Source: an uncultured Pelagibacteraceae bacterium
GTDB lineage: Bacteria; Pseudomonadota; Alphaproteobacteria; Pelagibacterales; Pelagibacteraceae
Length of the DNA stretch: 64,000 bases
NCBI GenBank assembly: GCA_902597895.1
Contig: CACJZM010000001.1
Coordinates: 15,001 to 79,000, forward strand
Reading direction: 5' to 3'
The first letter of the stretch is position 1. Each line of letters begins with the position of its first letter. Below the pieces are notes generated by a model. The model made no database searches, was not told the DNA's origin, and saw only the letters and a list, made by a program, of their open reading frames with translations. Both the position numbers and the translations under genes were made by a program. Positions 1 to 64,000 of the stretch are shown in pieces.

Positions 1-255
1 CGCTTTCGCTCGCCACTACTAACGGAATCTCAATTGATTTCTTTTCCTCTGGTTACTTAGATGTTTCAGTTCTCCAGGTTGTCTCTTTAAACTTATTAAT
101 TCAGTTTAAAGTACCACATAAAGTGGTGGGTTTCCCCATTCGGAAATTTACGGATCAAAACTTGCATACAGTTCCCCGCAACTTATCGCAGTATACCACG
201 TCCTTCTTCGGCTTTCAGTGCCAAGGCATCCGCCACACGCCCTTAAACGCTTGAT
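1..255 (-). rRNA. 23S rRNA, 5' end (partial, runs off the left edge)
   Basis: Reverse complement contains the 23S 5' signature 'aagcgtttaagggcgtgtggcggatgccttggcac'; position downstream of 16S-tRNA-Ile-tRNA-Ala. Confidence 0.93.
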
Positions 256-406
256 TTATGCACAGAAAAAAATTCTGTGTTGAATCAAATTTTGTTGGAA
301 TGTTCATCTATTTGAACATTCATGATTGTTCATCTATTCGAACAATCGGATATAGATATTGATAATAATTAAAAAATATTCACGAATAAAATAGCTAAGT
401 GTTTCT

Positions 407-482
407 TGGTGGAGGATAGCGGGATCGAACCGCTGACCTCCTGAATGCAAATCAGGCGCTCTCCCAGCTGAGCTAATCCCCC
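407..482 (-). tRNA. tRNA-Ala (TGC)
   Basis: Reverse complement GGGGGATTAGCTCAGCTGGGAGAGCGCCTGATTTGCATTCAGGAGGTCAGCGGTTCGATCCCGCTATCCTCCACCA folds as a cloverleaf with encoded CCA; anticodon TGC; located in the rRNA spacer. Confidence 0.97.
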
Positions 483-489
483 ATTAATT

Positions 490-566
490 TGGTGGGCCGA
501 GAAAGACTCGAACTTTCGACCCCACCCTTATCAAGGGTGTGCTCTAACCAACTGAGCTACCGGCCC
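490..566 (-). tRNA. tRNA-Ile (GAT)
   Basis: Reverse complement GGGCCGGTAGCTCAGTTGGTTAGAGCACACCCTTGATAAGGGTGGGGTCGAAAGTTCGAGTCTTTCTCGGCCCACCA; anticodon GAT; rRNA spacer. Confidence 0.97.
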
Positions 567-592
567 TTATGCAGAAAAGAGAAACACTACTT

Positions 593-617
593 TAAGAAGA
601 GAAATGAGGACGGTCAA
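593..617. repeat. Left arm of the 16S-flanking inverted repeat (processing stalk)
   Basis: taagaagagaaatgaggacggtcaa is near-complementary to 2228-2252 (ttaaccgtccacacttctcttctta). Confidence 0.7.
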
Positions 618-667
618 CATTAACCTGTTAAATATTTAGATTAAGAAATAATCCTTAATCATCCTTA

Positions 668-2143
<1,476 letters not shown>

Positions 2144-2227
2144 AAAAACGGCGCACACTAGCTTCAATATAAATTCTAAGAATAAAATTTATATATAATT
2201 GAAGTGTGTACGACAAAATTGGTAACC

Positions 2228-2252
2228 TTAACCGTCCACACTTCTCTTCTTA
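2228..2252. repeat. Right arm of the 16S-flanking inverted repeat (processing stalk)
   Basis: Complementary to 593-617 across the 16S gene. Confidence 0.7.
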
Positions 2253-2327
2253 AATATTTACATATAAAATAGCTAATTAGGCTAAAAAGCCTAATAAATA
2301 ACAACTTTTCTTACGTTGAGTGTGACG

Positions 2328-2355
2328 CTTATAAGCTATATTAAAAGTAAATCAA
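2328..2355 (-). promoter_or_regulatory. Candidate rRNA operon promoter
   Basis: Reverse complement TTGATT-16 nt-TATAAG upstream of the 16S leader. Confidence 0.4.
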
Positions 2356-2422
2356 GTAATTAGATTGAAAAAAAACTGTTAAAAATACTATAAAAATCAA
2401 TGTTTTTTGTTAGTTTAATAGA

Positions 2423-3721
2423 ATGTTAACTTCTAAAATTCAAATAATAGTTAAAAAATATAACCTTCATTTTTTAAGTTTATTTTTAATAATTTTATGC
2501 ATCTCATTAAGTAATTATTTTACTAATTTTAAAAAAAAACAAAATTTTGATTTTCAAAAACTTCTAGAAAATATTTACTTAAATAAAACATCTACATCAA
2601 TCATTGAAAATCTTGATCCTAGATATGAGAAAATAATTATAGAGGTTAAAAGTGGAGATAACTTTCAAAAGATATTAAATCAAATAGAAATTCAAAGTAG
2701 TGAAAAACAAAAAATATTAAAAGAGGTTTTAAAAAAGAAGAGTGTTTCTAATTTATTAAAGGGTCAAAAAATAATTTTTAAAATTGATAAAAGAAAATCG
2801 AAAAAAATCATAGAATTATTAGTAGAAATGTCCAAAACTAAATCTATACTATACAGTCTAAATGAAAGTACAGATAAATTTCAATATAAAGAGATACAAA
2901 AAAGTCTTAAAAGAGTTGTTTCATACAAAGAATCTACAATATCTAATAGTTTATATGAAAGCTCAATAAAAAATGGAATTCAACCTAATGTCATTATAGA
3001 TTTTGCTAGAGTATATGGTTTCCAGGTAGATTTTCAAAGAGATATTTGGAAGAATGATAGTTTTCAACTTATGTATGAAACTTTTTTAGATGACAATAAA
3101 AGAATAGTAGAGACTGGAAATATTATATATGCAAATTTGAATTTACAGGGAAAAGATTTACCCTTGTATGGTTTCAAAACTAAAGAAGGTTACGATTATT
3201 TTGATAACTTTGGAAAAAGTATTAAGAAAAGTTTAATGAAGACACCAATAAATGGTGCCAGATTATCTTCAAGCTTTGGTATGAGAAAACATCCTATTTT
3301 AGGTTTTAATAAAATGCATAGAGGAACTGATTTTGCAGCACCAGAGGGAACTCCAATAATGGCATCTGGTGATGGAAAAATAGTCAGAGCAAGATGGTGT
3401 GGTGGAGGTGGAAATTGTATCAAAATAAAACATAATTCAACCTATTCAACGGTGTATGCTCACCTATCAAAGTTTGCAAGAATAGCTAAAGAAGGTAATA
3501 GGGTAAGGCAAGGACAGATAATTGGATATGTTGGCTCAACTGGGATGTCGACTGGCCCACACTTGCATTATGAAGTAATTGAAAATGGAAAAAAAGTGAA
3601 TTCTCAAACTCTAAAACTTCCTTCGGGTAAAATTCTTAAAGGCAAAGAAAGAGAGAGGTTTGAAATTGAAAAAATTAAAATCGAGGTTATGAAATCTGAG
3701 TTAATTGCAGGATTAAATTAA
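2423..3721 (+). CDS. M23 family peptidoglycan endopeptidase (LytM domain)
   Basis: N-terminal hydrophobic segment; MHRGTDFAAPEGTPI...VYAHL...GPHLHYEV LytM motifs. Confidence 0.9.
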   Translation: MLTSKIQIIVKKYNLHFLSLFLIILCISLSNYFTNFKKKQNFDFQKLLENIYLNKTSTSIIENLDPRYEKIIIEVKSGDNFQKILNQIEIQSSEKQKILKEVLKKKSVSNLLKGQKIIFKIDKRKSKKIIELLVEMSKTKSILYSLNESTDKFQYKEIQKSLKRVVSYKESTISNSLYESSIKNGIQPNVIIDFARVYGFQVDFQRDIWKNDSFQLMYETFLDDNKRIVETGNIIYANLNLQGKDLPLYGFKTKEGYDYFDNFGKSIKKSLMKTPINGARLSSSFGMRKHPILGFNKMHRGTDFAAPEGTPIMASGDGKIVRARWCGGGGNCIKIKHNSTYSTVYAHLSKFARIAKEGNRVRQGQIIGYVGSTGMSTGPHLHYEVIENGKKVNSQTLKLPSGKILKGKERERFEIEKIKIEVMKSELIAGLN

Positions 3722-4086
3722 TTGTCTGCAGGGCTTTGTTCCTTAGTATCTTCTACTTCTTCTTTTCTAAGTTCCTCAATTTTATTACTTGAGTTAGATT
3801 TAATTATTTCTTTTTCACCTTGGATCCTAATAAAGTGATCTGCATGTTGAAAATAACTTTCTGATAAAATCTTATCTCCATTTGATAACGCTTCTCTTGC
3901 AAGATTGGTATATTTTTCAATTAACTTAGAAGCGTTTTGATTGTTTTTCCATTGATTTCGAGGTCGGTAATTTAAATTATTAGAAAAGTCTGCAACAGAT
4001 TTGTGACCATTATCCTTATGATGGCCTTGGTTGGATCCGTTTTTTCTAAATCTGTTTCTTCTATGGTTATTTTTAAAATTTCTCAT
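3718..4086 (-). CDS. DUF4167 domain-containing protein
   Basis: Asn/Arg-rich N-terminus, 'KYTNLAREALSNGDKILSESYFQHADHFIRI'; adjacent to prmC-prfA as in alphaproteobacteria. Confidence 0.85.
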   Translation of the reverse strand: MRNFKNNHRRNRFRKNGSNQGHHKDNGHKSVADFSNNLNYRPRNQWKNNQNASKLIEKYTNLAREALSNGDKILSESYFQHADHFIRIQGEKEIIKSNSSNKIEELRKEEVEDTKEQSPADN

Positions 4087-4098
4087 ATTAAATAAAGA

Positions 4099-4941
4099 CT
4101 AAATTTTAGTAGATATAATGCATCTATTTATTTTTCTTAGATCTTTTGCAATTTTATTTACATAAAAATGATTGTCTTTTAGCAATTTTTTGACCTCATT
4201 AATTTGTTCAAATCCAATTTCCAAAAAAAGTTTTCCACCATTTTTCAATAAATATGAACTTTTTTTAATTACTTCTCTTATTAGAGAGTATCCATCATAT
4301 CCACCGTCTAAAGCAATTCTGGGTTCATACAATCTAACATCCTCATCTAAATTTTTAATGCTCGCAGATTTAATGTATGGTGGATTAGATATAATAATAT
4401 CATATTTACCGATACAAAATTTGTCAATGCCTGAGTAAATAAATTGAATTCTATTTCTTAAGTGTTGTATTTTTGCATTACATTCGGCTACTTTTAGAGC
4501 TTTTTTAGATATATCTAAAGCTTTAGCATAGCAGTTTTTCCTCTCAGATAGTACAGATAAAACTATACAACCACTACCGGTACCAATTTCTAAAATTGAC
4601 TTAGAAGAACTTAAAGGCAAACATTTTAATACCTCCTCCACTAAGATCTCAGTATCAGGTCTCGGTATTAGTACATTAGAGTTTATTTGAAAAGATTGTT
4701 TCCAAAATTCTTTTTTTTCTAAAATATAAGCAATTGGTTCTTTTTTTTTTCTTCTGTTGATTAACTTTTTAAAATATTTTAACTCTTTAAATGATAATTT
4801 TTTATTTAAATTTAACAATATCTGTTCTCTAGTTAAATTTACTGTTTTTGAAAGTATTATTTCTGAGTCTATACTTGCTGTTTTAATTAAATTTTTTTTA
4901 AGTATTTTAGATGCAAAATTAATTGCTGAATTATAATTCAT
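4099..4941 (-). CDS. prmC: Peptide chain release factor N(5)-glutamine methyltransferase
   Basis: ISNPPYI motif, SAM-binding EIGTGSGCI; downstream of prfA. Confidence 0.95.
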
Positions 4942-6011
4942 TTTAAATTGATTAACTCTTGTTCTTGAGCTTGCAATGTCAAATTTTCAATCATTTCATC
5001 GAAAATTTCACCTTGCATAAATTCCTCAAGCTTATGTAATGTTAAATTAACTCTGTGATCTGTTACTCTACCCTGTGGAAAATTATAAGTTCTAATCCTT
5101 TCGGACCTATCTCCTGATCCAATTTTATCTTTTCTATCTTTAGATCTTGCTTCATCCCTTTTTTTTCTCTCAGCTTCATAAAGTCTAGACCTCAAAATTT
5201 TTAAACCTTTTTCCTTATTTCTTATTTGTGATTTTTCATCTTGCTGACTAACAACAATTCCTGATGGAATATGAGTAATCCTAACAGCTGAATCTGTTGT
5301 ATTTACACTTTGTCCTCCCGGTCCACTACTTCTAAAAACATCTATTCTTAAATCTTTATCTTCAATTTTAAGGTCAACTTCCTCAGCTTCTGGCAATACA
5401 GCAACTGTAGCTGCTGAAGTATGTACCCTGCCTTGTGTTTCTGTGTCTGGCACTCTTTGAACTCTGTGAACACCACTTTCATATTTTAACGAGGAGTAGA
5501 TATTTTTTCCTTTTATAGTTGCTATAACTTCTTTAAGACCACCGGCTTCACTTTTTGAAATACTAATTATATCTAGTGACCACTTCTTTTTTTGGCTTAC
5601 TTTTTCGTACATTTTAAACAAATCTGATGCAAACAGACTTGCTTCTAGTCCCCCAGTACCAGCTCTAATTTCAATGATCGCATTTTTTGTATCTGCTTCA
5701 TCTTTAGGTAAAAGATATATTTTTAATTTTTTTTCATTTGTTTGGTTTTTTTCAACTAAATCTGCCAATTCTTTAGTTGCAAAATCTTTAATGTCTTGAT
5801 CGTTTTTTTGATCATCAATAATTTTCTCCAAATCTAGTTTCTCTTTATCAAATAAAAGATATTCATTTGCCTCATTAATTATTTCATTTAAATCAGAATA
5901 TTCCTTCGATTTTTCTGCATATTTTTTTTTATCAACACTTCCAGATGAAAGATCTTTTTCCAATGAATTGTGTTTAGAGATTAAATCTCTAACTTTGTCT
6001 AAAGGTAACAT
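4938..6011 (-). CDS. prfA: Peptide chain release factor 1
   Basis: [24 protein letters not shown] motif. Confidence 0.97.
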
Positions 6012-7111
6012 TATTTATTTTTTTCTATTTCTGCTGCTTTTTGCTCAACATGCGATACTACTTTTGACAATATTTCGCTATTCTTGAGCTTAGAAGTCTG
6101 AATACCGTTCAAATATAACATATTACTATCTTTGCCGCCCCCAGTAATACCTATATCTGTTAAAGCTGCCTCACCAGGTCCATTTACCACACATCCAATT
6201 ATAGAGAGAGTAATCGGGGTTTGTATATGAGCTAGTTTCTCTTCTAATATTCTTACTGTATCAATTACATTAAATCCTTGTCTAGCGCATGAAGGACAAG
6301 AAATAATTTTTACACCTCTATTAAGAAGGTTTAAAGATTTTAAAATTTCATTACCTATCTTGACTTCCTTAATAGGATCATCTGATAAAGATACTCTAAT
6401 TGTATCACCAATACCCTCTAGTAATAATAATCCCATTCCAATTGAAGATTTTACACTGCCTGGTACAAAACTACCAGACTCTGTAATACCCAAGTGAAGT
6501 GGATAGTCAGTAATTTTTGATAATTGTTTATATGCACCAATTGATAAAAAAATATCTGAAGATTTGACACTGACTTTAAAATTAAAAAAATCTTCTTCTT
6601 CAATTATTTTAATATTTCTTAGAGCACTTTCAACTAAAGCCTCTGGACAAGGTTCTTTATATTTTTCTAGAATATCTTTTTCAAGTGATCCAGCATTCAC
6701 TCCAATTCTGATTGCACAGTCATTATTTTTTGCAGCTGATATAATTTCTTTGATTTTTTTCTTGTCTCCAATATTTCCAGGATTAATTCTTAAACATTTA
6801 GCACCATTTTCTGCTGATTCTATGGCTCTTTTATAATGATAATGTATATCTGCTATTATTGGAACAGGTGAGTGTTTAGTTATCTCCTTAAGAGATTTAC
6901 TGCTATCAATATCTGGCACAGATACTCTAACTAAACCTGCGCCTTCTTTTGATATGTTGATAATTTGTTTTAATGTTTCTGAAGCATTAGAAGTTAAAGT
7001 ATTTGTCATAGATTGTACAACAATGGGATTATTGTTTCCCAAAACAACATTTCCTATTCTCACTTCTTTAGTTTTTTTTCTTTTTATATCTCTGAAAGGT
7101 CTTATGCTCAT
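6011..7111 (-). CDS. ispG: (E)-4-hydroxy-3-methylbut-2-enyl-diphosphate synthase
   Basis: [30 protein letters not shown] motifs. Confidence 0.96.
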
Positions 7112-7112
7112 A

Positions 7113-8327
7113 TTACTTATTTAAACTAAATTCCTTATGTAAAGCAGCAACTGCTTTTACTAGATGTTTTTTACTAATTAACACAGATATTTTTATCTCT
7201 GAAGTTGAAATAACCATAATATTAATTTTCTTTTCACTAAGAGATTGGAACATCCTATATGTTACTCCGGGTGTTGTAATCATTCCAACTCCTATAATAG
7301 AAACTTTTGAAACGTCCTTATCAACCTTCATTATTTTAAAATTAATTTTTTTATTTAATTTTATCAATTTTCTAGTTTTATTTACATCTCCAGATTTGAT
7401 TGTGAATGTCAAATCAGTTTCTTTCCCATTGGATGAAATATTTTGTACAACCATATCTACATTTATATTATTATCGGAAAGTGGTTTAAATATAGAAGCA
7501 GCTATTCCAGGTTTGTCTTTAACTCCAATTAGGGTAATTTTAGCATCATTTTTGGTAGATGAGACTCCAGTAATTATTTTATTATTTATTATATTTCTTC
7601 TTTTTGTGATTAATGTTCCACTTTTATTTTGAAAAGATGATTTAACATCAACATCTATTCTATTTAACCGTGCCTCTTGAACGGAAGAAGATTGCATTAC
7701 TTTAGAACCTAAAGATGACATCTCTAGCATCTCTTCATAAGAAATAACTTTTATTTTTTTAGCTTTATTAAAAACCCTAGGGTCTGTTGTCATTACACCG
7801 GCAACATCAGTATAAATAATACATTTGTTTGCTTTAAAGAATTTTGCAACCATTATTGCACTTGTATCCGAGCCCCCCCTACCTAAAGTTGTAACTCTAC
7901 TTTTATTATTAATTCCTTGGAAACCAGTAATAATTGGTATTCCATTAGATTTTAAATATTTGTGAATTTTATTCTTGTTAATATTAATTATCCTAGATGA
8001 ATTATAATCTCCTGATGTAATTATTGGAATTTGCCAAGCCAACCAAGATCTTGAATTATAACCAAGATGACGCAATCTACCTGCCAACAATGAGCATGCT
8101 ATTTGTTCTCCAGTAGATAAAAGAACATCAAGTTCTTGAACATCAAAATCATTTGAAATTTTCTCTGATTTTCTTATTAGATCATTTGTCACACCACTCA
8201 TTGCTGATGAAACTACAATTACTCTATACTTTTTTTTAATATAACTAGTAATTATATTTGCAACATTTTTAATTCTGTCCACTGTACCTACTGAGGTACC
8301 TCCAAATTTCAAAACAATAATTTTCAT
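7113..8327 (-). CDS. lysC: Aspartate kinase
   Basis: [10 protein letters not shown] start, [12 protein letters not shown] domains. Confidence 0.95.
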
Positions 8328-8395
8328 TGATAATTATTTTTATATTTATTTAAATATATTGATAAAATACATCTAAATTGTAATGTCAATATACA

Positions 8396-9124
8396 ATGAA
8401 AACAACTACGATAAATAAAGAAGAAATTGATAAATTTTCTAAAATAGCCGAAGAGTGGTGGGATCCTGAAGGAAAATTTAAACCACTACATATATTTAAT
8501 CCTCTTAGGATAAAATATATTAAAGATAGTATAATCAAACATTTTAAAATTAAAAAAAAAAAATTACCTTTATCTGGCTTAAAGATTTTAGATATAGGTT
8601 GTGGAGGCGGATTGATCGCTGAACCTATGAGTAGGTTAGGTGCAAATATTACAGGTATAGATGCTTCCGAAAAAAATATAAAAATTGCTAAAGCACATTT
8701 AAAAAAGAATAAATTAAAAATAAATTATAAATGTGCTTCACCTGAAAATTTAAATCAAAAAGAAAACTTCGATGTAATTTTAAATTTAGAAATTATTGAA
8801 CACGTGGAAGATGTGGAATTATTTATGGAGAAAAGCTCAAAACTATTGAAAAAGGATGGTTTAATGTTTGTAGCAACAATAAATAAAACATTAAAATCTT
8901 ATTTATTTGCAATAATAGGAGCGGAATATATTCTTAGATGGCTTCCAATTGGTACTCATGATTGGGAAAATTTTGTTGAACCATCAAAATTAATTTTGTT
9001 AGGGGAAAAAAATCGACTTAAAATCAACAAAATTGATGGAATAAAATTTAATATTATTTCTAACAATTGGAATTTAAGTAAAGATAAGTCAATAAATTAT
9101 ATTACTGAATTTAAAAAAATTTAA
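8396..9124 (+). CDS. ubiG: Ubiquinone biosynthesis O-methyltransferase
   Basis: EEWWDPEGKFKPLHIFNPLRI, LDIGCGGGLIAEPMSRLGA, GTHDWENF. Confidence 0.95.
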   Translation: MKTTTINKEEIDKFSKIAEEWWDPEGKFKPLHIFNPLRIKYIKDSIIKHFKIKKKKLPLSGLKILDIGCGGGLIAEPMSRLGANITGIDASEKNIKIAKAHLKKNKLKINYKCASPENLNQKENFDVILNLEIIEHVEDVELFMEKSSKLLKKDGLMFVATINKTLKSYLFAIIGAEYILRWLPIGTHDWENFVEPSKLILLGEKNRLKINKIDGIKFNIISNNWNLSKDKSINYITEFKKI

Positions 9125-9543
9125 TTTTCGTTTTCATTAATCCAAGGGATTATTTCAGTCTCAATTCCTTCTTCTTTAAGTTCTTTAATCTGATCCAAAG
9201 AAGCATTTCCATATATACCTTTTAATGGTTTTTTTTTGTTGTAATGCATAATTCTCGCTTCGTATGCAAAATTTTTACCAACATAATTAAAATTACTTTT
9301 AATAAATTTTTTATACTCTTTGAGTTTAGCTCTAATATTCTTATTTTTTTCATCTTTTTTACTAAATTGCTTGGTGTTTTTAATGACTAATGGGGACATT
9401 AGAGATTTATCAACATCATTTGAATTACAAGAGATACAACCTAAAAAATTTTTTTTCTTAAGCTTTTCAAATTCTTTGGAAGAAGCAAACCAGCTATCAA
9501 ATATATTTTTACACTTTTTACAAACCAGTTTATATTTTATCAT
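9121..9543 (-). CDS. DUF1178 family protein
   Basis: YKLVCKKCKNIFDSWFASSKEFEKLKKKNFLGCISC pattern. Confidence 0.85.
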   Translation of the reverse strand: MIKYKLVCKKCKNIFDSWFASSKEFEKLKKKNFLGCISCNSNDVDKSLMSPLVIKNTKQFSKKDEKNKNIRAKLKEYKKFIKSNFNYVGKNFAYEARIMHYNKKKPLKGIYGNASLDQIKELKEEGIETEIIPWINENEN

Positions 9544-9583
9544 TATATTTTAAAATCTTATTTTTAATTGTTTCCATAAATTT

Positions 9584-10885
9584 TTATGATCTATAATCAG
9601 AATTTATTTCTATATACTTTTTAGTTAAATCCATCGTATAGGATGTGAACTCTTTTTTTCCAATTCCCAAATCAACTATAATATCAATGTTTTCATTTTT
9701 CATGTAATTTGCAACTTCTTTTTCATTATAAGATTTAGATAAATTTCCATTTTCAATTATTTTATATGAACCAAAATTTAAAAATAATTTATTTAATTTT
9801 AAACTAACGTTTGATTTTCCAATAGCCATTATAACTCTTCCCCAATTTGGATCCTCTCCCGCAATAGCTGTTTTTACTAAGGGAGAATTTGCTATTGAAA
9901 AAGAAATTTTTTTTGCATCTTCATCACTTTTACAATTTTTAACATTTATAGTTATAAATTTTGAAGCTCCTTCACCATCTGCAGCTACTCTTTTTGCTAG
10001 ATTTAATAAAACATTGAAAAGAGATTTTTCAAAACCTTTGAGTTTTTGATCATTTATATTTTTAATCTCTGAGTTATTGGCTTTACCAGTTGCGAATAAT
10101 GATACCATATCATTTGTGCTTGTATCGCCGTCACAAGTTATAGCATTAAATGTATTTGTGATATTTTTTTTCAATAACTTTTGTAATATATTTGTTGGAA
10201 TCAATGCATCTGTGAAAATAAATCCTAAAGTTGTAGCCATATTTGGATATATCATTCCTGATCCTTTTGCTAAACCATAAATTTTTATTTTTTTATTTCC
10301 AATAAAGCATTCATCCATGGCTAGCTTAGGAATTAAATCAGTTGTCAAAATTCCCATAGCTGCTTTCATCCAAATATATTTATTTTGGGTATATTTTATT
10401 TTGTTGATTAAATCAGGTATAGAAGAAGAAATTTTATCTTTTGGAAACTTTTCACCTATTGTTCCAGTACATGCAAAAATTATATCTGAAGATTTTACCT
10501 TAGATGGCTTTTCTTCGTCAATATTTTGTTTTTCTGAAAGTTTGCTTGATATTTCTTCTGCTAGTATTTTTAAACTTTTATAACCTTCTTTGCCAGTGAA
10601 AGCATTTGCATTTCTAGTATTAATTATGACTGCTTTTATTTTTTTCGAACTTATATTTCGATTCCATTTTATATTTTCGGAGACTATTTTAGATTGAGTA
10701 TATACTGATGCATAATTTGCACCGTCTCTAAAATAAAACATAACTAAATCATCTCTTCTTGTTTTGTATAAATTGGCACTTGTAGTTGATATAGATAACC
10801 CATCAATATGTTCTAAGTCTTGAAAATGTCCCATTTTAGAGTTTTTGTTTCTTGAATCAAAAAAGTTGTTAAAGTTAAATGCCAT
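9584..10885 (-). CDS. argJ: Bifunctional glutamate N-acetyltransferase/amino-acid acetyltransferase
   Basis: IINTRNANAFTG, MATTLGFIFTDA autoprocessing site, EDPNWGRV. Confidence 0.95.
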   Translation of the reverse strand: MAFNFNNFFDSRNKNSKMGHFQDLEHIDGLSISTTSANLYKTRRDDLVMFYFRDGANYASVYTQSKIVSENIKWNRNISSKKIKAVIINTRNANAFTGKEGYKSLKILAEEISSKLSEKQNIDEEKPSKVKSSDIIFACTGTIGEKFPKDKISSSIPDLINKIKYTQNKYIWMKAAMGILTTDLIPKLAMDECFIGNKKIKIYGLAKGSGMIYPNMATTLGFIFTDALIPTNILQKLLKKNITNTFNAITCDGDTSTNDMVSLFATGKANNSEIKNINDQKLKGFEKSLFNVLLNLAKRVAADGEGASKFITINVKNCKSDEDAKKISFSIANSPLVKTAIAGEDPNWGRVIMAIGKSNVSLKLNKLFLNFGSYKIIENGNLSKSYNEKEVANYMKNENIDIIVDLGIGKKEFTSYTMDLTKKYIEINSDYRS

Positions 10886-10953
10886 GGTATTTAAAAATAT
10901 TATTTTAATACTATATAAGAATAAACAATGAAACTATATACCACAATTATAAA

Positions 10954-13494
10954 ATGCTAAATCCATTAAATATTTTATCAAAATTCATTAAAACTGGAAA
11001 CCAAAAGGAATTAAATAAAATAGATAAAATTGTAAACCAAATAAATATCCTTCAAAAAGATGTAGAAGTTCTGGGAGATGATCAGTTTCCAAAAAAAACA
11101 ATTGAATTAAGAGAAAAAATTAAAAATGGAATTTCCTTAGATGAAGTTTTGCCTGAGGCTTTTGCAATAGTTAGAGAGGCATCAAATAGGGTTAGATCTG
11201 AAAAACATTTTGATGTTCAATTAATTGGAGGGGTAGTGCTTCACCAAAATAAAATTGCAGAAATGAAAACTGGTGAAGGAAAGACTCTAACAATAGCTTT
11301 AGCAGCGTATTTAAATGCGTTAGATAATAAAGGTGTTCATGTAGTTACTGTTAATGATTACCTTGCTAAAAGAGACTGTGAAAATATGGGAAAGATTTAC
11401 AATTTTTTAGGTTTAAAAGCTGGCTATATCAACAATGGTCAATCAGATGAAGAAAGAAAATTAAATTATGATTGCGATATTACTTATGCAACCAATTCTG
11501 AACTTGGATTTGACTATTTGAGGGATAATATGAAATATTCGAACGAGAGTATGGTTCAAAGAGGACATAACTATGCAATAGTAGATGAGATTGACTCCTG
11601 TCTAATTGATGAAGCGAGGACCCCACTAATAATATCTGGTGCATTAGAAGATAAAACATCACAATATCTTGCAGTAGATAAATTAATTAAAAATTTAAAG
11701 GCAGAGGATTTTGAAATAGATGAGAAGGATAAAAATATATTATTAACAAATAAAGGGATTGATAGTGTAGAAAATATATTTTCCTCTGCTGGAATGCTTA
11801 AAAATGATAACTTTTACGATCCTGAAAATTTAAATTTAGTACATTTAGTTAATCAATCTTTAAGAGCAAATCATCTTTTTTTTAATGGTAGAGATTACAT
11901 TGTTAAAGATAATCAAATAATTATAATTGATGAACAAACTGGAAGGCAATTACCAGGAAGAAGATTTGGAGATGGTTTGCATCAAAGTATTGAAGCTAAA
12001 GAAAAAGTAAAAGTTCAATCAGAAAATCAAACTGTAGCATCTATAACTTATCAAAATTACTTTAAACTTTATAAAAAATTATCTGGTTGCACAGGGACTG
12101 CAGCAACAGAGTCTGAAGAATTTTTTGAAATTTATAATCTTCCAGTAATATCTGTTCCTACGAACAAAAAAATGATTAGAAAAGATTGGAATGATCTAAT
12201 TTTTAGAACAGCAAAAGAAAAAGATGATGCAATTATTAAAAAAATAAATGATATTAATTCTACTGGACAACCTGTTTTAGTTTTTACCGCAAGTGTAAAT
12301 AAATCTGAACATTATTCGAAACTGCTTGAAGAAAAGAAAATTAATCATTTAGTATTAAACGCAAAAAATCATGAAAAAGAAGCAGAAATAATTGCTAATG
12401 CTGGTAAAAAAAATTCAGTGATAATTACTACAAGTATATCAGGCAGAGGAGTAGATATAAAACTGGGAGGCAAAGATTATGACGAAGGTTCAAAAAAAGA
12501 AATAAAATCTTTAGGAGGTTTATTTGTCATTGGGACAGAAAGAATGGAAAGTAGGAGAGTAGATAACCAAGCTAGAGGAAGATCTGGTAGACAAGGTGAT
12601 GAAGGGAATTCAATATTTTTTGTAAGTTTAGAAGATGACCTAATGAGAATATTTGGTTCAGAATCGATGAACAATATGCTAGAAAAACTTGGTCTAAAAG
12701 ATGGCGAAAGTATTGATCATCCCTGGATTAATAAAGCCCTTGAAAGAGCACAACAAAAAGTTGAGTCAAGAAACTTTGATATTAGAAAAACATTATTGAA
12801 GTTTGATAATGTTCTTAACGACCAACGTCATGTTATTTTTACACAAAGGAATAATATTATAAATTTAAATAATTCGTTATCTATAAGTAATGATTTTTTA
12901 GATGAAATAATTTTGATATTAGTTAATCATAAGAAAAAATATTTATCTAATCCAAAAAATAGTGAATTTAAAAATTATTTTAAACAAATATCAGGAAAAG
13001 CCTTTACAGAAGAGCAAATAGAATCGTTTATTGAAATGAATGATGATCTTTTTAAAGATAAAATATTAAACAAATTTAATGACCAAAGAATTCAAAGAGA
13101 AAATATTTTAGGAAAAGATAGATCTGATGACATCGAAAAAAGAATATTTTTACAATTAATAGATCAAAACTGGACTTCTCATATTCAATACTTAGAACAG
13201 TTAAGAACTGTTATAGGATTAAGATCATATGGTCAAAGGGATCCTCTTGTAGAATATAAAAAGGAAGCTTTTAATTTATTTGAAAACTTACTAAATAAAC
13301 TTAAGACAGATTTTATTACTATACTATTAAATTTAAAGGTAATTACTGAAGATAATAAAATAGAACAAAAAAAAACAATGAAATCTTCAAATCCAAAATG
13401 TCTTTATATAATAAAAAAAAATGAAAAAATTTCTAGAAATGAAAAATGTCCCGCTACCGGAAAAAAATTTAAGAACTGTTGTGGAGCCTTATAA
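10954..13494 (+). CDS. secA: Preprotein translocase ATPase SecA
   Basis: MKTGEGKTL, VHVVTVNDYLAKRD, GRGVDIKLGG, degenerate C-terminal Zn motif CPATGKKFKNCCG. Confidence 0.97.
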   Translation: MLNPLNILSKFIKTGNQKELNKIDKIVNQINILQKDVEVLGDDQFPKKTIELREKIKNGISLDEVLPEAFAIVREASNRVRSEKHFDVQLIGGVVLHQNKIAEMKTGEGKTLTIALAAYLNALDNKGVHVVTVNDYLAKRDCENMGKIYNFLGLKAGYINNGQSDEERKLNYDCDITYATNSELGFDYLRDNMKYSNESMVQRGHNYAIVDEIDSCLIDEARTPLIISGALEDKTSQYLAVDKLIKNLKAEDFEIDEKDKNILLTNKGIDSVENIFSSAGMLKNDNFYDPENLNLVHLVNQSLRANHLFFNGRDYIVKDNQIIIIDEQTGRQLPGRRFGDGLHQSIEAKEKVKVQSENQTVASITYQNYFKLYKKLSGCTGTAATESEEFFEIYNLPVISVPTNKKMIRKDWNDLIFRTAKEKDDAIIKKINDINSTGQPVLVFTASVNKSEHYSKLLEEKKINHLVLNAKNHEKEAEIIANAGKKNSVIITTSISGRGVDIKLGGKDYDEGSKKEIKSLGGLFVIGTERMESRRVDNQARGRSGRQGDEGNSIFFVSLEDDLMRIFGSESMNNMLEKLGLKDGESIDHPWINKALERAQQKVESRNFDIRKTLLKFDNVLNDQRHVIFTQRNNIINLNNSLSISNDFLDEIILILVNHKKKYLSNPKNSEFKNYFKQISGKAFTEEQIESFIEMNDDLFKDKILNKFNDQRIQRENILGKDRSDDIEKRIFLQLIDQNWTSHIQYLEQLRTVIGLRSYGQRDPLVEYKKEAFNLFENLLNKLKTDFITILLNLKVITEDNKIEQKKTMKSSNPKCLYIIKKNEKISRNEKCPATGKKFKNCCGAL

Positions 13495-14595
13495 AATTAA
13501 AACTAATGCAAAAAAAATCAATACTACAACCATGGTAAAAAAAATATTATTTTTATACTTATTAATATAGTTTTTTACTTTTTCAATTAAAGACATTTTC
13601 ATAACTAGATTATCTGAAATATTTGTATTACTAACAAAACCCTTAGATCTACCAATAGATAAAAACTTATTTTTTCTATGCAATAAAATTTCGTCTTGAC
13701 TCATGTTTGAGAAATAATTTAAATTTTTTCTTAATGAGCTTCTTACATTGTCTAAAATCAAATCTCTATCTCTATGAGCTCCCCCAATTGGCTCTGCAAT
13801 AATTTCATCAATAATCTCAAGTTTAATTAGATCTTTTGCAGACATTTTCATTGCTTCTGAAGCCTCTAGAGTTTTTTTCGGGTCTCTCCATAAAATAGTT
13901 GCGCAACCCTCTGGAGATATTACTGAATAAATTGCATTTTCTAACATTAAAACTTTATTTGATGATGCTAAAGCTATGGCGCCTCCTGAACCTCCTTCCC
14001 CAATTATTATGGATACATTAGGCACAGTTAAGTCCATTGAGCATTCAATTGATTTTGCTATTGCCTCAGCTTGACCTCTTTCCTCCGCACCAACTCCTGG
14101 ATATGCGCCCGGAGTATCTACAAAAACTACAATTGGAATATTAAATTTATTTGCCAACTTCATTAGTCTTATTGTTTTTCTATAGCCCTCTGGTCTCATC
14201 ATTCCAAAATTTCTATTTATTCTTGTCTCTAAATCTTCACCCTTTTCTTGTCCTATAACTAAAACTGATTTTCCCTCAAATTTTGCAAAACCACTAATTA
14301 CAGATTTATCTTCTCCATAAAATCTATCACCAGATAAAGATACAAAATCTTCAAATAAATTGTCTATAAAGAATTTTGCTTTAGGCCTGTCCTCATGCCT
14401 AGCCACTAATGCGGTTTCCCATGCATTTAAATTTGAGTAAATTTTTTCAAGTTTTGACTCTATTTCATTCTGTAAATTAGAAATTTTATTAGTATCAACT
14501 TTGCTAAGACCAGATTCATTATACGGATCCTTTAAGTTTTCGAGTTCAGACTCAAGATTTTTAATATCATTCTCAAAATTTAAATAGTTTTTCAT
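13489..14595 (-). CDS. accA: Acetyl-CoA carboxylase carboxyltransferase subunit alpha, with C-terminal transmembrane extension
   Basis: ALVARHEDRPKA, IGGAHRD, GEGGSGGAIALA; extra C-terminal tail ending NNIFFTMVVVLIFFALVLIL. Confidence 0.95.
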   Translation of the reverse strand: MKNYLNFENDIKNLESELENLKDPYNESGLSKVDTNKISNLQNEIESKLEKIYSNLNAWETALVARHEDRPKAKFFIDNLFEDFVSLSGDRFYGEDKSVISGFAKFEGKSVLVIGQEKGEDLETRINRNFGMMRPEGYRKTIRLMKLANKFNIPIVVFVDTPGAYPGVGAEERGQAEAIAKSIECSMDLTVPNVSIIIGEGGSGGAIALASSNKVLMLENAIYSVISPEGCATILWRDPKKTLEASEAMKMSAKDLIKLEIIDEIIAEPIGGAHRDRDLILDNVRSSLRKNLNYFSNMSQDEILLHRKNKFLSIGRSKGFVSNTNISDNLVMKMSLIEKVKNYINKYKNNIFFTMVVVLIFFALVLIL

Positions 14596-14657
14596 AAAAA
14601 ATAAGTTATTATATCTAAAAACGGCAAGAAAATGTCAATCTTAAATTTAAATATGTA

Positions 14658-16808
14658 ATGAGCAAAGTTGAAAAGTATATAAAAATTGAAAATTTATCTG
14701 TATCTGATGAGTTATTTAGATTCGTAAATGAAGAGTTGTTGCCTGGAACAAAAATAATCAAAAAAGATTTTTGGGAAAAATTTAATAATTTTGCTCACGA
14801 GCTAACTCCAGAAAATAAAAAATTAATAAAAATTAGAGAAAAAATGCAAATGGACATAGATAGCTGGCATATTGAGAATCCTAATATAATAAAAAAAGAA
14901 TATCAAAAATTTTTAATCGATATAGGATATTTGGTAAAACCAGGATCAGATTTTAAAATAGATACAAAAAATGTAGATTATGAAATTTCAAAAGTTGCTG
15001 CACCACAATTAGTAGTGCCTATCATGAATTCAAGATACGCATTAAATGCTGCCAATGCGCGTTGGATGAGTTTGTATGATAGCTTGTATGGAACAGATAT
15101 AATACAGTCAGATGAATCTGCAAGTGAAAGATATGATCCTGAAAGGGGAGAAGAAGTAATTAAGTTTACAAAAAAATTTTTAGATAAACATTTTACTTTA
15201 AAAAAAAAGAGCTGGTCACAAGTTTCTAAAATTATAATTGAAAAAAAAAATTTAGTATTAAATTTAATCAATGATAATACTACTATCAAAGATAATAACA
15301 AATTTGTTGGTTATAGAGGTAAAAAAGACAAACCAACTGCTATAATTTTAAAAAACAACAATCTTTATGTTGAAATAATAATAAACCCAGAAGCTTTTAG
15401 TGCAAAAAGTGATCCTGCAGGTATATCTGATATTATATTAGAGTCTGCTGTAACTACAATTTGTGACCACGAAGACTCTGTTGCTGGTGTTGATGCTCAC
15501 GACAAAGTATTAGGATACAGGAATTGGTTAGGCTTAATGAAAGGAGATCTTAAGGCAGAATTTGATAAAAATGGAAAAAAATTAATAAGAAAATTGAATC
15601 CTGATAGAAAATTTATATTAAAGAATGGTGAGTTATCCTACTTACATGGAAGATCTCTATTATTAAATAGAAATGTAGGTCATTTAATGACTAATCCATC
15701 AATTCTTTTATCTGATGGGTCTGAAATACCAGAAGGTATTATGGATGCTTTCATAATATCAGTTGCCTGTTTACATGATTTAAAAATTAGAAAAAATTCT
15801 AGAAATGGTTCAATTTACATAGTTAAACCTAAAATGCATGGTCCTAAAGAGGCAAAGTTCACAGATCTTATTTTTAGCAAAGTTGAATCAGCAATAGGGT
15901 TAAAAAAAAATACTATTAAGTGTGGTATTATGGATGAAGAAAGAAGAACTTCAGTAAATCTAAAAGAGTGTATTAGAGCTTTAAAAAGTAGAGTATTTTT
16001 TATTAATACTGGTTTTCTAGATAGAACTGGTGATGAAATGCATACTTCAATGGAGGCTGGTCCAATGATTAAAAAGGGAGATATGAAAACTTCTTCTTGG
16101 ATAAATGCTTACGAAAATAACAATGTCGATATTGGATTAGCTTGTGGTTTTTCAGGTTTGGCTCAAATTGGTAAGGGAATGTGGGCAATGCCTGATAAAA
16201 TGTCAGATATGATGAAACAAAAAATATCCCACTTAGAGGCCGGAGCTAATTGCGCTTGGGTTCCATCACCTACGGCAGCTGCTCTTCATTCTCTTCACTA
16301 CCATGATATAGATGTATTTAAAAAACAACATGAATTAAAAAAAAGAAAAAAAACTCAAGTATCCGAACTTTTAAATATACCAATCATCAAAAATCCTAAT
16401 TGGTCTAAGGAAGATATTAATAAAGAGATATCAAATAGCGCGCAAACAATACTTGGATATGTGGTAAGATGGATTGATCAGGGAATTGGGTGTTCTAAAG
16501 TTCCTGACATTAATAACATTGGATTAATGGAAGATAGAGCGACTTTAAGAATTTCATCACAACATATAGCCAACTGGCTTCATCATGGAGTTTGTAGCAA
16601 AAAACAAGTTTTGGAAATATTAAAAAAGATGGCAAAAGTTGTTGATAAACAAAATATAAATGACAATTTATATAAAAATATGTCTCCAGAATATGATAAA
16701 TCAATTGCTTTTAAAACAGCTTGTGAATTGATATTTCAAGGAAGACATCAACCTTCAGGTTATACGGAGCCACTTTTACATTTAAACAGAATTATTAAGA
16801 AAAATTAA
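14658..16808 (+). CDS. glcB: Malate synthase G
   Basis: NSRYALNAANARW, TTICDHEDSVAGVDAHDK, MWAMPDKM, GRHQPSGYTEPLLH. Confidence 0.95.
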   Translation: MSKVEKYIKIENLSVSDELFRFVNEELLPGTKIIKKDFWEKFNNFAHELTPENKKLIKIREKMQMDIDSWHIENPNIIKKEYQKFLIDIGYLVKPGSDFKIDTKNVDYEISKVAAPQLVVPIMNSRYALNAANARWMSLYDSLYGTDIIQSDESASERYDPERGEEVIKFTKKFLDKHFTLKKKSWSQVSKIIIEKKNLVLNLINDNTTIKDNNKFVGYRGKKDKPTAIILKNNNLYVEIIINPEAFSAKSDPAGISDIILESAVTTICDHEDSVAGVDAHDKVLGYRNWLGLMKGDLKAEFDKNGKKLIRKLNPDRKFILKNGELSYLHGRSLLLNRNVGHLMTNPSILLSDGSEIPEGIMDAFIISVACLHDLKIRKNSRNGSIYIVKPKMHGPKEAKFTDLIFSKVESAIGLKKNTIKCGIMDEERRTSVNLKECIRALKSRVFFINTGFLDRTGDEMHTSMEAGPMIKKGDMKTSSWINAYENNNVDIGLACGFSGLAQIGKGMWAMPDKMSDMMKQKISHLEAGANCAWVPSPTAAALHSLHYHDIDVFKKQHELKKRKKTQVSELLNIPIIKNPNWSKEDINKEISNSAQTILGYVVRWIDQGIGCSKVPDINNIGLMEDRATLRISSQHIANWLHHGVCSKKQVLEILKKMAKVVDKQNINDNLYKNMSPEYDKSIAFKTACELIFQGRHQPSGYTEPLLHLNRIIKKN

Positions 16809-16813
16809 TTCTT

Positions 16814-17425
16814 CTAAATTTTTTTTCTATTTTTAAATGCTGAAATCAAGGTTCCATCATCTAAATTCTCTATTTCACCTCCAATAGGTAAACCTTGTGC
16901 TAACTTTGAAATTTTAATTTCAGTGTCTTTTAAACTATTTTGAATATAAAAGGCAGTAGTTTGTCCTTCAACTGTTGCGCTAGTAGCAAGAATGACTTCA
17001 TCAATTTTTTCTTCTTTAATTCTTTTTAATAAAGATTCTATTAACAAATCCTGTTTTGATGAACCATTCGAACTTGAACTTGAAATTGTCCCACCAAGTA
17101 TGTGGTAATATCCTTGAAAGATATTTGAATTTTGGATTGTCCATTGATCAGCTAAATTTTCTACAACACAAATTTTATCATATTTTTTTTCTACAATTTT
17201 ACAATCGTTGTAACTACATTCAATAATATTAGATTTTAATGTTCCACAAATTTTACATCTAGAGATATTCTTATAGACTTCTGCCAGTGCTTTTGCTAAA
17301 GGTTTTGCAAGTTCGTTTCGGTTATTAATTAATTTTAGCACAATTCGTTTTGCTGATTTAGGACCTAAACCTGGAAGTTTAGATATTAATTTAATTAGTT
17401 CCTCAATTTCACTTATATTTTGCAT
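16814..17425 (-). CDS. recR: Recombination protein RecR
   Basis: KLPGLGPKSAKRIVL, Cys4 zinc finger, Toprim segment, ALAQGLPIGGE-like end. Confidence 0.95.
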   Translation of the reverse strand: MQNISEIEELIKLISKLPGLGPKSAKRIVLKLINNRNELAKPLAKALAEVYKNISRCKICGTLKSNIIECSYNDCKIVEKKYDKICVVENLADQWTIQNSNIFQGYYHILGGTISSSSSNGSSKQDLLIESLLKRIKEEKIDEVILATSATVEGQTTAFYIQNSLKDTEIKISKLAQGLPIGGEIENLDDGTLISAFKNRKKI

Positions 17426-17428
17426 CTA

Positions 17429-17746
17429 CTATAAAGGCCACTTAAATCCGGGGACTCCTAAACCACCTGTAGCTTTTGATATTTCCTCTGAAGTCTTAAT
17501 TTTTAATTGAGATTTTGCATTATTGTGAGCTGCTATAATTAAATCCTCAACTACATTTTTTTCCTCATTAAAAATTTTTTGTGAAATATACAAATTTACA
17601 ATTTCACCATCTCCATTAAGTGTAATTTTTACAGCGTCTCCTCCTGATATACCTTCTGCTCTAATATTTTTAATTTTTTCCTGACTATCTTTCATTTTAC
17701 TTTCCAATTCCTTAGCCTTATCTAAAATTTTTGAGAAATCTGTCAT
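17429..17746 (-). CDS. YbaB/EbfC family nucleoid-associated protein
   Basis: Small conserved protein between recR and dnaX; GGLGVPGFKWPL C-terminus. Confidence 0.92.
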   Translation of the reverse strand: MTDFSKILDKAKELESKMKDSQEKIKNIRAEGISGGDAVKITLNGDGEIVNLYISQKIFNEEKNVVEDLIIAAHNNAKSQLKIKTSEEISKATGGLGVPGFKWPL

Positions 17747-19401
17747 TAATTATTTTTGTCTAATTCAATATCAATAAGTTCTACATCAGGAAATACTTCC
17801 TCGACTTTTTTAATAATTTTACTTTTTTTAGCTGAAGAGAAAATTTGAGACTTATTAATTTTATCAACTTCCTTTATAGTTGGTTTACCATTTTGCTTGG
17901 AGAATGCTATGATCCATCTCAAATTAGTCCACTCAAATAATTTAAGAGATAAATCTTTTACAAAATTTTTATTTAAATTTTCATTAAATGAAATTTCTAT
18001 ACTTTGATTTTTAAAACTTACTAAATTTACATTATTTTCAAGTTCATATTTTAAATGCAATTCTCTTTTTTCTACACAAATTCTTATTAAATCTTCAAAA
18101 CTATTTATTTTTTCTTCATTAATTTTTTTTGATTTTTCTTCTTGAAAAATATTTTTAATTTGACTTACAGTTTTATTAGTATTTTCATTAGCATCTTTAT
18201 TTTCAAATGTTTTTTCTTCGTTTAATTTTAGTTCGGCAGATTTATTATTTGAATGATCCATCTTCAAACTTTCATTACTATTCTGCGTAATATGAGATAA
18301 GTATATTAATCTTATAAGAAACATCTCTATAGATAAATTTTGGTTTGAGACCAAATCTATTTCCTCGAGTGTTTTTAATGTAAATTGCCAAAAATTTAAT
18401 AATACTTTTGTGTCTACTTTTCTTGAAATTTCACTAATTTCTTTAAATTCATTATCATTAATTGAAAAATTGTTACCTTCCACTTTTAATGAGTCAATAT
18501 TTTTAAAATAATATAAAATTTCAAGAAAATCATTTAGAAAATTTTTTGGATCTACTCCTTTGTCATAAATAGATCGATAAATTTCAATTACTTTTTTTTC
18601 TTCACCCTCAAGTATATATTGAACTAAATTTATTAAATAACTTTTGTCAAAGTAACCAAAGATATTTTGTGCAGTATCTAAGTCCAATTCCTTATCATTT
18701 GGAAAAGTTATTATAGCTCTATCCAATAAAGAAAGTGCATCTCTTACAGAACCTTCTGATATTTTGACAATTAATTTGATTACTTCATCACTGATATTGC
18801 CTTTCTCTTTTTCTTTTACTTGTTTAATATAATCATAAAGTTCGCTAGATTTAATTCGTGGTAAGTCAAATCTTTGACATCTTGAAATTACTGTTATTGG
18901 TATTTTTTTTACTTCTGTAGTAGCAAAAATAAATTTTAAGTATTCTGGTGGCTCCTCTAAAGTTTTAAGCAAGGCGTTAAAAGCCTGTTTACTCAACATA
19001 TGAACTTCATCAATTATAAAAATTTTATATTTTGCACTTGAGGGTCCGTATCTAGAAAATTCAATTAAATCCCTTACATCATCTACACCAGTTTTGCTTG
19101 CAGCATCCATTTCTAATACATCAATATGGTTTGAGTTTGCAATAGCTTCGCAATGACAATTTTCACAAGAGTTATTGTTGCTAATATTGTCTATTCCACT
19201 TTTACAATTGAGTGCCTTGGCAACTATTCTTGCAATTGTGGTTTTTCCGACTCCTCTTATGCCAGTAAATAAATATGCGTTTGGTATTTTATTTAATTTT
19301 ATTGAATTATAAATTGTTTCACCAATAATCTTCTGACCTATTAGATCATTAAAATTTGAAGGTCTATATTTTAAAGCTAATACTTTTGAATTAATTGTCA
19401 T
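17746..19401 (-). CDS. dnaX: DNA polymerase III subunits gamma/tau
   Basis: ALKYRPSNFNDLIGQ, GIRGVGKTTIARI, EVHMLSKQAFNALLKTLEEPP; start placed at MTINSK because the longer ORF start at 19425 runs into ffs. Confidence 0.94.
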   Translation of the reverse strand: MTINSKVLALKYRPSNFNDLIGQKIIGETIYNSIKLNKIPNAYLFTGIRGVGKTTIARIVAKALNCKSGIDNISNNNSCENCHCEAIANSNHIDVLEMDAASKTGVDDVRDLIEFSRYGPSSAKYKIFIIDEVHMLSKQAFNALLKTLEEPPEYLKFIFATTEVKKIPITVISRCQRFDLPRIKSSELYDYIKQVKEKEKGNISDEVIKLIVKISEGSVRDALSLLDRAIITFPNDKELDLDTAQNIFGYFDKSYLINLVQYILEGEEKKVIEIYRSIYDKGVDPKNFLNDFLEILYYFKNIDSLKVEGNNFSINDNEFKEISEISRKVDTKVLLNFWQFTLKTLEEIDLVSNQNLSIEMFLIRLIYLSHITQNSNESLKMDHSNNKSAELKLNEEKTFENKDANENTNKTVSQIKNIFQEEKSKKINEEKINSFEDLIRICVEKRELHLKYELENNVNLVSFKNQSIEISFNENLNKNFVKDLSLKLFEWTNLRWIIAFSKQNGKPTIKEVDKINKSQIFSSAKKSKIIKKVEEVFPDVELIDIELDKNN

Positions 19402-19413
19402 AACTTTTTTAAA

Positions 19414-19502
19414 AGGGCCAACCAACCTAGAAAATTACTGGTTACTGCTGCTTTCTTTCGAATCTGACAGGATTTGCCGTACATCCACCTGATTGACCCA
19501 AA
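19414..19502 (-). ncRNA. ffs: SRP RNA (small 4.5S type)
   Basis: Reverse complement ...CCTGTCAGATTCGAAAGAAAGCAGCAGTAACCAG... matches the SRP domain IV core (GTCAGGTCCGGAAGGAAGCAGC in E. coli); terminal ends pair GGGTCAAtCA/TGGTTGGCCC; upstream of dnaX. Confidence 0.88.
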
Positions 19503-19551
19503 CTTATTATATCAGTAATTTTTTTTAATCCATAAAAAATTTATTTAAGTA

Positions 19552-20382
19552 CTATTTTCTTCTAAAAGAATCTTGAGTAAACACACCCAATAATTGAAAC
19601 TCTGAGCAATGTATTTCTAGATCTTTTAATGCACCCTCTACCTTGTCATCAGATATATGGCCTTGGACTTCACAAAAAAAATAATATGAAGAAAAAGTTC
19701 CTTTTTCAGGAAAAGAATGTAACTTTGTCATATCAACCTGTCTTAGACTCATCCCTGTAAGAGATTGGAAAAGCGCCGCGGGTTTATTTTTTAGTTTGAA
19801 TATAAAAGAGGTAATATATTTCTCATTTTTTTTAAATTCAGGTTGTGAAATATTTTTTTGAAAAACAAGGAATCTAGTAAAATTTTCCTTATCATCTTGA
19901 ATATCAGATTTTAAAATTTCTAATCCATAAATTTCTGAACTTAATTTAGAAGCAATAGCTGCTTTTGTTTTATCTTTTAATGATGAAATATAGGCAGCAC
20001 TTCCAGCAGTATCTGCCATAACATTTTCTTTAATTTTATATTTTCTTATAAAGCTGTTTACTTGACTTAAAGCTGCCGTATGAGAATAAACATCTTTAAT
20101 ATCATCTATTTTTGTACCTGGAATAACTAGCAGATGATGATTAATTGGAAAAAAATGTTCAGCAAGTATATTTAGTCTATATTTAAGAATTAAAGTTTCA
20201 ATATTAATTGAGCCTATCAATTGATTCTGTTCAGGTATGATTGCTTTTATATTTGGGTCATTTTTTGCGAGTTCAAATGCATCCTGGAAAGTTCTACAAG
20301 GTATTGTTTCTGCGTTGGGATAATTTTTTTTTGCACAGCTTTCGCTGTAACTTCCTGCAATTCCCTGGTATGCGATCTTCAT
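19552..20382 (-). CDS. pheA: Prephenate dehydratase
   Basis: AYQGIAGSYSE, ACT domain 'KNKPAALFQSLTGMSLRQVDMTKLHSFP'. Confidence 0.94.
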   Translation of the reverse strand: MKIAYQGIAGSYSESCAKKNYPNAETIPCRTFQDAFELAKNDPNIKAIIPEQNQLIGSINIETLILKYRLNILAEHFFPINHHLLVIPGTKIDDIKDVYSHTAALSQVNSFIRKYKIKENVMADTAGSAAYISSLKDKTKAAIASKLSSEIYGLEILKSDIQDDKENFTRFLVFQKNISQPEFKKNEKYITSFIFKLKNKPAALFQSLTGMSLRQVDMTKLHSFPEKGTFSSYYFFCEVQGHISDDKVEGALKDLEIHCSEFQLLGVFTQDSFRRK

Positions 20383-20386
20383 AACT

Positions 20387-21121
20387 TTAAGGTTTATATT
20401 CCATTATTTTTTTTAAAGCTACAAAATCTTCCATTGTATCAACTCCTATTGAAGGTTTGTTAGCTAAAGCAACGTTAATTTTAATACCATTATCAACTGC
20501 TCTCATTTGTTCAAGTTTGTTTTTAATCTCATTTTTAGACTGTTTTAATTTAATAAATTTTTTTAATATTTTAACTTTATATATGTATACCCCGATATGA
20601 TGATATACATTTTGTTTTAAATTTGTTATCCGTTTAAAATCTTTTGCATATGGGAAATTATGGTTATTAATTTTAAAATTGGTTATTACTTTAACTATAT
20701 TTTTATTTTTATAAATACTATTGTTTTTTATCTCTGTAGCTAAAGTTCCTATATCTGAATTATTTTTTTTTGTAAATTTGTATAAATTTTTAAGATCATT
20801 AATATCTATGTTAGGCTCATCACCTTGTAGATTAATTACATAATCTACATTTTTATTTTTTAGTTTTGTTAAGCATTCAAAAATTCTATCTGTTCCTGTT
20901 TTATGTTTGTTGCTTGTAATAATTGCTTGCCCTCCATTTTTTTTTACTTCGTTTAATATTTCTATATCTTCTGTTGCAACATATACTTTGCCTAATTTTG
21001 ACTCTTTGGCTCTCTTAACAACTTGAGAGATAATTGATCTTCCATTTATTTTGAGCAAAGGTTTATTTGGCAATCTTGAGGCTGAAAGCCTAGATGGTAT
21101 TAATATTAATGTTTTTTGCAT
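20387..21121 (-). CDS. kdsB: 3-deoxy-manno-octulosonate cytidylyltransferase
   Basis: LIPSRLSASRLPNKPL, NLQGDEPNI, HIGVYIYK. Confidence 0.95.
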   Translation of the reverse strand: MQKTLILIPSRLSASRLPNKPLLKINGRSIISQVVKRAKESKLGKVYVATEDIEILNEVKKNGGQAIITSNKHKTGTDRIFECLTKLKNKNVDYVINLQGDEPNIDINDLKNLYKFTKKNNSDIGTLATEIKNNSIYKNKNIVKVITNFKINNHNFPYAKDFKRITNLKQNVYHHIGVYIYKVKILKKFIKLKQSKNEIKNKLEQMRAVDNGIKINVALANKPSIGVDTMEDFVALKKIMEYKP

Positions 21122-21228
21122 TGTAAATTAACTAATTTATGCGTCTAAGGGACGCAAATAATTAAACTAAATTATTTAAGTATTTTACGATCTAACATGT
21201 TATAGGATTAAAAGACATAAAAATTTAA

Positions 21229-21759
21229 ATGAACTCATTTGAAATTCAAAAAATAGTTTCGGCTATACTAATAACAATTTTGGTTGTATTTGGAATTGGC
21301 AAAATTTCTGATTTTTTTTTCAATAAAGACCCTGAATTAGTTGTTGCTTATAAAGTAGACCCTCCTGAAGGAATGAGTGACAAAAAAGAAATGGGGTCAT
21401 CTGAATTGGATTTGAAAGCGATGTTTGCTCTCGCTGATTTGGCTCATGGAGAAAAGGTTTTTAAAAAATGTGCAGCGTGCCATAGTATTAAACAAGGTGG
21501 GGGAAACAAAATTGGACCTAAGTTATGGAATGTTATGTTTAGATCTGTAGGAGCAGTTGAAGATTATAAATATTCAAAATCTTTGATATCATACAAAAAA
21601 GAATGGACATGGGAAGAAATGAATGGATTTCTTATTAAACCTTCATCATGGATTAAAGGAAATAAAATGGGTTTTGCAGGTTTAAAGGATGAAAAAGATA
21701 GAGCGTCTGTAATTTTATATTTAAACCAAAATAGTGATAATCCAAAAACTTTACCTTAG
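21229..21759 (+). CDS. Membrane-anchored cytochrome c (CycM-like)
   Basis: N-terminal TM, CAACHSIKQGGGNKIGPKLW heme motif, KMGFAGLKD. Confidence 0.93.
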   Translation: MNSFEIQKIVSAILITILVVFGIGKISDFFFNKDPELVVAYKVDPPEGMSDKKEMGSSELDLKAMFALADLAHGEKVFKKCAACHSIKQGGGNKIGPKLWNVMFRSVGAVEDYKYSKSLISYKKEWTWEEMNGFLIKPSSWIKGNKMGFAGLKDEKDRASVILYLNQNSDNPKTLP

Positions 21760-22680
21760 TTTTCCAAAGCAATATAATAATATACTTTTTTGAACATGCA
21801 CTCTATTCAGAGCTTGTTGCCATACATGAGATTTTCTTCCCAAAAAAACTTCTTCACTAACTTCAGAGCCTCGAGGCAAACAATGAAGAAATATACAATT
21901 TTTTTTAGCATAGCTAATTAATTTTTTATCTATCTTAAATTTTGCAAATTGCTTAATTTTTTTTATTTTATTTACTTTATCATTTAAAGATATCACCTTG
22001 TCTGAAAAAATAACATCTGCTCCACTAGCTGCCTTTTTAGCATCGTTATATATATATATTTTTCTATTATTTTTTTTGACCCAGTCTCTAATTTTTTTAC
22101 TTGGTTCAAATTTTTTAGGACAACCTATGTTAAGTTTAAATGAAAATTTTACTGAAGCAGCTATTAAACTATCTAAAACATTATTTGAATCTCCAATCCA
22201 ACAAACATTTAATTTAGATATTGGTTTTTTCTTTATTTCCTCCACTGTAAATACATCAGACAATACTTGAGTAGGATGTGAAGATGGGCTTAATCCATTT
22301 ATAATAGGGATAGAAAGATGATCTCTAAATTTTTCAACTTTTTTATCGCTATCAGTTCTAAGCATGAATCCATCACCATATGTTGATAATATTTTAGCGG
22401 TATCTTCAATACTTTCACCTCCCTGGCCTAAATGGAGTTCATTTGATCTAAGTGTCAATGTCCCTCCGCCAAGTTGTTTAATGGCTAAGTAAAAACTTAT
22501 TCTTGTTCTTGAACTAGCTTTTTCAAACATTTGGATTAAGATTTTTCCCTTTAATGGTGCCCCTTTATCAACTTCAAGGGTATTTAATTTTTTTCTTAAA
22601 TTTTTTCTTTTTTTTGCATCTGAAATTATTTTTTTTAAATCTTTTGCAGGAATATCTTTTAAATTTATAAAATGTTTCAT
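21751..22680 (-). CDS. argF: Ornithine carbamoyltransferase
   Basis: FEKASSRTRISF, HPTQVLSD, FLHCLPRG. Confidence 0.95.
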   Translation of the reverse strand: MKHFINLKDIPAKDLKKIISDAKKRKNLRKKLNTLEVDKGAPLKGKILIQMFEKASSRTRISFYLAIKQLGGGTLTLRSNELHLGQGGESIEDTAKILSTYGDGFMLRTDSDKKVEKFRDHLSIPIINGLSPSSHPTQVLSDVFTVEEIKKKPISKLNVCWIGDSNNVLDSLIAASVKFSFKLNIGCPKKFEPSKKIRDWVKKNNRKIYIYNDAKKAASGADVIFSDKVISLNDKVNKIKKIKQFAKFKIDKKLISYAKKNCIFLHCLPRGSEVSEEVFLGRKSHVWQQALNRVHVQKSILLYCFGKLR

Positions 22681-23847
22681 TTAATTTATTTCTGAACAAA
22701 CCTTTTTGATAATTTTTAGAGCCTGGTCTATTTCATTTTTTTTGACATTTAATGGTGGTAAAATTCTAACCACATTTTCTGCTGCTTTTATTGTGAGTAA
22801 TTTATTTTCCATCAATTTTTTGATAAAATTAACCTGATTGGTATGAAGCTGTATTCCAATTAGTAAACCTTTACCTCGAATTTCTTTAATAATATTTGGA
22901 TATATCATTTTAATTTCGTGTAACTTTAAAAAGAAATAATTTGAAATATTTTTTACATTTTTTAAAAATTTTCTCTTAGATACAATTTCCATTACAGAAT
23001 TTCCTACAGACATTGCTAAAGGATTGCCACCAAATGTTGATCCATGTGAGCCTGGGGTCATCTTTGATGCAACTTTTTTATTCATTAAGACTGCTCCAAT
23101 TGGAAATCCGCCCCCAATTCCTTTTGCTATTGGAACTATATCTGGTTTTACCTTGGATTTTTCAAATGCAAAAAAATCACCGGATCTACCAATTCCACAT
23201 TGAACTTCATCAAGTATTAAAAGGATATTTTTTTTATTACAAATTTTTCTTAATTCTCTCAAACACCAATCTGGTATTACCTTTATACCCCCCTCACCCA
23301 TAATAGTTTCTACCATGATAGCTGCTGTATTTTTATTAATCTTCTTTTTTAAAGATTTGTGATTTCCAAAAAGAAAATGATCAAAACCACCTGCTTTTGG
23401 TCCAAATCCTTCTGTCATTTTTTTTGATCCACTTGCATAAATTGCAGCTATTGTTCTTCCATGGAACGAATTTTTTACACATAATATTCTATTTTTTTTT
23501 GGTTTACCTATTGAATGAAAATATTTTCTAGCAACTTTTATTGCTCCTTCGGTGGCTTCTGTTCCACTATTTTGAAACATTACAAAGTCAGCAAAAGTTT
23601 TTTTGGTAAGTCTTTGGGCTAATTTTTCCCCTTCTGGGATTACAAAAGCGTTTGAAACATGCCAAAGTTTTTTTGATTGTTTGTTAATTGTTTTTACTAG
23701 TTGTGGGTGAGCATGTCCCAAGGAATTTACAGCTATACCTTGAACAAAATCTAAATATTTTTTTCCATCAGTAGAATATAAAAAACTTCCTTTTCCATAT
23801 TTAAAGGAAATTTTTCTTCGATTATAATTTTTCACTAATTTGCTCAT
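22681..23847 (-). CDS. argD: Acetylornithine aminotransferase
   Basis: Class III aminotransferase: NSGTEATEGAIKVARKY, LILDEVQCGIGRSG, GSHGSTFGGNPLA; beside argF. Confidence 0.94.
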   Translation of the reverse strand: MSKLVKNYNRRKISFKYGKGSFLYSTDGKKYLDFVQGIAVNSLGHAHPQLVKTINKQSKKLWHVSNAFVIPEGEKLAQRLTKKTFADFVMFQNSGTEATEGAIKVARKYFHSIGKPKKNRILCVKNSFHGRTIAAIYASGSKKMTEGFGPKAGGFDHFLFGNHKSLKKKINKNTAAIMVETIMGEGGIKVIPDWCLRELRKICNKKNILLILDEVQCGIGRSGDFFAFEKSKVKPDIVPIAKGIGGGFPIGAVLMNKKVASKMTPGSHGSTFGGNPLAMSVGNSVMEIVSKRKFLKNVKNISNYFFLKLHEIKMIYPNIIKEIRGKGLLIGIQLHTNQVNFIKKLMENKLLTIKAAENVVRILPPLNVKKNEIDQALKIIKKVCSEIN

Positions 23848-23863
23848 TTTTTGTATTTTTGTA

Positions 23864-24673
23864 TTAAGACTTAATTTTATATCCTTTTTTATAAAGAGTA
23901 TATGCTATTATCCACATCAAAACTGATATAATAATTAAATAAGATAAACCAAACGTAATTGAACCATCCATACTATTAATAAAAGAATATCTAAATCCAT
24001 CAATCATATGAAAAAATGGATTATAATAGCTTAATGTCACTAAATAACTTGGTAATCTTTCTAATGAATAAAATGTCCCAGATAAAAAAGATAAAGGAAC
24101 AATTATAAAATTTGTTACAGTTGCCATATGATCAAATTTATCTGCCCAAAGTCCTGCTATAAATCCAGCTGTCCCCATTATAAATGAACTAACTATTAGA
24201 TATGAAGAAAAAACTAAAAAATTTTTTATTTCTATTTCAATCATTAAAGAAAAAACGATTATAGAGATAATTGATATCATTACAGCTCTAGTTACAGATG
24301 CTAAAATTATTGCCAATGTCACTTCTGATGCTGATAGTGGTGCGCCAATCATATCAACTATATTCCCCATAACTTTTCCCATTAACAATGATGAAGATGA
24401 GTGCGAAAAAGACTGTTGAATTACCTGCATAGCAATTAAGCCAGGAGCTAAAAATACTATAAATTCTACCCCTAAAACATTGGGTCTTGTTTCTCCTAGC
24501 GCTAGAGAGATTACCAATAAAAAAAGTATAGATGTTACTATTGGACCAACAATAGTTTGTCCAAAAACTGATAAAAATCTTAGAGTTTCTTTAATATAAA
24601 GTGTGTAAGCACCTACCCAATTTATATTAAATCTTCTAACCCCAACTTTATATTTTTTATCTAATTCAACCAT
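23864..24673 (-). CDS. ABC-2 type transporter permease
   Basis: Six predicted TM helices, 'LAPGLIAMQVIQQSFSHSSSSLLMGKVMGNI', 'LPSYLVTLSYYNPFFHMIDGFRYSF'. Confidence 0.88.
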   Translation of the reverse strand: MVELDKKYKVGVRRFNINWVGAYTLYIKETLRFLSVFGQTIVGPIVTSILFLLVISLALGETRPNVLGVEFIVFLAPGLIAMQVIQQSFSHSSSSLLMGKVMGNIVDMIGAPLSASEVTLAIILASVTRAVMISIISIIVFSLMIEIEIKNFLVFSSYLIVSSFIMGTAGFIAGLWADKFDHMATVTNFIIVPLSFLSGTFYSLERLPSYLVTLSYYNPFFHMIDGFRYSFINSMDGSITFGLSYLIIISVLMWIIAYTLYKKGYKIKS

Positions 24674-24735
24674 TAGTTTTTATTAACAAATTTTTTTAAA
24701 ATATTGTGTAAAAATTAAAAAAAAAGCTTGTTTAA

Positions 24736-24750
24736 ACATATATTATATGT
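24736..24750. promoter_or_regulatory. Palindrome ACATATA-T-TATATGT upstream of gcrA
   Basis: Perfect 7-bp arms around one base in the divergent promoter region. Confidence 0.35.
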
Positions 24751-24800
24751 GTACTACCTTATATTGTTTACAAAGAAAATTAATACACTAAATATAGTAT

Positions 24801-25295
24801 ATGAGCTGGACTGAAGAAAAAATAGAAAAATTAAAAGAGCTTTGGGGAAAAGGAAACACTGCAAGTCAAATAGCTGAAATTATCGGAGGGGTTAGCAGAA
24901 ATGCTGTTATTGGAAAAGCTCATAGAATGTCTCTTAGTGCCAAAATTAAGCACAGAAAATCAAATTATAGTAATAAAAATAATGATCAAATTTACGATGA
25001 TAGTAAAATTAAGCGATCTCGAAAACATAAATTTAAATCTCTAATACTAGATAAAAATTTTGAGCCATCTAAAAACTTAAATTTGGAGGAATTAACTGAA
25101 AGTACATGCAAATATATGGAAGGACACCCTAATGAAAAAGACTCTTCTTTTTGTGGCAGAAAAACAATAGATAAATTTTCATACTGTCCTTTACACTTAA
25201 TGATCGTATTCCAACCTAAAGGAAAGAAAGAAGATTTGACAGATAAAGAAGATGAGGTTCCTCAATTTATTGAAAAAAAAATAAAATCAGCTTAA
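24801..25295 (+). CDS. gcrA: GcrA family cell cycle regulator
   Basis: MSWTEEKIEKLKELWGKGNTASQIAEIIGGVSRNAVIGKAHRMSL. Confidence 0.95.
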   Translation: MSWTEEKIEKLKELWGKGNTASQIAEIIGGVSRNAVIGKAHRMSLSAKIKHRKSNYSNKNNDQIYDDSKIKRSRKHKFKSLILDKNFEPSKNLNLEELTESTCKYMEGHPNEKDSSFCGRKTIDKFSYCPLHLMIVFQPKGKKEDLTDKEDEVPQFIEKKIKSA

Positions 25296-25300
25296 GCAGA

Positions 25301-26236
25301 TTAATTTCTAGAATATTGTCCTCTTTCAGTCCACATATAACTGTATTTTTTTATCTCATTCTCAAATTTAAGATCTGCTTTTAATCCATAATCATTTTGA
25401 GTTTTGTAATTTCCAGAAGCAATATTATTATATTTAAGAAGTCGTAATTGATCTAAAGTGATTAATGGTGTAGGAAGAATTTCTGATGTTATAGCAAAAA
25501 TTTTTGCTAGTTGATTTGGAACCGAAATAAATAAACGTTTTTTATTTATTGATTTAGATAAAATTTGTAAAATTTCTTTAAAATATAGTATTTGAGGACC
25601 TGTACACTCAATAATTTCCGAACATATATTCCTATCTATTAATCCTACTATAATTTCAGCTAGATCTTTACAATGAATTGGTGAAAATTTAGGGTTTTCA
25701 AATAACGGAAATATTGGAAATAAACTCAATAAAGAGAGAAATCTTGTGCTAAAATTATCATCTTGTGAATAAACTATTGAAGGTTTCAAAATAGTAGTAT
25801 TTTCAAAATTTTTTTGAACAATTGTTTCACCGTCAAATTTTGATTGGGCATATTTGCTATCTTTTACATTTTCAACACCCAATGCTGATAAATGAATAAA
25901 TTGATCAATTTTATTTTTTTTACATAGTTTGGATATTACTGAAGGCAAGTTGACGTGAATATTTTGAAAACTATTATTTTTTTTTTCATATAATATTCCA
26001 ATTAAATTTATACAAACATCGTGTTTTTCTATAAGTTTTTCTAATGCTTTCTCATCAAATATATTTTCTTCTATGATGTCTAAATAACCAAGTGGTGCTT
26101 GGGTTTTTAAAAAAATGCTTTTATGAGCGTTTCTTGTAACAGCAGTTACTTTATAATTTTTAAGGGTTATTTTCCTTATAATATTTCTTCCTATTTGGCC
26201 ACTTGCTCCAAAGATTAAGACTTTTTTTTTAATCAT
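25301..26236 (-). CDS. NAD(P)H-binding / complex I NDUFA9-like protein
   Basis: VLIFGASGQIGRNIIRKI Rossmann motif, LSALGVE, YAQSKFDGE. Confidence 0.85.
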   Translation of the reverse strand: MIKKKVLIFGASGQIGRNIIRKITLKNYKVTAVTRNAHKSIFLKTQAPLGYLDIIEENIFDEKALEKLIEKHDVCINLIGILYEKKNNSFQNIHVNLPSVISKLCKKNKIDQFIHLSALGVENVKDSKYAQSKFDGETIVQKNFENTTILKPSIVYSQDDNFSTRFLSLLSLFPIFPLFENPKFSPIHCKDLAEIIVGLIDRNICSEIIECTGPQILYFKEILQILSKSINKKRLFISVPNQLAKIFAITSEILPTPLITLDQLRLLKYNNIASGNYKTQNDYGLKADLKFENEIKKYSYMWTERGQYSRN

Positions 26237-26287
26237 ATATCAAATAATAGACATTATTGTATTGTCTTTATATATATAAAAATACAA

Positions 26288-26905
26288 ATGAATAATATCA
26301 AAATATTTGAAAATGACTTGCCACAAGATATAGATTTGTCTGGTGAAAAAGTTATTGGAATAGACAATGAGGCGCTTGGCTTGGTTTTGGGAAGAGATCC
26401 ATTAACTTTAGTTCAATTAGGTCTAGAATCTAAAAAATTTTATTTAATTAAACTAAATCGAGATACTTATTCAGCGCCAAACTTATGCAAAGTATTATCA
26501 AATCCAAAAACTTTATACATAATGCATTATGCTAGACAAGATCTATTATGGCTTAAGTATCATCTAAGAGTAGAACCAAAAAATATATTTTGTACAAAAA
26601 TTGCATCAAAAATTGCAAGAACAGCTAGCAGTTTTCATGGATATAAAGATTTAGTAAAAGAACTATGTGGAAAAGATATATCAAAAAAAGAGCAACAAAG
26701 TGACTGGGGTAATCCTAATTTATCAACCAAACAAATTAATTATGCAGCTCAAGATACCGAATATCTATTTGAGATGAAAGATAAACTAACGAAAATGTTA
26801 GAAAGGGAAAAAAGGATTGATATTTTTAATCAATGTATGAAAGTTATACCTACATTAGTTGATATGGAAATTGCAGGATATAAGCTTAATATATTTGAAC
26901 ACTAA
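26288..26905 (+). CDS. rnd: Ribonuclease D (short form)
   Basis: DEDDy exonuclease motifs: IGIDNEALGL, HYARQDLLWL, YAAQDTEYL. Confidence 0.88.
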   Translation: MNNIKIFENDLPQDIDLSGEKVIGIDNEALGLVLGRDPLTLVQLGLESKKFYLIKLNRDTYSAPNLCKVLSNPKTLYIMHYARQDLLWLKYHLRVEPKNIFCTKIASKIARTASSFHGYKDLVKELCGKDISKKEQQSDWGNPNLSTKQINYAAQDTEYLFEMKDKLTKMLEREKRIDIFNQCMKVIPTLVDMEIAGYKLNIFEH

Positions 26906-26911
26906 ATATTT

Positions 26912-27883
26912 ATGAAAAAGATTAATTATAAAAATGTAGCAAGAAATGTTATCGATCTTGAAATTGCTGCACTAAAAAAATTAAGATCATCAATTAATAA
27001 GTCGTTTGACCAAGCGGTAGACGCGATTGTTAAATGTCAATCAAAAATAATACTTTGCGGCGTTGGCAAGAGCTATTTAATTGCAAGCAAAATATCAGCT
27101 ACTTTTTCTTCAGTCGGTTGCCCTTCTTTTTCTTTATCTGCAAACGAATGTTCGCATGGAGATTTGGGCAGTATCTCTAAAAAAGATTTGTTGATACTTT
27201 TTAGTAATTCTGGAGAAACTCAAGAACTTAAACCGGTCATTGAATATGCTAACAGGAATAGAATTACATTAATTGGTATTGTGTCTAAAAAAAATTCTAT
27301 ACTTTTTAGAGCATCAGATATAAAACTTTTTATTCCTGAAGTAAAAGAAGCTGGTCTGGGAATTGTTCCTACTAGCAGTACATGTGAACAACTAGCCATT
27401 GGTGACTGTTTAGCTGTAGCGGCGCTAAACAAAAAAGGATTTAGTAAAAAAAATTTTAAAATTTTGCATCCTAAAGGTGCTCTAGGAGCTCAATTAAAAA
27501 CTGTAGAAGATTTAATGATAAAGGGAGATAAAATTCCATTTATAAATCAAAAGCTAGAGATGAAAAAGGCTCTGAGCCTAATAACAAGAAAAAAATTAGG
27601 AGTATTAATTGCAGTTGATAAAAAAAAATTTACCACAGGTATAATTACAGATGGTCAAATTAGGAGATTCAGTCAAAAAAACTCTAATTTAAAATCTTTA
27701 AATGTTAATGAAATTATGACTACAAACCCATTGTCAGTTGATAAAGATACTTTAGCATCAAAAGCTCTTGCAATTATGTCTCAAAACAAAATTACTAGTT
27801 TGTGTGTCCATAAAAATAATAAAAGAAGAAAAACTATAGGTTTATTACATATACACCACATACTCAGTGCAAATATAAATTAA
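26912..27883 (+). CDS. kdsD: KpsF/GutQ arabinose-5-phosphate isomerase
   Basis: SIS domain and tandem CBS domains; GVGKSYLIASKISATFSSVG, LHPKGALGAQL. Confidence 0.93.
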   Translation: MKKINYKNVARNVIDLEIAALKKLRSSINKSFDQAVDAIVKCQSKIILCGVGKSYLIASKISATFSSVGCPSFSLSANECSHGDLGSISKKDLLILFSNSGETQELKPVIEYANRNRITLIGIVSKKNSILFRASDIKLFIPEVKEAGLGIVPTSSTCEQLAIGDCLAVAALNKKGFSKKNFKILHPKGALGAQLKTVEDLMIKGDKIPFINQKLEMKKALSLITRKKLGVLIAVDKKKFTTGIITDGQIRRFSQKNSNLKSLNVNEIMTTNPLSVDKDTLASKALAIMSQNKITSLCVHKNNKRRKTIGLLHIHHILSANIN

Positions 27884-28470
27884 TGAATGTTAAAACCTTA
27901 ACACAAATTTTTTTAATACTTGCTATAATTTCAATTACTTTATTTTTTTTTTATAAATATTTCTATCAAACAAATAATCCAATTGAATTAGTTGAAAAAA
28001 AGACTGTCAAAGAGCAAGATCTTATAGAGGAAAAAATTGACAATATAATAGAAGACTTAACTTTTGAAAATATAGGCATGGATGGAAATATATTTAAAAT
28101 AGACTCAAGATATGGAGAATTTTCAGTTGATGATCAAAATTCTGTTGAATTAACTGATGTTAAAGCAACAATTAAAATGGTTGGAAGAGATACAATTTTT
28201 ATTACATCAGAAAAAGCAGATTACAATAAATTGAGTCTCAAAACAAAGTTTTATATAAATGTAAGCATTCGATACGAGGAAAACATCGTTACAAGTGATA
28301 ATTTATATATTGATTTAAGTAAAAATTTTGCATCAATAAATGGCAATGTAGTCTTTAATAATAAAAATATGGAAAGTTATGCAGATAATATAGATTTTAA
28401 TATTATCGAAGAAAGTATTTCAATAAATATGTTTGACAAAGAAGATAAAATTAAAATAAAAAGAAAATAG
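27883..28470 (+). CDS. lptC: LPS export ABC transporter periplasmic protein LptC-like
   Basis: Single N-terminal TM, LptC-like beta-rich domain, between kdsD and lptB. Confidence 0.72.
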   Translation: MNVKTLTQIFLILAIISITLFFFYKYFYQTNNPIELVEKKTVKEQDLIEEKIDNIIEDLTFENIGMDGNIFKIDSRYGEFSVDDQNSVELTDVKATIKMVGRDTIFITSEKADYNKLSLKTKFYINVSIRYEENIVTSDNLYIDLSKNFASINGNVVFNNKNMESYADNIDFNIIEESISINMFDKEDKIKIKRK

Positions 28471-29250
28471 ATGGCAATAATAAAAAAATTTAGGATAACA
28501 ACTTTCAAAAAAGAAAGGCCAAAAATCCAATTAAAAAATATTTCTTTTGCATTTAATAAGAGACAAATACTTGAGGATATCTCTTTTATGATAAGAGAAG
28601 GTGAGATTTGTGGCATACTTGGACCTAATGGAGTAGGTAAATCAACAATTTTTAATTTAATTACAGGTCTTTTGAAGCCAGATTATGGGGATATAGAAAT
28701 TAATCAAAAAAAAGTAACCGATATTCCAATTTATAAAAGAGCATTGGATTTTGGTGTAGCAATTGTTCCTCAGACAGGTGGTGTTTTTGCAAACTTAAGC
28801 TGTTCTCAAAATTTAAAAGCTATAAGTGAAATAGTTATAGATGATAAAAACCAAAGAAATTTTAAAATTGAAAATATGATCTCAAAATTTCAATTAGAAC
28901 CAGTAAAAGATATTAAGGCAAAATTTTTATCAGGTGGTCAAAGAAAAAGATTATCTATTGCAATGTCATTGCTTTCAGATCCTAATATTATTTTAATGGA
29001 TGAGCCATTTCAAGGACTAGATATAATGTCAACAAGAGAATTACAAGAAACAATTGTAAAATTGCAAACAGAGGATAATAGAAGGTCATGCATAATATCA
29101 GATCACGCAGCTAGAGATCTGCTCGCAATAAGCGATAGAGCTATAATATTAGCAAACAAAAAGATTGCAGCCATTGGTAAACCTTCTGAGATCTTGCAGA
29201 ATGAGGATGCAAAATCTGCATATTTTGGTGATAGTTTCAAAATAAACTAA
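28471..29250 (+). CDS. lptB: LPS export ABC transporter ATP-binding protein
   Basis: Walker A GPNGVGKST, signature LSGGQRKRLSIA, DEPFQGLD. Confidence 0.94.
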   Translation: MAIIKKFRITTFKKERPKIQLKNISFAFNKRQILEDISFMIREGEICGILGPNGVGKSTIFNLITGLLKPDYGDIEINQKKVTDIPIYKRALDFGVAIVPQTGGVFANLSCSQNLKAISEIVIDDKNQRNFKIENMISKFQLEPVKDIKAKFLSGGQRKRLSIAMSLLSDPNIILMDEPFQGLDIMSTRELQETIVKLQTEDNRRSCIISDHAARDLLAISDRAIILANKKIAAIGKPSEILQNEDAKSAYFGDSFKIN

Positions 29251-29257
29251 AAATTAA

Positions 29258-30583
29258 ATGAAAAACATTTTATTGATTCAGAATAAGATCAATAGCTTTA
29301 ATAATTCTATAAATGTGAGTGGAGATAAAAGTTTATCAATAAGATGGGCAATTATGTCTGCTCAAGCATTAGGAAAATCAAAAGCTTTTAATTTATTAAA
29401 CTCAGAAGATGTTAATAATACTTTAATAGCTATTAAAAAATTAGGTATTAAAGTAGTTAAAAAAAAAGACTATTGTGAAATATTTGGCAGAGGCTTAAAT
29501 GGATTTTCTTTTAGTAACAATACTACAATTAATGCTCAAAATTCAGGAACATTCGCAAGACTTATCCTGGGTGTCTTAGCAAAAACTAAAAAAAAAATAA
29601 TTCTAAAAGGTGACAGAAGTTTATCAAATAGAGATTTTTCAAGAGTCATTCAACCTTTGAATAAATTTGGTGTCAAAATTATTTCAAAAAAAAATAAACT
29701 ACCACTTAAAGTTTGTGGAACTGAGTATTTAAGACCAATAAACTATGAAGAATATAAAGGAAGTGCTCAAGTCAAAAGTTGTATAATGCTAGCAGCTTTA
29801 AATACACCTGGTATAACAAAAATTAAGTGCAAACCTTCAAGAAACCATACTGAATTATTATTCAAACATTTAAAACTTAATATAAACATTCAAAAAAAAA
29901 ATAGTTATGACATAATTAAAATTAAAGGTGGAAAACAATATAAAGGTTTTAATTATATTATACCTGGCGATATTAGCTCTGCTTCTTTTTTTATAGTTTT
30001 AACATTATTATCTAAAAATTCGAAATTAGTTATTAAAAATATAAATGTAAATGAAACTAGAACAGGAATTATTGATATTTTAAAAAAAATGAATGGAAAA
30101 ATTTTTTTAAAAAATAAAAGATATTATAAAGGTGAAAAAGTGGCTGATATACATGTCATAAGCTCTAATAAATTAAAATCTATAAATTGTCCAAAAGAAA
30201 TAAACAGTAGACTGATAGATGAGCTCCCTTTGATATTTCTTGTGTGTGCAAAAGCTAAAGGAATTTCTAGATTTAAAAATTTAGATGAGTTAAGACATAA
30301 AGAAAGTGATAGACTAAAGTTATCTTCAAAATTTTTAAATATGTTGGGTATTAAAAATGAGATAAATATAAACTCGTTTAAAATAAAAGGAAATCCAAAC
30401 TTACTTTTATCAAAAAACTTTACTGTCAAAGATTTTTTTAAAGATCATAGAATTTTTATGCTATCTTGTATAGCTGCTTTAACTTTAGGTGGCACATGGA
30501 AAATTCATGATAAAAACTCTGTTAACACATCTTTTCCAAATTTTTTGAAAACTTTAAAAGAATTAGGGGGAAAATTTAAATAA
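29258..30583 (+). CDS. aroA: 3-phosphoshikimate 1-carboxyvinyltransferase
   Basis: GDKSLSIRW, NAQNSGTFARL, DELRHKESDRL. Confidence 0.95.
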   Translation: MKNILLIQNKINSFNNSINVSGDKSLSIRWAIMSAQALGKSKAFNLLNSEDVNNTLIAIKKLGIKVVKKKDYCEIFGRGLNGFSFSNNTTINAQNSGTFARLILGVLAKTKKKIILKGDRSLSNRDFSRVIQPLNKFGVKIISKKNKLPLKVCGTEYLRPINYEEYKGSAQVKSCIMLAALNTPGITKIKCKPSRNHTELLFKHLKLNINIQKKNSYDIIKIKGGKQYKGFNYIIPGDISSASFFIVLTLLSKNSKLVIKNINVNETRTGIIDILKKMNGKIFLKNKRYYKGEKVADIHVISSNKLKSINCPKEINSRLIDELPLIFLVCAKAKGISRFKNLDELRHKESDRLKLSSKFLNMLGIKNEININSFKIKGNPNLLLSKNFTVKDFFKDHRIFMLSCIAALTLGGTWKIHDKNSVNTSFPNFLKTLKELGGKFK

Positions 30584-31243
30584 ATGATCAAAAAATTTAA
30601 ATTTTCTATTGCGGTTGATGGTAGTAGTGCATCTGGCAAAAGTACTGGTAGCAAATATATATCTAAATATTTTGGTTTTAATCTATTATCTTCTGGAAAA
30701 CTTTATAGATATTTGGCATATAAAATCATCCAAAATAAATATAATTACAACGATAAATTTATTAAAAAAATATCAGAGTCTATAAATATTAAAAAATTAA
30801 GTAGTAAAAATCTTTATTTGCCAGATGTTACAAAATTAGCCTCAGCAATCGCAAAAAAAAAATACATTAGAGAACATTTAAAAAAATTTCAAACAGACTT
30901 TATCAAGAATAATTCCAAAGTGATTATCGAAGGTAGAGACATTGCCTCAAAAATTATGCCAAATGCTGATTTAAAATTTTTTTTTAAATGTTCATTAGAT
31001 AAAAAAGCAAAAAGAAGATTGAAAGAGTTTAAAAAATTAAATAACAAGATTAAACTGAAAGATGTTAAAAAAGCTTTAAAAATAAGAGATTTTAGCGATA
31101 AAAATAGAAAAGAAAGCCCTTTGCTTTTTACTAAAGGTGCTGTATTAGTTGACACCACTAAATTAAATTTAAGTCAAATGAGGCTAAAATTGATAAAAAT
31201 AGTGAAAAAGGAAATTAATAAGAAAAAATATGGAAGTTTATAA
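30584..31243 (+). CDS. cmk: Cytidylate kinase
   Basis: AVDGSSASGKST, SGKLYRYLA, IIEGRDIAS; between aroA and rpsA. Confidence 0.95.
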   Translation: MIKKFKFSIAVDGSSASGKSTGSKYISKYFGFNLLSSGKLYRYLAYKIIQNKYNYNDKFIKKISESINIKKLSSKNLYLPDVTKLASAIAKKKYIREHLKKFQTDFIKNNSKVIIEGRDIASKIMPNADLKFFFKCSLDKKAKRRLKEFKKLNNKIKLKDVKKALKIRDFSDKNRKESPLLFTKGAVLVDTTKLNLSQMRLKLIKIVKKEINKKKYGSL

Positions 31244-32963
31244 AGATTTGTCTTCGCAGGCTGTTAAAGAGTTTGAAAACTTGCTTAATAGTCAGATGTC
31301 TAAAGTTAAAATTGAAGAAGGCAAAATTATAAATGGTACAGTAACTAAAATAAGTGAAAAATTTGTTTTCCTTTTTGTAGAAGGTTTAAAATCAGAACCA
31401 GTATTAGATATTAACGAAATTAAAACTCTTAATTTATTTGATAAATTAAAAGTAGGATCTAAATTACCAGTTTTATTAGAAAAAATTGAAGATAAAAATG
31501 GTGAAGTTATAGTTTCTGCAACCAAAGCTCAAAAAATTAAAGGTTGGCAAGAACTTGAAAAAGCGTTTGAAAAAAACGAACCTATAATTGGTCGTATTCA
31601 AAGTAAATGCAAAGGTGGAGTAATAGTAGAACACATTGATACTGGATCTCTAATGTTTTGTCCCGGTAGTCAGATAAGTGACAAGCCTTTAAAAGATATA
31701 TCACACTTAATGAACGAACCACAAAAATTTGCTTTGATAAAACTTGATAAAATTAGAGGTAACGCGTGTGTTTCTAGAAGACAAATTGTTTCTTCAAATA
31801 AAAAAGAGGATAAAGCGAAAATTATAGAGAAATATAAAGTTGGAGATATTATAAAAAATGCAGTTGTTAAAGGATACAGTTCCTTTGGTTGTTTCTTTGA
31901 TGTAAACAACGGGGAGCTAGATGTGTTAGTACATTTACAGGAAATTTCATACTCTAGAGTAAATCATCCAGATGAAATTTTTAATATAGGTGAGAAACAT
32001 GATTTGTTAGTAATTACTGTGGATAAAGAAAAATTACAAGTAGGCTGTTCAATTAAACAACTTTCTCCAGATCCATTTGAACACATAAGTAATTATGAGT
32101 TAAACAAAAAATATAAAGTTAAAGTAGTAAAAATAACTGATTACGGATGTTTTTGTGAGCTGGAACCAGGTTTGAGCACACTGCTTCATTCGAGCGAACT
32201 AAGTTGGAACAAAAAAAATATTTCAGCTAAAAAAATGTTTAAAATTGGTGATGAGATAGACTGTGTTATTACAGAGATAGATAAAGAAAAAAGAAGAGTA
32301 GCAATTTCCCATAAATTAACTACTGAAAATCCTTTTAAAACTTTAGAGAGAGATGTTGGAGTTGGAGGAAAAATTGAAGGAACAATTTCGTCAATTAATG
32401 ACTATGCAATTTATCTTAAATTGAATAAATATGATTTAGACGCTTTTCTTCATGCAAATGATATTTCATACCAAGGAAAACCAGAAGAACAATTAAAAAA
32501 TTATAAAAAAGGTGAAAATTTAACTGTTAAAATACTTGAGATAAAAGTTGAAGAACAAAAGCTAAGAGTTGGTCTTAAACAGACTAAAACTGATCCTTTC
32601 GATTGGTTTTCGGATAAAAAAATTAACGATGTGATAACAGTAAAAGTAGTTTCCTCGGATAGTAAAGGTTTGTATGTTAAACCAGAGGGATGTGACTTGG
32701 AATTTATGATTAAGAAAAATCAAATCGCAATTAACACTGCTGATGCAAGACCTTCAAGATTCCTTGGGGGAGAAAGAATAGACGCGGCTATCGCGGAGTT
32801 AAATTTTAATCAAAGAAAAGTCAATTTAAGTATTAAATTGCTTGAAGAATTGCAAAATAAAGAAGCTGTCTCTAAATTTTCGTCACCACTTTCAGGAAAA
32901 AACTTACCTTTTTCATCACTTTCAGATAAATTAGAGGATAAAAAAACTAATAAAAAAGAATAA
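31230..32963 (+). CDS. rpsA: 30S ribosomal protein S1
   Basis: Multiple S1 repeats; cmk-rpsA-ihfB synteny. Confidence 0.96.
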   Translation: MEVYKDLSSQAVKEFENLLNSQMSKVKIEEGKIINGTVTKISEKFVFLFVEGLKSEPVLDINEIKTLNLFDKLKVGSKLPVLLEKIEDKNGEVIVSATKAQKIKGWQELEKAFEKNEPIIGRIQSKCKGGVIVEHIDTGSLMFCPGSQISDKPLKDISHLMNEPQKFALIKLDKIRGNACVSRRQIVSSNKKEDKAKIIEKYKVGDIIKNAVVKGYSSFGCFFDVNNGELDVLVHLQEISYSRVNHPDEIFNIGEKHDLLVITVDKEKLQVGCSIKQLSPDPFEHISNYELNKKYKVKVVKITDYGCFCELEPGLSTLLHSSELSWNKKNISAKKMFKIGDEIDCVITEIDKEKRRVAISHKLTTENPFKTLERDVGVGGKIEGTISSINDYAIYLKLNKYDLDAFLHANDISYQGKPEEQLKNYKKGENLTVKILEIKVEEQKLRVGLKQTKTDPFDWFSDKKINDVITVKVVSSDSKGLYVKPEGCDLEFMIKKNQIAINTADARPSRFLGGERIDAAIAELNFNQRKVNLSIKLLEELQNKEAVSKFSSPLSGKNLPFSSLSDKLEDKKTNKKE

Positions 32964-32968
32964 ATTAA

Positions 32969-33259
32969 TTGGTCTCAAATAAGTCAGATATCTTAAAAAT
33001 TTTATCCAACAACTACCCTAATTTTTTAAAAAAAGATCTTTCAAAATTTATTGAAATTGTACTTAATGAAATACAAAATGCTTTAAGACGCAATGAAAGA
33101 ATAGAACTTAGAGATAACTTTACCTTGGAAGGAAAAATTCAAAAAGCTAGAATTGCTAGAAATCCTAAAACAAATGAAAAAATTAATATTCAAGAAAAAA
33201 AGTTAATCAAATTTAAAATGTCAAAAGAATGGTTTAAAAAAATAAATGAAAAAATATAA
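32969..33259 (+). CDS. ihfB: Integration host factor subunit beta (HU/IHF family), TTG start
   Basis: IHF-like fold region 'RIELRDNFTLEGKIQKARIARNPKTNEKINI'; after rpsA. Confidence 0.85.
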   Translation: MVSNKSDILKILSNNYPNFLKKDLSKFIEIVLNEIQNALRRNERIELRDNFTLEGKIQKARIARNPKTNEKINIQEKKLIKFKMSKEWFKKINEKI

Positions 33260-33938
33260 AATATTTGTTGCTTGTGATACTTCTAATATAAATTTTGTGA
33301 GGAAAATAATTCAAAATACTAAAAATAGAAAACTAGAAATTATACCCAAGTTTGGATTACAGTTTTTTTATAGCGAAAACGGAAGAAAATTTTTAGAAAA
33401 ATTTAAAGGTAATTTTTTCTTAGATCTAAAATTAAATGACATTAGCGCAACTGCTAAAGCTGCAATAAATTCTATTAAAGACCTTAAGAGATGCAGATAT
33501 ATAACAATTCATGCAAATGGTGGTTTAGAAATGATGAGGGCAGTCAAAAAAGAAGCCAAAAAAACAAATAAAAATTTAAAAATTTTGGGCGTTACAGTAT
33601 TGACCAGCCTTAATAATAGATCTTTAAAGGAGACTGGGCATACAAAAAACATAAATCAGATAGTTAGAAAACAAGCTAGTTTAATTAAAAAATCAGGATG
33701 TCATGGAATTGTTTGCTCTGCACAAGAAGCTAAATTTATAAAAATGAAATACAAGAATTTGTTTGTTGTAACGCCTGGAATAAGATTGCCTGGAGATAAA
33801 AAGGATGATCAGTCCAGAGTAGTCACACCTTTTGATGCATTTGTCAAAAACCAAGCTGATGCAATCGTCATGGGCCGATCATTGACAAAGAATAATATTA
33901 AAAAAAATATTCAAAATTTAATTAATCATATTTATTAA
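33246..33938 (+). CDS. pyrF: Orotidine-5'-phosphate decarboxylase
   Basis: FFLDLKLNDISATA, VTPGIRLPGDKKDDQSRVVTP. Confidence 0.94.
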   Translation: MKKYKIFVACDTSNINFVRKIIQNTKNRKLEIIPKFGLQFFYSENGRKFLEKFKGNFFLDLKLNDISATAKAAINSIKDLKRCRYITIHANGGLEMMRAVKKEAKKTNKNLKILGVTVLTSLNNRSLKETGHTKNINQIVRKQASLIKKSGCHGIVCSAQEAKFIKMKYKNLFVVTPGIRLPGDKKDDQSRVVTPFDAFVKNQADAIVMGRSLTKNNIKKNIQNLINHIY

Positions 33939-34555
33939 TGATTAAGGGAATTAAAATTTGTGGGATCTCCGATCCAAAAACTTTAAATTATATTATTAAC
34001 CATGCTTATCCACCAAAATTTATCGGTTTCGTTACAAATTTTAAAAAAAGTAAGAGATTTGTTCATTATAGTATTTTAAAAAAATTATTAAATATTGATA
34101 AAAAAAATATAAATTTTGTGTCTGTATTAGTAAATCCAAATGATAAAATTTTAGAAAAAATTAAAGATATGAAATTTGATTATTATCAACTTTATAATGT
34201 GGCTCCTGAGAGAACAATGGAAATAAAAAGAAAATATAAAAAAAAAATAATTTCAGCTATTACAGTTTTTAATAAAGAAGATGTAGATAGATATAAAAAG
34301 TATCAGAAAATATCTGAAATTATTTTATTTGATGGGAAAGGTTATGAAAAATCTATTGGCTTTGATCATAAATTATTAAATAATTTACCTAGCTCTTTAA
34401 ATAAAATGATTGCTGGAAATATAAAAATAGATGATATTCCTAATTTAAAGAATAAAGAGTATTTTATTGATTTATCTGGTGGATTAGAAAATAATCATGG
34501 GAAAAAAGATATTAAAAAAATTAATAAATTATTAAATTCAGCTGCTAAAATATGA
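33938..34555 (+). CDS. trpF: Phosphoribosylanthranilate isomerase
   Basis: IKICGISDPKTL, DLSGGLENNHGKKD; upstream of trpB. Confidence 0.93.
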   Translation: MIKGIKICGISDPKTLNYIINHAYPPKFIGFVTNFKKSKRFVHYSILKKLLNIDKKNINFVSVLVNPNDKILEKIKDMKFDYYQLYNVAPERTMEIKRKYKKKIISAITVFNKEDVDRYKKYQKISEIILFDGKGYEKSIGFDHKLLNNLPSSLNKMIAGNIKIDDIPNLKNKEYFIDLSGGLENNHGKKDIKKINKLLNSAAKI

Positions 34556-35787
34556 AATTGAGAAAAAAAATTCCAGTAATCGATCAAGGTAATAAACTTG
34601 GTTTTTGGGGTGGAAGATTTGGTGGAAACTTTGTTCCTGAAACATTAAAGAAACCAATTGAGGACTTAGAAATATTATTTAATAAATTGAAAAAGGATAA
34701 AAAATTTATCAAAGAGAGAGACAAATATTTTAAAAATTGGATAGGTTCTCCAACAAGATTTATAAAATTGAATAATCTAACAGAACATATTGGAGGTGCA
34801 CAAATATGGTCTAAAGTAGTTTCAGATGCCAATGGAGGAGCACATAAAATTTATAATGCTACAGTGCATTGTTTGTTAGCAAAAAGATCTGGTAAAAAAA
34901 TGATTTGTGGTGATACAGGAGCTGGGTATGCGGGCAAAATGCTAAGCATGGCAGCAAAAAAATTTGGATTAAAATGTAAAATTTTCATGGGCGCAAAAGA
35001 TATACAAAGACAACAACCAAATGTAAGAGCGATGAAAAAAAATGGAGCAGAAGTTGTGCCAGTTTACTCAGGAAGTCAAACTCTTGTAGACGCTGTTTCA
35101 GAATGTATGAGATATTGGGTAGCAAACTGTGATAAAACAGCAATGTGCGTAGGAAGTACAGTTGGTCCAGCAGTTTTTGTTCGAATATGCGGATGGAGTA
35201 CAAGTCAAATTTCTAGAGAACTTAAGGTCCAATTATTGGATGAATTTGGTTCCATTCCAAAAAAAATAAAACTTTATAATTGCGTTGGTGGAGGTTCGTC
35301 AAGTTTTGGATTTTGGAATGAATTTATGGATTACGATAAAAAACAAATTGAATTTATAGGAGTCGAGGCTGGAGGACCTGCCAAAAGTAAAAAACATGCA
35401 GCACCTTTAACTTATGGATCTAAAATAGGAATTCTTCATGGAGCAGCTCAGTATGTGAATCAAAATGACGATGGACAAATAGAAGAAACTGAGTCTATTT
35501 CTGCTGGTCTAGACTATCCTGGTATATCTCCACTTCATTGTTTTTTGAAAGATACTAAAAGAGCAAGATACACTGCTGCAAGCGATGAAGAAGCTTTGTA
35601 TGCATATAAACTTGTTACTCAATTTGAAGATCTCAGGCCATCATTAGAACCGTGTCATGCATTTTATGTTGCTATAAAAGAGTCAAAAAAATTTAGTAAA
35701 GATACAATTGTTATAGTTAATAGTTGTGGAGATGCATACAAAGATCGAGAAATTTTAAAAAGAAGATTAGGAAAAAAGTATGTTTAA
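34552..35787 (+). CDS. trpB: Tryptophan synthase beta chain
   Basis: GGRFGGNFVPETL, GAHKIYNA motif, CVGGGSSSFG. Confidence 0.96.
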   Translation: MKLRKKIPVIDQGNKLGFWGGRFGGNFVPETLKKPIEDLEILFNKLKKDKKFIKERDKYFKNWIGSPTRFIKLNNLTEHIGGAQIWSKVVSDANGGAHKIYNATVHCLLAKRSGKKMICGDTGAGYAGKMLSMAAKKFGLKCKIFMGAKDIQRQQPNVRAMKKNGAEVVPVYSGSQTLVDAVSECMRYWVANCDKTAMCVGSTVGPAVFVRICGWSTSQISRELKVQLLDEFGSIPKKIKLYNCVGGGSSSFGFWNEFMDYDKKQIEFIGVEAGGPAKSKKHAAPLTYGSKIGILHGAAQYVNQNDDGQIEETESISAGLDYPGISPLHCFLKDTKRARYTAASDEEALYAYKLVTQFEDLRPSLEPCHAFYVAIKESKKFSKDTIVIVNSCGDAYKDREILKRRLGKKYV

Positions 35788-36577
35788 TCTTATTAATTCT
35801 GCGTTCAAAAAAGCAAAACAAGAAAATAGACCTGCTTTATTAACCTATACAGTAGCAGGAGATAGTTCAGAAAAGCAATCTTTAGAAATACTAAAATCTA
35901 TATCAAGTTATGCTGACATCCTTGAAGTTGGTGTACCTCACAATACTCCTGTAGCAGACGGAAGCCAAATTCAAACAAGTGCCTATCGAGCAATTAAAGG
36001 TGGTATTAAAATAAAAAATATTTTTAAAATTGTAAAAGATTTTAAAAAAAACAAAAATTCAAAGCCAATAATATTGATGGGTTATTATAATATGATCTAT
36101 CAATATGGAGAAAATAAATTTTTAACTGACTGTAAAAAAAGTGGAGTAAACGGATTAATTGTTGTTGATTTGCCTTGGCCAGAAAACAAAGTTTTTGCAA
36201 AAAAATGTAAAAAAAAATTAATATGTTTTGTTCAATTAATTTCTCCCACAACATCAAATAAGAGACTTAAAAATATTATTCGTGACTCACATAGTATGCT
36301 TTATTATATAAGTATGCTCTCTACCACAGGAGGTAAACTGAAAGTATCTCCAAAAAAAATATTATTAAATTATAATAAAATTAAAAAAATAAATAAAAAA
36401 AAGAATATCGTAATAGGATTTGGTATTACTGAGAAATCAATTAAAAATTTAAGTAGCGCTGATGGATTAGTCGTTGGAAGCGCAATTTGTAAGGAAATTA
36501 CTAGAAGTTTAATTAGTAGACAAAATCCTGTCACAAATATAGTTAGATTAGTAAGAAAATTAAAAAATATAAATTAA
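35780..36577 (+). CDS. trpA: Tryptophan synthase alpha chain
   Basis: ILEVGVPHNTPVADGSQIQ, GFGITEKS, GLVVGSAI. Confidence 0.95.
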   Translation: MFNLINSAFKKAKQENRPALLTYTVAGDSSEKQSLEILKSISSYADILEVGVPHNTPVADGSQIQTSAYRAIKGGIKIKNIFKIVKDFKKNKNSKPIILMGYYNMIYQYGENKFLTDCKKSGVNGLIVVDLPWPENKVFAKKCKKKLICFVQLISPTTSNKRLKNIIRDSHSMLYYISMLSTTGGKLKVSPKKILLNYNKIKKINKKKNIVIGFGITEKSIKNLSSADGLVVGSAICKEITRSLISRQNPVTNIVRLVRKLKNIN

Positions 36578-37506
36578 TGAACTGGTTAACAAAAGCAAAA
36601 ATTTTTGGCGAAAAAATAAAGAAAGTACTGAAAAAGAGACCGTCAAAAGAAGACATGGAAAATTCTGATTGGACTAGCTGTTGTAAGGGACCAGTTTTAA
36701 AAAAAGATCTTGAAGATAATTTATGGGTATGTGGCTCGTGTGGCAAACATCATAGAATTAGTTGTAGACAAAGGTTTGATATTTTCTTTGGTAAAAATAA
36801 ATATGAAATTTTAGAAACACCTCAGCCTTCTGAAGATCCATTAAATTGGAAAGATACAAAAAGTTATAAAGTCAGATTAGCACAAGCGAGAAAAAAAACT
36901 CATCAGAATTGTGCAGTAATGATAGCTAAAGGCTCTGTTAATGGAATCCAAGTCACTGCTGGGGCAATTAATTTTGACTTCATAGGTGGTTCAGTTGGTG
37001 CTGCTGAAGGAGAAGCCATTATATACGGTGTTCAGCATGCTATAGACAATCAAACACCTTACGTTTTTTTTCCGTGCGGAGGAGGCCAGAGAATGTTTGA
37101 AAGTCCAATTGCTTTGGCAAACATGACAAGAACAACTTTAGCCATTAATGAATTAAAAAAAAATAATCTTCCATACATAGTATGTTTTACAGATCCAACT
37201 GCAGGAGGTATTACTGCGTCATTTGCAATGTTAGGTGATATTCATTTTGCAGAAAGTGGTTGTTTAATAGCTTTTGCTGGAAAAAGAGTGATTCAAGCAA
37301 CAGTGAAAGAAGAGTTGAGTCAAGATTTTCAAACTGCAGAATTTGTAGAAAAACATGGTTTTGTTGACAAAGTAATTCATAGAAAAGATTTATCTAAAGA
37401 AATAGGGAATTTACTTGATATATTGCTAAAGAAAAATTCTGAGGTAAAGTCTGAGAATCTAAATGAAACTTCAGAACTTATTGTCGAGACTAGAGAAGCA
37501 TCATAA
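36577..37506 (+). CDS. accD: Acetyl-CoA carboxylase carboxyltransferase subunit beta
   Basis: Cys4 zinc ribbon, GGGQRMFES, AFAGKRVIQATVKE. Confidence 0.96.
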   Translation: MNWLTKAKIFGEKIKKVLKKRPSKEDMENSDWTSCCKGPVLKKDLEDNLWVCGSCGKHHRISCRQRFDIFFGKNKYEILETPQPSEDPLNWKDTKSYKVRLAQARKKTHQNCAVMIAKGSVNGIQVTAGAINFDFIGGSVGAAEGEAIIYGVQHAIDNQTPYVFFPCGGGQRMFESPIALANMTRTTLAINELKKNNLPYIVCFTDPTAGGITASFAMLGDIHFAESGCLIAFAGKRVIQATVKEELSQDFQTAEFVEKHGFVDKVIHRKDLSKEIGNLLDILLKKNSEVKSENLNETSELIVETREAS

Positions 37507-38728
37507 AAAAAAATTAGACCTATCTTTAGGTAGAACATTTAATCTTTTAAAAAAGTTAGGCAATCCACAGAATAAGTTAGAAAATGTTATTAGTATAGTC
37601 GGAACAAACTCTAAAGCTTCAATGGCGTATTCTCTTCAATCTATTCTTAAACAGGACGGTTATAAGTGTAACTTATATACCTCTCCACATCTTACATCTT
37701 ATACTGAACGTTTTATATATAATGATAAAGAAATAAACGAGGAAAATCTAATAGAATTGATTGAAGATGTGGAGAAAGTTTTAGGAAAAGATAATGCAAC
37801 TGTATTTGAGATACTGACTTGCGCATTTATAAAAAATGCTGAAAACTTTAAAGATAATATAAATATTATTGAGTCAGGTTTATTTCATCAGTATGATAGC
37901 ACAAATGTTTTTAAAGAAAATTTATCAACACTTTTAGGTGTTATTCATAATGACCATTTTCAATGGCTACAAAATAAAAGTATAGAAGGCGTTATATACG
38001 AGAAAACTAACAAACTTTTAGACTCAAATATATTCATTAATAAACAAGTAAATGAAGATATTAGAAAAAAAATAGAAAAATCATTAAAAAATAATAAATC
38101 TAAAAAATACTTTTTTGGTAAGAATTTCAATATTTCAAAATCTGAAAATAGTTTTATTCAATATCAAGACGAGTCCGGTGAATTAATTTTACCACAACCC
38201 AATATTTTAGGAGAACATCAGTTATACAATATTAGCACTTCTATAGCTGCATCAAGAAAAATCTTTAAAGTTAAAGATGAAAGTATTAAAAAAGGAGTTC
38301 AAGAAATTAAACTTAAAGGTCGTCTTCAAGAAATTAAATCTGGAAAATTAAAAAAACTTGCTGGAAATAATAGACTAATAATCGATGGAGGTCATAATAT
38401 TTCAGCATCATTTTCAATATCAAAATGGGTCAAAACTCAAAACGAGGAAGTTAATCTAATTATTGGAATGATGAAAGATAAAGAGCATTATGAATTTGTT
38501 AAAGCTTTTGAGACAGTTGTTAAGTCGATTACCTTAATTGATATTCCAAATAATGAAGGAGCAATTCTTAAGGAGGATTTAAAAAATAAATTAAATGGTA
38601 TTAAAATAAAATTTCATCTTTCTGATAGTATAGAAGAGAGTATAAAATCTTTTTCAGCTCAAGATAAAACTATTATTTTATGTTTGGGTTCTTTATATCT
38701 TTGTGGTGAAATACTAAAATTAAATTAA
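37463..38728 (+). CDS. folC: Bifunctional folylpolyglutamate/dihydrofolate synthase
   Basis: IVGTNSKASMA, YTSPHL, IIDGGHNISA; 44-nt overlap with accD. Confidence 0.92.
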   Translation: MKLQNLLSRLEKHHKKKLDLSLGRTFNLLKKLGNPQNKLENVISIVGTNSKASMAYSLQSILKQDGYKCNLYTSPHLTSYTERFIYNDKEINEENLIELIEDVEKVLGKDNATVFEILTCAFIKNAENFKDNINIIESGLFHQYDSTNVFKENLSTLLGVIHNDHFQWLQNKSIEGVIYEKTNKLLDSNIFINKQVNEDIRKKIEKSLKNNKSKKYFFGKNFNISKSENSFIQYQDESGELILPQPNILGEHQLYNISTSIAASRKIFKVKDESIKKGVQEIKLKGRLQEIKSGKLKKLAGNNRLIIDGGHNISASFSISKWVKTQNEEVNLIIGMMKDKEHYEFVKAFETVVKSITLIDIPNNEGAILKEDLKNKLNGIKIKFHLSDSIEESIKSFSAQDKTIILCLGSLYLCGEILKLN

Positions 38729-39045
38729 ATATTTTCTCTTATCCAGGCGACAATATTTGATTTCGTTGTTGCCCCAACCTTTGTAGCTTTCAACTCTCCG
38801 TCCTTGAAAAGTAGCATTGTAGGTATGCCTCGAATACCATATTTGGTTGGTGTGTTAGGCTCATTATCAATGTTGTGCTTTGCTATAACTACCTCATCAG
38901 ACATTTCATTTGAGATTTCTTCTAGAGTTGGTGCTATTTGTTTGCATGGTCCACACCACTCAGCCCAGAAATCAACTATAGTTGGTTTAGAAGATTTGAT
39001 TACTTTGTTTTCAAAATTTTCATCAGTTAAATTTAATGTAGCCAT
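38725..39045 (-). CDS. trxA: Thioredoxin
   Basis: DFWAEWCGPCKQIAPTL, GIRGIPTMLLFKDGE. Confidence 0.97.
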   Translation of the reverse strand: MATLNLTDENFENKVIKSSKPTIVDFWAEWCGPCKQIAPTLEEISNEMSDEVVIAKHNIDNEPNTPTKYGIRGIPTMLLFKDGELKATKVGATTKSNIVAWIRENI

Positions 39046-39110
39046 AAGAACTATATATTGAGAATTAAATTTTAATCAATAGTAAAAAAAAATTTTTTTC
39101 ATTATCCACA

Positions 39111-40592
39111 CTAAGAATTTTCATATTTTTTTTGTATTGACATTACATGATTATTTAATTCATCTAAAAACTTTAATTTTTCTTGATCATTTTCATTGGA
39201 ATACTTATCTCTAAGAGTATCAATCTCATTATAACAGGTGGATACTGTCCACCATTTTTCAGCTTTTTCACTTAAAATTCTTTTTGCAATCGATCGTTTA
39301 ATTGATTGAAACATATTATTTGGCAAAGTCTCAGGAGACTCTTGAAAAATTATTTTTTTTCCAAAACCGACAAGTCTCTCATCGTCAAATTTGTCAAGAA
39401 GTCTCAATTTATCCTTCCATGAGGCAGCATGCCATGAGGGAAATAATGAGGTGTCTTTATTTGAAGTAAACTTTTGATAAATACTCTCCTCCGCATATAT
39501 ATCCTCTTGAGACTTAGATTGTTCTTTCTCCTCTGCAATTTCTCTTAATGCAGTTAAAATATTTTGACTAAATTTTTCATTCTCTTTTATTAATTTTGCC
39601 CTTTTAAATATTAAACTTTTATCTATTACATTATAAGGTTCAACCTCCATACCGTACTTCGCATCTAATATTATGGGAGCTTTATTAGATCTAATTGTTC
39701 TTAAAAATTTAGGAGTTTTTTTCATTTCAGCTCTTAACTCATTTATTGACATATTTAATAACGGCTCAATATCAACACGAAGATCGACAGCCTGACCCCA
39801 ATTATAAATTGGATGTATACAGTGTTTTGGATGTAGAGGCGCACATAAATATAATCTTGATTTCCCATAGAAGTATTCATTTAAAGTAATTATTTCTTCT
39901 TTTTTAAAGATTGTTTCTGTATCTGATCTACTTGCTGTTCTTAAAAACATATCCCAAGTACTCGGTTGTCTTTTTTTAATAATACTTAAAATTTTTGCAG
40001 TTAAAGTAGCATCTGTTAATGCGCTGTGAGCATCACTAGAATCTAGTCCTTGCATTCGAGAAAGAGATTCAAGCTTAAATATCGGGTTATTCTTTTCATT
40101 TATTTCTGTTTCTAAAACTGAAGGATCTACTGCATAGGCAGCTCGAGCAATGTTTATACCATCGTGACGTTTTGAAGGTGAAGCATTTGTTATGTAAGGA
40201 TATCTAATACCTTTAAAAAATTCCTTTCTAATCATTTCATCATCAAATCCTGTTTGAAAAAGCGACTAACCCCCTCTTATAAAAAGAGGGGGCAGCCGCC
40301 CTATATTGGACCACCCCATGAAGATTGCCGGACTCCATCTCTTGAAGGTTTTTTCAACTTCACCAAGCATTTGATAATGGCTTAAATTTCCTTGAGTTAA
40401 TTGTTTAATACTTGTTTTGTTAACTATTAAAGCCATTGCTTGGGGAATTTCACCTTCAGGCAATCTACATCTTAAATTAAATCTGTCTTTTTCTTTAAAG
40501 TTTTCATCAACTAATACTCCACCAATTTCAATTATACTTCCAAAATCTGTCGATGCTGACGAGCTCTCTATGTCCCAAATAGCTAGATTCAT
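39111..40592 (-). pseudogene. sbcB: Exodeoxyribonuclease I, reading frame interrupted by a 51-nt in-frame insert carrying TAG
   Basis: N-terminal part 40266-40592 (IWDIESSSASTDFGSIIEIGG...FMGWSNIG) and C-terminal part (GFDDEMIRKEFF...SSDAHSALTDA) are in the same frame and together resemble E. coli ExoI 'GYNNVRFDDE...NAHDAMADV'. Confidence 0.85.
40251..40301 (-). other. 51-nt in-frame insertion within sbcB with a 9-bp GC-rich hairpin and an amber codon
   Basis: Minus-strand codons GGG CGG CTG CCC CCT CTT TTT ATA AGA GGG GGT TAG TCG CTT TTT CAA ACA between '...AAT ATA' and 'GGA TTT GAT GAT GAA'; CCCCCTCTT/AAGAGGGGG stem at 40270-40292. Confidence 0.8.
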
Positions 40593-40598
40593 AATTTA

Positions 40599-41591
40599 TT
40601 AATTAAGTTTATTTGGGTTTTCTGTATCAATTTCTTCACTTTTTTTATCTTCTAAATCAAGTTCAGCAATTTTTGATGTATGTTTTTGTATCTTTTCAGC
40701 TGATGTTCTTGCTTGTCTAAAAAGTTCTGAAATTTGCCCATGTTTAACATCAGCATCAACTATCCTCTTTGTTAATCTTTTTACATCCTCATCTAATGCT
40801 ATAACTTGTTTTTGGATAATTCCTGATAATGTATACATTTCCCTATTTTGAATAAGCAATCTATAGGTTCGCAAAAATCCAAAAATTGTATCAGGAGATA
40901 CTATTACAACATTTTTTTCTCTAGCTTTTTTTATAAAATTTTCTGGATGATTTGAAATATCTCTGAAAACCCCCTCTGACGCCACAAACATAAGAGCTAA
41001 AGGTGCAGTTTCGCCGTTAATAATATATTTTTCAGATATATCTTTTATATGTTTTGCAATATCTTCTCTAAAAGCTTTAGCCAAAGTTTTTTTTATTTGA
41101 TCATCTTTCTCCTCATGCATTTTTTTATAATTTTCCCAACTAAATTTTGAGTCGATGCAAACAGAGTCATTAGCAGACCCAAAGGTTAGAAAACAATCTG
41201 GTCTTTTACCATTAGAAAGAGTATGCTGAAATTTATAGTGTTTTTTATTAATTGAGTCCTTAACAATATCCTCTAAATATTCCTCTCCAAATTTTCCTCT
41301 TTCTGTCTTGTTGTTAAATAGATTATTGAAATCTAACATATCTTTTTGTAAATCCTCAATTTTTTGTTTTGTATCTGTAATAGTCTGTAATTTTGAATTT
41401 AAATCTCCAAGCTGTTTATTGACAGTTCTTTCAACTCCAAGATCATTTTTACTATTCATTTTTTGAAAGATTAGGAAAACTAATATTAATAGAATTCCCA
41501 AAAAACCAATTATTACAAACTCTAACAATTTTAAGTCCTTATATTTACTGTTTTTGTGAGGATTTAGAATTATGTTAAGAACTAAACCCAC
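40599..41591 (-). CDS. rmuC: DNA recombination protein RmuC
   Basis: N-terminal TM and coiled coil, GKFGEEYLEDIV, CIDSKFSWENY, NREMYTLSGIIQKQV. Confidence 0.92.
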   Translation of the reverse strand: MGLVLNIILNPHKNSKYKDLKLLEFVIIGFLGILLILVFLIFQKMNSKNDLGVERTVNKQLGDLNSKLQTITDTKQKIEDLQKDMLDFNNLFNNKTERGKFGEEYLEDIVKDSINKKHYKFQHTLSNGKRPDCFLTFGSANDSVCIDSKFSWENYKKMHEEKDDQIKKTLAKAFREDIAKHIKDISEKYIINGETAPLALMFVASEGVFRDISNHPENFIKKAREKNVVIVSPDTIFGFLRTYRLLIQNREMYTLSGIIQKQVIALDEDVKRLTKRIVDADVKHGQISELFRQARTSAEKIQKHTSKIAELDLEDKKSEEIDTENPNKLN

Positions 41592-41651
41592 AGCTTCTAA
41601 ACAAGTAGCATTAATTTAGTGATTCTGTTTATAAACACAAAAATTTTAATG

Positions 41652-42338
41652 TCAAGATAAGTTTTTTAATTCATGAAATTTTTTGAGTCTTCCTAAAAAT
41701 AAGTTCTGATATATTTCTAATTCAGCTCCCTCAATTTTAAACTCTTGGAATAAAATATCTTTTGTACATAGTAAAATTATTCCTGCTTCCATTTTTGTTC
41801 CGTGAACTACATCATGAGCCAGAGTATAAGCTCCTAATTGTAAAAAGTAATCCTGTATATATGCACTTTTCTTAATTTTGTTTGCTTGTTTAAAATCTAT
41901 CACGACGCTTTTGCCTTGGTAAACTCCAATAAGATCAGCAGTTCCAGCATATTTTTCAGGATAAACAAGTGTTGTTTCAACTCCATATATTTCTTCTAGC
42001 TTTCCTTTGATACCTTTATCTATTATTTCCTTTGCCATATTTTTATATTTTTCATTACTTTCAAAAAAACTTTCATTAATACGTCCTCTCAAAAAATCCT
42101 CTAAATAAGAATGCATTGATGTACCTGTTGCTGATGCTTCATTTTTAATTTTATTAGCGACCGCAGGGCCTACACGTTCAATCCAATTTTTTAATGCTGC
42201 TTTATCTTCATCTGATTTAGTTTGCTGTAAGATAGAAGTAACGCTTGGAAGTTTTTGATTATTTACCAAGTATTTTCTTAATCCATCCTCAATTGATCTT
42301 GAGGATTTTGGATAGTTAAATTTATTATTCCAGATCAT
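41652..42338 (-). CDS. PD-(D/E)XK nuclease superfamily protein (MGME1/phage exonuclease-like)
   Basis: GTSMHSYLEDFL, YAGTADLIGVYQGKSVVIDFKQANK (D...DxK active site). Confidence 0.8.
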   Translation of the reverse strand: MIWNNKFNYPKSSRSIEDGLRKYLVNNQKLPSVTSILQQTKSDEDKAALKNWIERVGPAVANKIKNEASATGTSMHSYLEDFLRGRINESFFESNEKYKNMAKEIIDKGIKGKLEEIYGVETTLVYPEKYAGTADLIGVYQGKSVVIDFKQANKIKKSAYIQDYFLQLGAYTLAHDVVHGTKMEAGIILLCTKDILFQEFKIEGAELEIYQNLFLGRLKKFHELKNLS

Positions 42339-42339
42339 T

Positions 42340-43029
42340 TTAATTTTTAGAGAGCAATTTAATCAATTTTTTAAACCCTTTTTTGTTAGTACTTAGTTTG
42401 GAAACCATCATAGATGCTTGCGATTTTATAATTTGTCCATCTTTTAATATTCTTAGTTTATTTGCTTTTAATGTTTCTCCTGAACTAGTTATATCTGATA
42501 CTATCTCTGAAGTTCCAGTGAGTGGTGCTACTTCGGTACTTCCTAAACTTTTTATGAGTTTAAACTGTGTTACACCTCTTGAATATAAAAAATCTCTTGT
42601 TAAATTCAAATATTTTGTACTAACTCTTAATTTTTTCTTCTTTTTATCTTTAAATTCAAAAGCAATTTCTTCAAGATCAGCTATTGTTTGAACATCAATC
42701 CAATCATCAGGGATTGCAATTACTAAATTGGCTTTTCCAAATTCATACTTTTTAACAATTTTAATTTTATTTTGAATATTTTGTTCACTCTCTCTTAAAA
42801 GATCATAACCAGAAAAACCAATATCTAGAGAACCATCTCCCAAACTCTCTATAATTTCTCTTGCATGCAAATAAATAATTTTAATATTTTTTTTTCCAGA
42901 AATATATCCTACTAAATCCCTCTTGCCTTTTTCAGATGATAATTTTAATTTCATTTTTTTAAAAATATTTAAAACATCATTTCTAAGTCTGCCTTTACTT
43001 GGTATTCCAATTTTAATTAAATTACTCAT
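42340..43029 (-). CDS. hisG: ATP phosphoribosyltransferase, catalytic subunit (short form)
   Basis: IGIPSKGRLRNDVLNIFKK, LDIGFSGYDLL, SDITSSGETLKAN; start set at MSNLIKIG. Confidence 0.93.
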   Translation of the reverse strand: MSNLIKIGIPSKGRLRNDVLNIFKKMKLKLSSEKGKRDLVGYISGKKNIKIIYLHAREIIESLGDGSLDIGFSGYDLLRESEQNIQNKIKIVKKYEFGKANLVIAIPDDWIDVQTIADLEEIAFEFKDKKKKKLRVSTKYLNLTRDFLYSRGVTQFKLIKSLGSTEVAPLTGTSEIVSDITSSGETLKANKLRILKDGQIIKSQASMMVSKLSTNKKGFKKLIKLLSKN

Positions 43030-43867
43030 ATTTATATTCTTTAATTTCATTCTTAAAAATTTCATTCATTTGATATAATAAATTTTTATCAAGAATATTT
43101 TTATAATTGTTCTTTATTCCTAAATTAAAAAATTTAATTTTTTCATTAGTGCCTTTTTTGTTAATAGCTTCAGGAAAACCTGAGGTATCCTCTTCTTTTT
43201 TTAATTTATCGAAACTACAATTTTCAATACATTTTTTTGCTTTTTCTTTATCTATTAAACTTGAATCTTTTCTTAAATTTTTAATAAATTCTAAAATACC
43301 TATGAATGTTTCATATGTTTCTAGTTCTAGATCTTCATATTTTACTAAATATACTGGAAAGGACTTATGATTTAACCAGGATTTATGGTTGAGGCTCCAA
43401 GATAGTAAAGGTTGAAAACCAATATATCTGTTATCTATTTTGGAGACTATTCCTCTTTTCTCATCTATCATAAATTTTAGAGCATCTTCTTTGCTAATTT
43501 GATAATGTGTAGCTAGAGAAGTAATAACATTTCTTGGATCTCTAATTAAATAAATTGCCCCTAAAGTATTCTGTGAGTTTGTAAAAGTATAATTATTTAT
43601 TTTACAAAATGCGTTGTGAGTTTTTAAAAATTTTAATTTTTTTGATTCATTAATTTTTTCTTGTTCTCTAATCCAATACTTTGCAGTATCCTCAGGATTT
43701 TCAAATTTATCATCATAACTTTTAAAATTATTTTCACTTGGAAATGAATTTATATTTTTTAACAAATTAAAATTAAATGTTCCGTCAACTGAAAAGAAGT
43801 AACTACAAAGTAAAGATCTGAGCCATGTATTACCACTTTTAGGATATGATGCAATCCAGATAATCAT
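43022..43867 (-). CDS. Sulfotransferase domain-containing protein
   Basis: PAPS-binding YPKSGNTWLRSLL (5'PSB) and YLIRDPRNVITSLATHY (3'PB). Confidence 0.9.
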   Translation of the reverse strand: MIIWIASYPKSGNTWLRSLLCSYFFSVDGTFNFNLLKNINSFPSENNFKSYDDKFENPEDTAKYWIREQEKINESKKLKFLKTHNAFCKINNYTFTNSQNTLGAIYLIRDPRNVITSLATHYQISKEDALKFMIDEKRGIVSKIDNRYIGFQPLLSWSLNHKSWLNHKSFPVYLVKYEDLELETYETFIGILEFIKNLRKDSSLIDKEKAKKCIENCSFDKLKKEEDTSGFPEAINKKGTNEKIKFFNLGIKNNYKNILDKNLLYQMNEIFKNEIKEYKYE

Positions 43868-44910
43868 GATAAATTAATCGCTGCCCCTACTGCAGGAACT
43901 TTTTTTATTGCTCCAAGATCTGAAATTAAATTGTCATATCTGCCACCATTGATTTCTATATTATTTGATCTATTTTTAATATTAATCCTAAAAACCATAC
44001 CGGTGTAATATTCAAGCTCCCTTCCAAATGAGGATGAAAACTTTATATTCAACTTTTGATATTTATTTTTAGTAATGGGAAAATAATTTTTTTCTACTCT
44101 TAAATTTATTTTATTCTTTTTAAAAAAATTATTTAATTTAAGTGCTGCTTTATCTATTGGACAATTTATATTTAAAAATTCTTTAATAATTTTAGATACA
44201 TTTCGTCCCTTTTTGGTTCTTCTTGGATCCTTAATTTTATTATCAAACCTTTGAAGTATTTCATCAACAGTCCTACCAGAAATCATTTTTGATTGATTTT
44301 CATTTAACATTTTTTTGTATCTTTTCTTATCTATCTCAACAACTGTTGGATCAACATCAGAATTTGTCTCTAATCTTTTTAATAAATCGTTGAAGTATTT
44401 TTCCCTCCAAAAATGTCTCTGAAGACGTAATCTCCACCTTTTTGGAATATCAAGTTTATTTAAAAGCACTTTAAATATTTCTACATTTCCAACCGTTAAA
44501 CTTCCAGTTTTGTATCCAAAATTCTTTATTGATTTAATTGAGGTCTCTAAAATATTTTGATCATCTTTTTTTTCATTTTTTGAACCTATAATTTCAAAAC
44601 CAATTTGATTTCTTATAATTGAATTTTTTTTATTAAATGTTTTCCTAAAAGCCTGTCCCTGATAACAAACTTTTTCTGTATCTGTGGTTTTTCGACTTAG
44701 ATATCTAATGCAAGATGCAATGGTTAAATCTGGTCTTAAACATAATTCTTTACCTTTTTGATCATTAAAAGAGAATAAAAATCTTTTAAAAGTTTCACCT
44801 GATCTTTCAACAATATGATTTGCCTCTATTACTGGAGGTAAATCAATATATTTAAAGCCTTTAGATTTTATAGATCTAAGGATGCTTTCAGATAATTTTT
44901 TTGACTTCAT
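43864..44910 (-). CDS. hisZ: ATP phosphoribosyltransferase regulatory subunit
   Basis: HisRS-like fold (LCLRPDLTIASCIRYL, YYTGMVFRI) adjacent to short hisG and hisS. Confidence 0.88.
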   Translation of the reverse strand: MKSKKLSESILRSIKSKGFKYIDLPPVIEANHIVERSGETFKRFLFSFNDQKGKELCLRPDLTIASCIRYLSRKTTDTEKVCYQGQAFRKTFNKKNSIIRNQIGFEIIGSKNEKKDDQNILETSIKSIKNFGYKTGSLTVGNVEIFKVLLNKLDIPKRWRLRLQRHFWREKYFNDLLKRLETNSDVDPTVVEIDKKRYKKMLNENQSKMISGRTVDEILQRFDNKIKDPRRTKKGRNVSKIIKEFLNINCPIDKAALKLNNFFKKNKINLRVEKNYFPITKNKYQKLNIKFSSSFGRELEYYTGMVFRINIKNRSNNIEINGGRYDNLISDLGAIKKVPAVGAAINLS

Positions 44911-46282
44911 CTATTAATTTCTCTTTAGGAATGGTTTTGCTATTTTCACCCTTCTGTCCCTGAAGGTTCTTTATTGTAATTGTTTTGTCATTAAATTCAT
45001 TTTCACCGCAGATTATAGCTACTGGTAATTCTCTCTTATTTGCTAGAGTCAGTTGTTTGCCAAGGTTTTTTTTGCTATCTAAAAATATTTCAGAGTTGAT
45101 ATTATTTTCCCTTAAAATATTTAATATTTCATAGTAATTTTTCAAATATTTTCTATCCATTACACAAACCATTACTGGTTTCTGTTGTTCCATTGAAATC
45201 TCATCAAATTGCATCATAGCAAATAAAAGACGGTCTACACCAAAACTAATACCAGTTCCTGGTACATCAACTCCTTTAAATCTTGATATCAATTTTGCAT
45301 AAGCTCCTCCTGAACAAATACTTCCTATATCTACTTTTTTACCTTTGTTATTAGTAACTTCAAAATTAAGATTGGTTTCAATAATAAATCCATCGTAATA
45401 AGCTAATCCTCTAACTATTGTAAAGTTAGTTTCCACTTGATCTTTGTAAGGTCCCATAGCAAGTATTTCAAAAAAATCTTCTAATTCTTTAATGCCTTCT
45501 TGAGATAGTTGGTTTTTTAAATTGTTTTTTAATTCTTTTAAATCTTTAATCTTTAAAAAATTTAAAATTTTAGATGCTTGTTCATCATTTAAATTAGCAC
45601 CTTTAGTAACAGCCCCACTTGAATCTTTTCTTTCCTTTTTAAGTAAATCTTCAACACCTTTTAAACCAAAACCTGGTTTATCAAGTTTATCGATTGCCCT
45701 TATTACCTTTAATTGTTTTTCCTCTGGGATATTTAAATCATTAATTAAACCTTGAATTATTTTTCTATTACTTACATTGATACTAAATTGTCCACTTTTT
45801 AAACCACAATCTAATAAGGTACTTGAAACTAAATTACATAACTCAACATTTGCTTGTGACGGGTCTGCGTTTCCAATTATGTCAAAGTCAGCTTGTGTAA
45901 ATTCCCTAAATCTTGCATTGCCAGGCTTTTCATTTCTAAAAACATTTTGAATTGCATAACGTTTATAAATTGAAGGAAGTTCTTGATTATTTTGAGCAAC
46001 GAATCTCGCTAAAGGACTGGACAAATCATAACGTAACGTAATGTTTTTATCTCCATCCCTAAATGAAAATACATCAGAAATAGCATTATCTTGATCTTCA
46101 CTTAAAAAAGTTCCTATATTTTCACTTACTTCAAAAGAAGGTGTTTCAAGAGCGTCTGCTCCAAACTTAATAAAGTTTCTCTCAATTGCTTTTAAAAGCT
46201 TTTTTTTGAGTAAAATTTTCTTGCCCCACCTATCTTCAAATCCTGATGGTAAACTTGGTATTAATTTTTTATCTTTATTCAT
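44888..46282 (-). CDS. hisS: Histidine--tRNA ligase
   Basis: SGFEDRWGKK, LRYDLSSPLARFVAQN, GTGISFGVDRLLFAM; start set at MNKDKK because the longer ORF runs through tRNA-His. Confidence 0.95.
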   Translation of the reverse strand: MNKDKKLIPSLPSGFEDRWGKKILLKKKLLKAIERNFIKFGADALETPSFEVSENIGTFLSEDQDNAISDVFSFRDGDKNITLRYDLSSPLARFVAQNNQELPSIYKRYAIQNVFRNEKPGNARFREFTQADFDIIGNADPSQANVELCNLVSSTLLDCGLKSGQFSINVSNRKIIQGLINDLNIPEEKQLKVIRAIDKLDKPGFGLKGVEDLLKKERKDSSGAVTKGANLNDEQASKILNFLKIKDLKELKNNLKNQLSQEGIKELEDFFEILAMGPYKDQVETNFTIVRGLAYYDGFIIETNLNFEVTNNKGKKVDIGSICSGGAYAKLISRFKGVDVPGTGISFGVDRLLFAMMQFDEISMEQQKPVMVCVMDRKYLKNYYEILNILRENNINSEIFLDSKKNLGKQLTLANKRELPVAIICGENEFNDKTITIKNLQGQKGENSKTIPKEKLIDEVKKII

Positions 46283-46286
46283 TTTT

Positions 46287-46361
46287 TGGTACCCTGGCTT
46301 GGGATCGAACCAAAAACTAAAGTTCCACAAACTTTCGTGATAACCATTTCACCACCAGGGC
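46287..46361 (-). tRNA. tRNA-His (GTG)
   Basis: GCCCTGGTGGTGAAATGGTTATCACGAAAGTTTGTGGAACTTTAGTTTTTGGTTCGATCCCAAGCCAGGGTACCA; cloverleaf with anticodon GTG, A73 and encoded CCA; next to hisS. Confidence 0.93.
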
Positions 46362-46416
46362 CTATATTTATTTTATACTAATTGTTGTTAAATTAAAATT
46401 TTTAAATAATTAAATA

Positions 46417-46433
46417 GCTAGCGAGCAGCCAGC
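46417..46433 (-). terminator. Hairpin GCTGGC-TGCTC-GCTAGC followed by TATTTAATTATTT on minus strand
   Basis: 6-bp stem-loop followed by an AT-rich run. Confidence 0.35.
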
Positions 46434-46528
46434 ATGGAAATGATGTCTGTGAGTTTTTCTTGTTCTTTTAAAATATTTAATCATTGGGAGCTAAATAGCA
46501 TTAAATTAAATTATTGCAAGTATCATTT

Positions 46529-46575
46529 GTATAGGAATTAATAAAGCTTAAAAGAAAGCTTTAAAATCCCTATAC
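46529..46575. terminator. Long hairpin downstream of csp
   Basis: gtataggaattaataaagctt...aagctttaaaatccctatac, about 20-bp near-perfect inverted repeat; follows the csp stop. Confidence 0.6.
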
Positions 46576-46592
46576 AATTATTTGAATTAGAA

Positions 46593-46802
46593 TTAAGAGG
46601 TTTTTTGCAGTTTTACTGCGGAAGGACCTTTATCTCCATCTTCAACTTCAAATGTAAGTTCGTCACCTTCGTTTAAGTATCTTAAACCTGCATCTCTTAC
46701 AGCTGAAGCATGCACGAATACATCTTTTTCTTTATCTTCTCGTTCAATGAAACCATAACCTTTTTTTCCATTAAACCATTTTACTTTACCTTTTAGACTC
46801 AT
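46593..46802 (-). CDS. Cold-shock protein (CspA family)
   Basis: [31 protein letters not shown]. Confidence 0.97.
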
Positions 46803-46830
46803 TTTACTCTTTCTTTTATTGTTAGTACTT

Positions 46831-46847
46831 AAGCTAATTATTAGCTT
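46831..46847. promoter_or_regulatory. Palindrome AAGCTAAT-T-ATTAGCTT in the csp 5' region
   Basis: Perfect 8-bp arms 30-45 nt upstream of the csp start. Confidence 0.4.
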
Positions 46848-46912
46848 GGTGACTTGTTAATAGATTTTAAAATTTATTGCAAGTTTATAATTGTTTAAAA
46901 AATGCTTATTAA

Positions 46913-46987
46913 GGTGGGTCCCCCTGGAAACGAACCAGGTCCTAACGCTTTTCAGGCGTTCGTGCGCACCAGCTACACCAGAGACCC
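46913..46987 (-). tRNA. tRNA-Phe (GAA)
   Basis: GGGTCTCTGGTGTAGCTGGTGCGCACGAACGCCTGAAAAGCGTTAGGACCTGGTTCGTTTCCAGGGGGACCCACC; cloverleaf with anticodon loop CTGAAAA. Confidence 0.85.
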
Positions 46988-46993
46988 AATAAC

Positions 46994-47209
46994 TTAAAAT
47001 CTAAATATAATTCTTCCTTTGGTCAAATCATAAGGAGTTACTTCAACTGTAACATTGTCTCCTTGCAAAACTCTAATACGATTTTTTCTTAATTTCCCTG
47101 CTGCGTGTGCAGTTATTATATGATCATTCTCTAACTTAACTCGAAACATTGCATTTGGAAGGAGATCTATAATTTTTCCTTTGAATTCAAGTGTATCTTG
47201 TTTTGCCAA
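46994..47209 (-). CDS. infA: Translation initiation factor IF-1
   Basis: [51 protein letters not shown]. Confidence 0.97.
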
Positions 47210-47220
47210 ATTTAACCTCT

Positions 47221-48471
47221 TTACATTCTAGATTTAATACTTTGAGTATGAGCAAATAGTTTTTCATACTCAGAGAGTTTTATAGCTTGATTCCCAATTT
47301 TTTCTACCCCTAATTTACTAAGAGTAACAATAGAAATTTTTTTAATAAATTCGTTTATACTTAAACCTGAACTGAATTTTGCGCTTCCACTTGTGGGAAG
47401 AATATGATTGGTTCCAACGGTGTAATCACTTAAGCTCATTGGCGTATACTTGCCCATACAGATACTACCAACATTATATATTTTATTTAAATATTTTTTG
47501 TAATTCTTTACATTAATTTCTAAGTGTTCTGGGGCAATTAAGTTTATTGTATTTATAATTTCTTTATCATTTTTAATTATTATATTTATTCCATGATTTT
47601 TAAGAGATCGATTGGCTATTCTTTTTCTAGGTAATGACTTTATTATTTTTTTTATAGCAAGATTTACTTTTGGTAATATTTTCTTATCTTTTGTTAATAA
47701 AATACATTGGCTATTTGGATCGTGCTCTGCCTGTGAAACTAAAGAAGTGGCAATTTGATTTATGTCAGTAAATTTGTCAGCAACTACACATATCTCAGAA
47801 GGTCCTGCAAACATAGACTCTGTTCCAACAATTTTGCCTGATATTTGTCTTTTAGCTTCAGCAACAAATTTATTTCCAGGCCCAACTATTTTATCAACAT
47901 TTTGAATATAAGCTAGGCTAGCTATAGCTTGTGCTCCGCCCATAAAGTATATTTCTTTGATGCCAACTTTTTTAGCAGCATACATTACTGCTGGATCAAG
48001 CTTTGGAGTTGCAAGAATGATTTTTTTTACATTTGACACCTTTGCAGGTATTGCATTCATTAACAGAGAAGATGGTAGATTTGCAGGTACATAAATTCCA
48101 ACAGTTTGTATCGGAACTAAATTGTACTGAAGTTTATTTTTATATTTGTCTAAGTAATAAATATTTTTTAAATTTTTTTTCTGTAGCATATGAAACTTCA
48201 TTATTCGATTATAAGCAAAATCTATAGAGCTTTTAATTTCTCTATTAAGATTTTTTACAGATTTGTTGATTATTTTTTTTGGTAATGTAATTCTTGCATT
48301 TTTACTATATTTAATCTCATATTTTATTAACGCTTTTTTTTTTTGTTTTTTAATATCTGCTATTATTCTTGATACTTTTGTGAAATTAGCTGTATCTAAC
48401 TTCCTTCTGCGATCTAAAATTGTTTTAAGTTTTTTATAGTAATTTGATGTTTTGCTATCAATTTTTATCAT
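47221..48471 (-). CDS. hisD: Histidinol dehydrogenase
   Basis: [39 protein letters not shown]; start set at MIKIDSK. Confidence 0.94.
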
Positions 48472-48859
48472 TAATTCTTTGATCCTCAAGTGTAACTTCA
48501 ATTATTTCTGCGATAAGAGTTATAATTATATTATTTAAAAATAACAGTGTTATTTCATAATTTTCTTCCTTCTTGAAAAGATTAATTGAAATTAATTCAA
48601 TGATTTTATCGTTATTATTTTGATTTATATTCTTTGATTTAGAGGCGTTAATGTACTCAAATTTTAGAATACTATTAATTTTTTTTTCTTTTTTACTGCC
48701 TTCTTTATTAAATCTTTCTATTAATAATAGGAAAATCTGATTGTTTTTTAAAAATTTAATATCACTAATTTTTATTTTAGATTCTGAGCAAATTGCTGAA
48801 ATGGTATTTAAACCCTGTTGGTCTTTTGCAATTATTTTTTTTAGGAACTTACTTGCCAT
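48458..48859 (-). CDS. DUF2948 family protein
   Basis: Small protein between murA and hisD, the alphaproteobacterial context of DUF2948. Confidence 0.7.
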   Translation of the reverse strand: MASKFLKKIIAKDQQGLNTISAICSESKIKISDIKFLKNNQIFLLLIERFNKEGSKKEKKINSILKFEYINASKSKNINQNNNDKIIELISINLFKKEENYEITLLFLNNIIITLIAEIIEVTLEDQRINDKN

Positions 48860-50121
48860 TAAGTTAATCTTTTAATTTTTACTCCTACTTTTTGCAATTT
48901 CTTTTCAATTTTTTCATACCCTCTATCCAAATGATAAATTCTATTAATTGTTGATTTGCCTTTAGAGACTATTGCAGCTAATACTAATGCTACAGAAGCT
49001 CTTAAATCACTCGACATTAGCTCAGCTCCTATAAACTGTGTATTTCCCGCAATGATTGCCCTGTTCTCTTTAATTAAAATTTTAGCTCCTAGTCTTCTTA
49101 ATTCAGCGACATGCATAAATCTATTTTCAAAAATACTTTCAGTTATTGAGCTTCGTCCTTTAGCTTTGCATAATAAAACCATGAATTGGGCCTGTAAATC
49201 AGTGGGAAAATTTGGATATTCCTTAGTAATTATACTATTAATATTTTTAATATTTTTAGGTCCCTTAATATGAATTTCATTTTTTGATGTTTTAATTTTA
49301 GCACCAGTTTTTTTTAAAATATTAATTTCAGTCTGAATAATTTTAGGGTTGAAATTTTTTATCTTTAAATCTCCATTTGAAATTGTTGCTGCTACACAGA
49401 ATGTTCCAGTTTCAATTCTGTCACCCATTACTGAATATCTAGTTTGATTTAAAGATTCAACTCCAATAATTTGGCACGTTCTTTTTCCAACCCATTTGAT
49501 TTTTGCTCCTCCTGAATTAAGGAAATTTGTTAAATCTTTAATTTCAGGTTCAATAGCACAATTTTTAAGAGTGGTTTTGCCTTTAGCGAGACAGGCAGCT
49601 ATAATTGTATTTTCTGTAGCTCCTACACTTATCTTAGAAAATTTAATTTGAGTACCCTTAAGCTTACCTTTTGAACTTGCGTGTATGTAACCTTTTTTAA
49701 TTTCATATTTCATACCAAGTTTTTTAAGAGCATTTAAATGAAAATTTACTGGTCTAGCTCCTATTAAACAACCACCTGGGAGAGACGTAATTGATTTATG
49801 ATATTTTGAAATCATCGGCCCCAATACTAAAATACCTGCTCTCATGGTTTTGACTAATGAATAAGAGGCAAGATATTTTGAATTTTTAATACGAGATATT
49901 CTTACAGTTTTTTTATTATTATAAATTTGAATGTTTGAACCAAGAGATTTCAATAGATTAAGCATTGTATCAATATCTTTTACCCTTGGTAAATTTTCAA
50001 TTACTACAGCGTTATCAAAAAGAAGAGTTGATGCTAAAATTGGTAGGGCAGCATTTTTAGAACCTTGAATGTTGATCTGTCCTTTAATTCTACAAGGACC
50101 ACTAATCAAAAATTTATCCAT
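48859..50121 (-). CDS. murA: UDP-N-acetylglucosamine 1-carboxyvinyltransferase
   Basis: [49 protein letters not shown]. Confidence 0.96.
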
Positions 50122-50680
50122 TTTTTTTTATTTTTGCTACCTGTATAGTTGTCTGTCCCTGATACTTACCATTTTTAGATTTATATGTTGTCTCGGGAGG
50201 ACTATCTGATTTAAAAAATAAAAATTGAGCTATTCCCTCATTTGAATAAACTTTTGCTGGATTTGGAGTAGTATTTGATAACTCAATCACGATATTACCT
50301 TCAAACTCATTTTCTATAGGAGTTACATTGCAAATTATACCTGTTCTAGCATATGTGCTTTTGCCAACACAAATGCATAAAACATCATTCGGAATTCTAA
50401 AATACTCTATAGTCTTTGCTAATACAAAAGAGTTAGGAGGAATTATACAAAAAGGTCCTTTTCTTTCTATAAAATTATCATCTGAAAAACTTTTTGGATC
50501 TACTAATGATGAATTAACATTTGTAAATATTCTATATTCATCAGAAATTCTTACATCATACCCCATACTACTTAAACCATAAGATATTTTACCTTCTGAG
50601 ACTTGATGATCTAAAAATGGTTCAATCATATTATGTTCTTTACACATTTTTTTTATCCAGGTATCCGGTTGAATTGACAT
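50114..50680 (-). CDS. dcd: dCTP deaminase
   Basis: [40 protein letters not shown]. Confidence 0.95.
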
Positions 50681-50682
50681 TA

Positions 50683-50787
50683 TTATTTTTTATTTTTTTT
50701 TTGCTTTTTTTGAAAAAGTTTTCTTTTTCTTAAATTTTTACGCATAGCATTTTCTAATTTACTTAATTTATCTTTTGTACTTTTCAT
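50683..50787 (-). CDS. 34-aa highly basic small protein (not in the supplied ORF track)
   Basis: Manual translation [34 protein letters not shown]; fits between dcd and the 66-aa ORF. Confidence 0.6.
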
Positions 50788-50792
50788 AATAA

Positions 50793-50993
50793 TTATTTTT
50801 TATCTGGATTTGTAAGATGATCTAATGTGATTACTTGATCCAATGGGATAGATTGGTCTTGGTCTTTCTCTTTTAAATTTCCAGACTTTGCTTGTTTCTT
50901 TGCTCTTTTTTCAGCAAGTTTTTTTTCACGTTTAGCTTGCTTCTCCATAGCCTTTGCCCCACGTGTACTTTTATAATCGTAGTGAATTCCCAT
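50793..50993 (-). CDS. Conserved hypothetical, Lys/Ala-rich 66 aa
   Basis: MGIHYDYKSTRGAKAMEKQAKREKKLAEKRAKKQ. Confidence 0.7.
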   Translation of the reverse strand: MGIHYDYKSTRGAKAMEKQAKREKKLAEKRAKKQAKSGNLKEKDQDQSIPLDQVITLDHLTNPDKK

Positions 50994-51086
50994 AGCATTT
51001 CCTTAGTTAGATATAACCTATTTTTAAAAAAAAAAAATGGCAATAATTTGAAAAATTATTATTTATACACTAAATTTGTTTTTTTT

Positions 51087-51160
51087 GCCCCTATAGTTAA
51101 ATGGCATAACGTGACCATGGTAAGGTTAAGTTTCAAGTTCGATTCTTGGTGGGGGCACCA
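51087..51160 (+). tRNA. tRNA-Thr (GGT)
   Basis: GCCCCTATAGTTAAATGGCATAACGTGACCATGGTAAGGTTAAGTTTCAAGTTCGATTCTTGGTGGGGGCACCA; anticodon GGT, encoded CCA. Confidence 0.92.
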
Positions 51161-51879
51161 TCATCTACAAAAAAAAATTTTCTTACTCCAAAACCTAGAA
51201 ATATTAAAACAACAAATCCTATAATTGGCAAGTATATCTCTTTCGTAATTAGCATATCTATAAAATTTGGAAATTCCAAATTTTTATCAATTATTTTTTC
51301 TAATCCACTTCCTAAAGATACCCAAACAAATACTTGAGGAAACATTCCTATTAAGGTACCAAAGAAATAATTTTTAAATTTGACGTTAAACAAAACTGGT
51401 AAAATATTTTGAATTTGAAAAGGAATACCTCCAATAAATCTATAAATTAAAAAAAATAAAAATTCGTTTTTTTCAACTTTTGAAGTTAGATTAGAAAATT
51501 TTTTGCTAAATTTTTTCTCAATTAGATCTTTGATAAAAAAATTTGCAAAAAAATATAATAAAGTCGCTCCACAAGTTAATCCAATAACAGCAATTAAAGA
51601 ACCTATCCAAGTACCAAATATAAACCCTGATGTTAAAACTATTGGAAGTCCAAAACCTAACATTAAGACCCAAATTATTGTAAATAAAAAAAATAAAGTA
51701 AACAGAATTAAAAAGTTTTGTTCTTTTAATGATGCAAGATAGTTTCTATTATTTTTTATAAAATCATAACTCGTAATTTCTTCTAAAGAAAAATAACTAA
51801 AAAAAAGCCACAAAAATATTGATAAAATTGAAATGTAAAAAATACTTAAAAATAATTTAATATTTATATCTTTTTTCAT
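51133..51879 (-). CDS. TVP38/TMEM64 (VTT/DedA-like) family membrane protein
   Basis: Multiple TM helices, 'YRFIGGIPFQIQNILPVLFNVKFKNYFFGTLIGMFPQVFVWVSLGSGL'. Confidence 0.88.
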   Translation of the reverse strand: MKKDINIKLFLSIFYISILSIFLWLFFSYFSLEEITSYDFIKNNRNYLASLKEQNFLILFTLFFLFTIIWVLMLGFGLPIVLTSGFIFGTWIGSLIAVIGLTCGATLLYFFANFFIKDLIEKKFSKKFSNLTSKVEKNEFLFFLIYRFIGGIPFQIQNILPVLFNVKFKNYFFGTLIGMFPQVFVWVSLGSGLEKIIDKNLEFPNFIDMLITKEIYLPIIGFVVLIFLGFGVRKFFFVDDGAPTKNRT

Positions 51880-51962
51880 AAATAAAACTCAAAATTAGCT
51901 GTACTTTATTATACTTATTTCTTATAACTACCGAAATTTTAGTAAGATTTTATTAAGATATT

Positions 51963-52097
51963 ATGAAAAGAACATACCAACCAAGTAGATTAGTAAGAAA
52001 AAGAAGGCATGGTTTCAGATCAAAAATGAAATCAAAGGGTGGGAGAAAATTATTAGCAAGAAGAAGATCAAAGGGAAGAAAAAAATTAACAGTTTGA
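51963..52097 (+). CDS. rpmH: 50S ribosomal protein L34
   Basis: Manual translation [44 protein letters not shown]. Confidence 0.97.
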
Positions 52098-52438
52098 TGA
52101 AAGTTAAAATATCTAGTCTTTCTAAGAATGATGAGTTCAAATCACTTATAAACGGAAAAAAAATAAATAATAAATATTTAACAATTTTTTTTAAAAAACT
52201 TTCTGGTAAAAGTAATAAATACTTAAATATAAGCTTTGTAGCTCAAAAAAAAATTGGCAACGCTGTAAAAAGAAACAAGATTAAAAGAAGATTAAGAAAT
52301 ATGATGAATGAGGCTATAAAGAAAATTAAAATTAATTTTGACTATTCTTATTTAATTTTAGCTAAGAAGAATGTTTTGGTAGAAAATTATGACAATATAA
52401 AAACAACATTATTTAAAGATTTTATAAAAATAAAATAA
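52097..52438 (+). CDS. rnpA: Ribonuclease P protein component
   Basis: KKIGNAVKRNKIKRRLRNMMNEA; ATGA overlap with rpmH. Confidence 0.94.
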   Translation: MKVKISSLSKNDEFKSLINGKKINNKYLTIFFKKLSGKSNKYLNISFVAQKKIGNAVKRNKIKRRLRNMMNEAIKKIKINFDYSYLILAKKNVLVENYDNIKTTLFKDFIKIK

Positions 52439-52680
52439 TGAAAATTTTAAAAATTCTATTAATTGGTCTAATTAAATTATATAAAATAATAATTTCCCCT
52501 CTTATAGGAAATAATTGTAGATATTTGCCGACATGTTCAGATTATTTTATTGATTGCTTAAATGAGTATGGACTAATAAAAGGTTTTGTAAAAGGAGCTA
52601 AAAGAATTTTATCATGCCACCCAATAAAATTTTTAGGTGGAGGCGAAGGATTTGATCCAGCAAAAAAGAAGGTTAAATAA
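52438..52680 (+). CDS. yidD: Membrane protein insertion efficiency factor
   Basis: CRYLPTCSDYFIDCLNEYG. Confidence 0.95.
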   Translation: MKILKILLIGLIKLYKIIISPLIGNNCRYLPTCSDYFIDCLNEYGLIKGFVKGAKRILSCHPIKFLGGGEGFDPAKKKVK

Positions 52681-52682
52681 TA

Positions 52683-54368
52683 ATGGACTCTAAAAATGTA
52701 ATTGCAGCAATATCATTGAGTGCCGCAGTTATTATATTATATGGACTTTTTTTTGCACCTGAACCCCAACCAATTAATCAGGCTCTACAAGAAAAAAATA
52801 ATATTGTAGAAAATTCTGAAGCTCCAAAATTAATAGATACACAAGAAATCAATACAATTTCAAGAGACGAAGCTATCAACAATTCAGACAGAATTACATT
52901 TGAAAATGAAAACATAATTGGATCTATTTCCCTTTCAAATGGTGGTGCAATAGATGATTTTACTTTTAAAAACTACAATGAGAAACTTAATGGTAAAGAA
53001 AAAATTATATTACTAAATCCGATTAATGTTAAGGATGGATATATATTTAATACAGGATGGGTTTCATCTGACGAGAATATTGATACACCAAATTTAGATA
53101 CCAAGTGGAAAATTTCTGGTAATAAGAAACTTTCTCCAAATAATCCTGTATCTATTTTTTATGAAAATGATCAAGGACTTAGGTTTGAGAGAATCATAAG
53201 TCTTGATGAAAAGTATTTATTTAAAATTAATCAAAAAATAATAAATAAAACGGATAAAAAATACAAATTTTATCCATATGCTTATTTACATCGGAATAAT
53301 ATTCCTGAAGATTTGACAGATTTTTATATTCTTCATGAAGGTTTTGTAACTGTTTCTGATGAGGAGTTAAAAGAAATTGATTATGATGATATTGATGAAA
53401 AAAGTTATACCAAAAATTCAAAAAAAGGCTTTATTGCTATTGGTGATAAGTATTGGGTTACATCAATTATTCCTCCTCAAAATAGACCCTTTAGGATGGA
53501 TATTGATTATAAAAATAAATACAGAGCAAGCTACATTGACTCTGAAGGATTATTATTAGAATCAAATAGTTCAATAGAAAATAATGTTAAATCTATTATT
53601 GGTGCTAAAACCGTAAGAGATATTGATGGTTATGCAGAAAGTGAGAATATAGATAAATTCGATCTAGTGATAAATTGGGGAATACTTTATTGGCTAGTAA
53701 AACCAATGTTTTTTATACTTGAATACTTTTTTATATTTTCAGGTAACTATGGTTATGCAATTATATTACTAACTATTTTAGTTAGAATAGTATTTTTTCC
53801 CTTAAATCAATATGCATTTAAAAGTATGGGAAAGATGAAAGTTTTACAGCCAGAAATGAATCGTTTGAAAGAACTACATAAAAATGACAAGCAGGAGCTA
53901 CAAAAATCACTTATGAAATTATATAAATCTGAAGGCATAAATCCTGCATCAGGTTGTTTGCCCATATTAATTCAGATCCCAATTTTTTTCAGTTTATACA
54001 AATTATTATTGCTCGATATTTCTATGCGCCATGCTCCATTTATTTGGATATGGGAAGATCTTTCTGCCAAAGATCCGGTAACAATTTTTAATTTATTTGG
54101 CTTATTACCTTATAATGTTCCATCTTTTCTTGAAATTGGTTTGCTACCATTGTTAATGGGTATCACAATGTTTTTACAACAACGTTTAAACCCATCGCCA
54201 ATGACAGACCCTATTCAAAAGAAAATATTTGCATTTTTTCCTTTTTTTATAACTATTATATTAGCTCCGTTTGCCGCAGGTTTGATTCTTTATTGGACAA
54301 TGACAAATATACTTACAATTATTCAGCAGTGGATCATTCTAAGAAAGACAACAGTTAAAACTAAATAA
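52683..54368 (+). CDS. yidC: Membrane protein insertase YidC
   Basis: N-terminal TM, periplasmic domain, C-terminal Oxa1 core 'GYAIILLTILVRIVFFPLNQYAFKSMGKMKVLQPEM'. Confidence 0.96.
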   Translation: MDSKNVIAAISLSAAVIILYGLFFAPEPQPINQALQEKNNIVENSEAPKLIDTQEINTISRDEAINNSDRITFENENIIGSISLSNGGAIDDFTFKNYNEKLNGKEKIILLNPINVKDGYIFNTGWVSSDENIDTPNLDTKWKISGNKKLSPNNPVSIFYENDQGLRFERIISLDEKYLFKINQKIINKTDKKYKFYPYAYLHRNNIPEDLTDFYILHEGFVTVSDEELKEIDYDDIDEKSYTKNSKKGFIAIGDKYWVTSIIPPQNRPFRMDIDYKNKYRASYIDSEGLLLESNSSIENNVKSIIGAKTVRDIDGYAESENIDKFDLVINWGILYWLVKPMFFILEYFFIFSGNYGYAIILLTILVRIVFFPLNQYAFKSMGKMKVLQPEMNRLKELHKNDKQELQKSLMKLYKSEGINPASGCLPILIQIPIFFSLYKLLLLDISMRHAPFIWIWEDLSAKDPVTIFNLFGLLPYNVPSFLEIGLLPLLMGITMFLQQRLNPSPMTDPIQKKIFAFFPFFITIILAPFAAGLILYWTMTNILTIIQQWIILRKTTVKTK

Positions 54369-54370
54369 AG

Positions 54371-55234
54371 ATGAATCTAAATAACGAAGAATTAAAAAAA
54401 ATTCTTCCAAATAATGGACCTGCTTTAGAGGAAGTTCAAAAATATATAACAAAATATAAAAATGATTTAATTGTAATAAAATATGGTGGAAATGTTTTTA
54501 TTGATAGAAATATATTTAATAATTTTATCTCAGATTTAAGTATATTAAAACAATTAGGACTTTCAATTGTAGTTGTCCATGGCGGTGGACCAAGAATAAA
54601 AAGAGAATTAGATAAATCAAATATTCAATCTAAATTTATAAGAGGCTTAAGAGTAACTGATGAAAAAATTATAAATATAGTTGAGAATGTGCTGATTGAT
54701 TTTAACATTGACATTGTTGACTCTCTTAAAGAAAAGGGAACAGAAGCAATTTCAATAAATACTAAAAAGAATAATATAATTGAAGTTATTCCTGAGTCAG
54801 AAGAACTTGGTTTTGTAGGAAAACCATCTAAAATTAATAGTGATATAATCAAAAATATATTGGCAAAAAATGTGATTCCTATAATTTCTCCTTTGGGAGT
54901 AGGAAAAAATAATCAAACATATAATATAAATGGTGATACAGCTGCAGGTGCAATTGCAAAATCTTTGAAATCAAGAAGACTGATATTAATGACAAATATA
55001 AACGGGGTATTAGATAAAGAAAATAAACTAATTGAAGAAATTACATCATCTGAAATATTAAAAATGATTAATGATGAGATTATAACAGAAGGTATGATAC
55101 CTAAAATAAACACATGTCTTGATGCTGTGAATAATGGAGTTACTGGTGTTGTAATAGTTGATGGAAGAAAACCTCATTCGATTTTATTTGAAATATTTTC
55201 TGATAAAGGTGCAGGAACCTTAATAAGAAAATGA
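54371..55234 (+). CDS. argB: Acetylglutamate kinase
   Basis: VIKYGGNVF, VVVHGGGPRIKRELDK, NINGDTAAGAIA, GMIPKI. Confidence 0.95.
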   Translation: MNLNNEELKKILPNNGPALEEVQKYITKYKNDLIVIKYGGNVFIDRNIFNNFISDLSILKQLGLSIVVVHGGGPRIKRELDKSNIQSKFIRGLRVTDEKIINIVENVLIDFNIDIVDSLKEKGTEAISINTKKNNIIEVIPESEELGFVGKPSKINSDIIKNILAKNVIPIISPLGVGKNNQTYNINGDTAAGAIAKSLKSRRLILMTNINGVLDKENKLIEEITSSEILKMINDEIITEGMIPKINTCLDAVNNGVTGVVIVDGRKPHSILFEIFSDKGAGTLIRK

Positions 55235-55902
55235 ATGAATTAAAAAATAAAAAAATTTTATTGTTAGATCTTGATGGAACTGTGTATCAAGATTTAGAGG
55301 CAGTATTTGGTCAAGTTTCTAAGCTAATGACAAAATATATTTCTGAAAAACTAAAAATTGATTTAAAAAAAGCTAAAGAGTTACAAACAAATTATTTTTA
55401 TAAATATAATACTAGTTTGAATGGTTTGATGATACATCATAATATTCCACCAAAAGAATTTCTTAACTATGTTCATGATATTGATCTTTCATTTATGAAA
55501 AAAGATAAAGTCTTAAGAGAGGAACTAGAAAAGTCAGATATGAAAAAGCTTATTTTTACAAATGGTAGCACTAACCATGCCAAAAATGTTTTAAGCCATC
55601 TAGGCATAGATGATTTATTTGAGGGAATATTTGATATTTCTGACGCAGAATATACACCTAAACCTGAACCAAAAGCTTTTGATTTGATGGTAAAAAAATT
55701 TGGAATTAATCCAAAAGAAACAATCTATGTAGAAGATATAGCAAAAAATTTATCTATTGGTAAAGAAAGGGGTTGCTCAACTGTGTGGTTAAAAAATAAT
55801 GAACAATGGGGAAAAATGGAGTCAGATAAAGACTACATCGATCATAAAATTGAAAATCTATCTTTATTTTTAAAAGAAATAAGGTTATTAAAAAGTAATT
55901 AA
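55231..55902 (+). CDS. HAD family pyrimidine 5'-nucleotidase
   Basis: LLDLDGTVYQ, FTNGSTNHAKNVL, YVEDIAKNL. Confidence 0.9.
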   Translation: MNELKNKKILLLDLDGTVYQDLEAVFGQVSKLMTKYISEKLKIDLKKAKELQTNYFYKYNTSLNGLMIHHNIPPKEFLNYVHDIDLSFMKKDKVLREELEKSDMKKLIFTNGSTNHAKNVLSHLGIDDLFEGIFDISDAEYTPKPEPKAFDLMVKKFGINPKETIYVEDIAKNLSIGKERGCSTVWLKNNEQWGKMESDKDYIDHKIENLSLFLKEIRLLKSN

Positions 55903-55904
55903 TT

Positions 55905-56732
55905 ATGTCTATTGAAAAAACTATAAATGAAGCTTGGGATAACAAGGACCAAATAAATCCAAATTCTAACCAATCAATTAAAGATGCTATTAACCAAGTT
56001 ATTGAAGATTTAGATTGTGGTAAATCTAGAGTTGCGGAAAAAATTAATGGTGAGTGGGTTACTCATCAATATTTAAAAAAAGCGATTATGCTTAGCTTTA
56101 GGATTTATCCAATGGAAAATTTAAATGGACCATATTCTAGTTGGTTTGATAAAGCCCATTTACTTAAAGGTAAAACGGCGGGCTGGACTAAAGAACAACA
56201 TGAGGCTGCAGGTTTTAGAATGGTTCCTAATAGTCCTGTTAGAAAAGGATCCTTCGTAGGTAAAAATGCAGTTCTGATGCCGTGCTATGTCAATATAGGA
56301 GCATACATAGATTCTGGAACAATGATTGACACATTTGCAAGAGCTGGAAGCTGTAGTCAAATTGGAAAGAATTGTCATATATCTGCAGGTAGTGGTGTTG
56401 GAGGGGTTCTTGAACCAGCACAAGCATTACCTACAATTATTGAAGATAATGTATTTTTAGGAGCTATGTCTGAAGTTGTTGAGGGTGTAATCGTTGGAGA
56501 AGGTTCAGTGTTGAGTATGGGAATGTATATTGGTCAATCAACAAAAATAGTAAACAGGTCAACAGGTGAAATATCATATGGAAAAATACCCCCATATTCT
56601 GTTGTTGTTCCAGGTACACTTCCAGATAAAAAAAATCCATCGGCACCATCATTAAGTTGTGCGGTAATTATTAAACAGGTTGATGAAAAAACTAGATCTA
56701 AAACTTCTATAAACGACCTTTTAAGAGAATAA
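55905..56732 (+). CDS. dapD: 2,3,4,5-tetrahydropyridine-2,6-dicarboxylate N-succinyltransferase
   Basis: Hexapeptide repeats, FRMVPNSPVRKGSFVGKNAVLMPCYVNIGAYID. Confidence 0.96.
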   Translation: MSIEKTINEAWDNKDQINPNSNQSIKDAINQVIEDLDCGKSRVAEKINGEWVTHQYLKKAIMLSFRIYPMENLNGPYSSWFDKAHLLKGKTAGWTKEQHEAAGFRMVPNSPVRKGSFVGKNAVLMPCYVNIGAYIDSGTMIDTFARAGSCSQIGKNCHISAGSGVGGVLEPAQALPTIIEDNVFLGAMSEVVEGVIVGEGSVLSMGMYIGQSTKIVNRSTGEISYGKIPPYSVVVPGTLPDKKNPSAPSLSCAVIIKQVDEKTRSKTSINDLLRE

Positions 56733-56736
56733 ATTA

Positions 56737-57879
56737 ATGAAAACTTTTAATGAAATAATTTTAGCTCAAGAGCTAATACGTTTTCCTACAATCAAAACTG
56801 AAGATAAAGGTATAATGAAATTTTTATCCAAAAAATTATCCTCAATAGGTTTTAGATGTAAAATTATTAAATCAAAAGGAACAGGTCCTAAACCTGCTCT
56901 AAATTTGTATGCTAAATTTGGGAATTCAAGACCTCACATAAATTTTTTAGGTCATACTGATGTAGTTACAAATCTAAATAATTGGAAAATTTCACCTTTC
57001 AAAGCTGTTGTTAGAAAAGGATATTTAAATGGTAGAGGATCACAAGATATGAAAGGGGGAATAGCTTGCTTTATAAGTGCAATAAGTAATTTTATTAAAG
57101 ATAAAAATTTTAAAGGATCTATTTCTATTATAATCGCTGCTGATGAAGAAACTACAGGTTTAGGAACACCTGCAGTTATTAGATATCTAAAGAAAAAAAG
57201 GGAGAAAATTGATTTTTCAATCGTTGCTGAACCATCTTCAAATCGATCTATTGGAGATGAGATTAGAATTGGCAGACGTGGTTCTATGAATGGAACAATA
57301 ACCGTATATGGAAAAAGTGGTCACTCAGCGTTTTATGGTTCTTACATAAATCCGTGCACAGGCCTAGCTAAAATAATATCAAAATTAAAAGATTTATCTT
57401 TAGACAATGGTACTAAGTTTATGCCTCAATCTAATTTGGAATTTACAAAAATAAATGTAGAAAATTTCTCTGAAAATGTGGTACCCCAGTCTGCTAGTGC
57501 AAAATTCAATGTGAGATTTAACTCTGAACATAAGTCATCTTCTTTGAAGAAAAAATTAAATAAAATAATTAATGCAGTTGCAAAAAAAGAAAAATGCAAA
57601 ACTAAAATAAAATATAGAGTTAGTGGAGAAGCTTTTTACACTCAGCCTAATAAAGAAATATATATGGTAAAAAAAATTGTAAAAAAAGTTACAGGAAATA
57701 CAGCAAAATTGAATTGTAGAGGAGGTACTAGCGATAGTCGATTTTTGGGCTCAATTCCAAGATTAGAGTTGGGATTAAGAAATAATACAATTCATATGGT
57801 TGATGAGAGGTCATCGATTTCAGATTTAAAAAAGTTAACTAAAATATATTATAATATTTTAGAAAATTATTTTAAATGA
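56737..57879 (+). CDS. dapE: Succinyl-diaminopimelate desuccinylase
   Basis: GHTDVV, GRGSQDMKGGIA, ADEETTGLGT, GGTSDSRF. Confidence 0.95.
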   Translation: MKTFNEIILAQELIRFPTIKTEDKGIMKFLSKKLSSIGFRCKIIKSKGTGPKPALNLYAKFGNSRPHINFLGHTDVVTNLNNWKISPFKAVVRKGYLNGRGSQDMKGGIACFISAISNFIKDKNFKGSISIIIAADEETTGLGTPAVIRYLKKKREKIDFSIVAEPSSNRSIGDEIRIGRRGSMNGTITVYGKSGHSAFYGSYINPCTGLAKIISKLKDLSLDNGTKFMPQSNLEFTKINVENFSENVVPQSASAKFNVRFNSEHKSSSLKKKLNKIINAVAKKEKCKTKIKYRVSGEAFYTQPNKEIYMVKKIVKKVTGNTAKLNCRGGTSDSRFLGSIPRLELGLRNNTIHMVDERSSISDLKKLTKIYYNILENYFK

Positions 57880-58799
57880 AAACTGCAATAGTAACTTCTA
57901 AATCTTCTCTGTATCATAATACTGGATCAGGCCATCCTGAAAGCATTTCGAGAGTTACATCAATAATTGACAAATTAAAAAAAAATCGAAAACTAATTTG
58001 GAAAAATCCAGCTGTTTTTAACAAAGAGATAATTAAAGAAGCACACTCACCTAATTATCTTAGTTCAGTTGAAAATGCTTTTCCAAAAGAAGGTCTGGTA
58101 TTTTTAGATGGAGATACAGTTGTGTCTCCGGGTAGTAAGGATGCAACTTTTGATGCGGTAGGATCAATAATCACAGCTATAGATGGAGTTGAAAATAAAG
58201 AGTTTAGAGCTGCTCATTGTGTTACTCGTCCTCCGGGTCACCATGCTGAAAAAAGCAAAGCAATGGGTTTTTGTGTAATAAATAATATTGGAGTTGCTGC
58301 AAATTATTTAATTTCAAAATATCAATATAAAAAAGTTGCAGTAATTGATTGGGATTGTCACTGGGGAAATGGCACATATGATATCCTTAAATCGAATAAA
58401 AATGTTTTTTTCTCAAGTTTGCACCAATATCCATATTATCCAGGAGGTGGATCGGAAGATCAAAAAGGAGAACATAATAATGCTTTAAATATTCCTTTGC
58501 CAGCTGGTACAAACTCTAATGAATACTTTGATGCATATGAACATATGCTAAAAAGATTAAAAAGTTTTAAACCAGAATTTATATTAATGTCTGCTGGTTT
58601 TGATGCTCACAAAGATGACCCTTTGTGTCAATTAAATTTAGAGTCTAAGGATTATTATGAGATAACTCGAAGAGTATTAGAAATTACAAAACAATCTTGT
58701 AATGGTAAAGTTGTTTCAATTTTAGAAGGTGGTTATGATCTTAATGCCCTGGCTGAAAGTGCTAATGAACATGTTAACGCACTAGTAGAATTTGGTTGA
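57876..58799 (+). CDS. Histone deacetylase family protein (acetylpolyamine amidohydrolase-like)
   Basis: TRPPGHHAEKSKAMGFCVINNIGVAA, VIDWDCHWGNGT, SAGFDAHKDDPL, LEGGYDL. Confidence 0.93.
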   Translation: MKTAIVTSKSSLYHNTGSGHPESISRVTSIIDKLKKNRKLIWKNPAVFNKEIIKEAHSPNYLSSVENAFPKEGLVFLDGDTVVSPGSKDATFDAVGSIITAIDGVENKEFRAAHCVTRPPGHHAEKSKAMGFCVINNIGVAANYLISKYQYKKVAVIDWDCHWGNGTYDILKSNKNVFFSSLHQYPYYPGGGSEDQKGEHNNALNIPLPAGTNSNEYFDAYEHMLKRLKSFKPEFILMSAGFDAHKDDPLCQLNLESKDYYEITRRVLEITKQSCNGKVVSILEGGYDLNALAESANEHVNALVEFG

Positions 58800-58829
58800 T
58801 TAAAAAAATAAAATTAATAAATAATTATT

Positions 58830-59318
58830 ATGCCTTTGTATAAAATCAAAAAAACAAACATCGACAGAAAAGGGTATGGCCTTTGTGCAACTAAAAATAT
58901 TAAAAAAGGAACTAAAATTATTAATTATATTGGAAAAATTATTACAAAAAAACAAACAGAACTCTCAAAAAAATATGACAACACTAAACCAATATATCTT
59001 TTTAATTTAAATAACAGATATGACCTAGATGGGGATTATTCTTTCAATACAGCAAGATTAATAAATCATTCTTGTTCAAACAATTGTGAATATGACGGTA
59101 AAGGACTAAAGCTATGGGTGACAGCTATTAGAGATATTAAAAAAGGTGAAGAATTAACTTGTGATTATGGATTTGGATATGATGAGGACTTCAAACAATT
59201 TCCATGTAATTGTGGATCAAAGAATTGTTGTGGATATATAGTTCGAGCGGAGTCAAGATGGAGAATAAACAAAAAATTTAGTTTAGGTTATCAAAAAAAT
59301 TTTTTAATTAATAAATAA
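58830..59318 (+). CDS. SET domain-containing protein (lysine methyltransferase-like) with post-SET cysteine motif
   Basis: KGYGLCATKNIKKGT, RLINHSCSNNCEYDG, GEELTCDYGFGYD, CNCGSKNCCGYI. Confidence 0.93.
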   Translation: MPLYKIKKTNIDRKGYGLCATKNIKKGTKIINYIGKIITKKQTELSKKYDNTKPIYLFNLNNRYDLDGDYSFNTARLINHSCSNNCEYDGKGLKLWVTAIRDIKKGEELTCDYGFGYDEDFKQFPCNCGSKNCCGYIVRAESRWRINKKFSLGYQKNFLINK

Positions 59319-60048
59319 CTTTTTCTAAATATAATCCATGAGGTGGTGCAGGTGGAGCACATAAAGATCTTTTTTTAGAATTCATTACTTTTATAAATTT
59401 TTTTAAATCCCATTTTTTTTCACCTAAATACTTTAAACATCCAACCATAGATCTCACTTGTTGCTTTAAAAAAGATTTGGATTTGAAATAAATTTCAATC
59501 TTTTCTCTTTTTTTTTTTATTTTTACAGATTTTAAAGTTTTAATTGGACTTTTAGATCCACAATTAGAAGCTCTATAAGTTCCAAAATTTTTAGTTCCAG
59601 TTAGTTTTTTACCACCAATTTTCATTAAATTAATGTCTAATTTTTTTTTAATATGCCAACCTCTTAAATTGTTCAATGATAGTTTGCTTGACCTGTTATA
59701 TATAATGTATTTATAAACTCTTTCTTTAGCGGAAAATCTAGCATGGAAATTTGAGGATTTTTTATTAATTTCTAAAATCGATATATCTTTATTATTCAAA
59801 AAAAAATTAATTGTTTCTAAAAATTTCTTTAAGTTGTGAATTTTTTTTTCAGTTTCAAAATGAGCAGATTGTTCTATTGCATGTACACCTGTATCTGTTC
59901 GTCCAGAACCATACAATTGAATTTTTTTTTTAAATATTTTTTTTAATACTGATTGAATAGTCTTTTGAATTGTTTTACCTTTTTGTTGAATTTGCCAGCC
60001 AAAATATTTTGACCCAACATATTCTATCTTTAATTGATATCTATGCAT
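59308..60048 (-). CDS. truA: tRNA pseudouridine(38-40) synthase
   Basis: YVGSKYFGWQIQ, YGSGRTDTGVHA, FLKQQVRSMVGCL; start set at MHRYQLK. Confidence 0.94.
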   Translation of the reverse strand: MHRYQLKIEYVGSKYFGWQIQQKGKTIQKTIQSVLKKIFKKKIQLYGSGRTDTGVHAIEQSAHFETEKKIHNLKKFLETINFFLNNKDISILEINKKSSNFHARFSAKERVYKYIIYNRSSKLSLNNLRGWHIKKKLDINLMKIGGKKLTGTKNFGTYRASNCGSKSPIKTLKSVKIKKKREKIEIYFKSKSFLKQQVRSMVGCLKYLGEKKWDLKKFIKVMNSKKRSLCAPPAPPHGLYLEKVIY

Positions 60049-60973
60049 TATTAAGTTTGGTATCTTTTTTAATAGACGATCCAAGCATGAATTCTCCAAT
60101 ATTTTGGATATTTTTTCCCTGTCTTTGTATTTTAATTACTTTTATTGATTTATTATTTCCACAAGCAATCTCTAAATTATTATCAACAACTTTGCCAGCT
60201 TGATCAGATATAAAACCTAATTCAGCATTTAAAATTTTATATCTTTCACCTTTATAAACAAACCACGCTCCTGGTGATGGATACAATCCATTTATTTTAC
60301 CTAAAATATTTTCCGCATTTTCATTCCATTTAATTTCTCCCTCAGATTTTAGTATTTTTTTTGCATAAGTAGCTTTTTCATGATTTTGCTCTTCAAATAA
60401 AACTTTTTCTTCAAAAATATCATCTATTATGTCTAGCATATTTTCAGAAGCCAAGGATGACAATTTATCAGACAAAGTTTCATAATTATCTTTTTCAGAG
60501 ATTTTAATATTTAATTTTTTACAAACAGGACCCTCGTCTAATTTTTTCACTATTTTCATAAAACTGATTCCAGTTTCTTTATCTAAATTCATTATAGATC
60601 TTTGAATTGGTGCAGCTCCCCTCCATTTTGGAAGTAATGATGCATGAATATTTATAAATCCATACTTAGTAAGATTTAAAAATTCTTCAGGAATTATTTG
60701 ACCATAAGCAACTACTATTGCTAAATCAGCTTTTAAATTTTTTAAAAAATTATATTCATTTTCATTATTTTTTAAATTTAATGGTGTCCTAACTTCTAAA
60801 TTTAAAATCTCTGAAATATTGTGAATTGGAGAATTTTTTAATTTTTGACCTCTTTGAGACTTATTTGGAGGTTGGGTATAAACAACTGAAACAGGATATC
60901 CATTTTGATACAATGATTTTAATATAGGTACTGAAAATATTGGAGTACCCATAAAAACAATTTTATTTTTCAT
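60041..60973 (-). CDS. fmt: Methionyl-tRNA formyltransferase
   Basis: IVFMGTPIFSVPIL, NIHASLLPKWRGAAPIQ. Confidence 0.96.
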   Translation of the reverse strand: MKNKIVFMGTPIFSVPILKSLYQNGYPVSVVYTQPPNKSQRGQKLKNSPIHNISEILNLEVRTPLNLKNNENEYNFLKNLKADLAIVVAYGQIIPEEFLNLTKYGFINIHASLLPKWRGAAPIQRSIMNLDKETGISFMKIVKKLDEGPVCKKLNIKISEKDNYETLSDKLSSLASENMLDIIDDIFEEKVLFEEQNHEKATYAKKILKSEGEIKWNENAENILGKINGLYPSPGAWFVYKGERYKILNAELGFISDQAGKVVDNNLEIACGNNKSIKVIKIQRQGKNIQNIGEFMLGSSIKKDTKLNNA

Positions 60974-60976
60974 TAT

Positions 60977-61501
60977 TTAAAAAGTGATTCTATCAGATTT
61001 ATTTTTACCTTTAGAAAGCTTTTTTATAATCATTGATTTTTTTAATTTTGAAAGATAATCAATAAATAAAATTCCTTGTAAATGATCCATTTCATGTTGT
61101 ATGCAAGTAGCAACTAAACCCTCAGCTTTTAAAATTTTTTTTTCTCCATGGTAGTCTAAATATTCTACTTCGCATGTGCTGGGTCTATCAACTTCAGCAA
61201 ATTGATCTGGAACAGAAAGGCATCCCTCTTCATAAGTTGCTAAATTTTGATTTTTATTTTTTATAACTGGATTTACAAAATACATAGGATTTTTTTTTTC
61301 TTCTCCTTTTGCCAGATCTATCACAATAATTCTTTTTGGAATTCCTATTTGAATTGCGGCTAAACCAATTCCATTTGCTTGGTACATTGTTTCAAGCATA
61401 TCATCCATAATTTTTTTTTCTTCCTCACCAACCTTTTCTACTTGTTTTGAAACTTGTCTTAAAATTTTATTTGGTTCAGTTAATATAGTTTTAATAGCCA
61501 T
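60977..61501 (-). CDS. def: Peptide deformylase
   Basis: GIGLAAIQIG, EEGCLSVP, QHEMDHLQGILF. Confidence 0.97.
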   Translation of the reverse strand: MAIKTILTEPNKILRQVSKQVEKVGEEEKKIMDDMLETMYQANGIGLAAIQIGIPKRIIVIDLAKGEEKKNPMYFVNPVIKNKNQNLATYEEGCLSVPDQFAEVDRPSTCEVEYLDYHGEKKILKAEGLVATCIQHEMDHLQGILFIDYLSKLKKSMIIKKLSKGKNKSDRITF

Positions 61502-61522
61502 TACTTAATTTTAATATAATTT

Positions 61523-63274
61523 TTAAACTTTTAAAGGAAGAACTTGTAATAATATATAATTTCTTATTTGATCAATATCTAAGGCATTTAGTGTAGATGT
61601 CATAAAATATAACGTATCAGGGTCAAGAACATCTATATTATCTTGGCCTATTATTTCAACCAACCTTAACAAAACTAGCCCAATTTCGTCATTACTAATT
61701 AGCAATTGCATGTCAGTTGGTATAATTGATTTACCAAATTCAAATAAACTTTGATATTTTTTTGGTATTTCTACCCCATCTGAAATTAAAGATTCCATTA
61801 AAACTAGATCCTTAGTTGTAACAACATATTTTTTATTTTTTTTTACGTTTTTAAGCAAACTAATTAAATCTTTATCAATATCTTCAATAGATTTTTTTCC
61901 ATTTATATAATTTAATAATTTTGATTGATGAATAATTTTGTTGTTAATTTTAATTTTTCTTTCAATTAATTCCTGTTTCTGAGTATTATTTGAGTAGAAA
62001 GTTGAGTAATCAGACGGAACTTCAGTTATATTAATTTTATTTAAAAATTTTCTTAATTCCAAATTAAATGCATTTTCAATATTATCCTTTTTGAATGAAT
62101 TTTTTAGTATTTGTGATAAATCTAAAATATTTTCAATATCATTTGATAATAATAATTTCTGATATATTAAAGCCCTACCTTCAGATATAGGTAATTGTTT
62201 ATAAATATCTTTTGCATTCAAAAGTTGATTGATATTAAATTGAAATCTTTTATATAAATTAAATAACTCTGTTTCGTTGTAATTACCGTCATGAGTTGCC
62301 TCTTCAATTAGGTAAATATTCTCATAATCATCTAAATTTATTAATTCTGTATCCTGTAACAAATTTGCATTAGATAAATATCTCCAAATAAATTTCGGGG
62401 TATCTTTTCTTGGTTGAAAGGAAAAATTATTCGCAACTTTGTGAGAAAGGTGGAAGTCTAATATCGAATTTTCTGAAATTTCATTTTTTACATCAGATTT
62501 ATAATCCATAAGAAAAAAAAATTTATCTTCAAAAAAAATATCACTAAAACCTGTTTCGATTAATAGATCATATATTAATTGTGCCTGATCTCTTTTATTT
62601 TCAATTAGAAGACAATAAATTTTAAACTTACCTAGATACTGATCATTAAAAATATCTACTCTATTAATTAATTCACAAGATTTTTTTATTTCATTTTCAA
62701 TTAAATATTCATTAACATAATGCTTGATTAATTTAATATTGTAGATATTACTTTTATTTTTCTCCAAGTAATCAACTATTAATTTTTTATTATTTTTTTT
62801 AATTAGATAATCAATTTTAAAATTTATGAATTCATCTTCGTTAATATTTTTATTTGGTATTTCAGAATTTGTTAAAAGTGCAATTTCTAAAATTTGATTT
62901 GCATCATTAGACAAATCTAAACTATTAATTTTATTAATAAGATTTTTAATCTCATTTCCATCAGATTGCATCCACATATCTAATTTAAGTCCGTTTTCTG
63001 ATGGATCATATAAACCTACTATCAAATCCTTATCTTCAAGAGATGTGTTGCTTATGATTTGAGTATACTGATCTGAAGTGTTTATAATTTTTAAATTAGA
63101 CTCTGTGTCACTAATATCTTCAATTTCATTATTGTTATCATTCATTTTTTCTTGTTTTTCTATTTTCCAGATATCAATTGGTTCATCTTCAGCAATTACA
63201 CTTGAAAAAAATATGAGAAAAATAGTTAAAGATTTTAATAAAGTATACTTACTTAACTGTCTTAAAGTTTTCAT
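61523..63274 (-). CDS. Hypothetical secreted/periplasmic protein, 583 aa
   Basis: Long ORF with signal-peptide-like N-terminus (LLKSLTIFLIFFSSVIAEDE); no family recognised. Confidence 0.75.
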   Translation of the reverse strand: MKTLRQLSKYTLLKSLTIFLIFFSSVIAEDEPIDIWKIEKQEKMNDNNNEIEDISDTESNLKIINTSDQYTQIISNTSLEDKDLIVGLYDPSENGLKLDMWMQSDGNEIKNLINKINSLDLSNDANQILEIALLTNSEIPNKNINEDEFINFKIDYLIKKNNKKLIVDYLEKNKSNIYNIKLIKHYVNEYLIENEIKKSCELINRVDIFNDQYLGKFKIYCLLIENKRDQAQLIYDLLIETGFSDIFFEDKFFFLMDYKSDVKNEISENSILDFHLSHKVANNFSFQPRKDTPKFIWRYLSNANLLQDTELINLDDYENIYLIEEATHDGNYNETELFNLYKRFQFNINQLLNAKDIYKQLPISEGRALIYQKLLLSNDIENILDLSQILKNSFKKDNIENAFNLELRKFLNKINITEVPSDYSTFYSNNTQKQELIERKIKINNKIIHQSKLLNYINGKKSIEDIDKDLISLLKNVKKNKKYVVTTKDLVLMESLISDGVEIPKKYQSLFEFGKSIIPTDMQLLISNDEIGLVLLRLVEIIGQDNIDVLDPDTLYFMTSTLNALDIDQIRNYILLQVLPLKV

Positions 63275-63434
63275 TAGAAATTATTTTTTCTATTTTTTTT
63301 ATCGGTGAAGGAAAATCAATTCTATCTAATAGTATAACTCCAACAAATAATACTAGTATTATTAAACATACTTTAATTAACAATTTAATAATTCCACCAA
63401 AATTTCCAAATCTTGTTTTTTTTTGAAATTGCAT
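63249..63434 (-). CDS. Small single-TM hypothetical protein, 61 aa
   Basis: Central TM 'IIKLLIKVCLIILVLFVGVILL'; overlaps the start of the 583-aa ORF by 26 nt. Confidence 0.5.
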   Translation of the reverse strand: MQFQKKTRFGNFGGIIKLLIKVCLIILVLFVGVILLDRIDFPSPIKKIEKIISNENFKTVK

Positions 63435-63489
63435 ATACTGTTAAATATTTTCAAATTAAGACATATTTATGTTTTTTCAATAAAGAATT

Positions 63490-64000
63490 ATGCAATTAAA
63501 TAAAAAAATTGTTTTAGTAGGTATGATGGGATCTGGAAAATCCACTATAGGTTATCTTTTGTCAAAAAAATTAGGATTAAAATTTATTGATACTGATCAT
63601 GCTATAGAAAATGAAACGGGGGAAAGAATAGCGAATATTTTTAAATTTAAAGGAGAAAACTATTTTAGAAAGATTGAAGAAAAAATTACTCTTAAAATTT
63701 TAAAATCAGAAAATTGCATAATTGCTTTAGGCGGTGGTTCATTTTTAAACGCAAATATTAGAAGAGAAGCTTTGTCAAAATGTATCACAATTTGGTTAAA
63801 TTGGAACAATGCAACAATTTTAAAGAGAATTTCTAAAAGCAAAAAAAGACCTATGGCCTTTGGAGCAAGTAATTTCGAAATGAGTCAAATGATATCTAGT
63901 AGATCAAAAATGTATTCATTATCAAAATTCAAAATAAACTGTGAAAAAATATCTAAAAATATGATAGTAAAAAAAATAGTTACAATATATGAAAGAGTAT
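63490..64000 (+). CDS. aroK: Shikimate kinase (partial, runs off the right edge)
   Basis: VLVGMMGSGKSTIGYLLSKKLGLKFIDTD, IALGGGSFL. Confidence 0.9.
   Translation, partial: MQLNKKIVLVGMMGSGKSTIGYLLSKKLGLKFIDTDHAIENETGERIANIFKFKGENYFRKIEEKITLKILKSENCIIALGGGSFLNANIRREALSKCITIWLNWNNATILKRISKSKKRPMAFGASNFEMSQMISSRSKMYSLSKFKINCEKISKNMIVKKIVTIYERV

Follow-up and report, generated by a model that had tools for sequence, protein, structure and literature searches.

Short stem-loop inserts in conserved genes of SAR11 bacteria: a mobile family possibly crossed by ribosome bypassing

The sbcB gene for exonuclease I (ExoI), on the minus strand of the window (the whole 64-kb stretch of DNA analysed here), runs from an ATG at 40592 to 39111 and is broken at 40251–40301 by 51 nt that hold an in-frame stop codon. 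This raises the question of what the insert is and how ExoI could still be made. A first, sequence-only reading of the locus had offered a pseudogene or mini-element, ribosome bypassing or removal at the RNA level, amber read-through, and an assembly artefact. The window (28% G+C) belongs to a 1.0-Mb draft genome of the SAR11 type that is 83% complete; sbcB has an RmuC-family gene upstream and a thioredoxin gene downstream.

The interrupted sbcB gene

The insert, GGGCGGCTGCCCCCTCTTTTTATAAGAGGGGGTTAGTCGCTTTTTCAAACA on the minus strand, lies between the codons for NI and those for GFDDE, and its position is as first described. Read in frame, the codons for S N I are followed by an insert that opens GGG CGG CTG, carries TAG after GGG GGT and closes CAA ACA, and then by GGA TTT GAT. 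The parts of the locus are these:

40302–40592, minus strand: upstream (5′) part of the sbcB reading frame, 97 codons ending in ATA (Ile), with the DIE motif
40299–40301, minus strand: GGG (Gly), candidate take-off codon at the stem base; an NGN codon in frame precedes 10 of 10 copies
40251–40301, minus strand: the 51-nt insert (GGG...CAAACA), covariance model match of 72.9 bits
40284–40299, minus strand: 5′ arm of the stem, GCGGCTGCCCCCTCTT
40279–40283, minus strand: loop, TTTAT
40262–40278, minus strand: 3′ arm of the stem, AAGAGGGGG, a bulged T and TAGTCGC
40266–40268, minus strand: TAG, the in-frame stop within the insert
40251–40261, minus strand: A/T-rich tail, TTTTTCAAACA, which changes fastest of all parts among the sbcB copies
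40248–40250, minus strand: candidate landing codon GGA (Gly)
39111–40250, minus strand: downstream (3′) part of the sbcB reading frame, starting with GGA, with FDDE and the Pfam domain Exonuc_X-T_C, no decay

With AGG at either end, the joint can be placed only to within about 3 nt; if the gap is taken to start after GGG and to include GGA, the insert is 40248–40298. It is flanked by open reading frames of 108 aa (40266–40592) and 374 aa (39111–40235), and its removal restores a single frame, as had been claimed, and the exact protein. The only in-frame ATG after the stop does lie past FDDE, so that the catalytic Asp precedes it; this rules out a split gene encoding two functional ExoI halves. 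The hairpin had been described as a perfect 9-bp stem and proves longer, with 16 bp and one bulge, or 18–19 bp if the GGG codon is counted. Its predicted fold has a ΔG of about −31 kcal/mol (z-score −4.2 in context), and it is the sole stem of at least 8 bp with at least 5 G+C in the 64-kb window.

All 16 aligned relatives of the same genus lack the insert (NI-GF or SL-NF with nothing between), and their frames are open over 476–499 aa. Within the window genome the element is present as a single copy, in a gene, by BLAST, pattern and covariance model alike. The only truly interrupted gene among about 190 comparable genes (359 kb of the window genome) is sbcB; other ‘broken’ genes from tblastn proved to be start-site extensions or single-base shifts. 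In a genome of another family (G050) sbcB lies in two adjacent pieces (C1:133496–134234), which may be a plain frameshift.

Further copies, their anatomy and spread

A hairpin scan of GTDB species genomes gave one other record, the single-cell genome AG-404-C02 (CACENP010000001.1), whose sbcB carries a 50-nt insert at the window's site with TAA in the loop. Pattern scans of about 400 genus and about 400 family genomes (overlapping samples) added inserts of 49 nt in G242 and 50 nt in G563 (a 95% complete genome), both at exactly the same site of sbcB. Other genes are also occupied. The trxA gene of AG-404-C02 holds a further copy (KFG / 51-nt gap / VRGIPT), and infA of this genome a third (VLQ-GGG-gap-GGA-D-N-V, 53 nt, out of frame). 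In G181 the same infA site is occupied (53 nt), a second insert of 47 nt lies in this gene between AGG and AGA (Arg), and a 43-nt copy interrupts a 228-aa gene corresponding to window 41652–42338, which is called nuclease-like by eye and has no Pfam match. Finally, trxA of G242 has a 46-nt insert right after the CGPC motif, with an unrelated stem sequence and TGA directly after the TGT codon. The tally is 10 copies at six sites in four genes (sbcB, trxA, infA and the nuclease-like gene) of five genomes: the genome search that the sequence-only reading had proposed reveals a dispersed mobile family and not a single case.

An unbiased scan of 1.86 Mb of SAR11 sequence gave 18 strong hairpins. 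Seven of these are copies of this element, which accounts for every hairpin between two halves of one protein, and no other strong hairpin lies in a coding region. The scan used a perfect-stem filter, which the second-site infA copy and the nuclease-like copy (G·U pairs or bulges) escaped. Small frameshifts were also seen in RNase H of AG-404-C02 (L275, about 11585–12005) and in a transporter gene of G181 (L291, 539–1448); these are draft-genome background, unlike the 43–53-nt hairpin inserts.

The carriers are draft genomes, at least one of them amplified from a single cell, and the insert could in principle be an artefact of assembly or amplification. Against this, four separately assembled species share the sbcB site with differing flanking codons, loops and tails, the stems covary, kindred inserts lie in three other genes, and the window genome has no truly broken gene otherwise among those compared. 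An artefact is therefore very unlikely.

Every copy consists of a strong stem-loop of about 15–23 pairs and a mostly A/T-rich tail of about 6–15 nt, with total gap lengths of 51, 50, 49 and 50 nt in sbcB, 51 and 46 nt in trxA, 53, 53 and 47 nt in infA and 43 nt in the nuclease-like gene. The four sbcB stems are nearly identical: 14 of 16 stem pairs do not vary, and one two-sided and one one-sided change keep the pairing. Such constancy across diverged sbcB genes could reflect recent exchange. The loops and tails of these copies vary far more than the stems.

All 10 copies contain an in-frame stop, omitting the insert restores one conserved protein exactly in every case, and all downstream frames are open. 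The length is not divisible by three in eight copies, and the sbcB copies span all three frames, each with an in-frame stop and with the next 374–375 codons intact. These lengths bear directly on amber read-through, by which ExoI would gain a 17-aa loop. The 51 nt of the window genome are a multiple of three; however, the other three sbcB copies (50, 49 and 50 nt) are frame-shifting and contain TAA, most copies in the other genes (53, 47, 46 and 43 nt) also shift the frame, and no amber suppressor is present among the tRNA genes found. The chance that read-through explains the insert is negligible.

The codons at the ends of the gap show a further regularity. The candidate take-off codon is in frame and of the form NGN throughout (eight copies with GGG, one each with AGG and TGT), and the stem-loop begins at or just after it, most stems including it at their foot. 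An RGG-SGC motif is found at five sites, and RGG is in codon register at all five (chance about 1 in 81). The end codon equals the take-off codon except at base 3 (GGA, GGT, AGA) in eight of the 10 copies and differs at base 1 in the other two (GGG to AGA in trxA; TGT to AGC). Seven end-codon pairs would fit one tRNA (GGG/GGA, AGG/AGA) and the GGG/GGT pair of G242 sbcB shares two bases, and short end repeats of this kind could come from insertion alone. The window genome contains tRNA-Gly(UCC) and tRNA-Arg(UCU), which are able to read both ends. Next to this codon stands CGG or CGC in six copies, GGC in three and, in G242 trxA, the stop TGA. CGG and CGC are the two rarest Arg codons counted in the window genome (0.13 and 0.22 per thousand). 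The idea that CGG is unassigned is weakened, as this codon is very rare yet can be read by tRNA-Arg(UCG).

On an sbcB tree from which the insert and its 5′ flank were left out, its presence in four carriers takes four state changes, and a single clade of carriers is rejected (AU p 7e-30). G181, which belongs to the window's own sbcB clade, has no sbcB insert. The scatter shows that the insert moves or is exchanged. About 33–38 nt of 5′ flank are almost identical in three of the carriers (3 differences of 33), whose genes are otherwise 72–82% identical with synonymous sites near saturation; this looks like short-tract exchange along with the insert, in a homing-like manner. A 38-nt upstream tract as a required signal is ruled out by G563, which has the insert without this shared flank, and the tract is read as co-exchange. 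In the window genome and in AG-404-C02, the ten codons 5′ of the sbcB insert (window 40302–40339) have G or C at 60–70% of third positions, clearly above more distant codons.

All known copies sit in a trxA-sbcB-nuclease-infA neighbourhood, which corresponds to 38.7–47.2 kb of the window. Those of AG-404-C02 are at 66.9, 68.3 and 82.0 kb on its C1 and those of G181 at 55.1, 59.6 and 59.7 kb on its own C1; tblastn found none elsewhere in 809 kb of AG-404-C02. Between sbcB and hisG, AG-404-C02 encodes a DruA-domain protein and a GHKL ATPase beside RmuC (L237, 10591–14966). This looks like a defence island that is absent from G181 at the same place, and the absence rules out the Druantia-like island as the mobiliser. 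No mobilising enzyme or linked recombinase was found, and the Y1 (REP) transposase PF01797 is absent from the window genome, an 83% complete draft.

The exact stem arms gave no match in viral contigs, nor did BLAST against phage and plasmid collections. Generic CCCCCTCTT...AAGAGGGGG hairpins of viral contigs were rejected as relatives, since most proved to be unrelated terminators or members of a distinct TAACNCCCC palindrome family. The latter (TAACNCCCC..CCCCCTCTT..AAGAGGGGG..GGGGGNGTTA) occurs as several repeats on single viral or metagenomic contigs (IMG/VR; L033, L037, L054, L110 and others). Three SAR11 genomes share a similar hairpin between genes, CTTGTGGGG..CCCCACAAG (L146, 1992–2016; L155, 7480–7502; L161, 11498–11520), which may be a conserved RNA or terminator.

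Host genes and the route to an intact protein

Downstream of the insert, sbcB is under strong purifying selection. The 3′ parts of the carriers have dN/dS of about 0.04–0.06, like insert-free kin, the ratios being rough as dS is near saturation (dN 0.076 and dS 1.89 for the window genome against AG-404-C02; 0.12 and 2.2 for G563 against an insert-free neighbour; 0.09 and 1.95 for G242 against its neighbour). None of the four carriers shows further stops, frameshifts or relaxed selection in this gene. Decayed C-terminal codons, which the sequence-only reading took as a sign against recoding or splicing, are thus absent.

The infA gene, which encodes IF-1, has one insert in AG-404-C02 and two in G181, and its pieces are 88–100% identical to the window's intact IF-1. 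A search for a second infA over 809 kb (AG-404-C02) and 235 kb (G181) found none. Model bacteria cannot live without IF-1, and because the only infA found in these two genomes is split, IF-1 is probably made; the other host proteins, too, would be made despite the insert.

These data bear on the proposal of an inactivating mini-element, a REP- or MITE-like palindrome or terminator-like hairpin that jumps in, breaks genes and is lost or selected out so soon that decay is never seen. The scatter on the tree and the local exchange of flanks would fit such an element, as would a tolerable loss of sbcB. A T-rich stretch follows the sbcB copies, a terminator-like arrangement, and together with the strong stems it might terminate transcription. 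On the other hand, all four sbcB carriers are free of decay, infA is hit in two genomes, the diverged loops and tails indicate that the element is not brand-new, other strong hairpins are missing from coding regions in the 1.86 Mb scanned, and the window genome has no Y1/REP transposase. Inactivation is an unlikely explanation. The earlier suggestion of a pseudogene or mini-element therefore stands as regards the mini-element and falls as regards the pseudogene, the downstream frames being intact and constrained and infA, essential in model bacteria, being among the targets.

Since most gaps shift the frame, read-through cannot yield the proteins, which leaves ribosome skipping, removal from RNA or removal from DNA. 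Programmed or frequent excision of DNA would remove the insert precisely in some cells, as in phase variation, and the assemblies would show the occupied state. Short end repeats (AGG/GG) and palindromes favour precise loss, and the presence of the element is patchy. However, every occupied cell would have an essential gene switched off, AG-404-C02 as a single-cell genome has three sites occupied at once, and the searches gave no linked recombinase. We consider DNA excision distinctly improbable.

Removal at the RNA level would cut the stem-loop from the mRNA and join the ends by a tiny self-splicing or enzyme-driven process, so that a continuous frame is translated. It accounts for exact restoration at any length, for the conserved strong stem and for intron-like insertion at highly conserved motifs. 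Nevertheless, 43–53 nt is far below the size of known self-splicing introns, an Rfam scan of the window gave no family or ribozyme core at the insert, the copies share no splice-site sequence except G at codon position 2, and neither codon register nor near-matched codons would be expected. We regard RNA removal as possible, with a rather low probability.

Bypassing is favoured because the codon register, the near-matched end codons, the gap length and the stem-loop at take-off match T4 gene 60 and the features set out in a review of the process (PMC5009743). Bypassing or RNA-level removal was one of the options first raised and is the best supported of them; the analogy with T4 gene 60 is closer than was then described, in gap length, take-off at the base of the stem-loop and near-matched Gly codons. 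On balance we favour the view that the 51-mer is a copy of a mobile family of 43–53-nt stem-loops, which occupy NGN codons, GGG (Gly) in most cases, in conserved genes of SAR11 and are tolerated through ribosome bypassing. A ribosome with peptidyl-tRNA on the GGG codon would let go at the strong stem-loop, slide across the gap and re-pair on the near-matching end codon, usually GGA, as in T4 gene 60. Bypassing would make the element harmless to its host and let it persist, and homing-like or recombinational exchange may spread it with some of its 5′ flank. Weak points of this proposal are that the match of the end codons could be partly a by-product of insertion, that a stop after take-off of the T4 type is found in one copy only, that two landing codons match imperfectly, and that the stems are far stronger than in T4 and might act as terminators.

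Significance and comparison with known systems

To our knowledge, the established cases of efficient long-range bypassing are a single phage gene and the mitochondria of yeast, and the origin and generality of the process are old questions. In open-access journal literature, no paper was found that pairs Pelagibacter with ribosomal bypassing or describes these inserts. If the proposal is true, a multi-copy family in abundant ocean bacteria offers many differing gaps to compare, bypass gaps can travel as mobile elements, and SAR11 genes that gene callers list as split, even infA, are wrongly annotated. Should the inserts instead be removed from RNA, no smaller intron-like element would be known in bacteria.

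The inserts resemble group I and group II introns and inteins in using conserved catalytic motifs as sites (ExoI NxxFD, thioredoxin CGPC-K), in their patchy, homing-like distribution and in the exchange of flanks. They differ in having neither a ribozyme core nor an ORF and in measuring only 43–53 nt. REP and MITE-like elements and the Rickettsia palindromic elements (RPEs) are likewise short mobile palindromes inserted in genomes. REPs, however, are mostly intergenic, carry GTAG/CGTC tags and are associated with Y1 transposases, whereas the window genome has no Y1 and its sole copy is intragenic. RPEs are kept in frame and translated, whereas the SAR11 inserts mostly shift the frame and hold stops.

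The likeness to T4 gene 60 extends to a 50-nt non-coding gap, a Gly take-off codon where the stem-loop starts, a Gly landing codon, stops in the gap and exact restoration of the protein. T4 differs in that UAG directly follows take-off, in its identical GGA/GGA pair, in a required nascent peptide and in a weaker stem (−16.6 kcal/mol, against −25 to −40 kcal/mol here when folded in the same way). It is also one phage gene, whereas the SAR11 inserts are a multi-gene mobile family in bacterial chromosomes, known here from sequence. An insert associated with a homing nuclease has been suggested as the origin of the T4 gap (PMC5009743).

The mitochondria of Magnusiomyces capitatus contain 81 bypassed inserts (byps), several with an imperfect codon match (PMC5009743). 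Like the SAR11 inserts, these are short and dispersed in conserved genes, and their take-off and landing codons do not always match perfectly; the A-site codon of byps is described as rare or not used (PMC5009743), and a very rare codon has this place in six SAR11 copies. In contrast, byps belong to mitochondria with relaxed decoding, whereas the SAR11 inserts are found in free-living bacteria, in few copies and in one region of the chromosome. It seems fairly plausible, judging from the sequences, that these are bypass elements spreading horizontally in bacterial chromosomes, in which the insert alone would suffice for the ribosome to leap, so that conserved genes, even essential ones, could be invaded harmlessly at their catalytic motifs, as with infA twice in one genome. 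By analogy, and with similar reserve, such elements may be to bacteria what byps are to yeast mitochondria, and the gap of T4 gene 60 may have a living relative in them.
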